A stretch of DNA of 51,242 bases from Methanocella sp. PtaU1.Bin125 (GTDB taxonomy: Archaea > Halobacteriota > Methanocellia > Methanocellales > Methanocellaceae), in contig MVRA01000076.1 of NCBI GenBank assembly GCA_002067315.1, positions 1 through 51,242 on the forward strand, written 5' to 3'. Every line of letters begins with the position of its first letter. Position 1 is the stretch's first letter. Both the position numbers and the translations under genes were made by a program. The notes below the pieces were generated by a model. The model had not been told where the DNA came from. It did not search any database and saw only the letters and a program-made list of their open reading frames with translations. Shown one piece after another: positions 1-51,242 of the stretch.

Positions 1-90
1 AAGCCGACGCCCGTGCCGGGCCCGTTCATCACCGTCGGGTCGCAGCCGGGGGCCGTGCAGGGCGGGCAATTCGGCACGCCGTTTCGGTAA
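1..90 (+). CDS. C-terminal end of an unidentified protein (partial)
   Basis: Frame 1 is open from the window edge to a TAA at 88-90 and encodes 29 residues rich in Pro and Gly, ending GGQFGTPFR. The 5' part lies outside the window. The composition suggests a disordered or secreted C-terminal tail, but no family can be named. It could also be a chance open frame, because only 29 codons are visible. Confidence 0.45.
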   Translation, partial: KPTPVPGPFITVGSQPGAVQGGQFGTPFR

Positions 91-451
91 CTGTCGGCAT
101 CTGTGACTCGATATGCAGTGCAAATCAGACTAATAGCATCCTATCCTATGAAAAAGTCGTCAGGCTGGCGCGCCAGCCGGTGTCGTAATCCGCCTTCGGC
201 GGGCCACCCTTACTGCCCGCCCTCCCACCCCTGGCGCGCAGCGCATACGGATAGACGATACGATGGGGTGAGGTAGGAGGCGTTATTCCTTTTTCATCAT
301 CTCTACCTGACCATGGCCCCGGTCATCGATCGACTCTCGTCTACGGCCCGCCGTGAGCAGCTTCCGCGCTCCTGTCGCTCATTCAGGCTCTTAGTGCCCT
401 CCATGTACGGTGTGTAAAGCTATTTGTATCCGCCTGCAGTAATAGCATCGT
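91..451. other. Intergenic region with a short GC palindrome
   Basis: No convincing gene is seen in these 361 bases. A perfect 16-bp palindrome, GGCTGGCGCGCCAGCC, lies at 163-178 and could be a hairpin after the upstream gene. The word TAATAGCATC occurs at 131-140 and again at 440-449, just before the glycosylase start. That may be a shared promoter-proximal element or chance. Confidence 0.4.
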
Positions 452-1051
452 ATGCCTGTCCTGCCCAGAGAGTTCTACGATCGCCCGACGTTAGACGTAG
501 CCCGCGACCTGCTGGGCAAGACCCTGGTCCGCATGACGCCGGCGGGCGGCACGGCCGTCCGCATCGTGGAGACCGAGGCCTACGTGGGCGAGAACGATAA
601 GGCATGCCACGCGAGCAGGGGCATGACGGAGCGGAACCGGGTGATGTTCGGCGAGCCGGGCCACGCGTACGTCTATTTCATCTACGGCATGTACCACTGC
701 CTGAACCTGGTCACCGAGCGCGACGGGTTCCCTGCTGCAGTATTAATCCGCGCCGGGCAGCCGATCTGCGGGATGCCGGAGATGTCGAAGCGGCGCAAGA
801 CCACGAAGCCGATGCAGATGGCCTCCGGGCCCGGCAAGCTCTGCATGGCCATGGGCATCGACCGCACCCTGAACGGCGTCGACCTGTGCCAGAAGGGGCC
901 GCTGTACGTGGAAGACGGCTACACGCCTTCCGACATCGTGGCATGCCCCCGCATCGGCGTGGACTATGCGGGGGAGCACAAGGACCTGCCTTGGCGCTTT
1001 TATATCAAAGGCAATGTCTGCGTATCGAAAACTGCTCCGGGCGACTCGTGA
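452..1051 (+). CDS. mpg: DNA-3-methyladenine glycosylase (AAG/MPG family)
   Basis: This 199-residue protein has the expected length and motifs of the alkyladenine DNA glycosylase fold. The family excises 3-methyladenine, hypoxanthine and related damaged purines in base-excision repair. Family landmarks are the LPREFYDRPTLDVARDLLGK start, the VETEAY segment (residues 39-44, whose Glu-42 aligns with the catalytic Glu that activates water), and GEPGHAYVYFIYGMYHCLN (68-86). The ATG at 452 begins directly at the conserved N-terminus. The gene stands alone, with no operon partner within 80 bases. Confidence 0.93.
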   Translation: MPVLPREFYDRPTLDVARDLLGKTLVRMTPAGGTAVRIVETEAYVGENDKACHASRGMTERNRVMFGEPGHAYVYFIYGMYHCLNLVTERDGFPAAVLIRAGQPICGMPEMSKRRKTTKPMQMASGPGKLCMAMGIDRTLNGVDLCQKGPLYVEDGYTPSDIVACPRIGVDYAGEHKDLPWRFYIKGNVCVSKTAPGDS

Positions 1052-1109
1052 TCGTTTGCGTGCCCGCAAAGATCTCGTGCGGGCGTCGACGAAACTAATT
1101 TATAGTCAA

Positions 1110-1133
1110 TTGTTATATAAACTTATATAACAA
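1110..1133. promoter_or_regulatory. Palindromic operator/promoter of the TA-like pair
   Basis: Perfect 11-bp arms TTGTTATATAA and TTATATAACAA are separated by AC and end one base before the GTG at 1135. A TATA-like TTTATAG lies at 1099-1105. A dimeric regulator bound here would block transcription of the pair, as in autoregulated toxin-antitoxin operons. The operator role is inferred. Confidence 0.55.
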
Positions 1134-1134
1134 A

Positions 1135-1425
1135 GTGGTACTCATGATCGGGGCAAAAGAAAAGAAGGTCCTTCATCAGCCGAAACTCGACACGATCAAA
1201 ATGGTCGAGGAGTTCATTAAAGAGCACAGCGGTGAGTATAAAAAGAGGGCGCTGTGGGAACACCTGCCGAAAAAGATGATGTATCAGACCTATTGCGTTA
1301 TTATCGACTACCTCCTGGAGTCAAATAAAATTGTTCTGGCAAGGGATAGTACAGTAGTATGGACTTGGAACCCGGAGCTTGTGAAATACTATCTCGAACA
1401 TGAAGAATTAATTATCCGAAAATAA
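1135..1425 (+). CDS. Small basic protein, possible antitoxin partner (winged-helix-like)
   Basis: The gene encodes 96 residues from GTG at 1135, or 93 from ATG at 1144. It is lysine-rich, with a helical middle (DTIKMVEEFIKEH, then KRALWEHLPKKM and YCVIIDYLLESNKIVLA) ending in a beta-like VVWTWNPE. This pattern resembles a small winged helix but I do not recognise the family. It sits 60 bp before a RelE/ParE-like gene and directly behind a strong palindrome. Both genes are clearly AT-richer than their neighbours, which points to recent acquisition. Antitoxin function is an inference from position only. Confidence 0.6.
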   Translation: MVLMIGAKEKKVLHQPKLDTIKMVEEFIKEHSGEYKKRALWEHLPKKMMYQTYCVIIDYLLESNKIVLARDSTVVWTWNPELVKYYLEHEELIIRK

Positions 1426-1435
1426 ACTTATTTTC

Positions 1436-1449
1436 AATTACCGGTAATT
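1436..1449. promoter_or_regulatory. 14-bp perfect palindrome between the TA-like genes
   Basis: AATTACCGGTAATT lies 37 bp before the ATG of the toxin-like gene. It may be a second operator controlling separate expression of the downstream gene. The sequence is unlike the 1110-1133 palindrome, so a different protein or no protein may bind it. Confidence 0.35.
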
Positions 1450-1485
1450 TAATAACCGATCATCTCCTATGTTATTTGCATCAAT

Positions 1486-1815
1486 ATGAAAAATATAGTG
1501 GGACTTGTCGATGATTCGGTTAAAAAGAAAATGATTAAAATGAAAGCATCAACATTTGAAGAGCAAAACAGGCTGTCTGAGATAAATATCGCTATTGATC
1601 AGCTCCAGCATAATGTTCGCTCTGGTGTTCCTGTTCCAAAACATTTGATACCTCACCAGTACGTAAAAAGATATCATATTGATAATTTATGGAAATACGA
1701 CCTGTCCAACGGATGGCGATTACTGTATTTTGTCATTGCGGAGCAAGATACGACGATAGCGGTGATCATCGACTGGATGTCGCATAAGGAATACGAGAGA
1801 CTGTTGGGATATTGA
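1486..1815 (+). CDS. RelE/ParE-like toxin-fold protein
   Basis: This 109-residue protein has a C-terminal half typical of the RelE/ParE fold: LWKYDLSNGWRLLYFVI, then IAVIIDWMSHKEYERLLGY. In the family the beta-sheet core carries basic and aromatic residues used for mRNA cleavage or gyrase inhibition. Here R73-like and the terminal HKEYERLLGY segment are the visible matches. An N-terminal helical region (SVKKKMIKMKASTFEEQNRLSEI) precedes the core. Base composition is AT-rich relative to the window. It could instead be a harmless RelE-fold homologue, because no catalytic test is possible from sequence alone. Confidence 0.65.
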   Translation: MKNIVGLVDDSVKKKMIKMKASTFEEQNRLSEINIAIDQLQHNVRSGVPVPKHLIPHQYVKRYHIDNLWKYDLSNGWRLLYFVIAEQDTTIAVIIDWMSHKEYERLLGY

Positions 1816-1867
1816 ACCCTTTGCGTGCCGGACAGGCATCTACAGCTCGCGCCGCCGACAGTCGTAA

Positions 1868-2395
1868 TTATTTCTTATACAGCTTCGGATTGATGCGCGG
1901 GATCAGCGCCATGAGCACGCTCTGCTCGGTCAGTTGAGTACGGTCGAGCAGGCCGTGGGACAGGTACCCGATCGCGCCCAGGCTCTGGCCGAGGTTCTCG
2001 ATGCCGGAGACCTCGCTCATCACGTCGCCCACCTCGCGGCCGGCGAGCACCTCGGAGATCACGATCGGCGGGTAGACGAAGCCGCTGCCGCTGCCGAGGG
2101 TGAAGCCGTCGACCACGTCATAGATCGCGCAGAACTGGATGTCTAAAATGAAGCCTTCCACGTCGGACAGCCCGGCTTCGATGCCGACGCCGTAGTCGTA
2201 CTCCCCGGACCTGTACGCGTTCTTCGCCCGGTTCATGGCGCCTTTTACTGTATCACTGCCGAACGGCTGGGGCGGGACGCCCGAGCTGACCCGGCGGGCG
2301 TCGACGGTGACGTTGCCGAATAAGCGGGTGAAGACGTTCTTGACGGCGGTTACCTTGACCGGGTTATTGGTCCCTACCGCTACCCTCATGCTCAT
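1868..2395 (-). CDS. DUF84/YjjX-family inosine/xanthosine triphosphatase
   Basis: This 175-residue protein starts MSMRVAVGTNNPVKVTAVKN, the signature opening of the non-canonical purine NTP phosphatases that hydrolyse ITP and XTP to keep deaminated purines out of nucleic acids. Further family segments are the SGVPPQPFGSDTVKGAMNRA stretch and YDYGVGIEAGL. Two ATGs are available (2395 and 2389). The gene overlaps the 3' end of coaD by 32 bp, so it is the last gene of a tightly overlapped three-gene operon. Confidence 0.88.
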   Translation of the reverse strand: MSMRVAVGTNNPVKVTAVKNVFTRLFGNVTVDARRVSSGVPPQPFGSDTVKGAMNRAKNAYRSGEYDYGVGIEAGLSDVEGFILDIQFCAIYDVVDGFTLGSGSGFVYPPIVISEVLAGREVGDVMSEVSGIENLGQSLGAIGYLSHGLLDRTQLTEQSVLMALIPRINPKLYKK

Positions 2396-2864
2396 CCTTC
2401 CTCAGGAGGTTGCCGTGCGTGTCGATCTCGCCGCCGGCAATCCGCGTCGAAGAGATCGGCTTGCCGTCCTCCGCGAGCACGTAGTCCACGCGGACGATGG
2501 CGATGGGCTTCCGCCCCTTCTCTTTCCGCAGCTCGTTGATCTTCACGGCCACGGGGAACGTCTCGGGCGAGACCACGATGTAGTCGTAGTCCTCGGTGAG
2601 CGCCGTGCCGTACGGGTCTTCCAGCTTCATGACGTTGGGCCGCTTGCCCAGCTTGTTCTCGATCCATTCCCGGAGGCGCCGCTCGCGCACCGCGTAGGGC
2701 TCGACGTCGCGTATCCTCGCGCTCCGGGCCATCTCGTCCGAGGTCAGCCCGATGTCGACATCGCCGTCTATCTCGTAAGCCGTCCGCAGCAGCAGCTTGT
2801 GACCGTCGTGCAGCGGCTGGAACGTGCCGCCGACCGCGACCCGCACGGCACGTGCGGCACTCAC
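2364..2864 (-). CDS. coaD: Phosphopantetheine adenylyltransferase, archaeal type
   Basis: The 166-residue product belongs to the archaeal nucleotidyltransferase family that converts 4'-phosphopantetheine and ATP to dephospho-CoA. It shows GGTFQPLHDGHKLLL (residues 12-26) with the HxGH nucleotide-binding motif at H19/H22, and the C-terminal ISSTRI motif that binds ATP phosphates. The start is a GTG whose bases overlap the TGA of the upstream carbonic-anhydrase-like gene by 4 nt, indicating translational coupling. Its own end overlaps the DUF84 gene. Confidence 0.92.
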   Translation of the reverse strand: MSAARAVRVAVGGTFQPLHDGHKLLLRTAYEIDGDVDIGLTSDEMARSARIRDVEPYAVRERRLREWIENKLGKRPNVMKLEDPYGTALTEDYDYIVVSPETFPVAVKINELRKEKGRKPIAIVRVDYVLAEDGKPISSTRIAGGEIDTHGNLLRKDEHEGSGRDQ

Positions 2865-3391
2865 GGGCCCACCCTCCGCTGCTGCAGGCCCAGGTACTGG
2901 CGGGATAGCTCCGCGTATTCCTCGCAGTTGCCTTCCGCGCCCTTCATCTGCTCGGGCGACAGCTGCCGGATCACCTTGCCCGGCACGCCCACCACGAGGC
3001 TGCCGGCCGGGATTTTGTCGCCTTCCTTCACGACGGCGCCGGCGCCGATCACGCAGTGATCGCCGATCACGGCGTTGCTCAGTACGATGGCGCCCATGCC
3101 GATCAGAGAAAAGTCGCCGACGGTGCAGCTGTGGACGATGGCCCCGTGGCCGACGGTCACGCCCTCGCCGATGAGCGTGTCCTCCCCCGGCTTCGGCCCC
3201 GCGTGGACGACGGCGTTGTCCTGGACGTTGGCCTTCCGCGAGACGGTGATCCGGCCCTTGTCGCCCCGGAGCACGGCCCCGTACCAGACGCTCGCCTCGT
3301 CCTCGATGCGCACGTCGCCGATAACCACGGCGGTCTCCGCGACGAAGGCGGAGGGCGATACCCGGGGAGTGGCAAAGTAGTCGAGAATCAT
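2861..3391 (-). CDS. Gamma-carbonic-anhydrase-family hexapeptide protein
   Basis: This 176-residue left-handed beta-helix protein carries repeated hexapeptide units (for example AVVIGD, AVIGDH, CVIGAG). Three His residues, H63, H82 and H87, sit where the trimeric gamma-carbonic anhydrases bind their active-site metal, in VVHA, VGHG and IVHSC. It is the short CamH/YrdA-like form without the acidic loop and signal peptide of Cam. CO2 hydration is plausible but unproven for short members. It is first in the overlapping operon with coaD and DUF84. Confidence 0.88.
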   Translation of the reverse strand: MILDYFATPRVSPSAFVAETAVVIGDVRIEDEASVWYGAVLRGDKGRITVSRKANVQDNAVVHAGPKPGEDTLIGEGVTVGHGAIVHSCTVGDFSLIGMGAIVLSNAVIGDHCVIGAGAVVKEGDKIPAGSLVVGVPGKVIRQLSPEQMKGAEGNCEEYAELSRQYLGLQQRRVGP

Positions 3392-3456
3392 AATCTCTCT
3401 TCTAATGTCGCGCTTATATAGTAAAAACCTATCCTAAGCCCGGCGCCGGCATCGGG

Positions 3457-4557
3457 CTACTTCACCGGGGCCCCGCAGTTCGGGCACCGGTCCTTCGTGA
3501 TCTCCATCAGGGTGCCACAGTACTTGCACGGCATCTTGACGATCTCGCGCACGATCTCCTTCTGCGCCGGGGCGCTGCCGCTGATGGCTGCCTTGGCCAC
3601 CTCCAGCATGTCCGCGTACGTCTTTTCCAGCGGGTTGATGCCGATCGCCGCATTGTACTCTGCGATAGCCTCCTCATAGCGGCCTTTTTTAGCCAGTGCG
3701 AGCCCGTACAGGTACCGGGCCCGGTCAGAGCCGGGCTTCCTGTTTACGGCGCTACGCAGTGCTGCGACCGCCTCGTCGAGCTTTCCGATCATCAGGTAGT
3801 TCTCGCCCATCGACTGGTCAAGCCCTTCGAGGTCCCGGTTAATCTGCTTTGCCCTCTCGTATTCCCGGTCGGCATCGGCGTACTTTCCCCCGAGACGGTG
3901 CGTGTCGCCAAGCCAGAGATGTGTGATGGCGCTGTCCGGCTGCATCCTCGCCGCTTCTTCAAGCTCCTTTTCTGCGCTGGCGAGCTTGCCGAGCTTTATG
4001 TAGCAAAAGCCCATGTTTGACCTGGCGCTAACGTTATCCGGCCGGGTCTCAAGCTCTTTCCGGAACATATCCAGCGCCACGGGGTAGTTGCCCGTAGCCA
4101 TATGGCACCGCCCGAGGTTATCGTATACACCAGGCAGTCCCGGCTGTTTTTTCAGGGCCATGTTGAATTCAGCGATCGCCCCGGTAAAGTTGCCGCCGCC
4201 CATCAGCGCCTCGCCGTTACGGCTGTGGGTATTGGCGGAGGTCAGGGCCTCTGCCGAGGCCTTCAGCGTCCGGCCGGCGATCGTTTTTACCGACGATAAC
4301 AGGGACATGGACAGGGCAAACCCGACGATGAGCAGCGTGATAAAGGCAAAAAACGTGAAGGTGTCGTCAGGGCCGAAAAAGGATGTGATGACCCGGCTGG
4401 CCGCGTCATAGACTGTATATGCGGGGCCGGTTAAAGCGTTCGCCGGCTCCGCCGTGAAATACAGAATAGAGCCGACGATCAGGTAAATAAACAGTAGCGC
4501 TGTTACTACGTTCGCAATTTTCACCACGCTGTCCAGCGCTTTTTCTGTGATAGCCAT
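3457..4557 (-). CDS. Membrane-anchored TPR protein with C-terminal zinc ribbon
   Basis: The 366-residue protein has two hydrophobic segments near the N-terminus (about residues 14-34 and 66-90). About six to seven TPR units follow (about 105-325; NLGRCHMATGNYPVALDMFR and ARYLYGLALAKKGRYEEAIA are clear examples). It ends in a short zinc ribbon, CKYCGTLMEI...CPNCG. The layout suggests a cytoplasmic protein-interaction scaffold tethered to the membrane. No partner is evident nearby. The ATG at 4557 places the hydrophobic segment correctly. Confidence 0.8.
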   Translation of the reverse strand: MAITEKALDSVVKIANVVTALLFIYLIVGSILYFTAEPANALTGPAYTVYDAASRVITSFFGPDDTFTFFAFITLLIVGFALSMSLLSSVKTIAGRTLKASAEALTSANTHSRNGEALMGGGNFTGAIAEFNMALKKQPGLPGVYDNLGRCHMATGNYPVALDMFRKELETRPDNVSARSNMGFCYIKLGKLASAEKELEEAARMQPDSAITHLWLGDTHRLGGKYADADREYERAKQINRDLEGLDQSMGENYLMIGKLDEAVAALRSAVNRKPGSDRARYLYGLALAKKGRYEEAIAEYNAAIGINPLEKTYADMLEVAKAAISGSAPAQKEIVREIVKMPCKYCGTLMEITKDRCPNCGAPVK

Positions 4558-4659
4558 GATAAGCTTTTCTTTTATCGGCCAACAATAAATTTGTTGTGCC
4601 TCTGCCAGGATAACGAAGATAAACGCCCGGTTGACTTCCCCTTATAGGGCAAGACATGC

Positions 4660-4724
4660 GGGGAGACTTTTTGGGAAAGCGTTTTCCCGACGCTCTTTCC
4701 AAATGGTTTTGGAAAAGGCTCCCC
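4660..4724. repeat. Nested palindrome folding as a three-way junction
   Basis: An outer stem pairs GGGGAGACTTTT (4660-4671) with AAAAGGCTCCCC (4713-4724), with one mismatch. Inside are two hairpins, GGGAAAGCGTTTTCCC and TTCCAAATGGTTTTGGAA. It lies just after the lysS stop on the minus strand and may act in 3'-end formation, or be a mobile palindromic repeat. Confidence 0.6.
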
Positions 4725-4745
4725 GACAGCACCTGCGAACACTGT

Positions 4746-6362
4746 TCAGGCTTCGAGCCTGAGCCTTTTCACCACGAAGTCCGTGTCCAGCGCCAGCACG
4801 AACGGCCCCAGCTTCGGCCCCCGGGGCTTCCCGAGCAGCAGCATGTAAGCGGTCTTGAACAGCTTGCCAGGTTTTATGTTCCGGCGCTTGGCCATCTCGA
4901 AGATCTCGAACTGGGTCTCCTCCTCGGTGTGCTTCGCCAGTATGTAGTCGGCCAGCTCCCGCAGCGCCTCCTTCTCCGGCTCCGTGATGTCGGCGGGGAC
5001 CTCGAGCGTCTCCTTGACGGCGATGTTGTACTCCTCGGGGCCGTAGTGGTGCGCCCAGTAGCCCGCTTTCCTCACGCGGGTCAGCGCGTCCTGTTCCTGC
5101 TCCTGCGTGGCGTCGGCGGGCAGGTGCCCGGTCTTCTTCAGCGTCCGCAGGATGTGCTCGTCGTTGTTGGACACGCTCACCATGGCGGCGAACGTGTACG
5201 GGATGCGCACCTTGCGGCGGTCGCCGATGTGCAGCATGGGGTAGACCCGGTCCGCGGTCTCCTTCTCCTCGGCGTCGGCCGGCTCGATCTCGCCGTAGTA
5301 GACCTTCTCGAACCGGTCGAAGCTGTCCACCAGGAAGTTGATGTTCTTGACTTCCAGGTTCTTCTGCTTCATGGGGTTGAGCGAGTAAAAGTACAGGAAC
5401 GCCTCGGGCTCCATGATGTCGACCATGTCCTGGGTGATGTAGACGTTGCCGTGGCGGGTGGACATCTTGGCCGAGTTCACCAGGAAAAACTCGTAGACGG
5501 TGTACACCGGCGGCTGTCGCTTGAGGATGACTTTAGAGATCTCCTGGCCGGACGGCCAGGAGCCCTCGTAGTGGTCCTTGCCGAACGGCTCCATCTTCAC
5601 GTCGAAGATCTGCCACTGCGCCGGCCACTCGAACCGCCAGGGCAGCTTGCCGTTGTTCAGCGACGTGGTGCCCCGGTGGCCGCAGCCCGGCACCTCGTAC
5701 TCGCCCGCGAGCGACTTGGACTCGCACACGTAGTCGACCGTCCAGTCGTCCAGGTTGACCGAGACCGCCTTCGCGGTGATCCGGCCGCAGTTCTCGCAGA
5801 TCGGGTTGAACGGGATGTAATCGGCGGGCGTGTTCGTCTGGAACCGGGAAATGACCTCTCTGGCCAGCGGGATATCGGACAGGATCGTCCTCATGGGCGG
5901 CGCGAACTTGCCTTCGGCGTACAGCCGGTCGTTGCTGTAGTCCTCGAGCTCGACCCCCAGCATCTTCACGCCGTCGATCCAGACGTTGTTGAAGTGCTCG
6001 GCCCAGGACTTGCAGCACCCGAACGGGTCCGGCACGTGCACGTAGGGGATGCCCACGTACTTGTTCAGGTTCTTGAGCTCGGCCTCGGTCAGCACGTGCC
6101 ACCGGCCCTCCCGGTCCGGCATGCGCTCCGGGATCTTCCGCAGCGGGTCGCGGTCGTCGCTGGTGTGGACGTGCCTCGCCTTCACGCCCATCCCGAGGAG
6201 CGACTCCTTGATGAAGTAGCCCCGGAGGATGTCGTTGATGTTCCCGATGTGCTTCCCGCCCGACGGCGAAGCCGCGCACTTGACCACGACCTCCTGGTCC
6301 TTGCCGTAGCGCTCGATCACCTCGTCCGCGAGGGTGTCCGCCCAGAATACCCTGTAAACCAT
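4746..6362 (-). CDS. lysS: Lysyl-tRNA synthetase, class I
   Basis: The 538-residue product is a class I LysRS, the form found in most archaea instead of the class II enzyme. It charges tRNA-Lys. The ATP-binding HIGN signature is at residues 38-41 and the KMSTRHGN motif at about 299-306. A Cys-rich insert (CENCG at 189-193, and a Cys pair further on) matches the zinc-binding region. The C-terminal alpha-helix cage follows. The ATG at 6362 starts at the usual VYRVFWADTLAD N-terminus. It is monocistronic, with a 268-bp upstream gap. Confidence 0.96.
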   Translation of the reverse strand: MVYRVFWADTLADEVIERYGKDQEVVVKCAASPSGGKHIGNINDILRGYFIKESLLGMGVKARHVHTSDDRDPLRKIPERMPDREGRWHVLTEAELKNLNKYVGIPYVHVPDPFGCCKSWAEHFNNVWIDGVKMLGVELEDYSNDRLYAEGKFAPPMRTILSDIPLAREVISRFQTNTPADYIPFNPICENCGRITAKAVSVNLDDWTVDYVCESKSLAGEYEVPGCGHRGTTSLNNGKLPWRFEWPAQWQIFDVKMEPFGKDHYEGSWPSGQEISKVILKRQPPVYTVYEFFLVNSAKMSTRHGNVYITQDMVDIMEPEAFLYFYSLNPMKQKNLEVKNINFLVDSFDRFEKVYYGEIEPADAEEKETADRVYPMLHIGDRRKVRIPYTFAAMVSVSNNDEHILRTLKKTGHLPADATQEQEQDALTRVRKAGYWAHHYGPEEYNIAVKETLEVPADITEPEKEALRELADYILAKHTEEETQFEIFEMAKRRNIKPGKLFKTAYMLLLGKPRGPKLGPFVLALDTDFVVKRLRLEA

Positions 6363-6630
6363 GATATCCGACCTGTCTGCCAGAATCTACTATGTCATTC
6401 TATAAGTAATTCACTACGTATACCGGCAGATACCGTGCCGTACGCCGCGCCTGTACTTGCTATGCACAGGTAGTTACACAGGTGCCAGAAAAATTAATGC
6501 CCGGTGAGGTAGCGTACTACAGTAAAAGTGTACCAGCATGCGCGGGCCCGCCGGTGCCGGAGCCTGGTTGTCAGCCAGTCTTCCTCCTTCATGCCATAAC
6601 TATCACCGGCGGGCCGGCGCTTCACTGGTT
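6363..6630. other. Intergenic region with an inverted repeat
   Basis: No gene is recognised between the HD gene and lysS. Perfect 12-bp arms GGCCCGCCGGTG (6545-6556) and CACCGGCGGGCC (6604-6615) flank a 47-nt loop. Because they lie just beyond the HD gene's stop on the minus strand, they could act in its transcription termination. Confidence 0.4.
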
Positions 6631-7086
6631 TTAATCGATTAAAATTTCCGGCGACTCGTACCGGTTGATGAGGTACTGCAGCGCCCTGTTATATCGATCC
6701 AGCCTCCGCAGGTCGAATGCCTCGACCTTCGGCAGCCGGTCCAGGTTGGAATTGTCGCGCAGGTCGGCGATCTTCACCTTCGTGGCCAGCGGGTTCGTCT
6801 TCACGCGCCGGATGTACTGCGAAAAGCTCTCGCCGGCGTCCTTCCTCCGGGAGATGGCGTCGACCGCCGCGACGATGCGGTCCGGGTAGCCGGCCTTCCG
6901 CAAATCGTCCAGCGTAACATGCGTATCCTCGACCACGTCGTGGAGGATGGCGACCATCCGCTCGTCCTCTTTCCAGAGCTGTGCCATGACGCGGACGGGG
7001 TGCATGACGTATGGCTCGTCGTTCCGGTCCCTCTGGCCTTTGTGGGCGTTCGCGGCCAGGATGATCGCGTCTTCAAGCGTCGGCAT
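6631..7086 (-). CDS. Small HD-domain protein, SpoT/MESH1-like hydrolase
   Basis: This 151-residue stand-alone HD phosphohydrolase resembles the hydrolase half of RelA/SpoT proteins. H29 (HPVRV), H49-D50, E53-D54 (ILHDVVEDT) and D108 within KIADLRDN are the expected metal and substrate positions. There is no synthetase, TGS or ACT domain. Relatives hydrolyse (p)ppGpp or, in the MESH1 group, NADPH; the substrate here cannot be read from sequence. It is flanked by repeat-rich intergenic DNA on its upstream side. Confidence 0.87.
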   Translation of the reverse strand: MPTLEDAIILAANAHKGQRDRNDEPYVMHPVRVMAQLWKEDERMVAILHDVVEDTHVTLDDLRKAGYPDRIVAAVDAISRRKDAGESFSQYIRRVKTNPLATKVKIADLRDNSNLDRLPKVEAFDLRRLDRYNRALQYLINRYESPEILID

Positions 7087-7127
7087 TAGAATCCCTCCCG
7101 TAGAAATGCGTCACGTTTTATATTTAA

Positions 7128-7400
7128 GGTTCTTCTGCGTTTTTCGGATCTGCCGATTCAATGAAATGGGCTTTGTTTCGGGGGCCTGTCATACCAGTAC
7201 TCGCGACGGGCGCGACGAAACGCGACGGGCGCGACGTTTCTCTAAGTTCTCGCGACGGGCGCGACGAAACGCGACGGGCGCGACGACGGTTAACGGATAA
7301 TCCGCAATATTATCATTCTTAGAAACGTCGCGCCCGTCGCGTTTCGTCGCCGGACATCGGCAGATGTCCGCGTCGTCGCGAGTATGCAGTCCCGCGCCCT
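7128..7400 (+). repeat. Dispersed repeat, copy 1 (long form)
   Basis: This is the longest of three related intergenic copies in the window (others at 48386 and 51151). It begins GGTTCTTCTG and shares CCGATTCAATGAAATGGG, GTACTCGCGACG and a distal GCGAGTAT-CAGTC segment with copy 2. Unlike the others it holds two tandem 37-bp units (7200-7236 and 7249-7285) rich in GCGACGGGCGCGACG. A 30-bp perfect inverted copy pairs 7212-7241 with 7321-7350. The right boundary is approximate. No open reading frame of note is contained. It occupies most of the gene-free 7087-7540. Confidence 0.75.
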
Positions 7401-7540
7401 TGCGTACTCATCACAGGACGCCTGAACGGCAAACCATCAGAGACATCCGGCCACCGCCCTTCGATCCCAACCATGCAGAAGGGTCATATTTAAATTATGC
7501 AAAAGCCGGGCAGAGCCGGCGATTCGCTTTCACCGCGCCG

Positions 7541-8344
7541 CTACTTCTTCTCCTTCGCGTTCCACCCGTCCACGATGCTCCCGATCTCGTGGAAGTTGAT
7601 GTCGGGCACCACCGCGTCCGGCTCCGCGCCCCGCACCGGGGGGCCCGGCCGGCCCACGTAGATCGTCTTCATGCCCAGCTTGCCCGCGCCCAGGATGTCG
7701 GCAAACAGGTCGTTGCCTACGAAGGCCGCCTGGTACGGCTCGATCTTAAGATCATCGAGCGCCGCCTGAAAAATTTTTGCGTTCGGCTTCTTGACGCCGG
7801 CCCGGCTGGACAGGATGATCGTCTCGAAATACGGCCGCAGGCCGTAGATGTCGAGCTCCGGCAGTGTGAAGGCCTCCTGCGCGTTGGAGACGATGCCGAG
7901 GCGGTAGCCTTTCCTGATCTGGTCCAGCGCCGGCCGGACGGTAGGGTAAATGAACATGCGCTTACGTGTGGCGGCGCGGAACAGGTGCGAGCAGCTCTCC
8001 GGCAGGTATCCCGGGGGCGGGCACGCGGCGCCACAGCTCCGGGTCAGTATGGTCCGGAACACGTCGCTGACGTCGGAATCGAGGAACAGCTCTGTGCCGT
8101 GGGCCCGGGCGGCGCATTCCTCCTTGATCTCCTTGAAGGCGTCCGATTCGGTCCTCCGCCGTTCCGGCGGGCCGAGCCGCCGGGCGAACTCCTCGTGGTA
8201 AAACCATTTGATCTGGTCCGGGGACAGGTATATTTGCCTGTACTCCAGCCACTTCGACAGAATGACATAAGCGTCCATGCTGTCCTCGTCCGTCTGGATG
8301 TCGATCAGCGTGCCATAAATGTCGAAAAGGATGGTCGTAATCAT
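7541..8344 (-). CDS. HAD-superfamily hydrolase
   Basis: The 267-residue protein has all HAD motifs: DIYGTL with nucleophile D8, S153 in VSNAQ, K186 in GVKKPNAKIF, and D212 in VGNDLFADILGA. A large cap insertion (about residues 18-130) separates motif I from motif II, as in subfamily C1 phosphatases. It overlaps the upstream kinase-like gene by 4 bp, so the two are translated from one transcript. The pairing of a kinase and a phosphatase suggests linked handling of a small metabolite, but no substrate is indicated. Confidence 0.88.
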   Translation of the reverse strand: MITTILFDIYGTLIDIQTDEDSMDAYVILSKWLEYRQIYLSPDQIKWFYHEEFARRLGPPERRRTESDAFKEIKEECAARAHGTELFLDSDVSDVFRTILTRSCGAACPPPGYLPESCSHLFRAATRKRMFIYPTVRPALDQIRKGYRLGIVSNAQEAFTLPELDIYGLRPYFETIILSSRAGVKKPNAKIFQAALDDLKIEPYQAAFVGNDLFADILGAGKLGMKTIYVGRPGPPVRGAEPDAVVPDINFHEIGSIVDGWNAKEKK

Positions 8345-9339
8345 ACCGGCCTCACCTCGATCTGCCGGGTGCCCAGCTCGATGAGGAACTTCCGGTGCCC
8401 GTGGTTCCAGTAGCCCAGCATCGCGATCTTGAACAGCTTCCGGGAAACGAAGAACGGCAGCAAGCGCATGATCTCCCGCCGGGCCCGTCCGTCGGGCTCG
8501 TAGGCGTGCAGGAAATGGCCGACGAACGGGTCAGCGGCGGACGCGTTATGGGCCAGGCAGGCAAACTGGTGGTACAGCTCGGCGACCATTGAGCTCAAAT
8601 CGACGCAAGGGCTATGCCGGGGACGGCTGCGCTCCATGTCGAAGGTGCAGATGGTCCCTTCGCTGATCTTGAAGTTCGACGGGTTGGCGTCCCCGTGGAC
8701 GGTGACGCCGCGCTGGCTGAACAGCGGCCGGAAACTATACCATCCGGCGAGCCCTTTCATGATCCGGCGGTGGTAGCCGTCGAGCTCCCCCCGCTCCTCG
8801 AGGTAGATGACGGACTTCAGGTAGGGGTAGAACAGCTCGCACTGATCGACAGAGCGGCTGTGCGGCATGACCGTATGGATTCTTTTCAGCAGGCCCGCGG
8901 CCAGCTCGAGGCCCCCGTACAGGTCCGTTTCGCTCCGCTCACCCTTGATCGCCCCGGTCATGAGCGAGAGCAGCGATTCCCCGTCCACGTGAAGCGTGGC
9001 GAGCGCACAGTCCGCTTTCACATTGTAGCCGAGCGCCCGTGCTACCTGGTACCGCCCCGCGGTAAACCCGCGACGTTCGAATTCGCGCAGCACCCGGTAC
9101 TCGGCTTCCATCTCCCGCGCCGGCTCGTAGGCCGTCCCGGTCCGGCCAAGCGCCCGGCCGAAAAACTTCACGTGGACCATCCGGCCGTTGATCCGGTAGG
9201 TACGGTTGCCGTGGGAGGCCACCTCGCGCCCCGGCAGGGCCGCTACGTCCCGCTCCCCGCCCCGGCCGAACAGCTCCGGGTGCTCCCGGGCGAGCTGGAG
9301 CATCCACTGTGTCACGATGTCCTCTTTTAACTCAAGCAT
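8341..9339 (-). CDS. Aminoglycoside-phosphotransferase-like kinase
   Basis: The 332-residue protein has the APH/choline-kinase fold core: HGDANPSNF (H215, D217 as catalytic base, N222 for metal) and FDMERSR with D234 as the DFG-equivalent metal ligand. An N-terminal lobe with HVKFF probably supplies the ATP-binding lysine. The family phosphorylates hydroxyls of small molecules and includes antibiotic, sugar and homoserine kinases; the substrate is unknown here. It is first in a two-gene operon with the HAD hydrolase (ATGA overlap). Confidence 0.82.
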   Translation of the reverse strand: MLELKEDIVTQWMLQLAREHPELFGRGGERDVAALPGREVASHGNRTYRINGRMVHVKFFGRALGRTGTAYEPAREMEAEYRVLREFERRGFTAGRYQVARALGYNVKADCALATLHVDGESLLSLMTGAIKGERSETDLYGGLELAAGLLKRIHTVMPHSRSVDQCELFYPYLKSVIYLEERGELDGYHRRIMKGLAGWYSFRPLFSQRGVTVHGDANPSNFKISEGTICTFDMERSRPRHSPCVDLSSMVAELYHQFACLAHNASAADPFVGHFLHAYEPDGRARREIMRLLPFFVSRKLFKIAMLGYWNHGHRKFLIELGTRQIEVRPV

Positions 9340-9502
9340 GGTGTCCCGTTATAAATTATAGAATTGATGAAATAATATTTCTTTCCCGGGCCGGGAAGTG
9401 AGAAAAAAGCTGCCGCGGCGGTGGTGTAGCGTCCCGCCGCAGTGCAGGTGTATGACGCAGCCGGACCGCCGCGTAAGCCCGCTACCGGTTAAGGGCTGCC
9501 GC

Positions 9503-10141
9503 CTAAATGACCGAGTCTATCCAGACGATGTCCATCGTCTCCAGGTCGATGATCGCCGCCTGCCCTTCCGCCGCGAACCCCGGGTTGATCACCCAGGCCC
9601 CGTCTTTGATTTTACCGCGCTGCTTGTGGTAGTGCCCGCAGATGACGACGTCCACCCGGTCCAGCGCCGCGCGGAGCGCCTTGCTGCCGCCGGGGCCGTG
9701 GTCGGTCATGTCGAGCGTCTCCAGGGGCGGCTGATGGGTGACCAGCACGGTCTTTGCCGGGGGCGTGTGGCTCAGCAGCACGTCCAGCTTGTAGGCCATC
9801 GTCTCCTCGGTGACCTCGGAAGGCGTATTGTTGCCGGTCGGCGTCGAGTAGCCCAGGCCCATGAACTCCCGGCCCATGATGATCTTCGGGGTCTCGTCGA
9901 GGTTGACCGCGTAGGCGCCGATCGCCTGGACGACCTCCGGCGGGTCCCAGTTGCCGGGCACGGCGAGGACACGCGGGCAGAAATGCTTCAGGATGGAGAT
10001 GCTGCGCACCGCGTTTTCCGGCGGCCCCCCGTGGGTGAAGTCGCCGGCGACGATCACCGCGTCCACCGGGTCGCTCTTCTTGATGATCCCGTCGAGCCGG
10101 AAGAATTTGCCGTGGATATCGGAGAGAGCAAGAACTTTCAT
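9503..10141 (-). CDS. Calcineurin-like metallophosphoesterase
   Basis: From ATG 10141 the product is 212 residues and starts MKVLALSDIHGKF, the exact start usual for the family. The frame stays open 15 codons further upstream without family similarity. Metal-binding motifs appear in order: DIH (D8, H10), AGDFTHGG, PGNWD, VTHQPP and CGHYH. The reaction is hydrolysis of phosphomonoesters or diesters with two bound metals; close relatives are annotated YfcE-like. It is divergent from the zinc-ribbon gene at 10326, with operator-like repeats between them. Confidence 0.9.
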   Translation of the reverse strand: MKVLALSDIHGKFFRLDGIIKKSDPVDAVIVAGDFTHGGPPENAVRSISILKHFCPRVLAVPGNWDPPEVVQAIGAYAVNLDETPKIIMGREFMGLGYSTPTGNNTPSEVTEETMAYKLDVLLSHTPPAKTVLVTHQPPLETLDMTDHGPGGSKALRAALDRVDVVICGHYHKQRGKIKDGAWVINPGFAAEGQAAIIDLETMDIVWIDSVI

Positions 10142-10204
10142 ACTATGAACTCGGTCAGCCGGGTAATTATATTTTTCCGGACTCACAGAGCAGGCGGATT
10201 CCGA

Positions 10205-10270
10205 CCGTATACAGTACTGTCGATACCGGCCATTTACAGTACGTCTGCACTGACCGTATATAGTACGGCC
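10205..10270. promoter_or_regulatory. Array of three TACAGTAC-like sites
   Basis: TACAGTAC occurs at 10210-10217 and 10235-10242, and TATAGTAC at 10259-10266, spaced 25 and 24 bp. The first and third are preceded by CCGTA. Regular phasing of just over two helical turns suggests cooperative binding of a regulator in the divergent promoter region of the phosphoesterase and the zinc-ribbon genes. Confidence 0.45.
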
Positions 10271-10325
10271 AGCACGGGCCGGATAAAGCTATTATCCCTG
10301 CCGACCATGATCGAATGGTGATTAT

Positions 10326-10691
10326 ATGCCCGGCAAGGCATGGTCGATCGACTGGATTTTCGAGAAGAAGGCGGTTTGCTTTAACTGCGGCGCGGAAGCC
10401 GCACAGAAAATAGAGATGCTCCCCGTGAAGACCACGGTGACATGCATGAACTGCGGGGCAGAGCGGGTGTACAACATCCACGGCACCTACGTGGCCACGC
10501 CCATCCACTCGCTGCCCGCGCATAAGCACAAGTACGACATCTGGCGGTTCGACAAAGACGCCGTCTGCCCCAACCACGGCGCCATCGCCCGGCACGCGGT
10601 GACCGTGGACGAGTACGTTTCGACCATCGTGTGCCCGGTGTGCCACTTCACCCACCTGTACGACTTCGCGTTCTTCAGCCGCTCAAAATGA
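10326..10691 (+). CDS. Cys-rich double zinc-ribbon protein, paralogue 1
   Basis: This 121-residue protein has two probable zinc ribbons: CFNC (18-21) with CMNCGAERVYNIH, then CPNHG with CPVCHFTHLYDFAFFS at the C-terminus. Between them is HKYDIWRFDKDAVC. It is clearly paralogous to the proteins at 10764 and 11049: all share an N-terminal C-x2-C, an ETxVTCxNC core and R-x-Y; the longer two also share DIWxF and F-x-x-LY-F. I do not recognise the family. A nucleic-acid or protein-binding role would fit zinc ribbons but is inference. Confidence 0.82.
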   Translation: MPGKAWSIDWIFEKKAVCFNCGAEAAQKIEMLPVKTTVTCMNCGAERVYNIHGTYVATPIHSLPAHKHKYDIWRFDKDAVCPNHGAIARHAVTVDEYVSTIVCPVCHFTHLYDFAFFSRSK

Positions 10692-10763
10692 GGTCAGCCG
10701 GGTTTCAGGAGGCCACCGAAAATGCGTATCATCGTTTTATTCTCCGGGCCTGACCGTTGATCA

Positions 10764-10955
10764 ATGGAACTCCGGGATCTCGAAAAGATGGGGCGATGCC
10801 CGAACTGCGGGAAGGAAGCCATACAGGTCATCGAGGCGAAGCCCGGCGAGACGGTCGTCACCTGCATGAACTGCGGCGCGGCGAGACATTACGATGATGC
10901 CGATGAGGGCGTCGGCGTGCAGGCGACGTTCGACGATGCCCTCCCGAAAGGGTGA
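10764..10955 (+). CDS. Short zinc-ribbon protein, paralogue 2
   Basis: The 63-residue product contains only the N-terminal ribbon of the trio: CPNCG, a 19-residue beta-rich stretch, then CMNCGAARHY, followed by a short acidic tail. It is 72 bp downstream of paralogue 1 in the same direction. It may be a natural single-ribbon member or a truncated copy. No second ribbon is found in any frame before the stop. Confidence 0.75.
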   Translation: MELRDLEKMGRCPNCGKEAIQVIEAKPGETVVTCMNCGAARHYDDADEGVGVQATFDDALPKG

Positions 10956-11048
10956 TCCGCTTTTTGCCTGCCGCCCCGGGGGCGGGAATCCATCATAAAA
11001 GCGGAACATGGTTTTAAACATTAAAATATCTCTAGAGATAGGATTTTT

Positions 11049-11432
11049 ATGATGGGCGAGCCGGTCGAGGGCAGGCGATGGGACATCGAGAAGGAGGCCG
11101 CGTGCTTCAACTGCCACAAGGGCGCCACCCAGCTCATCGAGATCGGCGATTCGGCCGCGACGGTCACCTGCACCAACTGCATGGCCGTGCGCCATTACAC
11201 GATACACCGGATCGACTTGCCGGAGAAGAAGGGCGAGTTCGAGGATAAGAGCTTCCGGTACGCCCACGATATCTGGAACTTCGGGTACATGGACAATTGC
11301 CTGAACTGCGGGAACTGCGTGGAGAACGAGGTGAACGTGGACGAGCGCCGCATCCGCACTTTTTGTCCCGGGTGTTATTTCACGCGTCTGTATGAGTTCA
11401 ACATGTTCAGCGAGCCCCGGTCGCGACGATAG
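11049..11432 (+). CDS. Cys-rich double zinc-ribbon protein, paralogue 3
   Basis: This 127-residue protein has the same two-ribbon plan as paralogue 1. CFNC...CTNCMAVRHYTIH is ribbon one, and CLNCGNC with CPGCYFTRLYEFNMFS is ribbon two. DIWNF lies between. The second ribbon keeps Cys where paralogue 1 has CPNHG, so metal ligation differs between copies. A TATA-like TTAAAATATC about 25-30 bp before the ATG suggests its own promoter. Function unknown. Confidence 0.82.
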   Translation: MMGEPVEGRRWDIEKEAACFNCHKGATQLIEIGDSAATVTCTNCMAVRHYTIHRIDLPEKKGEFEDKSFRYAHDIWNFGYMDNCLNCGNCVENEVNVDERRIRTFCPGCYFTRLYEFNMFSEPRSRR

Positions 11433-11454
11433 GGGCGAAGGGCAGGAGACCTGG

Positions 11455-11745
11455 ATGGTCTTCGTCGACCCCGAAGCGGGCGTCAGGTGCAGCAGCATCA
11501 TCGCGCTGTCCTACCGGTGCCATCTGCCCCTCCGGGCCCGGGAGACGTGCTTCGGCCTGATGATGGAAGGCGAGCGCGAGACGGTCAGGGGTTTCATGGC
11601 GCTGCTGAAGGACACGTTCCCTGCAGGCCTGTTCCTGAAGCGCCGGCCGTTCTCCATCGGCGACACCCGGGTCTGCGCCCGGACGTTCCGTACCACCGGG
11701 CTGCGGCGTGCGACGGAGCATTTCAGAAACAACAGCCGCTCCTAG
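11455..11745 (+). CDS. Conserved-looking 96-aa protein of unknown function
   Basis: The likely start is ATG 11455, preceded by a GGAG at 8-nt spacing; upstream in-frame residues look non-coding. The 96 residues include RCSSIIALSYRCHLPLRARE, a central helix ETVRGFMALLKD and a basic C-terminus. Codon use matches neighbouring genes. It lies 22 bp after paralogue 3 and may be cotranscribed. I do not recognise the family. Confidence 0.6.
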   Translation: MVFVDPEAGVRCSSIIALSYRCHLPLRARETCFGLMMEGERETVRGFMALLKDTFPAGLFLKRRPFSIGDTRVCARTFRTTGLRRATEHFRNNSRS

Positions 11746-11794
11746 GGGTCACCTTTATTTTCTCGACATGCCTATTGCATGGTAGCGTGATAGC

Positions 11795-12709
11795 GTGAAG
11801 CTGAACTCCCGACTACTCATCGGCCCGGTCGGCCTGGCGATCTTTATGCTGGTCGTCCAGGTGATCGCCCTGCTCCTCGTGTCGCCGCTCAAGTTGTACC
11901 AGATGAGCGCGTTCGAGAACCCCGAGAGCCTGTGGAACCCGATCATCTACATCGTGCTGATCGTCGTGTACGCGGCCGTCGTCCTGCTGATCATCAAGTA
12001 CCGGCTGCGCTGGCTGCTCAAGCTGATCATCGCCATGGCCGTGTTCGCCACGCTGGTCTACGTGCTGTTCGGCATCGGCGCGCTCTTCTTCCCCTCCGCC
12101 GCGGCCGAGTACCTGGCGATAGGCGCCTTCGGCATCGGGGTCGTGCTGACCGCGCTGATGCTCGTCTACCCCGAGTGGTACGTGGTCGACGTCGTCGGCA
12201 TCCTCACCGCGGCCGGCGCCGCGGCCCTGTTCGGCATCTCGCTGGCCGTGCTCCCGACGCTGCTGCTGCTCGTCGCGCTGATCGTGTACGACTACATCGC
12301 CGTCTACAAGACGAAGCACATGCTCAAGCTGGCCGAAGGGGTCACCGACCTGAACCTGCCGATCATCTTCGTGCTGCCCATGAAGCTCAACTACTCGTAC
12401 ATCCGCAGCAAGGTCCCGATCAAAGAGCTGAAAGAAGGCGAGCGCGAGACCTTCATCATGGGCCTCGGCGACGCCGTCATGCCCACCATCCTCGCCGTCT
12501 CCGCCAACGCGTTCATCGCGGCGCCCGTCATCGGCTTCGTCAACGTCCCGGCCCTGGGGACCGTGGCCGGCACGATGGTCAGCCACGCGGTGCTCATGTA
12601 CTACGTGCTGAAAGGCAAACCCCTGGCCGGGCTGCCGTTCCTCTGCACCGGCGCCATCATCGGCTTCGCGATCGGGTGTCTCGTGGCAGGCGTTAACCCG
12701 CTCTTTTAA
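11795..12709 (+). CDS. Presenilin-like A22 intramembrane aspartyl protease
   Basis: The 304-residue polytopic protein has about nine hydrophobic segments. The two catalytic Asp motifs of presenilin/signal-peptide-peptidase homologues are present: YD at Y165-D166 (LIVYDYIAVY) and GLGD at 223-226 (IMGLGDAVMP). The third motif, usually PAL, reads GLPFL near residue 281. Such archaeal enzymes cleave transmembrane helices, typically remnant signal peptides. Start is GTG at 11795. The hydrophilic loop between the motifs (KVPIKELKEGERE) is where such enzymes vary. Confidence 0.88.
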   Translation: MKLNSRLLIGPVGLAIFMLVVQVIALLLVSPLKLYQMSAFENPESLWNPIIYIVLIVVYAAVVLLIIKYRLRWLLKLIIAMAVFATLVYVLFGIGALFFPSAAAEYLAIGAFGIGVVLTALMLVYPEWYVVDVVGILTAAGAAALFGISLAVLPTLLLLVALIVYDYIAVYKTKHMLKLAEGVTDLNLPIIFVLPMKLNYSYIRSKVPIKELKEGERETFIMGLGDAVMPTILAVSANAFIAAPVIGFVNVPALGTVAGTMVSHAVLMYYVLKGKPLAGLPFLCTGAIIGFAIGCLVAGVNPLF

Positions 12710-12955
12710 GACGCCAAGGGGCCAAGAGAAGAGTCCAGGACGCCACTGTAGAAACTAAGAGGCGCCAAGGCGCCAAGATTTATTTTTATTTTCAAGACTC
12801 CAAGCGGCCAAGTTGTTGTACAGGATTGTTCGAATCGCATGGATCAGGCCCTTGGACCCTTGGCATCTTGAATATTAAAAATACACTTGGACCCTTGGCG
12901 CCTCTTAGTTTCTACAGTGGCGTCTTGGACTCTCTTCTTGGACCCTTGGCGTCTT
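12708..12955. repeat. Long imperfect inverted repeat, CGCCAAG-type
   Basis: 62-nt arms at 12708-12769 and 12894-12955 are near-perfect reverse complements. They consist of degenerate GACGCCAAGG / GGCGCCAAG words joined by AGAAACTAAGAGG. The AT-richer centre holds further CCAAG words. The element fills the gap between two convergent genes, touching the stop of the A22 gene, and may serve as a bidirectional terminator or be a non-autonomous mobile repeat. Confidence 0.75.
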
Positions 12956-12958
12956 GCA

Positions 12959-13762
12959 TCAGGTGACGTCGACGGCGGCGGTGATGCGCCGGACGGCCTC
13001 GTCGAGGTCGCCCATGCGCACCTCGATGGCGCCCCGGGGGCATTTGACCGCGCAGCGGCCGCAGCCCCGGCACTGGTCGCCGATGACGGCACGGCCGTCC
13101 TCGATCGTAATGGCGTTCATGAAGCAGGTCTTCGCGCAGGCCCCGCAGCCGGTGCACCGGTCGGTCACCTCGATCGAGAGGCCCGGCATCTTCGTGACCT
13201 TGCTGCCGATGGCAGGCGCCAGCGAGGGGAGAATCTTCCACAGGCAGCAGCACGGGCAGCAGTTGCAGATGGTCAGCAGCCGGTCTTCCTGTCCCGTGCC
13301 CAGCCATAGGGAGTCGAGCTTGTTGCGGCCGACCAGATGCGCCAGCCCGGCCTCCCGGCATTTGCGGAGGTGCTCCTTCGCCTCCTCCTTCGTGGCCATA
13401 TGGCCCAGAGACGGGTCGATCTTCAGCGTCGCCTCGCCCAGGAAGAGACAGCCGAGTTCCAGGGGATAGTCTTTACAGCCGGAGGCCTTGCGGCAGATGC
13501 ACCAGTCCATGATGAACCGGTGGCCGGAGCGCTCGATGAAATGCTCCGCGGCCTGCGAAGGGAGGAACGTCTGCCCGGCGGGCTCGATCACCCGGCCGAC
13601 CTCCACGACGCGGTCCTGCGGCAGGTACATGATGTCGTCGCCCCCGAAGAGCGCGCGATCGACGACCCTGTCGATCACGGGGAGACGGGTGGCGCGGGCG
13701 AGGGCGAAGCGCCGGGGAAAGCCGCGCATCAGGAAACCGACCAGCCAGCTTGACCGGGACAT
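12959..13762 (-). CDS. Ferredoxin-type protein with two 4Fe-4S motifs and extra Cys clusters
   Basis: The 267-residue protein ends in a classic 2[4Fe-4S] domain: CTGCGACAKTC (203-213) and CRGCGRCAVKC (231-241). Two additional Cys groups precede it: CIC...C...C at 88-105 and CNCCPCCC at 166-173, which could bind another cluster or metal. No transmembrane segment is present, so it is probably cytoplasmic electron transfer. The electron partner is not in the window. Start ATG 13762. Confidence 0.85.
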   Translation of the reverse strand: MSRSSWLVGFLMRGFPRRFALARATRLPVIDRVVDRALFGGDDIMYLPQDRVVEVGRVIEPAGQTFLPSQAAEHFIERSGHRFIMDWCICRKASGCKDYPLELGCLFLGEATLKIDPSLGHMATKEEAKEHLRKCREAGLAHLVGRNKLDSLWLGTGQEDRLLTICNCCPCCCLWKILPSLAPAIGSKVTKMPGLSIEVTDRCTGCGACAKTCFMNAITIEDGRAVIGDQCRGCGRCAVKCPRGAIEVRMGDLDEAVRRITAAVDVT

Positions 13763-13836
13763 AACGTAATCACTATGGGCGCCGGGTTAGATAAAGGTGG
13801 TTGTTCTGGCTCTATCCTGCTTTCCGCCCTTCACTG

Positions 13837-16800
13837 TCACGCCATCTCGACCCAGTAGCCACGGCCCGGCAGGATGCCGGTGATTTCCGGGTAGTACTCG
13901 TAGAAGTAGTCGTCCGGGTCGGGGCAGTAGTATACCCAGTTCTGCGCGGCCGCGTCCCAGCCCCACACGGTGACCGCGTCCGGGTACATGGCGGCGGGCG
14001 AGGAAGACGTTTCGCCGGTCAGGCCGACGAAGTTCCAGCCGTCGACCAGGGCGGCCGGGCTGGCAGGGGCGCCTGCCGGCACCGTACCCTGTACCGATAC
14101 CGTCGCCGTCCGGTTCATCTCCACCCAGTAGGCCTTGCCCGTTTCCAGCGCCGTGAGCGCGGGGTAGTACTCGTAGAAGTAATCCCCGGAGTCAGGGCAG
14201 TAGTATACCCAGTTCTGCGCGTCCTCGTCCCAGCCCCAGATGTTGACGATGCCGGCCCTGACGTCCGCCGGGAAGATGCCCGTTATGCTGTTGTCCTGCA
14301 GCGTCAGCGGGATCGAGATCAGGTTCCAGCCGCTGACCAGCGTGTAGTTATACGTCTCGACGGTCGTCGGCAGCTCGTCATCCATGATGGTGATCGTCGT
14401 AGACGATGGCGTCCCTGCCGTGGCGTTCTTCAGGTTACCCAGTGACAGGGTGATCGTCCGGTTTCCGCGGTAGGCGGCGTCGTTGATCAGGCTGACGCTG
14501 AACGAGGCCGACGTGACGCCCGGCGTGAAGCTCAGCATGCCGCTTCCGCCCGTGTAGTCGGTGCCCGCGATCGCGCTGCCGCCGGAGACGGAGTAGTTGA
14601 CCGATACGGGCTTGCTGGTGCTGCCGGAGAGGCTGACGGTGATCGTCGCCGCGCCCGCGTTCTCCGCGACCGTGTACGTTGCCGCCGCAAACCGCAGCGT
14701 CGGCTGCGCGTCATTATCAGTGATGGTGATCGTGGTTGAGGCGGGCGTCCCTGTAGAGGCATTTTTAGGATTGCTCAAGGTGAATACGATCGTCTCGTCG
14801 TTCTCGTCCATCGCATCGTTCAGGATGTTCACGTTGAAGCTGGCCGTTGTTGTGCCGGGGGCGAAGGTGAGCGTGCCGGCGCCTCCCGTGTAGTCCGTAC
14901 CGGCGGTGGCGTTTCCGCCAGTTACTGAATAGTTGACCGAAACCGGGAGCGCGGTGCTTCCCGTAAGATTGACTGTCACTGTCGCCGCGCCCGCGTTCTC
15001 CGCGACCGTGTACGTTGCCGCCGCAAACCGCAGCGTCGGCTGCGCGTCTTCATCCGTGATGGTGATCGTGGTTGAGGCGGGCGTCCCCGTGGTGGCGTTT
15101 TTGGGACTGCTCAGCGTCAGTATAATCGTCTCGTTGTCCTCGTCGACCGCGTCATTGAGGATGTTCAGGTTGAAGCTGGCCGTTGTTGTGCCGGGGGCGA
15201 AGGTGAGGTTGCCCGAGCCGCCGGTGTAGTCGGTGCCCGCGGTGGCGTTGCCGCCGGTGACTGCATAGCTGATCGACGCAGCCAGGCTCGTGCTGCCCGT
15301 CAGCGTGACCTGAACCGGCAGCGTCCCGGCGTTCTCGTTTACGCTGTTCTGGGCCAGGCTGAACCTGATGGCGGGAGGCGCGTCATCGTTGATAATGGTA
15401 GCCGTCGTGGCCGATGGCGTGCCGATCGTGGCGTTTTTAGGGTTGCTCAGCGTCAGCGTGACCGTCTCGTTGCCTTCGTATGCGGCATCGTTCACCAGGC
15501 TGAGGTCGAAGTAGGCTGTGGCATTGCCCGGGGCGAAGGTGAGGGTGCCCGAGCCGCCGGTGTAGTCGGTGCCCGCGGTGGCGTTTCCGCCCGTCACGGC
15601 GTAGCTGACCGACGCCGGGAATGCGGTGCCGCCGGAGAGGCTGACGGGGATGGTGATTTTCCCCGCGCTCTCGGCGCCGGAGTACTGCGCGGCACCGAAC
15701 CGCAGGACAGGCGCGGCATCATCGTTCCTGATGATGACAGTGGTACTGTTCGGGCTGCCGAGGGTGGCGTTCACCGGGTCGCTCAACGATAACACCACTG
15801 TCTCGTTGCCTTCATACACCGCGTCGTTCACGATCGCCAGGCTGAAGGTGGCGTCCGTCGCGCCGCTGGCGATGGTGACCGTGCCGGAGCCGCCGGTGTA
15901 GTCGGTGCCGGGGGTGGCGTTGCCGCCGGTGACCGCGTAGCTGACCGATGCCGGCGCGACAGTGCTTCCTTCGCGTACCACCGTGATCGCGACGGTCCCG
16001 GCGTTTTCCCCGGCCGTGAAGGACTGTCCGCTGAACGTCAGCGTCGGCCACGACGGCGGCACCGGGGGCGTCGATTCTATCACGGTGTCCGCGTCCTCCG
16101 TGTAGACTTTCAGGCACACGTCGGTGTTCGTGGGGTTGCCCTGGCTGTCGGCCCCGATGTCGGACCAGGCGACCCCGTTGCCGCTCACGAAGCTCTCCGA
16201 GGCGTTGGAGGTCGCGCCGGAGGTGTAGCCGCTGATGCGGGACTCAATGCAGACCGGGTAATTATATCCCGGCGTGTGGAGCCGCACCTCGACCCGGAAC
16301 GTCTGGCCTGCGCCGAGGGTCACCGGGGTGTCGAGCGTTACCGTGTGGTAGCCGGGGAGGCCGAACGCGCCGGACTGCTGCCGGTTGAGCGTGTCGTCCC
16401 GGTAAATATTGAGCTGGTAGTCGGAGTTGACCTGGGGCGTGTAGAACCCCACGGCCGAGAGCGACTCGTTGGACCCGGCCGTATAGCTGGCGGCGAACCA
16501 CGCCACGTCGCTCCCGTAGCCCGCGTTGCCGGTCCAGCCGAGCGGGTCGTGCTGGTAGACGTGATCGTAGTTGCCCGTCGCTTCAGCGGTGAAGACCGCG
16601 TTCGAGGTGCCGACGATCCGGTCGTAGTACGAGATGTAGAAGTACCCGCCCTCGCCCCAGTCCTCGCCCCAGCTGTTCCGGGCGATGAAGGCGCCGTCTC
16701 CCGGGGGCGCCGAAGCGAAGTTGGACCGGCTGTAGCTGTCGTTCCATCCCACCAGCGCGATCGCGTGGTTGGCGCCGGTGGAGTTGTAATAGTAGGCATG

Positions 16801-17736
16801 CGTGGCGGCGTTGTAGTATGACGCGCCCCAGTAGCAGGCGGTGTAGACAGCCCCGTAAGCCTGGATGGCCTGCTTCAGGTTGCCGTTGTCCGTGCTGTTC
16901 GCCCGGTCGGGTATGAAAAGGACCTCCTGCACGTGCATGTCCGCCGGGAGCACGGGCGAGGACAGCGAGGTCTCGACATAGGGGTCGTCCGCCTCGTCCA
17001 CCGGCCCGGCCCATCGCGTGAGGTAAGCGGCAGACATGAACTCGTTGCCTCCGCTGTTCGGGCCCACGTCGAACCCGTGCGTGTTCTTGAGGTTGTTTTC
17101 GGAGAAGTCTGCCACCTGCGCGGGCATCAGGTAAGACTCGAGGGAGGCATAGGTCGCGAAAGCCCAGCAGCTTCCCGAGCTGCCCTGGTCCCGGACCCCT
17201 GTCAGCCGGCCCAGCGTCCTCAAATCGTACGAATCCCCGCTGTCGCCGAGAAGATCGACGCCCTCCGGTACATAGGTATCCGGCAGCTCCCCTGACAGGT
17301 CAAGGTCGACCTCGCTGCCCTTCAGGAACGACAGGTCCACCGGGGCGGGGACCAGGCCTGGGGCGGGACCCGTCGTTGCCATGGCCTGGAGCAGCGCGGG
17401 CCCCCGGGACAAACGGGCCTGCTGGTAGGCGGCAAACTGCGGATTGACCGGCGCTGCCTGCGCCGGCAGCAGGCCCTTACCCGGGGCCGCGTCCGGGGCC
17501 GGCACAGTCTGCGCGACGGCCGGCAGCGGGATGACGATCGCCGGGTAGAGACATGATAGAACGGTAGCAAGTGCGAGAAGCATCGAAAACGTCTGGCTGA
17601 CCCGACTGCCGGTCTGGCCAGAGGAATCTTTCCGGACGGTGTCGCCGGGTCTGCCTGATGGTGATATCGCTATTCGTATTCCCCCGCTGTTACCCCCATC
17701 TGAACAGCCACAACCCCTCGCGGCACATGCAGTCAA
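13837..17736 (-). CDS. Secreted papain-family protease with lectin-like domain and Calx-beta repeats
   Basis: Up to 1299 codons from TTG 17736; the first ATG is 17583 (residue 52), directly at the hydrophobic signal segment MLLALATVLSC. A TATA box at 17773-17783 favours the TTG. The C1A protease domain has Q184, catalytic C190 (SGSCWAFA), H324 (NHAIALVGW) and N354 (ARNSWG). A lectin-like domain follows (about 375-545). Then come five Calx-beta repeats of about 113 residues, each opening like PTLRFAAATYTVAENAG. Two C-terminal copies of a W-G-W-D...WVYYCPD...YWVEM module end the protein. It is exported and probably acts on cell-surface or extracellular protein or polysaccharide. Confidence 0.88.
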   Translation of the reverse strand: MTACAARGCGCSDGGNSGGIRIAISPSGRPGDTVRKDSSGQTGSRVSQTFSMLLALATVLSCLYPAIVIPLPAVAQTVPAPDAAPGKGLLPAQAAPVNPQFAAYQQARLSRGPALLQAMATTGPAPGLVPAPVDLSFLKGSEVDLDLSGELPDTYVPEGVDLLGDSGDSYDLRTLGRLTGVRDQGSSGSCWAFATYASLESYLMPAQVADFSENNLKNTHGFDVGPNSGGNEFMSAAYLTRWAGPVDEADDPYVETSLSSPVLPADMHVQEVLFIPDRANSTDNGNLKQAIQAYGAVYTACYWGASYYNAATHAYYYNSTGANHAIALVGWNDSYSRSNFASAPPGDGAFIARNSWGEDWGEGGYFYISYYDRIVGTSNAVFTAEATGNYDHVYQHDPLGWTGNAGYGSDVAWFAASYTAGSNESLSAVGFYTPQVNSDYQLNIYRDDTLNRQQSGAFGLPGYHTVTLDTPVTLGAGQTFRVEVRLHTPGYNYPVCIESRISGYTSGATSNASESFVSGNGVAWSDIGADSQGNPTNTDVCLKVYTEDADTVIESTPPVPPSWPTLTFSGQSFTAGENAGTVAITVVREGSTVAPASVSYAVTGGNATPGTDYTGGSGTVTIASGATDATFSLAIVNDAVYEGNETVVLSLSDPVNATLGSPNSTTVIIRNDDAAPVLRFGAAQYSGAESAGKITIPVSLSGGTAFPASVSYAVTGGNATAGTDYTGGSGTLTFAPGNATAYFDLSLVNDAAYEGNETVTLTLSNPKNATIGTPSATTATIINDDAPPAIRFSLAQNSVNENAGTLPVQVTLTGSTSLAASISYAVTGGNATAGTDYTGGSGNLTFAPGTTTASFNLNILNDAVDEDNETIILTLSSPKNATTGTPASTTITITDEDAQPTLRFAAATYTVAENAGAATVTVNLTGSTALPVSVNYSVTGGNATAGTDYTGGAGTLTFAPGTTTASFNVNILNDAMDENDETIVFTLSNPKNASTGTPASTTITITDNDAQPTLRFAAATYTVAENAGAATITVSLSGSTSKPVSVNYSVSGGSAIAGTDYTGGSGMLSFTPGVTSASFSVSLINDAAYRGNRTITLSLGNLKNATAGTPSSTTITIMDDELPTTVETYNYTLVSGWNLISIPLTLQDNSITGIFPADVRAGIVNIWGWDEDAQNWVYYCPDSGDYFYEYYPALTALETGKAYWVEMNRTATVSVQGTVPAGAPASPAALVDGWNFVGLTGETSSSPAAMYPDAVTVWGWDAAAQNWVYYCPDPDDYFYEYYPEITGILPGRGYWVEMA

Positions 17737-17772
17737 GAGGTTAAGGTTTATTTGGTTATTTACTTATTTATT

Positions 17773-17783
17773 CCTTATATATC
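17773..17783 (-). promoter_or_regulatory. TATA box of the secreted protease gene
   Basis: On the minus strand GATATATAAGG lies in a markedly AT-rich stretch. It predicts transcription start near 17750, about 15 nt before the TTG at 17736. This is the main reason to accept the upstream TTG rather than the ATG at 17583. Confidence 0.45.
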
Positions 17784-17835
17784 TTTTCCCTTTAGTTATT
17801 TATTAATAACAAGCATATAAAAAAACGCAAGCGCC

Positions 17836-18522
17836 TCAGGTTGTCCCGGCGCTCCTGTGCCGCTGGTACGCCCACCGGTCTTCCTGCGCCTCGAGCACCA
17901 TATCGTAGACCCTCTTGGGGTCCTCGATCCGGTCGAACACGGGCTCCCCGCTGTAAGCCATGACGCTGTTGACGGCGTAGCGGCTTCTCCTGCCGTCTCC
18001 GCCCGTACCGCTGTCGCCCTCGAATATGAGCGTGCCCCTGCCGCTACGGTATATGGTAATGTCTACGCGGCCGATCTTTTCCAGGGGCATGGAGGCGACG
18101 TTCCGGTCCCGCAGCGCCGTCAGCACGACCACCCGCCGGTCGGTCAGCGCGTACCAGGTACGGCGCCGGGCCAGGAACTCCACGACGAACCGCCCGAACA
18201 GCATGTAAAGGCCGATTGCCACGAACGGCACGCCGAACAGCGGGAAGCACAGCGCGACCGGGTTGAGGCCGTCGGGCCCGGACACGGCGGACAGCGCGCC
18301 GAGCTCCCAGAAGAGCGAGAAACCGGTCCAGAAGAGGGCGAACGGGAGCATGAAGAGGTCCTCCCTCCGGAAGACCAGCAGCTTCCTGGACGGCTGCCCG
18401 CTCCAGAGGACCTTTTCGCCCGGGCTGAGGATGTCATCGATCGGCCCGCGGGATGCCTGATAGAGATTATGGTCGTACGGCCGGTACGTGTAGTCGTACT
18501 TCAGGTCTTTCGAAAGGTCCAC
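17836..18522 (-). CDS. Membrane protein with bacterial-PH-like domain
   Basis: The 228-residue protein starts at GTG 18522. It has a LSPGEKVLWSGQPSRKLL segment typical of bPH2-type proteins, two transmembrane segments (about 58-80 and 90-112), then the PH-like beta domain (WYALTDRRVVVLTALR and MPLEKIGRVDITIY). Such proteins are membrane-bound and of unclear role. It is 100 bp from the protease gene, in the same direction. Confidence 0.75.
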   Translation of the reverse strand: MDLSKDLKYDYTYRPYDHNLYQASRGPIDDILSPGEKVLWSGQPSRKLLVFRREDLFMLPFALFWTGFSLFWELGALSAVSGPDGLNPVALCFPLFGVPFVAIGLYMLFGRFVVEFLARRRTWYALTDRRVVVLTALRDRNVASMPLEKIGRVDITIYRSGRGTLIFEGDSGTGGDGRRSRYAVNSVMAYSGEPVFDRIEDPKRVYDMVLEAQEDRWAYQRHRSAGTT

Positions 18523-18599
18523 GGCAGTCCCATAAGTAGCATCAGGCCCGAATGCGATAACCTTTTTCGTAGGGCGTTGGCGCCACGGGCATTGGCACG

Positions 18600-19622
18600 C
18601 TATTTCTTCCGGGACGGCGGCAGCTCGTACTCCGGCTTCGCGTCCGCTTCGGCCACGGGCTGCTTCTGGCGGGGCGCCTGCCGCAGCATCTCGATGAGAC
18701 GTTCTTTGACCGCGTCCACGCCTTCGCCCGTCAGGGTGGACATCTCCATGTCGGCACGGGCCTCAGCGTGGGGCATATCCATCTTGTTGGCGACGACCAG
18801 CACCGGGATTTTCACCGTCTGCCGGGTCTCTTCGAGCAGCTTCTCCTGCTCGGCCACGGTGAAGCCGCACTCTTCGCTGGGGTCGACGATGAACAGGAGC
18901 ACGTCGCCCACGTACCGCAGCGCCGATATGGCCTGGCGCTCGATATCGTTCCTCTGTTCCATCGGGCGGTCCAGCAGCCCGGGCGTGTCGATCACCTGGT
19001 ACCGGGTCTTCCGGATCGAAAAATGGCCGATAATGATGCCCTTCGTGGTGAACGGGTACAGGGCGATCTCCGGCTTCGCGCTGGAGACCCGGGACACGAA
19101 GCTCGACTTGCCCACGTTCGGGTAGCCGGCCACGACGATCGTCGGCTCGTCCTTGATGTCCGGCAGGTCCTTGAGCTTGTTTCTCGCGTCGTTCAGGAAC
19201 CTGAGCTCTTTGTCGACGTCGTGGACGATCGACGCCATCCGGGCGAACGCCTGCTTGCGTACTTTAACCGGGTCTTCGCTCTTCCGTATCATCGCCACGT
19301 ACTTGCGGGAAATGTCCTTCGATTTATCAGCGGCCCAGGTGACGGACGAGAGGGCTATCCTGATCCGGTCCACGCCGGCCAGGATGTCGGCGATCTCGCG
19401 GTAGAAGGGGCCGATCCGGTCGAAGCTCGGCCACTCCCGGGTCGCGTTTCGCAGGTTGTCGGCCAGGATGTTGCCTGCGGTGATCACCATCGACTCCTCG
19501 ACCTCTTTCTTGTCGGTGTAAGCCCCGCCCAGCTTGCCTCTGCCGGCCCTGACGGCACGGGAAAATGCCTTATCCGTCAGCTCGTCCGCCGTAGGCACCG
19601 TGCCAATCTTCTCGAAGATCAT
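18600..19622 (-). CDS. NOG1-family GTPase
   Basis: Taken from ATG 19622 (MIFEKIGTVPTADELTDKAF, the usual archaeal start), 340 residues; a further ATG exists at 19643. An N-terminal helical bundle of about 155 residues precedes the G domain. G motifs are GYPNVGKSS (G1), DTPG (G3) and NKMD (G4), as in OBG-HflX-like GTPases of the NOG1 branch, implicated in large ribosomal subunit assembly. The C-terminus is short and charged. Confidence 0.9.
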   Translation of the reverse strand: MIFEKIGTVPTADELTDKAFSRAVRAGRGKLGGAYTDKKEVEESMVITAGNILADNLRNATREWPSFDRIGPFYREIADILAGVDRIRIALSSVTWAADKSKDISRKYVAMIRKSEDPVKVRKQAFARMASIVHDVDKELRFLNDARNKLKDLPDIKDEPTIVVAGYPNVGKSSFVSRVSSAKPEIALYPFTTKGIIIGHFSIRKTRYQVIDTPGLLDRPMEQRNDIERQAISALRYVGDVLLFIVDPSEECGFTVAEQEKLLEETRQTVKIPVLVVANKMDMPHAEARADMEMSTLTGEGVDAVKERLIEMLRQAPRQKQPVAEADAKPEYELPPSRKK

Positions 19623-19663
19623 GATTTCACGCTGTCGCCCCATTTGTTAGCTATCTATATATA

Positions 19664-19755
19664 GCTGCTTGATACGCTGAGTCGCGTAACAAGCAGAGCT
19701 GTGCGATACGCGATAGTTGCTACCACGCAGAGCTGCTTGATATGCTGAGTCGCGT
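19664..19755. repeat. Pair of 24-bp direct repeats
   Basis: Copies of GCTGCTTGATACGCTGAGTC plus CGCGT-like end occur at 19664-19687 and 19732-19755 with one mismatch and a 68-bp period. AGCAGAGCTGTGCGATACGCG lies between them. They fall in the divergent region between NOG1 and the small gene at 19948. Function unknown; slippage-derived duplication is likely. Confidence 0.55.
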
Positions 19756-19947
19756 GCCGGGGAAAGCCCCATGCTACGTAGCTCTGCCCGCCCGGCAGAG
19801 TCCCTCGCCCCGCTGCTGTGACGACAATATAAAAATATGACCGGCGAATATATTATAATAATCCCGGAAGTGCGGCGTGGCCGGGCGGGGCCCGGTGCAG
19901 GACCGATGCAAAACGTTATCCTTTGGCAGAGCGCTATGGTGGTTCTG

Positions 19948-20187
19948 ATGGAAGAGCGAGACATAAGCATGGGAAGCGGCTGGAAGATGACCATCCGCAT
20001 GGACGTGGACAAGTACGACAAGCAGTTCATCGAGATCGCTAAGGTGCGAAAAGACCGCAAGATCGGCCGGTTCAAGCTGAACCCGCGGTACGCGAAGAAG
20101 CTCGGCGAAGAGCTCATCAAGGTGGGCGAAGAGCTGGAAAAAGAAGGTTCCCTCGGCGACGATTCGCCCGAGTCGATGGAAGAATAA
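19948..20187 (+). CDS. Small charged protein of unknown function
   Basis: 79 residues from ATG 19948, supported by GGTGG (19938-19942) five bases upstream. The same frame is open further upstream (ATG 19936 and beyond) but reads like non-coding sequence. The protein is strongly charged: KMTIRMDVDKYDKQFIEIAK, then KIGRFKLNPRYAKKLGEELI and an acidic tail. It may have a beta-strand/helix fold binding protein or nucleic acid. AT-rich TATA-like sequence lies at about 19825-19855. No family recognised. Confidence 0.6.
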   Translation: MEERDISMGSGWKMTIRMDVDKYDKQFIEIAKVRKDRKIGRFKLNPRYAKKLGEELIKVGEELEKEGSLGDDSPESMEE

Positions 20188-20221
20188 AAAACACTGAAGC
20201 AATAATATTTTATTGCTTCCG

Positions 20222-20863
20222 TTATCGCTTCCGGTAGACCCCTTTCTTCCCCGGGCGATCAACCTTCTCGATCATCTTTTTCTCAAGCAGGCGGTCCCGT
20301 ATCAGCGGGAAGTAGAACAGCCGGAACGTCGGGTATGGCACGCCGATGGCCGCCCGGTCGTAGCCTTCTTTGAGCGTGCCCACGGTCAGGTTCTTGCCCG
20401 TGTCCAGCTTGCTGACGACCATGTCGAACGCGTTGACCAGCGGCTCGGCCTTGACCTTCTTGTACCGGTCGCGGGACAGGAACCACTGGAGGTCGTTCCG
20501 CACGTCATAGTCGGTGCTGAGCGTGTCGATCTCTTTGCCGCCGACACGGATGTGCTCCAGGCTCTGCAGCTTCCGGGGCCTGCCGCGCGGGCGCTTTGCC
20601 GGCGCTTCTGCAGCGGCCTTTCCGGGGCCCTCGACCTTCTCCTGGAGGGCGGTGATCTTTTCGAGGATGCTATCGAGCTTGTTCCTGAAGCTATCCATGG
20701 AAGGCTGTGCTCCGCCACCGGATTCCATGGAGCTGCGCAGGACCGAGTTCAGATGCTTGGAGAATTTTTCCTTGCCCTTCGTCCGGTTCAGCCAGTCGGC
20801 CACGTCGCTGTCGACGGTGCCGCCAATCCTTACCTTTCGTCTCGCTTTCGATTTAGCTGCCAT
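20222..20863 (-). CDS. Probable DNA-binding protein with AT-hook-like segment
   Basis: The 213-residue protein has a basic N-terminus KSKARRKVRIGGTVDSDVADW resembling a ribbon-helix-helix opening. A coiled-coil-like segment (MDSFRNKLDSILEKITALQE) and a linker with the AT-hook-like KRPRGRPRK (about residues 90-98) follow. The C-terminal domain (YDVRNDLQWFLSRDRYKKVK ... FRLFYFPLIRDRLLEKKMI) looks helix-turn-helix-like. It converges on the small gene ending at 20187. Chromatin or regulatory function is inferred from these elements. Confidence 0.65.
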   Translation of the reverse strand: MAAKSKARRKVRIGGTVDSDVADWLNRTKGKEKFSKHLNSVLRSSMESGGGAQPSMDSFRNKLDSILEKITALQEKVEGPGKAAAEAPAKRPRGRPRKLQSLEHIRVGGKEIDTLSTDYDVRNDLQWFLSRDRYKKVKAEPLVNAFDMVVSKLDTGKNLTVGTLKEGYDRAAIGVPYPTFRLFYFPLIRDRLLEKKMIEKVDRPGKKGVYRKR

Positions 20864-21214
20864 AACTATCTATAATATTGATCGCTTTATAATATATATA
20901 AAAATTTAGGTTGACCGGTTAATATTAAAAATAAAAATTTAGTCCCGGCGGTCGCAATTAAATCGTCCGGAGAATGGTACATCGACGGACTGGCTTCCTT
21001 CACGGCTGTAAAAATAGGCCCGTAGTACGCCGGTTGTCAATAAAAATACTGATGGTGATACTGCGGTGATGCCTGTTTTATACAACTTTTATTTAAGTGG
21101 TAAAAATAAATCTGTTGCGCCCCCCTTCATCAAGTGCCCGGAGGGGAAAAGCGGACAAATTATTTATAACCCCTGCGGATATTTTTACGGGCCATTGTGT
21201 TCAGGAGCTTACCC
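20864..21214. other. AT-rich divergent intergenic region
   Basis: About 350 bases between the DNA-binding-like gene (leftward) and the signal peptidase gene (rightward). Several TATA-like stretches are present, for example AATATATATAAAAA near 20890 and TTATTTATAA near 21160. No RNA gene or convincing short ORF is seen. Confidence 0.5.
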
Positions 21215-21766
21215 GTGACAGCCCCGCTCGAAAAAATGAAGCAATATTTTTCCGCTCATCCGGAAGTATACCAGCTTATTAAAGACCTGATCTTTTCGAT
21301 CATCGTCGTCGCAGTCATCGCGCTTGCCCTGTATGTCTACGCCGGCGTCTGGACGCCGGTGGTCGCCGTCGACGGCACGAGCATGCTCGACCACATGCAC
21401 GAGGGCGACCTCGTCCTGGTGCAGGGGCTGAACCGCGGGGCGGTCCGGACCTGCGAGGCGATGATCAACACCAGCTACCTCATGTTCGGGGATTACGGCG
21501 ACGTCATCGTGTATTATCCGTACGGCAACCGGGACCGGCCCATGGTCATCCACCGGGCCATCCGGTGGGTCAACGAGAGCGAGCCCATGTGGCCCGGGGG
21601 CCCGGCCGCGCCGGCATCCGGCTACATCACGCTCGGCGATAACAACGGCGGCATCCTCGACCAGCAGTCCGACATCTGCCTCATGCAGCCGGTGAGGCCG
21701 GAGTGGATACACGGCATCGCGCGGTACAAAGTGCCCTACCTTGGCTACCTGCGCTCGCTAATCTGA
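21215..21766 (+). CDS. Signal peptidase I, archaeal S26B type
   Basis: 183 residues from GTG 21215, which has a GGAG seven bases upstream; another GTG lies at 21197. One transmembrane helix (about 25-44) is followed by the catalytic domain. S56 is in the VDGTSM motif, H113 is in MVIHRAI where bacterial enzymes have Lys, and D142 is in ITLGDNN. This Ser/His arrangement is the archaeal/eukaryotic SEC11 type that removes signal peptides from secreted proteins. The 3' end overlaps the convergent flavoprotein gene by 9 bp. Confidence 0.9.
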   Translation: MTAPLEKMKQYFSAHPEVYQLIKDLIFSIIVVAVIALALYVYAGVWTPVVAVDGTSMLDHMHEGDLVLVQGLNRGAVRTCEAMINTSYLMFGDYGDVIVYYPYGNRDRPMVIHRAIRWVNESEPMWPGGPAAPASGYITLGDNNGGILDQQSDICLMQPVRPEWIHGIARYKVPYLGYLRSLI

Positions 21767-22432
21767 CAAAAGCCAGCCCTGCTGCGCCCAGTAAAAATAG
21801 TCGTGTGCCCAGGGCTCTTTGTTCGCGACGATCCGGCACCTGAGCCATTTCATGATCGCCCGGTGCCGGTCAGCCTGATCGGGGTAGACCCTCTTTTCCC
21901 GGATGGCGGCGGCCAGGTCCATTCCCATCGCATGCGCCGCTTCAGCCGCGCGATCGATCGCGCCCGGGTCGCTGCCGAGGGCGGCACCGGTGCCGCCGGT
22001 GACCGAGGCCCCGCAGGCGACGAGGAAGCCGTTCATGTACCCGACGACCCGGCCCTCGCCCCCGGTCCCGGCCGGACAGACCGAGCAGCCGTACCTGCCC
22101 CGCAGCCGCTGGCAGTGGATGGCGTCGCTCATGCGGTCCATCAGCGTCATCATCCGGGGCGTGACGCTGTCGAAGTACGCCGGGCTCCCCAGGACGACGC
22201 CGTCCGCGGCGGCGATCCTGCCCATGACATACCCGAAGTCGTCGTCCTGCGGGCACCGTCCCGTTTTGTAGCAGGCGCCGCAGCCCTTGCAGTCGTGGAT
22301 CCGGAGGCTCGCGAGGTCCACGACCTCCACTTCGGCGCCGGCCTGTCTCGCGCCCTCGAGGGCCGTCTCTACGAGACGAAGCGTCATGCTGTTCTTCCCT
22401 CGCGGGCTGGCAGCAACGCCGGCGACCTTCAT
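21758..22432 (-). CDS. Iron-sulfur flavoprotein / NADPH-dependent FMN reductase family
   Basis: 224 residues from ATG 22432 (MKVAGVAASPRGKNSMT, the flavodoxin-like FMN phosphate loop). The frame continues 29 codons upstream without similarity. C48-x2-C51-x2-C54-x5-C60 is the compact Cys motif that holds the 4Fe-4S cluster in methanogen Isf proteins. GSPAYFDSVTP is the second FMN-binding segment. Isf proteins pass electrons from ferredoxin, often in O2 or peroxide defence. The C-terminus is extended (REKRVYPDQADRHRAIMKWL). Confidence 0.88.
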   Translation of the reverse strand: MKVAGVAASPRGKNSMTLRLVETALEGARQAGAEVEVVDLASLRIHDCKGCGACYKTGRCPQDDDFGYVMGRIAAADGVVLGSPAYFDSVTPRMMTLMDRMSDAIHCQRLRGRYGCSVCPAGTGGEGRVVGYMNGFLVACGASVTGGTGAALGSDPGAIDRAAEAAHAMGMDLAAAIREKRVYPDQADRHRAIMKWLRCRIVANKEPWAHDYFYWAQQGWLLSD

Positions 22433-22610
22433 AATAGAAAAACTGGTCGCCGACGGGATAGGCTTTATGGTCCTCTCAAAAAATCGAATGATAAAAGGTA
22501 CTGACGGGCCGCCCGGCACGACGGACGCGTCGCGACCTGACCTCCCCCATTCTGTGGTCTTATGTCGGGCCGGTGCGGCTTTCCGGGATGATCGGGAACT
22601 CCGGGACGTT

Positions 22611-23051
22611 TTACATGGCAGTGGCCATCATCCGGTCGTTGAACGGCGAAATCTTCTTCGTCATCTGCTTGTAGCGCTTGATGCCGTCCGCGAGCCCGTT
22701 CTCTTCCGAGAGCATGTGCACCAGGTCGATGACGTCGTCCTCGCTGGAAGCGTTGGCGAAGTGGAGCGACGTCTCCCCGCCACTCTCTATGAGCACGAAC
22801 TTGCCGTTCATGATCGTGACCAGGCCGCACGCCTGCAGCGGCGTCGGGGCGATCTCCTCGAGGACGTCATCGTCCTCCGTACAGACGTATACGCCGCGCG
22901 TGTTCAGCCTGTCGGAGAACCGTACTACCTTGATGCTCTCGATCCGCTTGCCGTTCCGGCCCAGCTTTTTCCGTATGTTTTCAGTTATGTTGAAGACAAG
23001 TACTGTGCCGGGATTATTATTAAAATCAGCCGTTGTAGCTTCCCCCTTCAT
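22611..23051 (-). CDS. Hypothetical protein, 146 aa
   Basis: The protein has alternating beta/alpha character (GTVLVFNITENIRKKLG, VTIMNGKFVLIESGGET) and an acidic surface segment CTEDDDVLEE. I recognise no family. It is cytoplasmic by composition. A TATA-like CTATAAAAG lies only about 10-20 nt before the ATG, so true initiation may be slightly downstream. Codon use is normal for the window. Confidence 0.62.
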   Translation of the reverse strand: MKGEATTADFNNNPGTVLVFNITENIRKKLGRNGKRIESIKVVRFSDRLNTRGVYVCTEDDDVLEEIAPTPLQACGLVTIMNGKFVLIESGGETSLHFANASSEDDVIDLVHMLSEENGLADGIKRYKQMTKKISPFNDRMMATAM

Positions 23052-23503
23052 CGATTTTTCTTTTATAGATTTTTAGTCATAAGTGTATCCGCATGAACAT
23101 TAAACTACGGCTGACCGGTGACGGAAAAAATGCGTTCGCTCCGCTGATGTCGCCGGTTTTACCCGCGGTTTCCGGGGAAATCGTAAATATGGCCGTGTAG
23201 CATGCCTTTTTTTAAAAATCGGCTTGCGGCGGCCGAATATTTAATATATTTATTATTTTATAAAATGCAAGACAATAATTTGCGATATATGATCGGCCAT
23301 CTGTATGCCGTTTTGTTTTAGCGATTGATTTCTGCCGTTAATACAACAGGCGGATAGAACTCGATAGTTCGTTAACCTCTCTTAAAGCTACCGATTGTGC
23401 CGTGATTCAGGACGATCTGCGACGGTCCGGGGCAATTACGGGCATAAAAGGCGGTGATCTAAAAATAATAGCAAATGAAATAAAAACCCGGGTGTGTTAT
23501 CGT
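23052..23503. other. Divergent intergenic region
   Basis: About 450 AT-rich bases between the hypothetical gene (leftward) and the PAS-GAF gene (rightward). TATA-like sites include TTTAATATATTTATT near 23240 and GCATAAAAGG at about 23441. A strong GGTGATCT sequence at 23453 matches the archaeal anti-Shine-Dalgarno but has no start codon in register. No RNA gene is identified. Confidence 0.45.
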
Positions 23504-24499
23504 ATGAAATTCGACGTCGAGAAACGGGATGACCTGGTAAAAGAGGGGGCGCCTCCCGTGAGTGCGGAACGGGTGGAAACCCGCCCCGGGAGGCGTTGCG
23601 AGGAGCGATTAAGCTACCTGGAGGCGGTCCTGCGGGACATGGGCGACGGCGTCATCGTCGTGGGGCGGGACGGCAGGGTCGACTGCATGAACCGCGCGGC
23701 GATGGACATGTTCGGGCTGCGCAGCCCGGACGAGGGCACGCGCTACTTCAAAGATATCAGCCATTACGAGGTCACGGATGCCGGCGGCAAACCCATGCCG
23801 CCGGAGAGCTGGCCGATGGCCCGGGTCGCGAGGGGCGAGACCTTCCGCGACCAGGAAGTCACGTTTAAGGACCGGGCCACGGGCCGGGAGATACCGTGCG
23901 TTTATGATGCTGCCGCGCTGAAGTCGGAGGGGAAGCCGGGCATGAGCGTCGTCACGGTGCGCCGCCAGGCCGGGCGGAAAGCTGCAGCGGGCATCATGCC
24001 GGGCCTGGGCTCGCTTCTGGGGCTGATATCGGCCAGCGTGCCCGAAGCGGTCATGGCCACCGGCTGCGACATCCTGCTATATGACGGCCGCGCCGGCATC
24101 TTCCGGTCGACCGCCGCCGCCAGCGAATGGCAGCGCACGGCCACGGAAAAAAGGGCTTACTGCGCCTCGGAAGAAGACAAGGCGTTATATGCCCGCAGGG
24201 TCATGGACTCCCGGAACCCCCTCGTCGTGGAGGGCACCCGGGACCACCCGCTCTGCACGGCCCCGGAGAGCCTGGCGAACAAGCTCGGGGTCAGGTCCCT
24301 GATCGTGCTCCCGTTAATAGACAAAGGCCGGTTCCTGGGCTCCATGATCATCGACTCGACCCTCGACCGGCGCAGCCTGGGCGACCGCGACATGGACATC
24401 CTCAACGCGCTGGGGAAGCTCGCCGCCGCGATGATCGCCCGGGCGGAAGCGGGCCTGGCGTCCCCCGGCGCAGCAGCGCCGGCGACAGCCGGGGGATAA
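23504..24499 (+). CDS. PAS-GAF sensor protein lacking an output domain
   Basis: 331 residues from ATG 23504; the frame also extends to GTG 23402, but that stretch is AT-rich and unlike coding DNA. The PAS domain (about 30-125) opens RLSYLEAVLRDMGDGVIVVG and continues DGRVDCMNRAAMDMFGL. The GAF domain (about 165-310) includes GVRSLIVLPLIDKGRFLGSM and ALGKLAAAMIARAEA. There is no histidine kinase, cyclase or HTH, so it must signal through a partner or be a remnant of a larger kinase. No partner kinase is nearby. Confidence 0.82.
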   Translation: MKFDVEKRDDLVKEGAPPVSAERVETRPGRRCEERLSYLEAVLRDMGDGVIVVGRDGRVDCMNRAAMDMFGLRSPDEGTRYFKDISHYEVTDAGGKPMPPESWPMARVARGETFRDQEVTFKDRATGREIPCVYDAAALKSEGKPGMSVVTVRRQAGRKAAAGIMPGLGSLLGLISASVPEAVMATGCDILLYDGRAGIFRSTAAASEWQRTATEKRAYCASEEDKALYARRVMDSRNPLVVEGTRDHPLCTAPESLANKLGVRSLIVLPLIDKGRFLGSMIIDSTLDRRSLGDRDMDILNALGKLAAAMIARAEAGLASPGAAAPATAGG

Positions 24500-24562
24500 T
24501 CGCGGCTCCTGACAGGCAAAAAATTGCAAATTTTTTTATATTTATCATCCCCAGTATCATAT

Positions 24563-25267
24563 ATGGCAAAGCTTACTGTTCTGGCGATCGGGGCCCATGC
24601 GGACCCGTTCGACATGCCGTACCAGTGCGGCGGCACGCTGGCGAAGATGGCGAAGGCCGGCAACCGCGTGATCTGCGTGTCCTCCTGCGAGGAGAACCAG
24701 GAGGAGGCCACGAGGGTCGCGAAAGCGCTCGGCTGCGAGACCATGTTCCTCGACCTGGAGGAAGGCGAGATCGAGGACGACACCCCGACCGTCCACAAGA
24801 TCGTCGAGCTCATCCGCTCGGTGAAGCCGGACATCGTGATCACCCACCAGCCCACCGACTACAACCCGGACCACCGGAAGCTGTCGTCGGCGGTGCTCGG
24901 CGCGTGCCTGCTGGCGCGGGTCGGCGAAGTGAAGACGAAGCACAAGCCATACAAGGTGCCCTGCCTGTACTACTCCGAGACGTCCAGCGGCATGAACTCG
25001 GCCGGCGACATCTACGTGGACATCGAGAGCACCTTCCCCGTCAAAATGAAGGCGCTGAAGGAGCACAAGAGCCTGTCCATGAAGGCCGGCGTCGAGCACC
25101 TGGGCAGCATCGAGCACCTCATCGAGCGCGAGGAGGCGACCGCGAAGTTCCGGGGCATGCAGGTGGAGATCGAGTACGCCGAGGTCTTCTCCCGGGCCGT
25201 CAACTACCGGGTCGCGCGGGCGTTCAGCACCCTGCCGTTCCCGGACGTGCCGGTGCACAACGAGTAG
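24563..25267 (+). CDS. PIG-L/LmbE-family deacetylase
   Basis: 234 residues from ATG 24563 (MAKLTVLAIGAHADPFD); a TATA-like TTTTTTTATATTTATC about 25 nt upstream predicts near-leaderless transcription and supports this start. The usual AHPDD metal motif reads AHADPFD (H12, D14), and NPDHRKL provides the third metal ligand. Family members are zinc-dependent N-acetyl hydrolases acting on GlcNAc conjugates and related compounds; the substrate is unknown. The altered AHADPFD motif is worth noting. Confidence 0.86.
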   Translation: MAKLTVLAIGAHADPFDMPYQCGGTLAKMAKAGNRVICVSSCEENQEEATRVAKALGCETMFLDLEEGEIEDDTPTVHKIVELIRSVKPDIVITHQPTDYNPDHRKLSSAVLGACLLARVGEVKTKHKPYKVPCLYYSETSSGMNSAGDIYVDIESTFPVKMKALKEHKSLSMKAGVEHLGSIEHLIEREEATAKFRGMQVEIEYAEVFSRAVNYRVARAFSTLPFPDVPVHNE

Positions 25268-25295
25268 ATTTTCCTTTTTTTAACGGGGCTCAAAT

Positions 25296-25595
25296 ATGGA
25301 TAAGAAAGAAATCGTCAGGATGCTCAACGAGGACTTCATCCACGAGATCGAGGCGTCGCTCGTCTACGTGAGGAACTCGTTCATGATGAGGGACTGCGAC
25401 CCGAGCCGGCTCACGGAGGCCATCGCCGTCGACGAGATGCGGCACATGTGGTGGCTCGCCGACCTGATCACGAAGCGCGGCGGGGAGCCGGACATGAGCC
25501 ATCCGCCGCTGGAGTTCGGCGTGCTCCGGCACATCATCGACGAGGAAAAGCGCCACCGGAAGGAGTTCAAGGAACGCCTCGCGAAATACCGGTAG
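25296..25595 (+). CDS. Short ferritin-like protein
   Basis: The 99-residue helical protein has carboxylate/His positions of the ferritin-like diiron fold: E17/E19 in HEIEAS, E47-x2-H50 in DEMRHMWW and E83/E84-x-H87 near the C-terminus. It is shorter than a four-helix ferritin (about 145-170 residues) and would need to dimerise to form a complete bundle, as encapsulated ferritins do. It is 28 bp after the PIG-L gene and probably cotranscribed. No encapsulin is in the window. Confidence 0.72.
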   Translation: MDKKEIVRMLNEDFIHEIEASLVYVRNSFMMRDCDPSRLTEAIAVDEMRHMWWLADLITKRGGEPDMSHPPLEFGVLRHIIDEEKRHRKEFKERLAKYR

Positions 25596-25672
25596 AATGA
25601 TCCACAGCATTGCGGCAATACGTCAAGTATTTCGTGTGTAGTCACCTCTATCGTTGTTAAAAAGAGGGACTA

Positions 25673-26248
25673 ATGGCCGTAAAAACGTTATTTTTCGATC
25701 AGGGAGCTACGTTCAGCAAAGACAGGCTGTACCGGTACCGCCTCTGGCGGCGGTGGGAAAGCGCGTCCTGCCGGAAGGTCGCGTTCATCATGCTCAACCC
25801 CTCCACCGCGGACGCCGAAACGTTCGACCCCACCGTGCGCCGGTGCTTCGGGTACGCCCGGGACTGGGGCTTCGGCAGCATGGAAGTGGTGAACCTGTTC
25901 GCGCTGCGGTCGACGTACCCGGAGCAGCTGAAGAAGGCCCGCGACCCGGTCGGCCCGGAAAACGACGATGCCATCCTCCAGGCAGTCCTGGAGTCGGACC
26001 TGGCCGTGGCGGCGTGGGGCGTTCATGGCAGGCTCTACGGGCGCGACCTCGCCGTGCAAAGGCTCGTCGCGGGCATCAGGGATTTGCATTGCATCGGGAC
26101 GACGAAGGCGGGAGCGCCACTGCACCCGCTGCACCAGCCGAAGAAGCTTTGCCCGGTGCTTTACCGTTGCGCCGGGCCCGATCCGGATATAATGCGCCCC
26201 GGCAATGGCACGGGCTGGCACGTTCGCACGGGCATACGAGTCCGATAA
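25673..26248 (+). CDS. DUF1643-domain protein
   Basis: The 191-residue protein shows the DUF1643 hallmarks: YRYRLWRRW, VAFIMLNPSTADAETFDPTVRRC, FGSMEVVNLFALRST and AAWGVHG. The family is widespread in prokaryotes, often mobile, and of unknown biochemical function. The C-terminal HCIGTTKAGAPLHPLHQPKK is also typical. The gene ends 58 bp before the tRNA-Arg gene, a position common for horizontally moving genes. Confidence 0.87.
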   Translation: MAVKTLFFDQGATFSKDRLYRYRLWRRWESASCRKVAFIMLNPSTADAETFDPTVRRCFGYARDWGFGSMEVVNLFALRSTYPEQLKKARDPVGPENDDAILQAVLESDLAVAAWGVHGRLYGRDLAVQRLVAGIRDLHCIGTTKAGAPLHPLHQPKKLCPVLYRCAGPDPDIMRPGNGTGWHVRTGIRVR

Positions 26249-26306
26249 GTTTATCTGATGGAAAGTATACTATGTCCACGCGTCGCATGACGCGGCATTG
26301 AGATTT

Positions 26307-26378
26307 GCCCCGATAGGGTAGTGGATATCCTTGGAGCCTGCGGAGCTCTAGACCTGGGTTCGAGTCCCAGTCGGGGCG
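26307..26378 (+). tRNA. tRNA-Arg (anticodon GCG)
   Basis: A 72-nt cloverleaf is intact. The acceptor stem GCCCCGA pairs with TCGGGGC and the discriminator is G. The anticodon stem is GGAGC/GCTCT with loop CTGCGGA, giving anticodon GCG for CGC/CGU codons. The T arm is CTGGG-TTCGAGT-CCCAG. The variable loop is 4 nt. CCA is not encoded. A T-rich run at about 26384-26389 follows and can terminate transcription. Confidence 0.95.
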
Positions 26379-26952
26379 CTCCATTTTTCTTGTCGTTGTA
26401 GGGCCGGCGGCTCCGGCCGCGTAGCAGCCTGCATGCATGTCGTCTATCGCCTCGATAGCGCCCTTTTCATCAATAACCAGGTCGTGCCTGCCCCCGTTTG
26501 GAAGACCTGCCGCCCGCGCTTACGCCATCATTTCCGGAGTTGCAGGCAGTTGTATATTAACTCCATATATATGCCATTTATTACCTGAATTGCATGACAC
26601 GTTATTTTTTTAAACTTTAAAGGAATCTGGAGCACTATAAAGCTATAAACTAAAAACAGGCTTACGATAAAGCTTCAAACGCCATCGTCCTGCAAGTATT
26701 ATTTTATACTCATCCGGCCTTCATAGCTTTGTAGCGCAGAGGGTTGACAGTCACTACATACCCCCCCAACCGCATCTTAGATGCACCCCCGGCTGGCAAT
26801 CCTCTGATGCAATCTTACGATCATAAAAACGGGCGGCGTTTGCGCTGTCATAAAACGGTTTACAGACTGGCGCCTTCGGACCGCCAGTACGAAGGTTAAG
26901 GTAGATGGGAACCGCGCACCGGGCCTTTCCCCGGCCCGGGCGCGGATGGATT
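26379..26952. other. Long intergenic region after the tRNA gene
   Basis: 574 bases without a recognised gene. The first part ends the tRNA transcript in T-rich sequence. The middle (26540-26720) is AT-rich. A GC hairpin, CCGGGCCTTTCCCCGGCCCGG at about 26917-26937, lies just past the stop of the leftward DUF2225 gene and probably ends its transcript. I found no partial copy of the tRNA 3' end that would mark an integration site. Confidence 0.45.
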
Positions 26953-27597
26953 TTAAAAGACGTCTTTCGGCTCCTTCATCTGGCGCTCGGCGTACTCCCG
27001 GATCTGGCTTTCGCCGCCGAACGCGTTCAGCATCTCTCCTGCCCGGCCGTACCATTCCTTCGCCCGGCCGGAGTCCCCGAGGCGCCGGTAGATGTCGCCG
27101 ATGATGTAGGCGTACATGGCGCGCGTGTCCGGCGACGGCTGGCCGGCGGCCAGCGCCTTCTCGAAGTCCTCCACGGCCCTTGCCAGGTAGAACTTCTCCT
27201 TCTCCTTGTCGCCGCGCATCCGGCAGCACCAGGCGCCCATATGATAGATACGCCCGAGCTGCTGCGCCGAGGCCCCGCGCCACTGGGCGCACAGCGCGGC
27301 CAGGTAGTAGTTGCCGTTGACCTCGATCTTCCGCTTTTTCACCTCCGGCGTGATAGTCTCCGTTACCAGCCGGGTAAAGTCAGGCGAAAAGGTCTGAGGT
27401 TCGAAGTCGCCCTCGAAGCCGGTGTAGCCGCAGTTCGTACAGGTGTGCACGAACAGGCAGATCGGCTGGGCGCCCGCCGCCTCCCGGTAGAAGTCGGAGT
27501 GCAGCGGGCCGAACGAGTTGGTGGACGTGATGAGCTGCGAGTCGAACATGTTGCCGCACAGCGGGCAAGTGAAGCGGTGCGTCTCTGTGGTAGTCAT
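26953..27597 (-). CDS. DUF2225-family zinc-ribbon/TPR-like protein
   Basis: 214 residues from ATG 27597 (MTTTETHRFTCPLCGNMFDS). Upstream in-frame codons are the antisense of the next gene and are not coding. The N-terminal ribbon pairs C11-x2-C14 with C53-x2-C56 (CTNCGYTGF). The C-terminal half is helical with TPR-like repeats (LARAVEDFEKALAAG, MYAYIIGDIYRRLGDSGRAK). DUF2225 proteins have no known biochemical activity. Divergent from the flavoprotein gene at 27721. Confidence 0.85.
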   Translation of the reverse strand: MTTTETHRFTCPLCGNMFDSQLITSTNSFGPLHSDFYREAAGAQPICLFVHTCTNCGYTGFEGDFEPQTFSPDFTRLVTETITPEVKKRKIEVNGNYYLAALCAQWRGASAQQLGRIYHMGAWCCRMRGDKEKEKFYLARAVEDFEKALAAGQPSPDTRAMYAYIIGDIYRRLGDSGRAKEWYGRAGEMLNAFGGESQIREYAERQMKEPKDVF

Positions 27598-27720
27598 ACA
27601 TGGATGGGTTGCGCGCGGGAGCATAAAAAAGTGTTGGAGCCCGGCGCCGGCCAACAACCCCAAATACATCCTCGTGACATATCTACGTGATAGCTGTTGC
27701 ATGTCGTGCAATGGCATCAG

Positions 27721-28140
27721 GTGATCATTACGGTAAAAGAGCTCCCTAAGAAGGTGCAGGACCTGTTCAACGACGACCAGGCGGTCAAGGTCCTCGCCAC
27801 GCAGGCGAAAAACGGGATGCTTCACGCGGTGCCGCTGGGCTCGTTGAGGGCCCTGGCGCCGAACACGCTGATCTTCGCCAACATCCTGGCGAAAGAGACG
27901 CACGCCAACATGGAAGAGACGCTGAAGCGGGGCGGCTGGGTGAGCGCCCTCGCCATCAAGGGCGGCGAGGCCTACCAGGTTCGGTGCAAGGCGAAGACGT
28001 ACATGACCTCGGGCCCGGCCTACGACCGCATGAGCGAGGTGCTCAAGGCGCGGGGCATGACCGCGGCCGGCGTCTGGCTGCTGGAGCCGATCGAAGTGAT
28101 CAACCAGAGCCCCGGCCCGAACGCGGGCAAGCCGATGTAA
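27721..28140 (+). CDS. Pyridoxamine 5'-phosphate oxidase-like FMN-binding protein
   Basis: 139 residues from GTG 27721 (TTG 27697 and GTG 27706 are alternatives). The split-barrel flavin-binding fold is suggested by DQAVKVLATQAKNGMLHAVP, LIFANILAKETHANMEETLK and GGEAYQVRCKAKTY. Members bind FMN or F420 and act as small oxidoreductases or flavin carriers; true PNPOx activity is unlikely at this length. An AGGTGATC overlaps the GTG itself, so the exact start is not settled. Confidence 0.78.
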   Translation: MIITVKELPKKVQDLFNDDQAVKVLATQAKNGMLHAVPLGSLRALAPNTLIFANILAKETHANMEETLKRGGWVSALAIKGGEAYQVRCKAKTYMTSGPAYDRMSEVLKARGMTAAGVWLLEPIEVINQSPGPNAGKPM

Positions 28141-28223
28141 GCCCCGGCCCCTCAATTTATTAACGATTATTCATTACCTTTTTATACCTTGAGGCGCTAC
28201 CTGAAACAATACGGTGCATCGCA

Positions 28224-29132
28224 GTGGACAGCCTCGACTTCCGTATCCTGGGCATGCTGATCCGGGACTCCCGGGTCTCTTACGAGACGATAGCCGCCGC
28301 GCTGGACGTGCCCGCGGAGACGGCGATCAACCGCATCTTCCGCATGTGGGACGTGGGCGTGATCAGCGAGTACCGGATCAAGGTGAACCCGTCGCTGTTC
28401 GGGTATAAGACCGCGATCGTGCTGGCGGAGGCGTACCGGAACTACTGCAAGCAGAAGGACATCCGCGCGATCCGGACCATGGACCGGGTCACCGCCGTCG
28501 TCGAGACCACGAGTAAGATCTACTCGGCCTACGTGCTTCACACCGGCGAGCAGGAGCTGAAGGGCCTGGTGGACCAGATCAAGGCGAAGATCACCCCGTC
28601 CCGGGTGACGAACGTGGTGTTCCCCCGCGAGGCGCCGCCGTCGGTGAAGCTGTCTGGCCAGGACTGGCGCATTATCGAGCACCTGATGGACGACCCGCGC
28701 GCGAGTGTCGACAACATGGCCTGCGACCTGCAGATCGCCCCCAAAACGCTGGAGCGGCGCATGGAAAAGCTCATCTCCGGCGGCGTGATGGCCCCGACGG
28801 TGGTGATCCAGCCGGGCATGTTCGAGGGCATGTTCTCCAATCGTTTGTACATCATTTTCAACGACGGCAGCGAGAGGGCCCGCACCGGCATCGTCGACGG
28901 CATCAAGAACAAGTGGAACGTGATCGGCCTCGAGCACCCGCAGGGCGCGATCATCGACGTCTACGGCAAGACGCGGAGGGACATCGAGGACGACCTGCGC
29001 TCGCTCAAGAGCATGCCGGAAGTGCGGGAGACGTTCTACACGCTGCCCTCGCGCATCGTGTCCAGCGATCTGCTGATACGGAAGAAGGTCATCGAGGCGG
29101 TCTACCGCAGCGACTCGACCGCCGGGCTATAA
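28224..29132 (+). CDS. Lrp/AsnC-like regulator with two winged-helix domains
   Basis: The 302-residue protein starts at GTG 28224 directly with an AsnC-type HTH (LDFRILGMLIRDSRVSYETI), followed by a first effector-like region. A second HTH begins at about residue 145 (DWRIIEHLMDDPRASVDNMA), and a second alpha/beta domain follows. This duplicated architecture is common in methanogen transcription factors. A TATA-like TTTTTATACC at about 28178 precedes it. Its target is not evident; neighbouring genes are unrelated. Confidence 0.83.
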   Translation: MDSLDFRILGMLIRDSRVSYETIAAALDVPAETAINRIFRMWDVGVISEYRIKVNPSLFGYKTAIVLAEAYRNYCKQKDIRAIRTMDRVTAVVETTSKIYSAYVLHTGEQELKGLVDQIKAKITPSRVTNVVFPREAPPSVKLSGQDWRIIEHLMDDPRASVDNMACDLQIAPKTLERRMEKLISGGVMAPTVVIQPGMFEGMFSNRLYIIFNDGSERARTGIVDGIKNKWNVIGLEHPQGAIIDVYGKTRRDIEDDLRSLKSMPEVRETFYTLPSRIVSSDLLIRKKVIEAVYRSDSTAGL

Positions 29133-29319
29133 ACCGTGCTGCGCTACCGTCATCGTCCTGCTACCGATTCCTTCGCAGTGATCAATTATCGTAGCTCTTG
29201 AAAGGTTTTAGAATATTTTCCCGGGAGGCTCGGGCGTACTTGCGCGCGCACGCACGATGGGGCCGGCTGTCACACCTGTCATCTCCATTACCCGAGGGAA
29301 ATACCGTTTCGAACTTACA

Positions 29320-29421
29320 GGATCGGTAATAATCAATAGTCCTCCTTACCGCCGGATCGGTAATAATCAATAGTCCTCCTTACCGCCGGATCGGTAATAA
29401 TCAATAGTCCTCCTTACCGCC
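29320..29421. repeat. Three perfect 34-bp tandem repeats across a stop codon
   Basis: Units at 29320-29353, 29354-29387 and 29388-29421 are identical (GGATCGGTAATAATCAATAG plus 14 more bases). On the minus strand each unit encodes the last codons of the deoxyribosyltransferase gene (GGKEDY) and its TGA, so two non-functional copies of the gene's end lie after the real stop. No spacers are present, so it is not a CRISPR array. Confidence 0.93.
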
Positions 29422-29841
29422 GGGGCTGATCCCTGTCGGACGATTGACCATACCGCCGGCGAGGCAGTCCCCGATATGCCTGCCGATGCTGTCGAAGCCG
29501 ATCAGGCAGGCTGCCGAGCCGTCGATCATCAGCGAGAAGTACGGGTCTTTCTCCCAGAACGCGACCACCTGCTTACCGGCGGCGAACGCGTAGCCTATCT
29601 CCCATATCGTCCCGGGATCCCTGCCGTCGAGCACAGCGAACAGGCCGTCGCTTTCCTCTATCTCCTTGCACAGCATGGTGAAGCGCTGCTTCTTTGCCCG
29701 GGCGCTGCCCAGGTCGATGCGGGAGTTCCGGTGATATGTGCTGTAGACCTCGAACCCCGCCTTTTCCAGGGCACTCTTGACCCTGTCCAGCCTCGCGACC
29801 TCCTCCGCCGTGAAAAACGGCCCCGAAAGGAACAATTTCAT
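29401..29841 (-). CDS. Nucleoside 2-deoxyribosyltransferase-family protein
   Basis: The 146-residue protein opens MKLFLSGPFFTAEEVARLDRV and has DGRDPGTIWEIGYAFAAGKQ, where the Glu of WEIG is the family's catalytic nucleophile. Family reactions are base exchange or hydrolysis of deoxynucleosides or nucleotides. The length matches short members such as DNPH1-like hydrolases. The last codons are contained in a 34-bp unit that is tandemly triplicated. It is divergent from the FmdE-like gene. Confidence 0.87.
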   Translation of the reverse strand: MKLFLSGPFFTAEEVARLDRVKSALEKAGFEVYSTYHRNSRIDLGSARAKKQRFTMLCKEIEESDGLFAVLDGRDPGTIWEIGYAFAAGKQVVAFWEKDPYFSLMIDGSAACLIGFDSIGRHIGDCLAGGMVNRPTGISPGGKEDY

Positions 29842-29870
29842 GTAACCATATCCTGGTTTGTCTGATCTGT

Positions 29871-29895
29871 TAACACTTTTCTTATTTTTGTGTTA
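29871..29895. promoter_or_regulatory. 25-bp palindromic operator candidate TAACAC-N13-GTGTTA
   Basis: Perfect 6-bp arms at 29871-29876 and 29890-29895 with a 13-nt AT-rich spacer, between the deoxyribosyltransferase and FmdE/ABC genes. A palindrome with the same arm length, spacer length and outline (TCACAC-N13-GTGTGA) lies upstream of the second transporter at 41389-41413. Confidence 0.5.
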
Positions 29896-29946
29896 TTTGA
29901 TATGAAAATGGTAACATTTAATACTTTTGAGATACAAGTGCCAGTC

Positions 29947-30384
29947 ATGCATGATATGCCTGGCTGTAAATACTCGCATCTGGACCGGAAATACTCGTTT
30001 GAAGACCTCGCCGCATTCCACGGGCACCTCGGCCCGTACATCGTGCTGGGCTACCGGATCGGGCGCTACGCCAGGGAATATTTCTGCAGCGACGCCTTCG
30101 AAATGTCCGCCGTCGTCCAGTGCTCCGGCACCCCGCCCCAGTCCTGTATCCTGGACGGCGTGCAGATCGGCAGCGGGTGCACCCTGGGCAAGCGGAACAT
30201 CGACCTGAAGGTCGGCGATTCCATATTATGCGAATTCACCTCTGGCGGGAAGAAGATGGTGATCCGGCCGAAGCCCATCCCGTTCCCGCCCCGGAGTGAG
30301 GACTACTTCCACCAGATCGAGCAGCTGGCTATCGACATGTACCGCGCGGACGAGTCGGAGCTCTTCGAGGTCAGCTCGAAATAG
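29947..30384 (+). CDS. FmdE-family protein, short form
   Basis: 145 residues from ATG 29947; the frame is open to GTG 29890, but that part overlaps promoter-like sequence. The family motif FHGHLGPYIVLGYRIG (H25, H27) and the Cys-bearing SCILDGVQIGSGCTLGKRNI are present. The C-terminal zinc ribbon of longer FmdE proteins is absent, and the usual FHGHxC Cys is replaced by Gly. FmdE proteins are linked with formylmethanofuran dehydrogenase and metal handling without a fixed biochemical role. It is upstream of a ZnuABC-like set and probably part of the operon. Confidence 0.83.
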   Translation: MHDMPGCKYSHLDRKYSFEDLAAFHGHLGPYIVLGYRIGRYAREYFCSDAFEMSAVVQCSGTPPQSCILDGVQIGSGCTLGKRNIDLKVGDSILCEFTSGGKKMVIRPKPIPFPPRSEDYFHQIEQLAIDMYRADESELFEVSSK

Positions 30385-30398
30385 GTCAGCTCGAAATA
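30369..30398. repeat. 15-bp tandem duplication spanning the FmdE stop codon
   Basis: GGTCAGCTCGAAATA occurs twice in tandem (30369-30383 and 30384-30398), duplicating the codons VSSK and the TAG. The second copy is untranslated and lies just before the GTG of the ABC ATPase gene, lengthening the intergenic spacer. Confidence 0.85.
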
Positions 30399-30409
30399 GG
30401 GGAATACCG

Positions 30410-31138
30410 GTGAACAAGGTCGAGCTCGAGGGCATCTACACGGCGTACGAGGGCGGGGCGCGGCCGGTCATCAGGGGCCTGTCGCTGACCGTCAGGGCGG
30501 GCGAGTACGTCATCGTCGGCGGGCCTAACGGCGCCGGGAAGACCACGCTGCTCGAGTCGATCAACGGGCTGGCGAAGGTCACGCACGGCAGCGTCCGGGT
30601 GTGCGGCATCGACGCGAGGAAGGCCGGGCACGAGGTCCGGAAGCGGGTGGGCTACGTCCTCCAGAGCTTTTATTTCGACCCTTTCACCCCCTTTACCGTG
30701 GAACAGGTCGTCATGATGGGACGGTACGGCCGGATGGGCTTTTTCCGGAGGCCGCAGAAGCCCGACCACGAGGTCGTCGACCGGGCGATCGGGCTCCTCG
30801 GCCTGGAGGACCTTCGAAAACGGCCGATCGGCACGCTGAGTGGCGGCCAGCAGCAGAAGGCGATGATTGCGCAGAACATCGCAAAAGAGCCGGATATCAT
30901 GCTGCTCGACGAGCCGTTCAGCAACCTGGACTTCAGCACCCGGGAGTTCGTCACCCGCGTGCTCGAAGGTCTCGCGGCGAAGGGCATGCCCATACTGATG
31001 GTCTCCCACGCCTTCGACGACCTGCCGGACCGCAAGATCCGGATCGCCATCATGAACGACGGGAAGATCACCTACGACGATACCTGTGACTCCTGCGAGG
31101 TCGAGGCCATCGTCCGGAAAACGTCGAGGATGAACTGA
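30410..31138 (+). CDS. Metal-type ABC transporter ATP-binding protein (ZnuC-like)
   Basis: 242 residues from GTG 30410. Walker A is GGPNGAGKTT (37-46), the Q-loop is at YVLQSF, the signature is LSGGQQQK, Walker B is IMLLDEP, and the switch His is in MVSHAFDD. Placement directly before an ABC-3 type permease and a ZnuA-like binding protein assigns it to the zinc/manganese-type importer family. The cytoplasmic ATPase drives import; the metal is not known. Its stop is immediately followed by the permease ATG. Confidence 0.9.
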   Translation: MNKVELEGIYTAYEGGARPVIRGLSLTVRAGEYVIVGGPNGAGKTTLLESINGLAKVTHGSVRVCGIDARKAGHEVRKRVGYVLQSFYFDPFTPFTVEQVVMMGRYGRMGFFRRPQKPDHEVVDRAIGLLGLEDLRKRPIGTLSGGQQQKAMIAQNIAKEPDIMLLDEPFSNLDFSTREFVTRVLEGLAAKGMPILMVSHAFDDLPDRKIRIAIMNDGKITYDDTCDSCEVEAIVRKTSRMN

Positions 31139-31969
31139 ATGCTCGAGTTTTTAATCCCGAACAACATCGTCTGTCACGCCGTCGAGGCGATGCTGTTCGC
31201 GTCCATCTCGTGCGGGATACTGGGCGTCGTCATCGCCCGGATGAACATCTCGTCGATCGGCTTCACGATGTCCCACTCGGCGTTCGCCGGGGCGGCCGCC
31301 GGCATATTCCTCGGGCTGAACCCGCTGCTCACCGGCATATTGTTCAGCGTCCTCGTCGCCACCCTGCTGGGGCCGGTCAGCGACCGGACCCGGATGTCGG
31401 TCGACACCACGCTCGGGGTGATGTTCGCCATGTCCATGGCCGTCGCGATCTTCTTCATCTCCTACATGCAGTACCTGGGCCGGGGCTTTTCGGCGAGCGG
31501 ACTGCTGTTCGGCGACGTCATGTCGCTCTACCGGGAGGAGATCTACGCCCTTGCCGTCCTCTCGATCGTTACGGTGGCTTTCATCGCGCTCTTCTACAAG
31601 GAGATCCTGGCCCTGATGTTCAACGTCAAGCTGGCCGAGGCCTCGGGCATCCGGACGAAGGTCGTCTTCTACGGGATCCTGTTCATCATCGCGGTATCGG
31701 TGGCCCTGAACATCGACATCGTGGGCGGGCTCCTGATCTACGTGTGGCTCGTGACCCCGGCGGCGATCGCTTACCAGTTCTGCTACAGCATGAGGAACAT
31801 GTTCATCGTCGCCCCGGCTATTGCGGCGGTGATCAGCGCTTTCGGCGTCTGGGCCGGGTTCGAGTATACCCTGCCGGTCGGCCCTCTGATCGCCGTGCTG
31901 TTTACCGTTGCCTTCGCGCTGGCGGTAATACTGTCTCCAAAGCGCAGGATAACAAGTAATAAATCTTAA
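31139..31969 (+). CDS. Metal ABC transporter permease (ZnuB/ABC-3 family)
   Basis: The 276-residue membrane protein has about eight transmembrane segments. ABC-3 features include SIGFTMSHSAFAGAAAGIFL near the N-terminus, the coupling region ASGIRTKVVFYGILFI, LLIYVWLVTPAAIAYQF, and the C-terminal FGVWAGFEYTLPVGPLIAV. It starts at the base after the ATPase stop, so the two are coupled. It pairs with the binding protein at 31996. Confidence 0.9.
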   Translation: MLEFLIPNNIVCHAVEAMLFASISCGILGVVIARMNISSIGFTMSHSAFAGAAAGIFLGLNPLLTGILFSVLVATLLGPVSDRTRMSVDTTLGVMFAMSMAVAIFFISYMQYLGRGFSASGLLFGDVMSLYREEIYALAVLSIVTVAFIALFYKEILALMFNVKLAEASGIRTKVVFYGILFIIAVSVALNIDIVGGLLIYVWLVTPAAIAYQFCYSMRNMFIVAPAIAAVISAFGVWAGFEYTLPVGPLIAVLFTVAFALAVILSPKRRITSNKS

Positions 31970-31995
31970 ATATTTTGTAGCACAAGTGGTTAACT

Positions 31996-33000
31996 ATGAT
32001 ATTCAAACGATTATTTATTGTCTGCATACTCTCTTTGCTGCTCATGATCGCCCCCGTGTGCGCAGCTTCCGACAAGATCGACGTCGTATCGACCACTAGC
32101 GTGCTATGGGAACCCGTCAGCTACATCGGCGGCGACCGGGTCAACGCCATCTACGTTTCCGACCCCACGATCTGCCCGCACCTGCAGTCCGACATTATTC
32201 CCAATAGCATCCAGCTCAAGAAGGACTTCATCAGCACCGCGGACATGTTCGTCGCCAACAACGGCTCGATCGACGCGACCTACGTCATGCCCTTCGTATC
32301 GGACTTCATGAGGGCGAACGGCTACGGCACGGTACAGTGGTACACCCTCAAGAACCCCTCGATGGTCTGGAACACCCCCGAGTCCGCGAAATTGCTCGCG
32401 GCCGAGGTGAAGGGCTGGCTCGTCCAGAAGGACCCGGCGAACGCGACGTACTACGAGCAGAGGTACAACGAGTATATCCAGCTCATCGAAGCCGCGAACC
32501 CGACCGCACAGGAGAAGGAGCTACTGGGCCAGCAGGACGTCATCGTGATACAGTGGCAGAGGGATGCCGTCGAGAAATGGCTGGGAATGAACGTCGTGAA
32601 CATTTATGCCCCGGAGTTCGCCATGAACGGCACGAAGACCCCGGCGAAGCTGATCGACGACATCAACGCCAATACGAGCAAGTACCAGAACGTGAGCTTT
32701 ATTATCGAGAACATGCAGTCCGGCGAGCTGGCCAAGGGCGTGGAAGAGGCCCTCAAGGACAAGGGCATCAACGTGAAGCGGGTCGTCTTCACCAACTTCC
32801 CGAAGTCCGTACAGGGCGCCGACACCCTGCCCGACGTGCTCAAGTACAACAAGAACCTGATCCTGCAGAACGTGGCGGCCCCCACCGCAGCGCCCACTCA
32901 GGCTGTTACCCCGGCGCCGGCACCGGCAGGCTTCCTCCCGTTAATGGCCGGCCTGCTGATCGGAGCCGCCTTCGTCCTGTACCGGGCGAGAAAAGACTGA
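31996..33000 (+). CDS. ZnuA/TroA-superfamily metal-binding protein with C-terminal anchor
   Basis: The 334-residue protein has an N-terminal signal sequence (about 1-24). The TroA fold is recognisable from WNTPESAKLLAAEVKGWLVQ, DPANATYYEQRYNEY and IIENMQSGELAKGVEEAL. Usual zinc ligands are mostly missing: the DPHxYEP site reads DPTICPHLQS (C60, H62), and the HxAFxYF site reads VIQWQRDAVEKW. A Thr/Ala/Pro linker (292-311) leads to a C-terminal hydrophobic helix with RARKD, starting AGFLPLMAG, similar to archaeal PGF-CTERM surface anchors. It probably binds a metal or chelate other than plain zinc. Confidence 0.85.
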   Translation: MIFKRLFIVCILSLLLMIAPVCAASDKIDVVSTTSVLWEPVSYIGGDRVNAIYVSDPTICPHLQSDIIPNSIQLKKDFISTADMFVANNGSIDATYVMPFVSDFMRANGYGTVQWYTLKNPSMVWNTPESAKLLAAEVKGWLVQKDPANATYYEQRYNEYIQLIEAANPTAQEKELLGQQDVIVIQWQRDAVEKWLGMNVVNIYAPEFAMNGTKTPAKLIDDINANTSKYQNVSFIIENMQSGELAKGVEEALKDKGINVKRVVFTNFPKSVQGADTLPDVLKYNKNLILQNVAAPTAAPTQAVTPAPAPAGFLPLMAGLLIGAAFVLYRARKD

Positions 33001-33082
33001 AGGTGCATCAGGGCATTGTTCGATACCGCAAGGCATATTGCGGCGCAATCCGGGCATTCTCTTCGAGAGCGTGCCCGGCCGC

Positions 33083-33925
33083 CTATTTCTTCCACCACAG
33101 TTTCGCGTATTTCGAAGCGCCCTTGAGAACCAGCTTTCCGTCCTCCGCCCGCAGGCGTCCCCGGAGAAACTCCCTCAAAGCAGTCTCCTGTCCAGCCGAC
33201 GAGACCGAGAAGCTTTTTTTCTGGTCCCGGACGGCGTCCTCCAGACTGTCGTACCTGTTGACATGTAGATCGGAGTAAATCTCGACGTTCGGGTATATGC
33301 CCATGCCGTACAGGACGTTAAATACGCAGTCGGCCTGCGGGCGTGCCGCGTACGGCTTCCCGTGGAGCGTCTCCCACAGTGCCGCGAGGTTTCTTTCCCA
33401 GAATGGAAGGCCGGCAAACCAGTATATGTACACGTAGCCCGAGGAGACGGCATCCATCTTCGCCAGCGCGGCGCGGAGGTCGTCCATCCCGAGCGAAAAG
33501 GAGGCGATGACGACATCGTATGGCGCTTCCAGGTCCCGCCCGACATCTACGTCTTCCCACAGCTTTTGCACGCACCGGATATTGCCTATGTTCCCGTCAC
33601 GGATGTGCTCCGCCAGGACGGCCATCATGCCCGGCGAGGGCTCCACGGCCGTGACGTGCGCGGCCAGGCCTGCCAGCGGCAGCGCGAGCGTGCCGGGGCC
33701 CGCCCCGATATCCAGTACCCGGGACTCCGGGCGGATGTCCATGCCCCGGATCATCTGCGAGGTCCGGGCCCTGCGCTCCTCCCGCGATCGCGCGTCGTAT
33801 TTCCTCGCCTCCTCGACGCTCACGTAGAACTGCGCGCAGCCAGTGACCCCGGCGGCCTCCCGGTTTCCGCGCATCGCGAGCTTCCAGGCCTCGTTCCAGT
33901 CGATATCGCTACAGAAGCCATGCAT
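33083..33925 (-). CDS. Class I SAM-dependent methyltransferase
   Basis: The 280-residue protein has motif I VLDIGAGPG (70-78), then HVTAVEPSPGMMAVL (the acidic end of strand 2 binding SAM ribose) and YDVVIASFSLGM. N-terminal residues DWNEAWKLAMRGNREAAG and the C-terminal half resemble methyltransferases often found beside iron/cobalamin-type ABC transporters and FmdE genes; that context is from memory. The substrate is unknown and could be a metal chelator. It converges on the ZnuABC-like operon. Confidence 0.87.
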   Translation of the reverse strand: MHGFCSDIDWNEAWKLAMRGNREAAGVTGCAQFYVSVEEARKYDARSREERRARTSQMIRGMDIRPESRVLDIGAGPGTLALPLAGLAAHVTAVEPSPGMMAVLAEHIRDGNIGNIRCVQKLWEDVDVGRDLEAPYDVVIASFSLGMDDLRAALAKMDAVSSGYVYIYWFAGLPFWERNLAALWETLHGKPYAARPQADCVFNVLYGMGIYPNVEIYSDLHVNRYDSLEDAVRDQKKSFSVSSAGQETALREFLRGRLRAEDGKLVLKGASKYAKLWWKK

Positions 33926-33967
33926 GTGTCGTCTTCCCTGTTATAGTGCCCGAACGCCGGGCCATTG

Positions 33968-34606
33968 TCACCAGCCGCGGGCATATTCGTCGAAGCACGG
34001 TATGCAGACGAACCGGCCGTCCCGGACCCGGGCGCGGGACTCGGCGACCATCTCGCCGCACTTCGAGCACTGCACCGACTGGAAAAGCCGGGCCTTCCCG
34101 GGTATCGCCGCCTCGACGCGCCGGATATCGAACATCGTCTCGACGGGCGCCTTCCTCATCGCCTCCGTCATGCTTTCCATGCGCCGCCGGAACGCTTCCG
34201 TCTCTTTTTTCGTGGCCTTCCCCGCCGCGACCCGGGGGCGAAGCCTGCCCAGCTCGGGGTCCAGGTCGTCAATGTTAAACGAAGGCTTTAATGCGATGCG
34301 GACGGCGTCGTTCGTGTTCCTGTTGATAAACGTGTAAGCCTGCTTTCCGTAGTCTTTAAAGATCAGGTTGCCCTTGCCAAGTGTGCAGCCCGTGACTACC
34401 TGTACAGCGTCGACGCCGCACGCGTCGTTCTCCACGATGGCGACGAGCTCCTCGTCCACGTCTCTCTCCGTGGCCAGCTCTCGAACGGCCGCCTCAGCCG
34501 CCCTGTAGCCGAGCATCAGGCCCGGGCAGGTATGGCCGTGGAACCTGACAGCATCGGCAAACGATGCGATCTTTTTCTTCCTGTGCATGCGCGGTTCATC
34601 GTGCAT
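33968..34606 (-). CDS. FmdE-family protein with C-terminal zinc ribbon
   Basis: The 212-residue full-length FmdE protein has FHGHTCPGLMLGYRAA (H23, H25, C27) and ENDACGVDAVQVVTGCTLGK, which together form the metal-binding core, plus NLIFKDYGKQAYTF. A C-terminal CSKCGEMV...CIPC zinc ribbon follows a charged linker. Though named after formylmethanofuran dehydrogenase subunit E, such proteins are not catalytic subunits. It is 42 bp upstream of the methyltransferase in the same direction and probably cotranscribed. Confidence 0.9.
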   Translation of the reverse strand: MHDEPRMHRKKKIASFADAVRFHGHTCPGLMLGYRAAEAAVRELATERDVDEELVAIVENDACGVDAVQVVTGCTLGKGNLIFKDYGKQAYTFINRNTNDAVRIALKPSFNIDDLDPELGRLRPRVAAGKATKKETEAFRRRMESMTEAMRKAPVETMFDIRRVEAAIPGKARLFQSVQCSKCGEMVAESRARVRDGRFVCIPCFDEYARGW

Positions 34607-34748
34607 CGGTATCCCACAGAAGAGGTATCCATGCTGTTAATTAATAGTTTCTAAAAAATCCTGGGCGGGCTATCGATCATTTCCGGAATCCTTTACAGGA
34701 CCGTTGAACTGTTCCGGATGTATGATATGACCCGCCATCATGCTTCGT

Positions 34749-35120
34749 TTAACGTATCCGGATCCTTTCCGTGTCCGTGTCGTCCCCGTATACTGTGCTG
34801 TGAGCCGTGGCCCTCAGGTAAGCGTCCCTGTCGAAGGCGCCGGAATACGACAGCGTCCATTCCTCTGCCTTCACGTAGTCATCTGGCCCATATCTCCATT
34901 CCTTCAGCAGAGTATCCCCGTCGTACAGCCTCACCGTGTCGACATATCTTCCCGGTGCTGTGTCCTCGTGCTCAATCTCGATCGTAACCGGCACGGTTTC
35001 GCCCGATCTTGCGTAATCCGGCGCATCCAGGTCTACCTCGATATCGTCAGCAGCTGCCGTGCCCGTCATTGCCAGCAGCGATAACGCCAGCAAAGGAAGC
35101 AGAATCAGTTTCCATCCCAT
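34749..35120 (-). CDS. Small secreted beta-rich protein
   Basis: 123 residues from ATG 35120 (MGWKLILLPLLALSLLAMTG, a clear signal peptide cut near AAA/D). The mature part looks like one Ig-like/CARDB-type beta sandwich: DIEVDLDAPDYARSGETVPV, TVRLYDGDTLLKEWRYGP and YLRATAHSTVYGDD. It is very acidic. It could be an extracellular accessory of the transport island. No family is named with certainty. Confidence 0.72.
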   Translation of the reverse strand: MGWKLILLPLLALSLLAMTGTAAADDIEVDLDAPDYARSGETVPVTIEIEHEDTAPGRYVDTVRLYDGDTLLKEWRYGPDDYVKAEEWTLSYSGAFDRDAYLRATAHSTVYGDDTDTERIRIR

Positions 35121-35208
35121 GTTTACATCACCCGAATGCTCCATTCGTAGCCCGGTAAAATAGGCTTGCGATGCTTTCGGGCGCGTGCATCAGGGCGAGC
35201 GCCAGCAA

Positions 35209-35424
35209 TTACCGGCGGGCTTCTGCCCCGGCAGCGGCGACATTCGATTTCGGCCAGACGGAGATTATTTTGTCCACGGCCACGTGCGTGAGGACGTTTG
35301 GCCCGGACTCGAGCGTGAGCGCGCCGTCGGCGCAGCCGACGACCTTGCCGTTGAACCTGTCCTGCCCACCGCAGTAAACGTCCACGTCCTGGCAGAGAAG
35401 GTGTCCGGTGATGAAATTCTCCAT
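35209..35424 (-). CDS. MM0924-like small protein
   Basis: 71 residues from ATG 35424 (MENFITGHLLCQDVDVYCGG). The pattern DVDVYCGGQDRFNGKVVGCA, then LTHVAVDKIISVWP, matches a small methanogen family I recall as MM0924-like. It has a probable Sm/SH3-like beta barrel with two conserved Cys. Biochemical function is unknown. It lies among metal-transport genes. Confidence 0.75.
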   Translation of the reverse strand: MENFITGHLLCQDVDVYCGGQDRFNGKVVGCADGALTLESGPNVLTHVAVDKIISVWPKSNVAAAGAEARR

Positions 35425-35535
35425 GCGAGGCTCTCGGAAAAAAAGCACATAAAGCTTATACCGGGTATCTGCGGGTTTTTACCGGGAGCCGCGGGTAATT
35501 CTGATGAATATGATCACTCACGGCAAGCCTGTGCG

Positions 35536-36330
35536 TTAGCAGGCGTACATACGCTTGACTATCTCCATGACGCCGGTGCCCTTTTCCGTGATCCTGTACT
35601 GGCCCGTGTCCCCGTCCTTCTGCACCAGGCCGGCGTCGGTCAGCTTGTTTAAATGATATAACAGGTGACCGCCGGTATAGCCGGTGATCTCCCCCAGGTC
35701 CTTGTACGACCGGTCGCCGGACGTGAGGCTCTTCAGCATCGCGAACCGGGCCTTGTGGGACAGCGGCTCGACGATCTCGGACACGGCCAGGTCGTCGGGC
35801 AACTGGCTGAAGAAGAGGCCGGGCCGCGCCTGCGCGAGGCTTTGCCGGTACCTGACGAACTTCTGGCCCATGGCCAGAAGCCGGTCGCGCTCGCCATCGT
35901 AGACCATCATACAGGTCTCACACTTGGTGCCGATGTCGTTGGCCCGCTCCCGGGCGTCGCGGTCCAGGATGCCCTGGACGGCCTTCGGGACGTCCTCCGG
36001 CCGGGCGCATTCGATCTCGTCGAGCCCGGCCCGCAGGTGCTTTTCCATGAGGTGCTCGATGCACTCGTCCTTCTCGGCGCCGGGCGGACAGTTGTTCATC
36101 CGCTGCTGCATCGTGGCTCGCGCCTGGGCCAGGGCGCTGTCGTAGGCGATCTGACAGTACTGCCGGGACGTGGTCTCCTGCACCTCGCTGATCCGGTCCT
36201 CGATCATGAGCGCCTGGAACTCCTTGAGCTCGTCGATCATCGACCGCAGCTCCTGCCTGATCTCCGACCGGAGCTCTTTCATATCCTTCTCGATGCCGGT
36301 GATGCGCTCCTCGATACGGTCCTTCCTCAT
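35536..36330 (-). CDS. Winged-helix regulator with coiled coil and Cys-rich sensor region
   Basis: 264 residues from ATG 36330 (a TTG precedes it). N-terminal residues 1-50 are a coiled coil (EERITGIEKDMKELRSEIRQ). A middle domain carries Cys residues in NNCPPGAEKDEC, IECARP and KCETCMM, suitable for metal or redox sensing. The C-terminal ArsR-like wHTH (SHKARFAMLKSLTSGDRSYK, then YTGGHLLYHLNKL) would bind DNA. A palindrome and TATA boxes lie in the divergent promoter at 36340-36430. It may control the surrounding transport genes. Confidence 0.83.
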   Translation of the reverse strand: MRKDRIEERITGIEKDMKELRSEIRQELRSMIDELKEFQALMIEDRISEVQETTSRQYCQIAYDSALAQARATMQQRMNNCPPGAEKDECIEHLMEKHLRAGLDEIECARPEDVPKAVQGILDRDARERANDIGTKCETCMMVYDGERDRLLAMGQKFVRYRQSLAQARPGLFFSQLPDDLAVSEIVEPLSHKARFAMLKSLTSGDRSYKDLGEITGYTGGHLLYHLNKLTDAGLVQKDGDTGQYRITEKGTGVMEIVKRMYAC

Positions 36331-36384
36331 CAATCACTGGTCTGCCGCGGTAGTATATAATTTTTACCTCAGCGAGCGGCGAAA

Positions 36385-36430
36385 GTAATATTATTACCCT
36401 CACAGGTAACCGGACGGTATAAAAAAATTA
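36385..36430. promoter_or_regulatory. Divergent promoter with palindromes
   Basis: GTAATA-T-TATTAC (36385-36397) is a 13-bp palindrome. GGTAA near 36405 and TTACC near 36428 form a second inverted pair bracketing the TATA-like GGTATAAAAAA. The arrangement suits repression by the adjacent wHTH regulator on both its own and the rightward promoter. Confidence 0.45.
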
Positions 36431-36469
36431 CCTATAGCTCCAATATCTTCTCCCTCCTTTCAATGATCG

Positions 36470-36688
36470 ATGAACATCGAGATAAGCTACATACACCTGA
36501 TAAGAAACGTGCTGCGCTTCCGGCACCACGGCGGCAAAGCCCCTGCCATACTACACGCGTTCCTCCAGAGGTTCTCGACTACCCCTGAACGGTACATGAG
36601 ACAAGATGCGCAGTACGCAAATGTTAGCCGGGAACAATACCACGCAGCCGCCATGGCACAATTGCAGTCGTACCGGTTCAACCGCTAA
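36470..36688 (+). CDS. Possible small basic protein, 72 aa
   Basis: The ATG at 36470 lies about 50 bp after a TATA-like GGTATAAAAAA, well placed for a transcript. The product is basic, with RFRHHGGKAPAILHAFLQRF and YANVSREQYHAAAMAQLQSY. No family is recognised, and a 64-codon frame is open on the opposite strand, so it may not be real. Confidence 0.35.
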   Translation: MNIEISYIHLIRNVLRFRHHGGKAPAILHAFLQRFSTTPERYMRQDAQYANVSREQYHAAAMAQLQSYRFNR

Positions 36689-36811
36689 ATGTAGCAGGGG
36701 GCATACGGGCGCCTCCGGTCGCCGGATGCGATGGCCTCGACAAAAATGAATAGAAAATTCCCGGTCTGCCGGAATGTGGAAGGTTTGAAGGACGAGCAAC
36801 AGGGATGCTGC

Positions 36812-36862
36812 TTACGCTTTTGGCCTCTTCTTCGGGTTGTGCTTCGCGCAGGTGTCACACAT
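36812..36862 (-). CDS. 16-residue Cys peptide MCDTCAKHNPKKRPKA
   Basis: On the minus strand a GGAGGTAA Shine-Dalgarno lies about five bases before ATG 36862, and AAATATTTAAAC at about 36900 serves as TATA box. The frame encodes MCDTCAKHNPKKRPKA and stops at TAA. C-x2-C-x2-H plus a basic tail could bind a metal ion or nucleic acid. It lies between the regulator and the second methyltransferase. The unusually strong translation signals are the main evidence. Confidence 0.45.
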   Translation of the reverse strand: MCDTCAKHNPKKRPKA

Positions 36863-37138
36863 CGAAGTTACCTCCGCAGATCGTTTTTGCAAACGCTTGT
36901 TTAAATATTTTCAGTTATGAATAATATTGATCATCGTAACACGACGAACAATGGTTTATTGATAAACACACACATGATCAGTCCCCGGAAAAGGTAAGCG
37001 ATAGTGTGCCTGCTGGTGCTCCTGCGGCAGTACAGTGCGGGAGATGTTTATGCCCGTGCCGTCGTCTTCACAGAATTACCCGGCTCGTGGATCTGCATCT
37101 CGATCCGGCAGTTGGCCCTGGCGGCCTTCAGATTGCCG

Positions 37139-38275
37139 TCAGCCGTCTGCGCTGCGCCATGGTTCCCCTCTGTCCAGAGTTTCCTCACAGACCTTTTTTG
37201 CTATGATCAATCTCATCGGCACGTCCACGAACGGGGACAGGTCGATGACCTTCTCGCCGCACAGGCCCGCCGCTGCAAATTGTTCGAAAAGCTCCTGGTT
37301 GGTCACGTGGAAATGGCCGTGCCCTGTGATGTGCTCCTCCAGGTCGAACATCAGCGTCAGGGGCGGCCCTTTCCTGTCGTCGTCGAGCGTGAAGGTCGAC
37401 TTGACGAACAGCCCGCCCTCGTTCAGGCATCCGGCCACCTTCTCGTAGAACGCCTTCGCACCGGGACGGCTGCCGCCGAACGAGCAGATGTCCAGGGCCA
37501 CGTCGTAGCCGGCGCCCAGGCTGTCGGCATTATAGTCCCCGGTGATTGTCCTTACCCGGTCCTGCAGCCCGTACTCGTCGATGTACCTGCTGGCGACGTC
37601 CGTCACCCCCGGCCGGTCGAAAACGTCCACTTCCAGTGATAGGTTCTCCTGGGCGAAGCCGATGCCGAAGAGCCCGTGGCCTCCGCCCAGGTCGATCATC
37701 CGGCGGGCGCTCCTGAACTCCGGCAGCATCGAAACGATCTTCAGCGTTGCCTGCAGTCGCCCGAGCACGGCGTTCCTCGCCATATGTTCCACAGCGCCGG
37801 GGCCCGGCCCAGAATCATATCCAGGGGCGTTCATACCCGGTGACGGCCCGTTTTTCAGTATCTCGCCCAGGTTCATCCAGTAATGGCGCCGGTCCAGCGA
37901 ATATCGGAGGTAGCTGGCATAGTAAGGCTCTCCCTCTACGAGGAACGGCACGTACTCGTCTCTGACAGCGTACCTGTTCCCGTTCTTCTCGAGCAGGCCG
38001 AGCCCCGCCAGCAGGTCGAGCAGCCTGGCGGTCATGTCCGGGATCGTCCCGACTTCCGCGGCCAGCTCTGCCGCCGATTTTTCCGTCCGCAAGCTGTCGA
38101 AGACCCCAAGCTCCAGCGCCGTGTAGAACGCCTGCCCCGTTTCGAAACCATTCGCCACTGCCCTGAGGTTTTTCACCATGTCCTTGAGAGGAGCTTCTGT
38201 CAGGGACAGCCTAGCCTTCCCCGTACCGCTCAATGCACTGCCTGCGGGCGCTTCGTTTTCACGCGACTGGTACAA
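37139..38275 (-). CDS. O-methyltransferase-type SAM-dependent methyltransferase
   Basis: The 378-residue form starts at TTG 38275, overlapping the ABC ATPase gene by 17 bp; ATG 38179 (residue 33) is an alternative close to the first conserved helix. An N-terminal dimerisation winged helix (FYTALELGVFDSLRTEKSAA ... RLLDLLAGLGLLEKNGNRY) precedes motif I MIDLGGGHG (193-201), as in hydroxyindole/plant-type O-methyltransferases. Fifth gene-family member of the metal island; last gene of the btuFCD-like operon. The substrate could be the transported chelate. Confidence 0.85.
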   Translation of the reverse strand: MYQSRENEAPAGSALSGTGKARLSLTEAPLKDMVKNLRAVANGFETGQAFYTALELGVFDSLRTEKSAAELAAEVGTIPDMTARLLDLLAGLGLLEKNGNRYAVRDEYVPFLVEGEPYYASYLRYSLDRRHYWMNLGEILKNGPSPGMNAPGYDSGPGPGAVEHMARNAVLGRLQATLKIVSMLPEFRSARRMIDLGGGHGLFGIGFAQENLSLEVDVFDRPGVTDVASRYIDEYGLQDRVRTITGDYNADSLGAGYDVALDICSFGGSRPGAKAFYEKVAGCLNEGGLFVKSTFTLDDDRKGPPLTLMFDLEEHITGHGHFHVTNQELFEQFAAAGLCGEKVIDLSPFVDVPMRLIIAKKVCEETLDRGEPWRSADG

Positions 38276-39116
38276 TGATCTTCCGACCCCCGTGATCGAT
38301 GATCTCTACGTCGATACCGTAGGCTTTTTTCACGTTCTCCGGCGTGAGCACCGTCGCCGGGCTGCCTGCCGCTATCACGCTTTCACTGCACAGGTCTCCG
38401 CCGTCGGCATCGAAAGTACCGGAAGAAGCAGGCTCTACTTTTTTCATCAGGATGACCTCGTCCGAGTAAATGAACGCCTGGTTGGGATCGTGGAGCGTCA
38501 TGAGCACCGTGATGCCATTCTCCTGCGACAGGCGGGCTATGATGCCCAGGACCCCCACCTGGTTCTTCAGATCGAGGTACGTCGTCGGCTCGTCGAGCAG
38601 CAGCACCGCCGGCTCCTGGGCGAGAGCCCTCGCGATCATGACAAGCTGTTTCTCCCCGCCGCTGGTCTTCGTGTATGGCTTGTCCGCAAGGTGGGCGATC
38701 CCGAGCGATGCCAGCGTTTCATTCGCCTTTTCCACGTCGGCCCGGCCCGGGACCGCCAGAGCCGACACGTAGGGCATCCGGCCGGTCAGGACGACATCCC
38801 GCACCGTAAACGGGAACGACGGCCGGTGGGACTGCGCTACGCTCCCTATCGTCCGGGACAGCTCTGCGAGCCCCGTCCTCTCGAGGTTCTTCCCGTTGAT
38901 GAACACCGCCCCTCCGTCAGGCTTCAGGAGCTTCCCCAGGATCTTCAGCAGTGTGGTCTTGCCGCACCCGTTGGGGCCGAGCAGGGACACGATGGAACCC
39001 CGCCGGACACAGAGGCCGACTTCCTCAAGGACCCGGGACCCGTCGAAGGAAATCGCCAGGCCGCTCGCCGAGATACTGCAGGGCCTGTCATCGCAGCTTC
39101 GCGCCGTTACTCCCAT
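38259..39116 (-). CDS. ABC transporter ATP-binding protein (BtuD/FepC type)
   Basis: 285 residues from ATG 39116. Walker A is GPNGCGKTT (47-55), the signature is TSGGEKQ, Walker B is VLLLDEPT, and the switch His is in LMTLHDPNQAF. LTGRMPYVSALAVPG is typical of iron-siderophore/cobalamin ATPases. A C-terminal extension with SESVIAAGSPATVLTPENVK, AYGIDVEIIDH is normal for the family. The start overlaps the permease end by 10 bp, so translation is coupled. Confidence 0.92.
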   Translation of the reverse strand: MGVTARSCDDRPCSISASGLAISFDGSRVLEEVGLCVRRGSIVSLLGPNGCGKTTLLKILGKLLKPDGGAVFINGKNLERTGLAELSRTIGSVAQSHRPSFPFTVRDVVLTGRMPYVSALAVPGRADVEKANETLASLGIAHLADKPYTKTSGGEKQLVMIARALAQEPAVLLLDEPTTYLDLKNQVGVLGIIARLSQENGITVLMTLHDPNQAFIYSDEVILMKKVEPASSGTFDADGGDLCSESVIAAGSPATVLTPENVKKAYGIDVEIIDHGGRKIIVPVA

Positions 39117-40156
39117 CCGCTCACCTTCGTTTTCCGCAGCAGGTACAGGAAGAACGGCGCACCGACCAGGGTGGTGATGATGCTCGCGGGTATCTCGAAG
39201 CCGAAGGCAGCCCGGGCCACGTCGTCGACCAGCAGCAGGTAGGTCGCCCCGAAGGCGGCCGACAGCGGGATCAGCAGCCGGTGGTCCGGCCCGAAGATCA
39301 TCCGTAGCATGTGCGGGACGATGAGGCCGACCAGCGCGATGATTCCGGCAATCGAGACAGCGACTGCCGCCACGAGCGAGGCGCAGACGATGAAGATTCC
39401 CTTGTAGAGCTCGACGTTCATGCCCACGGCCCGCGCCTCCTCGTCGCCCATGGCCAGCACGTTCAGCCTCCAGCGCAGCAGGATCATGACCGCGCAGCCC
39501 CCGGCGATCAGGTACCACGAGTCGTACACGTACGACCACGCCGTAGCATTGAAGCTGCCCATGATCCAGAGGACGATGCTCTGCAGCGATTTCTCGTGGG
39601 CCATCATCTGGACGATGGAGAGGAGCGCCGTGAAGATCGAGGAGGTGATCACCCCGGACAGCACCAGCGATACCACCGGCGTCTGCCCGCCGGTGCGGGC
39701 CATCAGGTAGGCGAAGCCGATCGCCAGCAGGCTGAACGCGAATGCGGCGACCTGGATCGACAGCCACGGCAGGACCGCGATGGACAGCGCCGCGCCAAAG
39801 GCGGCCCCCGAGGACAGCCCGAGAATGTACGGGTCCACCAGCGGGTTCCGGAAAATGCCCTGGAACGCGGCTCCCGATACCGACAGGGAGGCGCCCACCA
39901 TCATCGCGCACAGGACCCGCGGCAGCCGGATGTCGAAAATGACGGAATAATAGATGTCCGGGTATCCGCCCGTCCCCATGAGCTTCGAGGTTATGACACC
40001 GATGGTGTCGGCAAATGAGAGGTGAAAATTCCCGAGCATCATGGAGAGGACGAATACCGGGACAGGGGATAATAAAAAAATAAGGATGGCGACGGTCCGC
40101 CAGCCTGCCGCCGGTCGGTAAGCTTTCCGCAGGCCGGCGGCCAGGTTTTTGACCAT
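39107..40156 (-). CDS. ABC transporter permease (BtuC/FecCD type)
   Basis: The 349-residue protein has about ten transmembrane helices. FecCD landmarks include RLPRVLCAMMVGASLSVSGA, FQGIFRNPLVDPYILGLSSG, WIMGSFNATAW and AGIIALVGLIVPHMLRMIFG. ATG at 40156 gives the expected cytoplasmic N-terminus. It lies 12 bp after the binding-protein gene. The family imports ferric siderophores, haem, cobalamin and similar chelates. Confidence 0.93.
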   Translation of the reverse strand: MVKNLAAGLRKAYRPAAGWRTVAILIFLLSPVPVFVLSMMLGNFHLSFADTIGVITSKLMGTGGYPDIYYSVIFDIRLPRVLCAMMVGASLSVSGAAFQGIFRNPLVDPYILGLSSGAAFGAALSIAVLPWLSIQVAAFAFSLLAIGFAYLMARTGGQTPVVSLVLSGVITSSIFTALLSIVQMMAHEKSLQSIVLWIMGSFNATAWSYVYDSWYLIAGGCAVMILLRWRLNVLAMGDEEARAVGMNVELYKGIFIVCASLVAAVAVSIAGIIALVGLIVPHMLRMIFGPDHRLLIPLSAAFGATYLLLVDDVARAAFGFEIPASIITTLVGAPFFLYLLRKTKVSGWE

Positions 40157-40167
40157 CGCACGCTCAC

Positions 40168-41265
40168 CTAGGCTTTCGCGAAGCCGGGGTAGTGCACCCC
40201 GTACATCTCGACGAAGTAGGCGTCGTACTCCTTGTTCAGGTCCCAGCTCTTGAAGGTCTCCGGGTTGATGTCCTTGGCGACCTTCATCATCGCGACCGGC
40301 AGCCGGGCCGTCATGAAGTCGTACATGAACGGGTCGTCGAGCTCGTAGACCCGGCCGTTCTTGACGGCGTTGAGGTTCCTCCACGCCTGGAAGTCCGCGC
40401 CGGTCATGACGTCCTGCGGGCTCAGCTTGTCGTTGTACCACATGTAGATGACGTCCGGGTTCAGCGCAGCGATCGCTTCCATGGTCAGCACAGGGTGCTC
40501 ATCGTACTTGGTATTGTTGTCCCACTTCGAGAGCACGTTGACGCCGCCTGCCGCGTTGATCAGGTCGTTGGCGGTGCTGTTCAGCCCGGCCGTGCCGTAG
40601 ATGTCGCCCCACATCCAGTAGACTGTCGGCTTCTGACCCTCGGGGATCGTCTTCGAGACGTCCGTGATCTTCTTGATCTCGGCGTTCATCTGGTCGTTGG
40701 CCTGCCGGCCCCGCGCGTCGTTGCCGATGATCTTCGCGAAGTCGGTCTGAAGCTTGTCCAGGTCGCTGAAGCTGTCCAGGAACACGCCGTACACCGGCAC
40801 CTTCAGCGTCTCTTCGATGGCCTTCGTGTCCTTGTCGTCCCAGTCGGCTGACCAGAGCACCACGAGCTGCGGGTTCGTCTTCGCCAGCGACTCGAGGTCT
40901 ACGGCGCCGTCCTTCGAGGCCACGCGCAGCTTCGAGTCGTAACCGGGGTCGACGGCCCGGAAGAACGCCTCTTTGTACTGCGGCATCCAGATGTCGCCGA
41001 TGCCGACGATGGCGTCCTTGCCGCCGACCGCGTACATGGTGTTCATGGCGTTCTCGACCAGGAACACTACACGGGTGGTCGGGTAGGGGACGGTGATCTC
41101 CTTGCCCCGGTAGTCGGTGATCGTCACGGTCTTCTGGGCCCCGGGCGTGGCCGACGGGGCCGGCGTCGGGGACGCGGCCGGCGTCGGGCTGGTACAGCCC
41201 GAGATCGATACGGCAATTAACAGTAATATTACAGCAATTGCTAAAATATTTCTTATATTCCTCAT
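40168..41265 (-). CDS. Chelate-binding lipoprotein of the BtuF/FepB type
   Basis: 365 residues from ATG 41265, preceded by GGGAGG three bases upstream; ATG 41278-41280 is also in frame. The signal peptide ends in the lipobox SISGC. A Thr/Pro/Ala linker leads to the periplasmic-binding fold with TITDYRGKEITVPYPTTRVV and LAKTNPQLVVLWSADWDDKD, then MEAIAALNPDVIYMWYND. The ligand is probably a metal chelate such as cobamide, haem or siderophore. First gene of the operon with permease, ATPase and methyltransferase. Confidence 0.92.
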   Translation of the reverse strand: MRNIRNILAIAVILLLIAVSISGCTSPTPAASPTPAPSATPGAQKTVTITDYRGKEITVPYPTTRVVFLVENAMNTMYAVGGKDAIVGIGDIWMPQYKEAFFRAVDPGYDSKLRVASKDGAVDLESLAKTNPQLVVLWSADWDDKDTKAIEETLKVPVYGVFLDSFSDLDKLQTDFAKIIGNDARGRQANDQMNAEIKKITDVSKTIPEGQKPTVYWMWGDIYGTAGLNSTANDLINAAGGVNVLSKWDNNTKYDEHPVLTMEAIAALNPDVIYMWYNDKLSPQDVMTGADFQAWRNLNAVKNGRVYELDDPFMYDFMTARLPVAMMKVAKDINPETFKSWDLNKEYDAYFVEMYGVHYPGFAKA

Positions 41266-41388
41266 AATCCTCCCGCTCATTTAATTATTTAGTAATACTC
41301 TTTTAAAAATATGTAACACTTATTATCGTATTTATACCTATTGTAATTGCAAACCAAGCATAATAAAATTTAATTTATACAAATAAAA

Positions 41389-41413
41389 TCACACAATATT
41401 TTCAATCGTGTGA
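41389..41413. promoter_or_regulatory. 25-bp palindromic operator candidate TCACAC-N13-GTGTGA
   Basis: Perfect 6-bp arms at 41389-41394 and 41408-41413 lie in the AT-rich region (41281-41523) upstream of the btuF-like gene. Geometry is the same as the 29871-29895 site (6-13-6). No gene is seen in the rest of this gap. Confidence 0.5.
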
Positions 41414-41523
41414 ACAGGCCGCATCCGGTTCCGGGCAGTTTTCTGCGGTACGGCATGGCTGCATCGACGATGGCTGCGGCCATTACCCGCGTAAAATAAG
41501 CTTGGGTGTAGGCCCCGACGGAG

Positions 41524-41754
41524 TTGTGGCAGTCGAGACCGTCTCTGCCGCCGTCGATGCCCTTGCCGCGGTCGTGTACGGTCTTCAGCTTATTCGGGCT
41601 ATGGCTATCGTACGTCCTGGACCTGCCCTCGGGGGCTACGATAATACTGGCCCTGACGGCCGCTTGCGCCCTTAGCTCGTTTGTTAAAAACTATATCTTC
41701 ACGGGCCGGTACAGGCGGCGCAGATTCAGCCCGGGGCAATCCACACGGAGATAA
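41524..41754 (+). pseudogene. Relic of a ZnuB-type permease C-terminus
   Basis: The frame contains FGLWLSYVLDLPSGATIILA, matching the last helices of ABC-3 permeases (GLxxSYxLDLPxG), followed by a basic tail. It also aligns with FGVWAGFEYTLPVGPLIAV of the intact permease at 31139. Everything upstream of this helix is missing; residues before it look out of frame. It indicates a former second zinc-type transporter beside the chelate transporter. Confidence 0.6.
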
Positions 41755-41786
41755 AACCTGGATGGGATTATCCGCGCCTTCCCACG

Positions 41787-43022
41787 CTAAGGTTCGTCTC
41801 GATGGCCTTCTACAGGATGCTGGCGACCCGTCACCAGTTTCCAGGCCGGGATGATATCTATGTCTCCTAACGTATCTTCCTGGTCGAGGGTGACAATCGT
41901 GCCCTTTTCAATCTTCAGAGTTTCCATAGCCTCTTTCAACCCCCTTGTCTCCCTGTTAAGGTTATCCTCGTCCAGCCTGTGGCATACCTGCATGGCCCGG
42001 ATGTTTCCTGCCCTGTCCTTCACGATAAAATCGCACTCGTATCTCTCCCGGAAATAGTATATCGAAGGATAGTGCCGCCGCAGATGTAAAAATACGATAT
42101 TTTCGAGTATCCTGCCCTTATCGGCCGAGAAAGAGACGCTATTCGCTCTTGCCAGGCCATGGTCGATGGCGTATGCCTTCTTGGGATTCATGACCTGCGA
42201 CTTATATGAATACGCAAACTTCGGTACAGCGAACAGCAAATAGCTATCCTCGAAATACGAGATAAAGTTCGAGATCGTCGTCGCGGTGCCGACCTCGAAT
42301 GCCTTTCTCAGGCCGTTGTACGAGAACTCCCTGCCCGCGTTAGTCATCAGATATATGGCCAGCTTTTTGACGAGTGCCGGCTCTTTCAGGCCATACCTGA
42401 CGACGATATCCTTGACAACGATATCACTGTAGATATGCTGGAGCATCATGTCATTATCATATCTAAGGTACCCCGGGAATCCACCGCTTATCCCGTACTC
42501 CTCGAACGTCGCGGCCGACGAAGACTGCCCCTTAAACCGAAGCGTCTCTGCATAAGAGAACGGGAACAGCTCGTAGGTCAAATGCCTGCCCGTGAGCTTC
42601 GTGCCGAGCTCTTTGCTCAGAAGCGACGAGTTGGAGCCCGTTATGAAGAACTTTTTCCCTTTATCCTGCTTTCTCCTGACGAACCTTTCCCATCCGGGGA
42701 CGTTCTGTATCTCGTCGAAAAAATAACAATCCGCTTCCGGGTTCATCTCTGAGAAAACCTGATCGAGTTTCTCAAAGTCCGATACCTCGAAGTCGATCGC
42801 TCGTTCGTCCTCGAAGTTGAAATAATTAAAGGGGCCTGACTTTTTCATTATCTGCCTGAGAAGAGTGCTCTTACCGCATCTCCTCACGCCGGAGATAATA
42901 ACGGCCAGCGGGGAATCGATGTCGACAGAGTCGAGGAGGTCCCTTCTCGTGCCCTGGTCGAGGTCGACGACCTCCTGGTATTGTATTTCTGCGATCTCTT
43001 TGATGGTATCTTTCAGAAGCAC
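41787..43022 (-). CDS. AAA ATPase with DUF4143 domain
   Basis: 411 residues from GTG 43022. The frame continues to TTG 43082, but a TATA-like TTTTATATTA at about 43038-43048 lies inside that extension, favouring leaderless start at 43022. The AAA_14-type ATPase has Walker A GVRRCGKST, Walker B CYFFDEIQNVPGWE and FFITGSNSSLL sensor. The C-terminal DUF4143 nuclease-like domain has YYFRERYECDFIVKDRAGNI (D and K of a PD-(D/E)xK-like fold). The family is often horizontally mobile and of unclear function. Composition is AT-richer than neighbours. Confidence 0.85.
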   Translation of the reverse strand: MLLKDTIKEIAEIQYQEVVDLDQGTRRDLLDSVDIDSPLAVIISGVRRCGKSTLLRQIMKKSGPFNYFNFEDERAIDFEVSDFEKLDQVFSEMNPEADCYFFDEIQNVPGWERFVRRKQDKGKKFFITGSNSSLLSKELGTKLTGRHLTYELFPFSYAETLRFKGQSSSAATFEEYGISGGFPGYLRYDNDMMLQHIYSDIVVKDIVVRYGLKEPALVKKLAIYLMTNAGREFSYNGLRKAFEVGTATTISNFISYFEDSYLLFAVPKFAYSYKSQVMNPKKAYAIDHGLARANSVSFSADKGRILENIVFLHLRRHYPSIYYFRERYECDFIVKDRAGNIRAMQVCHRLDEDNLNRETRGLKEAMETLKIEKGTIVTLDQEDTLGDIDIIPAWKLVTGRQHPVEGHRDEP

Positions 43023-43053
43023 GAAACTATGTTTATTTTCGTAATATAAAAAA

Positions 43054-43074
43054 GTTTCTTTTAATAAAAGAAAC
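43054..43074. promoter_or_regulatory. 21-bp palindrome upstream of the AAA ATPase
   Basis: GTTTCTTTTA and TAAAAGAAAC are perfect 10-bp arms around one A, just upstream of the TATA-like box for the GTG at 43022. Possible autoregulatory operator. Confidence 0.4.
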
Positions 43075-43129
43075 TTACTCAAAAGGAGGTACGGGCCAGA
43101 TACCGGCCCGGCCCGTACCTTATCAGCGT

Positions 43130-44272
43130 CTAATTGCGCCCCTGCTCTTTCACTATCCTCGCGATGTCCGACCCGACATCCGACGTCTTCGCGGTGCCGC
43201 CCAGGTCGTACGTGCGGACCTTCCGCTCCCGCAGGTTCGTCTCGATGGCCCGGACGATACCGTCGGCCGCCTGCTTTTCCCCGAGGTGCTCCAGCAGCAT
43301 GGCGCCGGCCCAGATCGTGGCGATCGGGTTCACCTTGTTCAGGCCCTTATACTTGGGCGCGGAACCGCCCATGGGCTCGAACATGCTGGTGCCCTCCGGG
43401 TTGACGTTGCCGCCCGGCGCGAGGCCGAGGCCGCCCTGGATCATGGCGCCCAGGTCGGTGATGATGTCGCCGAACATGTTGGGGGCCACGACCACGTCGA
43501 AGAACTCGGGGTTCTTCACGAACCACATGGTCACCGCATCGACGTAGTTGAAGTCGGTCTTCACGGCGGGGTACTTCTGTCCCACGTCCTTGAAGACCTC
43601 CCGCCAGAGCCCGTAGATGTCGGTCATCACGTTCGCCTTGTCCACGCTGGACAGGTGCCTCTTCGGTCGGGAGTCGGCCAGCCGGAACGCGTAGTCGATC
43701 ACCCGGCGGGTGCCTTCTCTGCTGATCAGGCCGATCTGGTAGGCGATCTCGTCGCTGTCCGTGGCGATGTCTAGGTTGAACCGGACCGCGTACATCCGCC
43801 GGATCACCTCCAGCTCCTGCGGGCAGCAGTTGTCTTTCTTTACGCGGCCGCCGATGCCCGCGTAGAAGTCCTCGGTGTTCTCCCGGACCACGTAGAAGTC
43901 GATGTCCTGCGCCGTCTTGTTCTTCAGCGGCGTCTCGACGCCCTCGAGGAGCCGTACCGGGCGGAGGTTGACGTACTGGTCGAAGTAGAACCGCATGGTC
44001 AGCAGGACGCCTTTCTCCAGTATCCCCGGCGGCACCTTCCGGTCGTCGCCCAGCGAGCCGAGGTAGATCGCCTTGTACTTCGCCAGCTCTTTCAGCGAGG
44101 CCTCGCTGATGGTCTCGCCCGTCTTGATATAGTGGTCGGCGCCGAACGGCATGTCGATCCACTTGATATCGAAGTCATAGACGTCTGCGGCCGCCTCGGC
44201 GACCTTTTTTCCCTCGGCGATGACCTCGGGCCCTATCCCGTCACCGGCAATGACCGGCACTTTGTATTCCAT
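43130..44272 (-). CDS. leuB: 3-isopropylmalate dehydrogenase family (LeuB-like)
   Basis: The 380-residue NAD-dependent beta-hydroxyacid oxidative decarboxylase has [48 protein letters not shown] and [20 protein letters not shown] (the metal-binding Asp cluster). Family members act on isopropylmalate, homoisocitrate or isocitrate. The operon with leuC and leuD favours leucine synthesis, though the coenzyme B (homoisocitrate) pathway cannot be excluded. ATG overlaps the leuD stop by one base. Confidence 0.88.
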
Positions 44273-44823
44273 TACTCCGCCTCCCTGCCCTTTTCCCGTG
44301 TCTTTTCCCTGCTCATGCGCTCGACCATCTTGCGCGCGAAGTCGATCAGCCCGCCGCTCCTCACGATATCCATGAGGAATTCCGGCAGCGGCTTCGCCCG
44401 GTATATCTCGTTTTTCGTCTGATTGGTAATGATGCCCTGCGCCTCGTCGATCTCGAGGACGTCGCCCTCCGCGATGCGGTCGGTGTCCGGGCATTCCAGC
44501 AGCGTGACGCCGATGTTGATCGAGTTCCTGAAGAAGATGCGGGCAAACGACTTCGCGATCACGCACCGGACGCCCGCGCCCTTCAGGGCCAGCGGGGCGT
44601 GCTCCCGGGAGGAGCCGCAGCCGAAGTTCTCGCCTGCCACGATGATGTCACCCGGCTTCACCTGGTCCTTGAACTCAGGCCGCACGCCCTCGAAGGCGTG
44701 CTTCGCCAGCTCCTCCGGCCGGTTCAGTATCAAAAAACGGCCGGGGATGATCGCGTCCGTGTCCACGTCGTCGCCGAACTTCCATACCCTGCCAGGCAGG
44801 GTCTCGCGCCCGGCCATGATCAC
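44272..44823 (-). CDS. leuD: 3-isopropylmalate dehydratase small subunit
   Basis: 183 residues, aconitase swivel domain: [40 protein letters not shown] and [14 protein letters not shown]. The substrate-recognition loop after DTDAIIPG reads RFLIL (29-33). The methanogen homoaconitase loop YLRT carries an Arg that is absent here, which favours isopropylmalate over homocitrate; this uses remembered family data. The C-terminus is charged and extended. It overlaps leuC by 4 bp. Confidence 0.88.
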
Positions 44824-46097
44824 ACGCTCCTCGGATCGGTGATGCAGCCCTTAATAGCCGAAGCCGCCGCCGTCGCCGGGGAGCCAAGGTACACGAACGC
44901 GTCCGGGCTGCCCTGTCTGCCCTTGAAGTTCCGGTTCGAGGTCGACAGTCCGACCTCGCCCGGCCCGAGCAGCCCGAAGGAGCCGCCCATGCAGGGCCCG
45001 CAGCAGGGCGCCTCGACCATCGCGCCGGCGTTCATGAACTGCTCGACCAGCCCGGCCTTGAGCGCCTTCATGTACTCCGTCCGCGAGGCCGGTATCACGA
45101 TCATCCGCACGCCCTTCGCGACCGGCCTGCCGCCCATGACGTCCGCGGCGATCTTCAGGTCCTCGAACCGGCCGTTCGTGCAGCTGCCGATAAAGACCTG
45201 GTCGATCTTCTTTCCCTCGACTCTGTCGATGTCGACGACGTTGTCCACGTTATGCGGGCAGGCGACCTGCGGGGGCATCTCAGAAAGGTCGTACTTGCGC
45301 ACGGCCGAGAACTGCGCGCCCTCGTCGCTCTTCATGTCCCGGTCGGGATGATATTCGGGCACCCGCTGCCGGATGTAGTCGTCAGTCTTCCGATCCGGCT
45401 CGATCACGCCGGCCTTGCCGCCCATCTCGATGGCCATGTTGCTGATCGTCATCCGCTGGGAGACGTCGAGGTCCCGGACGATTTCGCCCCCGTACTCGCA
45501 GGCCTGGTATCGCGCGCCGTCCGCCCCCACGTCGCCGATCAGCTTCAGTATGACGTCCTTGCTGTAGACGCGGTCGCCGAGCCGGCCGTCCACCTGGAAC
45601 TTCAGGGTCTCGGGCACCCGGAACCACAGCTTGCCCAGTGCGAACGCGGCCGCCATGTCGGTGGAGCCGATGCCCGTGGCGAAGGCGCCGATCGCGCCGT
45701 ACGCGCACGTATGCGAGTCCGAGCCCACGACCAGCATTCCCGGGGTCACGTGGCCCATCTCCGGCATGACCTGGTGGCAGACGCCCTGGAAGATGTCGTA
45801 GAAATTTGAGATCCCCTGATCATTGACGAACTTGCGCAGCATGATGTGGTTCTGCGCCGCGTTCAGGGAGTCGGCCGGCACCTGGTGGTCGAATAACACG
45901 ACGATCTTCTCCGGGTCCCACACTTTCTTGTCCTTCTGGTTCTTCATGATCTCGTAGAAGCCCTCGACCGCCAGCGGCCCGGTGATGTCGTGGGTCATGG
46001 CGCGGTCGATGTCCGCGAGAACGTAGTCTCCCGCCTGACACGGCCTGCCCGCCGCGCGGCTGAAGATTTTTTCCGTGATGGTCAGGTTACCGGACAT
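44820..46097 (-). CDS. leuC: 3-isopropylmalate dehydratase large subunit
   Basis: 425 residues from ATG 46097 ([17 protein letters not shown]). The in-frame ATG at 46118 is too close to the TATA box ATTTATAAGG at about 46128-46137. Aconitase-fold motifs include [41 protein letters not shown] (first cluster Cys) and CCGPCMG (the other two 4Fe-4S ligands). With LeuD it isomerises 2-isopropylmalate to 3-isopropylmalate. First gene of the leuCDB operon and divergent from a TetR regulator. Confidence 0.92.
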
Positions 46098-46219
46098 AAT
46101 GATACAAGCCATGATCATTGCGGCACCTTATAAATCTAACCTCATGAGCCCGGCATTAAAAATCCCGCTCATCGGGAGTAATAATTAAAACAGGCATACA
46201 CAAACCTATTAATACTTAA

Positions 46220-46270
46220 ATGACCATAAGCCATCATATGACCATCAGTCACATGATGACTCACGGTCAT
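46220..46270. promoter_or_regulatory. Repeated ATGACCAT operator-like sites
   Basis: ATGACCAT occurs at 46220-46227 and 46238-46245, with an inverted near-copy ACGGTCAT at 46263-46270. The sites lie between divergent leuC and the TetR gene. They suit binding by the adjacent TetR dimer. Inference from position and repetition. Confidence 0.45.
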
Positions 46271-46285
46271 GGACGGGCGGTCAGC

Positions 46286-46951
46286 ATGTCGACGGCAGAA
46301 AGAAAGGAAAAGGAAAAGACGGCCCGGCGGGCGGCCATCGTCAACGCGGCGGAGCGGCTGTTCGCCTCTAAAGGATATGGCGGCGTCGCGATGGACGACG
46401 TGGCCCGGGAAGCCCAGCTGGCCAAAGGCACACTGTACCTGTACTTCGATAACAAAGATTCGCTGTACCTGGCGGTAGCTGTCCGCGGAGCTGTCATCCT
46501 GAGAGATATGATGGCGAGGGGCGTGGCCCGCGAGGTTAGAGGGATCGACAAGGCCTGCGCCACCGGCGTCGCATACTACGAGTTCTCCAAACAGCACCCC
46601 TTTTACTTCCATGTGCTGACCGACGCCGGGCCCGCCGGCCGTCCGGGCGACTCCGCCATACGGCAGGAGCTGGCCGCCCTTGCCGCCGACTGCACGAAGA
46701 TCGCGGCCGACGCGGTGAGATCGGGGGTCGCAGACGGCACCATCGACCCGGAAGCGGAACCGCACAAGACGGCGACGTTCCTGATCGAGTCCGCACGGGC
46801 GATGATCCGGACGCCCCTCCTGCCCGCTTCCCCCGGCGGCATCAAACCGGCCCGGGAGGAAGTCGTGTACTTCGCGCTGAGCAGGCTCAGGCATGCCATC
46901 GAACACCGGCCGGGCAAACCCCTCGAGAGCATCGATTCCGGGTGGATTTGA
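46286..46951 (+). CDS. TetR-family transcriptional regulator
   Basis: 221 residues from ATG 46286. The N-terminal TetR HTH is clear: RRAAIVNAAERLFASKGYGG, MDDVAREAQLAKGTLYLYF and NKDSLY. The C-terminal ligand domain is helical. The frame extends to ATG 46220, where it would add a Met/His-rich segment, but a TATA-like TTAATACTTAA directly precedes that ATG, so translation from 46286 is more likely. Candidate targets are itself and leuCDB. Confidence 0.87.
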   Translation: MSTAERKEKEKTARRAAIVNAAERLFASKGYGGVAMDDVAREAQLAKGTLYLYFDNKDSLYLAVAVRGAVILRDMMARGVAREVRGIDKACATGVAYYEFSKQHPFYFHVLTDAGPAGRPGDSAIRQELAALAADCTKIAADAVRSGVADGTIDPEAEPHKTATFLIESARAMIRTPLLPASPGGIKPAREEVVYFALSRLRHAIEHRPGKPLESIDSGWI

Positions 46952-47160
46952 GCGGTGGACAAGGAGCCTGGCAGTTTATCGCGCCGGCGGCCGATCGCGC
47001 GCGCGTGTGCGACTGCCAGTGTCAGCCGGTGACTCATTGCCCGGCCTGTCGGTTCTCCGTTCCTCCATGTTTTGCCAGTTCACATTTTTCCGGGCCTCTG
47101 TGTACTAAATCGACAACATTATAACCATCTAACCCTTACTTTGTGGCGTGGGATTGGAGC

Positions 47161-48357
47161 ATGTCCGACATTGACGAAATCTACGCAAAGCTAAACGGCA
47201 AGATCACCCGGGAAAAGTTCAGCCAGCTCATCGACGACAAGATCGACGCGATGGACGGGCTGTGCGACCAGTGGACCGCCGCGCTCCTCGTCGCGCACGA
47301 CCTGGGCGTCGACGACCTCACGGCCATGAAAAAATCGGGCGGCGCCGGGGCCGCGGCCAACGGCGGTTCTGCTATGGCCGTCGCGGCCGAGGGCGTCCTG
47401 ATCAAGATCAAGGACATCACCGTGGAGCGGCGCAACGTGGACTTCGTGGGCAAGATCACCACGGCCTACCCGCCCCGCACGTTCAGCCGGCAGGACGGCA
47501 CCTCGGGCAGCGTTGCCAACATCACCGTCGCCGACGAGACCGGCGAGGTCCGGGTCTCGCTGTGGGACGACTTAGCGGATGCGGTCAAGACGGGCGACAT
47601 CAAGGAAGGCGACACGCTCCGCATCCGCGGCTACGTGAAGGAGGGCCAGAAAGGCCTCGAGGTGAGCATCGGCCGGGGCGGCGGCATCATGAAGGACGAC
47701 AGCGTCAAGATCACGCTCAAGGACCCTATGCTCAAGATCGCGGACATCGCGGCGGGCAACGGCAACATGTGCACCCGCGGCATGATCCTCTCCCGCCAGG
47801 AGCCCCGCACCTTCAGCCGCAAGGACGGCTCGACTGGCTCGCTGGCCAGCCTGATGATCGGCGACGAGACCGGCAAGATCCGGGTGACCGTCTGGGACAA
47901 CAAGATCGCGGACATCGACCCCTTACAGCCCGGCGAGTCGATCGAGATCCTGCACGGCTATACCCGCGAGGGCTTCAACGGCGGCGTGGAGATCAACGTC
48001 GGCAGCCGGGGCATCGTCCGCAAGTCCGAGACCCCTGTTACGTACGAAGAGAAGACGACGAAGATCGGCGACATCACGGCCGACCAGTCCTATAACATCA
48101 AGGGCACCGTCACCGGCGTCGACGGCGTGAAGGAGTTCACCACCAAGGACGGCAAGCCCGGGCGGCTGTGCGGCGTGTTCCTGTCCGACGAGACCGGCCG
48201 CATCCGCGTGGTCTTCTGGGGCGAGCACGCCAACTTCGCGGAAGCGCTGTCGGTCGGCGACGAGATCCTGGTCACAGACGTCCAGGCCCGGGTGAACATG
48301 CGCGGCGAGATCGAGCTGTCGGCCAACTGGCGCAGCGCGGTGCGGAAGACGAAGTAA
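47161..48357 (+). CDS. RPA-like single-stranded DNA-binding protein, three OB folds
   Basis: 398 residues from ATG 47161 (MSDIDEIYAKLNGKI). An N-terminal helical region (about 1-60) and a Gly/Ala linker precede three similar OB folds (about 75-170, 190-285, 305-390). Each contains a PRTFSR(Q/K)DG- or KEFTTKDG-type strand and a DETG-x-(I/V)RVxxWD/G core. This is the archaeal RPA type that coats ssDNA in replication and repair. There is no C-terminal zinc finger, unlike some euryarchaeal RPAs. Confidence 0.92.
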   Translation: MSDIDEIYAKLNGKITREKFSQLIDDKIDAMDGLCDQWTAALLVAHDLGVDDLTAMKKSGGAGAAANGGSAMAVAAEGVLIKIKDITVERRNVDFVGKITTAYPPRTFSRQDGTSGSVANITVADETGEVRVSLWDDLADAVKTGDIKEGDTLRIRGYVKEGQKGLEVSIGRGGGIMKDDSVKITLKDPMLKIADIAAGNGNMCTRGMILSRQEPRTFSRKDGSTGSLASLMIGDETGKIRVTVWDNKIADIDPLQPGESIEILHGYTREGFNGGVEINVGSRGIVRKSETPVTYEEKTTKIGDITADQSYNIKGTVTGVDGVKEFTTKDGKPGRLCGVFLSDETGRIRVVFWGEHANFAEALSVGDEILVTDVQARVNMRGEIELSANWRSAVRKTK

Positions 48358-48385
48358 GGCCCCGAGCAATAACTACCTCTTTTTT

Positions 48386-48560
48386 GGTTCTTCTGGGTTT
48401 TTCGAATCTGCCGATTCAATGAAATGGGCTTCGTTTCGGGGGCCTGTCGTACCAGTACTCGCGACGATCGCAACGAAACGCGACGGGCGCAACGTTTCTC
48501 TACGTTCTCGCGCCAGTCTCTGCGGACTCTGCGAGTATCCAGTCTGCGTATGCCTGGAAA
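48386..48560 (+). repeat. Dispersed repeat, copy 2
   Basis: Starts GGTTCTTCTG about 28 bp after the RPA stop, following CTCTTTTTT. It shares CCGATTCAATGAAATGGG, GCTTCGTTTCGGGGGCCTG, GTACCAGTACTCGCGACG and AACGAAACGCGACGGGCGC with copies 1 and 3. It lacks the internal tandem and long inverted arm of copy 1. The right boundary (near GAGTATCCAGTC) is approximate. Confidence 0.75.
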
Positions 48561-48728
48561 CTGTATGTTCACATGAGAATTATCATGGCATAACTGGATC
48601 GTCCTGATAACGTTCTGGGATTCAGCCATGGATGGGCTCTCGTAGCGCTAGATGCTCGCAGAGTACTCGATGGATGAAAACGGGTATTATCATGTATAGG
48701 CTTATGAAAATCAGGCCTTGTCAATGCA

Positions 48729-48871
48729 ATGCGACCCCTGTCACGCTCGCCAAGAGCGCCAGGAAGCCAAGAGCGCCAAGGACTGATTAGTTAAAGCTGT
48801 ATCACAATATATGTATAGGCCTGGCGCTCCTGGCTTCCTGGCGCTCTTGGCGAGCGTGACAGGGGTCGCAT
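48729..48871. repeat. 52-bp inverted repeat, CGCCAAG type
   Basis: Arms 48729-48780 and 48820-48871 match at about 50 of 52 positions around a 39-nt AT-rich loop. Arms begin ATGCGACCCCTGTCACGCTC and continue in CGCCAAG/GCGCCAGG words. It resembles the element at 12708-12955 in word content but not in full sequence. Confidence 0.85.
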
Positions 48872-49201
48872 GGCCTATATAAGGAAAATTTTCATGGAAC
48901 ACAGAGAAGGCACAGAGAGTCGGCGGATGACCGGAGCCCTGGCCAGGTAAAAGACGATGAAAAAACAGGCCGGGCAATCGCCGCATGCCCTGCCGCCGCC
49001 CGTGCGTGCGCGCGCGAGGCCGCCGCCGGTGGCCCGTTTACAATAGTTTTTAGTATGAAAGACTTTCAGGATTTTCATCGTATATGCCTGTGCATCAGGC
49101 ACATCGGCGTTTCATAGGGGCGCAGAGATATTTTAGAGTTCTCGGCCAGCCCGGCAGCGCAAAGCACATAGGCATAAAGTGAATAATACCTGCTGACCTT
49201 T
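48872..49201. other. Intergenic stretch without recognised gene
   Basis: After the inverted repeat comes ACACAGAGAAGGCACAGAGA, a word type common in intergenic repeats of many prokaryotes, then GC-rich sequence with alternating CGCGCG near 49010. TATA-like ATATTTTAGAG (49129-49139) precedes the acetyltransferase. No RNA gene is seen. Confidence 0.4.
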
Positions 49202-49666
49202 ATGGCTGACGTGATGTACCTCGAGCTCGGCGCCGATTACCTCGACATGATCAGGCCCCTGTGGGAGGGGCTGAACGAGCATCACCTCGTCCGCTCGCCC
49301 AACTTCCGCCAGCACTACGAGCAGATGACCTTCGAGGTCCGGAAAAGAGATTTGCTGAAGAAGCCGCAGCTGCGCGTTATCCTGGCCGCGGAAGAAGGCC
49401 GGCCGATCGGCTACTGTGTCTGTACCATCGATGGTGAGACCGGCGAGATCGACTCGATCTTCGTCGAGGAGGCGTACCGCCGCAGCGGCATCGGCGAGGA
49501 GCTGATGCGCCGGGCCATCGCCTGGCTGGACGCCGGCAACGCCCGAAAAAAGATCGTCGCCGTCGCGGCCGGCAACGAGGCGGCCATCCCGTTCTACGAG
49601 AGCTTCGGGTTCCTGCCGCGGATGACGGTGCTGCAGATGAGCGAGGAAAGGCGCCCGGCCGATTAA
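49202..49666 (+). CDS. GNAT-family acetyltransferase
   Basis: The 154-residue protein has acetyl-CoA-binding motif A: IDSIFVEEAYRRSGIGEELM (pyrophosphate loop RRSGIG), followed by AVAAGNEAAIPFYESFGFLP, typical of RimI-like GNATs. Substrate unknown. Start ATG 49202. It stands alone. Confidence 0.9.
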   Translation: MADVMYLELGADYLDMIRPLWEGLNEHHLVRSPNFRQHYEQMTFEVRKRDLLKKPQLRVILAAEEGRPIGYCVCTIDGETGEIDSIFVEEAYRRSGIGEELMRRAIAWLDAGNARKKIVAVAAGNEAAIPFYESFGFLPRMTVLQMSEERRPAD

Positions 49667-49833
49667 TTTTTCACTCGCGGTCATGTAATCGTCGTGTGCC
49701 GTTTCTCCCCGGACTGCGATTCGCCCGGGCGGCCACGTGCACGCGCGAGCCGCCGGCCAGCGGGCGACGGCCCTGCCTGCTTTAAAGAATAAGATAAAAC
49801 TATTTGTCCTGCGACAGGCCATTGTACTCTGAT

Positions 49834-50244
49834 ATGGACCCGATCTGGCCGGTATACCTCTTCATCGCCCTCATCCTGCTGGCGGACCTGCTGCTGGTAG
49901 CGGGCATCATCCTCCTCGTCCTCTTCCTGGTGGCCTACGTCGCGTTCAACGTGTTCACGGGCTTCGTCAAGCTGATGCTCAACAAGCTCGTCCACGACCT
50001 GCTCGACTACCTGAAGAAGTACTCCGAGGAGAAGTCGAAGGGGAAGACGTCGGATTACGGAAAGGCGCTGGTCGAGGTCGCGCGGTGGATATACCGGGTG
50101 GTCTTCTGGCTGTACAACATCTTCCAGCTCGGGATCGACGTGGCTATCTGTCTCGCGGCCGTGGCCCTGATTGTCCTGGGCGTGTTTACGCTATGGGTCA
50201 TCAACCTCGTGCTGGCCTGGCTGGTCTACGCCTATATCCTGTGA
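49834..50244 (+). CDS. Small polytopic membrane protein
   Basis: 136 residues from ATG 49834 (MDPIWPVYLFIALILLADLL); the TTG frame extension to 49804 is unlikely. Two long hydrophobic segments (about 5-50) are followed by a charged cytoplasmic loop LKKYSEEKSKGKTSDYGK, then two further membrane segments to the C-terminus. No family recognised. Codon use is strongly like host genes. Confidence 0.72.
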   Translation: MDPIWPVYLFIALILLADLLLVAGIILLVLFLVAYVAFNVFTGFVKLMLNKLVHDLLDYLKKYSEEKSKGKTSDYGKALVEVARWIYRVVFWLYNIFQLGIDVAICLAAVALIVLGVFTLWVINLVLAWLVYAYIL

Positions 50245-50376
50245 AATTTTCTGGAATAATGGCGCTCGAGTGAGCGCACGTGCCCGGTTTTGTTCCGTTT
50301 CGGCCCGCGTGATACGCCCGATGTGAGCTAAACGTATTTAAGAATATTTTTTGTTGCCCTGTATGGGTGATATAGT

Positions 50377-51138
50377 TTGAAAGGCGGAACATTAAAAAGA
50401 ATACTGGCGGCGTTAGCCGTTATCGCCATCATGCTGGCGTCACTGCCTGTGGCCATGGCCAGCGGGGACTATAAGTCGGGCGGCATGGACAGGTATAGCG
50501 GCGAAAAAAGCAAGTCGGCCATGATCGACGGCGTATACCTGGTCATGGCAAAGCCGGATCAGGCCCAGGTGTCCGACAATAAGCATTCGTTCTACATCAC
50601 CGAGATAGCGATCATGGGCAAAGAGGGCAAAGGCGCGGTGTTCAGCTTCGATAAGCCGCTGCAGGGCCTGTACGACGGGTCCGACGATATGGGATACATT
50701 TCCACGGTCAACTTCAAGGCGGCCCAGGTGCGCATGAACAGCGCCGATAAGCTGGCGCTCAGCACCTCGGACGCGAAGGCGATCGTCAAGCTCGAGGGGA
50801 TCAAGCCGCTCTACAAGGGAGATGACTACTCGCTCATGGAGTTCAGCGAAGTATACATGATGAAGCCCGACGGCCAGATGCAGGAGTACGAGCTCGCGAA
50901 GCCCGTGACGATCGTCTACTCCCGCGACCGCAACCTTGCCGTCATCGACGCGTACCCGACGTTCACGGAGAGCCTCATGAAGGGGTCCGCGGACGCGATG
51001 GAAAAGTCGTTCAGCAGCGACCGCATGACCCTGGACGAGCTGATGAGTAAAGAGGAGAGCGCTAAGGAGAACAAGGTCCCGTACGAGAGCCCGGCAAAGG
51101 TCAGGTCGCCGGCCCGGGAGATCGGCGGGGGCAAGTGA
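50377..51138 (+). CDS. Secreted protein of unknown function
   Basis: 253 residues from TTG 50377, supported by GGTGAT five bases upstream and a TATA-like TATTTAAGAATAT at about 50335. The signal peptide KRILAALAVIAIMLASLPVAMA is clear. The mature part has beta-rich sequence (DGVYLVMAKPDQAQV, FYITEIAIMGKEGKGAVFSF) and ends in a long charged Ser/Glu/Lys tail. No domain recognised and no anchor at the C-terminus. Confidence 0.75.
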   Translation: MKGGTLKRILAALAVIAIMLASLPVAMASGDYKSGGMDRYSGEKSKSAMIDGVYLVMAKPDQAQVSDNKHSFYITEIAIMGKEGKGAVFSFDKPLQGLYDGSDDMGYISTVNFKAAQVRMNSADKLALSTSDAKAIVKLEGIKPLYKGDDYSLMEFSEVYMMKPDGQMQEYELAKPVTIVYSRDRNLAVIDAYPTFTESLMKGSADAMEKSFSSDRMTLDELMSKEESAKENKVPYESPAKVRSPAREIGGGK

Positions 51139-51150
51139 TCTCCTCTTTTT

Positions 51151-51242
51151 GGTTCTTCTGTGTTTTCGATCTGCCGATTCAATGAAATGGGCTTCGTTTC
51201 GGGGCCTGTCGTACCAGTACTCGCGACGATCGCAACGAAACG
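51151..51242 (+). repeat. Dispersed repeat, copy 3 (cut by window end)
   Basis: Starts GGTTCTTCTG 12 bp after the secreted-protein stop, again behind CTCTTTTT. It is nearly identical to copy 2 through CCGATTCAATGAAATGGG and GTACTCGCGACGATCGCAAC. The remainder lies outside the window. Confidence 0.8.

Follow-up and report, generated by a model that had tools for sequence, protein, structure and literature searches.

The three consecutive cysteine-rich genes at positions 10326–11432 of the window (the whole 51,242-nt stretch of DNA that was analysed) belong to a methanogen family of about 120-aa double-ribbon proteins, which usually occurs once per genome. By sequence comparison, the trio is a local Methanocellaceae expansion of this mostly single-copy family and not a separate system. 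The family is genuine and conserved, and none of the libraries searched has a name for it, yet it is of a common kind, that of the small zinc-ribbon proteins. The relevant features of the window are the following.

10197–10266, no strand assigned: three direct repeats of 21 nt, at spacings of 25 and 24 (100, 81 and 71% to the first)
10326–10691, plus strand: ZR1 (gene 1), 121 aa, two predicted zinc ribbons, the second with one Cys-to-His ligand change
10764–10955, plus strand: ZR2 (gene 2), 63 aa, single-ribbon half copy with the counterpart L026 in genome G001
11049–11432, plus strand: ZR3 (gene 3), 127 aa, two predicted zinc ribbons; the copy preceding the marker-6 paralogue in 4/4 Methanocellaceae genomes
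11455–11745, plus strand: paralogue of marker 6 (DUF2102), 96 aa when read from ATG 11455; PF09875, 57.4 bits versus the cut-off of 25
11795–12709, plus strand: PSH, presenilin-type intramembrane aspartyl protease, GTG start; PF06550, 272.4 bits versus the cut-off of 23.9

If the ribbon proteins form a family of their own, it is one that is conserved and mostly single-copy in several methanogen lineages, with a well-defined predicted fold and no name in the libraries searched. The analysis also brought to light a marker-6 paralogue of the Methanocellaceae that appears to be coupled to two neighbours, a ribbon gene and the gene of a presenilin-type protease. Among the papers listed in the literature searches, none describes the ribbon family or this coupled paralogue.

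The three genes, their spread and their origin

The original prediction of three adjacent paralogous zinc-ribbon genes was confirmed. The named motifs were present in the translations (CFNC..VTCMNCGAERVY, CPNC..VTCMNCGAARHY and CFNC..VTCTNCMAVRHY), as were DIWRF/DIWNF and the C-terminal CPVCHFTHLYDF/CPGCYFTRLYEF in the long pair ZR1/ZR3. The local alignment scores of ZR1-ZR3, ZR1-ZR2 and ZR2-ZR3 were determined to be 193, 115 and 102 versus shuffle maxima of 54, 43 and 54, respectively, and none of the 2000 shuffles reached them. The search of the window's own genome (3,243,770 bases, E ≤ 1) with the ZR3 query returned ZR3 itself, ZR1 (E 4.5e-20), ZR2 (E 2.4e-6) and no further relatives. The description of the middle gene as a single-ribbon version needs refining: ZR2 is a half copy of the same double-ribbon unit and has a counterpart in G001, which we take to be Methanocella arvoryzae. 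In comparison with the G001 counterparts, the dN and dS values were 0.20 and 0.83 for ZR3 and 0.40 and 0.86 for ZR2. Since dN was lower than dS in both cases, ZR2 and ZR3 behave as coding genes.

The distribution of the family was determined with profile A1 (E ≤ 1e-5) in 392 Halobacteriota genomes, in which the DUF2102 (methanogenesis marker 6) protein was scored as well. The ribbon family was detected in 71 and DUF2102 in 245 genomes. All 71 ribbon carriers were DUF2102-positive, none of the 147 DUF2102-negative genomes carried a ribbon protein, and 174 of the 245 positive genomes were without it. The carriers among the DUF2102-positive genomes amounted to 4/4 in family f1 (that of the window, presumably the Methanocellaceae), 5/7 in f2, 14/14 in f4, 28/33 in f11, 5/14 in f14, 3/3 in f21, 8/8 in f22, 4/11 in f23 and 0/151 in all other families; the two f2 genomes without a ribbon were 77% and 61% complete. 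Of the 36 genomes in the phylum to which Methanocaldococcus sp. SG1 (G392) belongs, 31 had a ribbon match, one of them in two broken pieces. A scan of named contigs with two patterns resulted in 77 stretches and 63 confirmed loci, a set which may omit records near the window's genome; Methanococci contributed 7 of these loci, and the other 56 came from records of Methanomicrobiales type or of unclassified Euryarchaeota. The phyletic spread, which had been proposed as a check, thus takes in several methanogen lineages, and the family is not specific to the trio. Among viral contigs, 29 stretches fitted the pattern and none of them encoded a ribbon relative. A defence or phage origin was also considered and rejected, PADLOC and PHROGs yielding weak zinc-ribbon-type matches alone.

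In the tree, the eight Methanocellaceae rows formed one group (86/84) adjoining f2 (100/99), and ZR2 paired with the half copy of G001 (98/90); ZR1, ZR2 and L025 were long rows of uncertain placement, and of the 26 inner branches 9 were well supported and 9 open. The grouping indicates that the trio resulted from duplication inside the Methanocellaceae, where the tandem diversification suggested earlier was borne out.

Predicted fold and conserved residues

The AF2 model of ZR3, based on the 25-row family alignment A5, resulted in two consecutive four-stranded ribbons (pLDDT 87.5, pTM 0.79). The strands covered residues 11-18, 25-32, 36-41 and 47-56 in ribbon 1 and residues 76-83, 90-97, 101-105 and 112-121 in ribbon 2. 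The ZR2 model contained one ribbon and a loose tail (pLDDT 77.6, pTM 0.54). A helix of at least 4 residues was present in neither model, and that of ZR3 was all-beta. The halves of the family profile aligned with each other at 98.1% probability (hhalign, global mode), and the halves of ZR1 aligned above all 2000 shuffles. An argument for internal duplication from the ZR3 sequence alone was dropped, as 2 of the 2000 shuffles reached its half-to-half score. According to the models, the long copies ZR1 and ZR3 are two homologous four-stranded zinc ribbons with two CxxC knuckles each, formed by internal duplication.

Seven of the eight ligand columns of A5 were Cys in 25/25 rows and the eighth in 24/25; the sole exception was a His of ZR1 at the column of ZR3 Cys87. 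The proposed variation of the ligands between Cys and His therefore comes down to this one change in ZR1, and the H/Y position past the last CxxC does not belong to the ligand columns. Gln28, Ala46 and Trp76 (ZR3 numbering) were invariant and Arg48 was near-invariant. The number of Cys residues was 8 to 12 in 24 of the 25 rows. Across all 25 rows, the pI ranged from 5.2 to 9.1 and the net charge from -6 to +8; ZR2 was acidic (pI 4.6). Nucleic-acid binding is not favoured by these values because the charge is not consistently basic.

Gene neighbourhoods and possible function

The 96-aa protein downstream of ZR3 scored 51.7 bits with TIGR03272 (marker 6), below the cut-off of 125.95, whereas the canonical marker 6 of the same genome (contig C99) scored 147.8 bits. 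Like the canonical proteins aligned, it is above the DUF2102 cut-off and has the common ETCFG-like motif; unlike them, it is without the glycine-rich stretch and the C-terminal part. On these sequence grounds it is a diverged marker-6 paralogue, a DUF2102 member and not the marker-6 equivalog. The best E value in a PDB sequence search with it was 0.93. Two DUF2102 matches occurred in 7 of the 245 positive genomes, namely the four Methanocellaceae genomes, G139, G303 and G377. In 4/4 Methanocellaceae genomes, the paralogue either adjoins ZR3 or overlaps it. Upstream of its presumed start in the window, the frame has a single ATG, GTG or TTG, namely an ATG at 11392 that lies 41 nt within ZR3, and the residues ETW preceding the presumed start are kept in G002 and G003 (the latter presumably M. 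paludicola). This suggests that the two are overlapping, coupled genes and that the paralogue probably starts inside ZR3. Markers 5 and 6 are reported to form a conserved operon in Methanosarcinales (PMC9425974); of the eight proteins that were scanned in the surroundings of the paralogue, none was a DUF2112 (marker 5).

PSH scored 322 bits with NF041679 (cut-off 125), and its translation contains VYDY and GLGD; YD and GLGD are the motifs of presenilin-type proteases. Farther along the window, a 267-aa protein (12959–13762, minus strand) has two C-terminal 4Fe-4S ferredoxin motifs, with no family model above cut-off in the rest. A long ORF at 13837–17736 (minus strand) presumably encodes a papain-like (C1A) protease that is secreted and carries Calx-beta-like domains in repeated form. 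A DksA/TraR-type zinc finger (40.1 bits, cut-off 24.9) lies at 33983–34084 (minus strand) in a 222-aa open frame.

The order of ribbon gene, marker-6 paralogue and PSH was kept in 4/4 Methanocellaceae genomes; the second copy of G003 (L031) had no conserved neighbour. In f2, the ribbon gene was followed by Tsr3, of an rRNA-modification family, and then PcrB in all four loci examined, the genes being named from L034 alone. In the G392 phylum, 20 loci were fetched from the 31 carriers, and 19 of them had Cdc48 downstream on the same strand, at a distance of 50 to about 310 bp. The same arrangement was found in 7/7 named Methanococci loci, a set which overlaps the 20; in these 19 and 7 of the loci L079-L085 and L152-L171, the single-copy Methanococci relative is directly upstream of Cdc48. 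The 56 other named loci gave no match of Cdc48. Here porD was convergent within 450 bp in 44; a same-strand thermosome gene lay at most 350 bp upstream in 23 and was absent or farther in 33; the distances are those between BLAST hit edges, and contigs ending early were scored as misses. The length of cluster c43, found beside the Methanoculleus copies, had suggested Cdc48, but its sequence reads otherwise; we take it to be a thioredoxin-like DUF255 protein. What is presumably a metal-chelate-type ABC transporter gene string lies within about 6 kb in L042 and L046.

As no partner is common to all lineages, the neighbours tell little of the basic function. The earlier idea that the trio, the 96-aa protein and the A22 protease may together make up a dedicated system stands in so far as the order is kept in the Methanocellaceae. 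In other methanogens the partners are Cdc48, thermosome and POR, or Tsr3 instead, so that the basic role of the ribbon cannot rest on the Methanocellaceae operon.

We favour, at somewhat less than even confidence, the reading that the ribbon family assists the machinery of transcription or translation as an accessory factor. The two-ribbon model with its duplicated halves, Elf1 as the first-ranked zinc ribbon, the weak PRK14892 and PF05129 matches (14/25 and 6/25 members) and the position of Tsr3 in f2 point in this direction. In such a factor, the zinc of both ribbons would be structural, the Elf1-like pair would be a small module by which the protein docks onto a large nucleoprotein machine, be it RNA polymerase, the ribosome or pre-rRNA, and Gln28, Ala46, Trp76 and Arg48 would be fold or contact residues. 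In the Methanocellaceae, one copy would be co-expressed with the marker-6 paralogue and PSH, whose genes follow it, while the additional copies would be specialised. However, the Elf1 matches are weak, the charge is not consistently basic, and the neighbours in other lineages give no indication of transcription or translation. In another reading, that of a cofactor of protein quality control, the double ribbon would be an adaptor binding an unfoldase, a chaperonin or a membrane protease: Cdc48 in the G392 phylum and the Methanococci, the thermosome in 23/56 loci and PSH in the Methanocellaceae are all consistent with it. We consider such a cofactor unlikely, since the partner differs per lineage, Cdc48 is found in 0/56 other named loci, the thermosome link is missing or farther in 33/56, and f2 has Tsr3 instead. 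A protein that, jointly with the marker-6 paralogue, helps methyl-coenzyme M reductase (MCR) to mature or serves another methanogenesis complex would agree with the adjacency of ZR3 to that gene and with a DUF2102 protein in all 71 Halobacteriota carriers. It is improbable in view of the 174/245 DUF2102-positive genomes without a ribbon, by which the ribbon is not needed for methanogenesis as such. Moreover, the accessible text of PMC12176620 and PMC9584954 names no zinc-ribbon protein for the MCR activation complexes, which contain McrC, Mmp3, Mmp7, Mmp17 and A2 plus DUF2098 (PMC12176620) or Hsp20 (PMC9584954); the terms 'zinc' and 'Mmp6' had 0 occurrences in that of PMC12176620. A combination of the two, with tandem Elf1-like ribbons as a methanogen-restricted quality-control cofactor (of Cdc48 or thermosome) which the Methanocellaceae recruited with the marker-6 paralogue and the presenilin protease for a methanogenesis complex, is hardly to be expected.

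The repeats lie between a divergent metallophosphoesterase gene (9503–10144, minus strand) and ZR1 and are a possible operator. Their core, CCGTATAYAGTAC, was found twice exact at 10197–10266, and the rest of the genome has a single further copy that differs by one mismatch; this would suit a DNA-binding ribbon protein controlling its own gene string. We give such a regulator little chance: the reversed control pattern of the core occurred 11 times in the genome, inspection by eye did not show these repeats ahead of the G001, G002 and G003 relatives, and the charge is not consistently basic. In G002 (L030, 8700–8960), repeated and inverted segments were seen by eye in the long intergenic stretch that precedes the ribbon gene. 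A TATA-like stretch, TTTAAACATTAAAATATC, was read about 36 nt before the ZR3 ATG; accordingly, the genes from ZR3 to PSH may be transcribed together, with ZR1 and ZR2 on transcripts of their own. A zinc reservoir or metallochaperone would fit the 8 to 12 Cys residues, the weak match of the HypA model in 3/25 members and the putative transporter string near L042 and L046. It is very improbable, as the conserved non-Cys residues and the well-formed ribbon fold look structural and the string is present in few loci.

Comparison with known families and structures

None of ZR1, ZR2 and ZR3 reached a curated Pfam or NCBIfam cut-off. ZR2 was narrowly below those of Lar (PF14354, 28.1 versus 28.6 bits) and the TFIIB-type zinc ribbon (PF08271, 27.5 versus 29 bits). 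No significant PDB sequence match was obtained with the family profile A1 (best E 0.56) or the ribbon profile A7 (best E 0.019, eS27). The profile search proposed as a check thus yielded no known, characterised family in Pfam, NCBIfam or PDB, in line with the unknown family of the original prediction. Foldseek gave no match to solved structures at E ≤ 0.001 for the ZR3 or ZR2 model; its top rows for ZR3 (TM 0.31 or less) were not zinc ribbons and were rejected. After re-alignment, Elf1 (5xog_M, 6ir9_M) was the first-ranked zinc ribbon for both models, with Z 4.6 and 1.4 Å over 44 residues for ZR3 and Z 4.6 and 2.6 Å over 47 residues for ZR2. For ZR3, an unrelated row (Z 4.7) stood level with Elf1, and no Z of 5 or more was obtained. 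Other rows, CCDC61 (rank 1, Z 4.7, 4.6 Å), sliding clamps and sortases for ZR3 and Tudor domains and others for ZR2, were discarded as they are not zinc ribbons and their Z values are tied with noise. In the models, the nearest fold of the trio is the Elf1 zinc ribbon, by a weak match; a structural match at Z 4-5 may merely reflect a common arrangement.

Rpo12, eS27, aIF2-beta and Rpb9 share the zinc-ribbon fold with the family and give weak sequence or fold matches, but they are single ribbons of other architecture without a significant match. Among the NCBIfam models, PRK14892 (archaeal Elf1) was the most frequent weak match (E ≤ 0.01) of the A5 members. The window proteins P0001, P0002 and P0003 scored 19.0, 26.3 and 12.1 bits with PRK14892 (cut-off 109) and 10.2, 17.7 and 15.8 bits with PF05129 (Elf1; cut-off 29.8), respectively. 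A true Elf1 in related genomes was also considered and rejected, PF05129 matching at E ≤ 0.001 in 9/60 genomes and above the cut-off in 0/60. Elf1 has one ribbon followed by a C-terminal helical tail and associates with RNA polymerase together with Spt4/5. A four-stranded zinc ribbon with two CxxC knuckles is common to Elf1/ELOF1 and the trio, but this fold alone does not define Elf1. In contrast to Elf1, the long copies of the trio have tandem ribbons in an all-beta model without the C-terminal helix and score far below the cut-off; Elf1 membership fails on both score and architecture.
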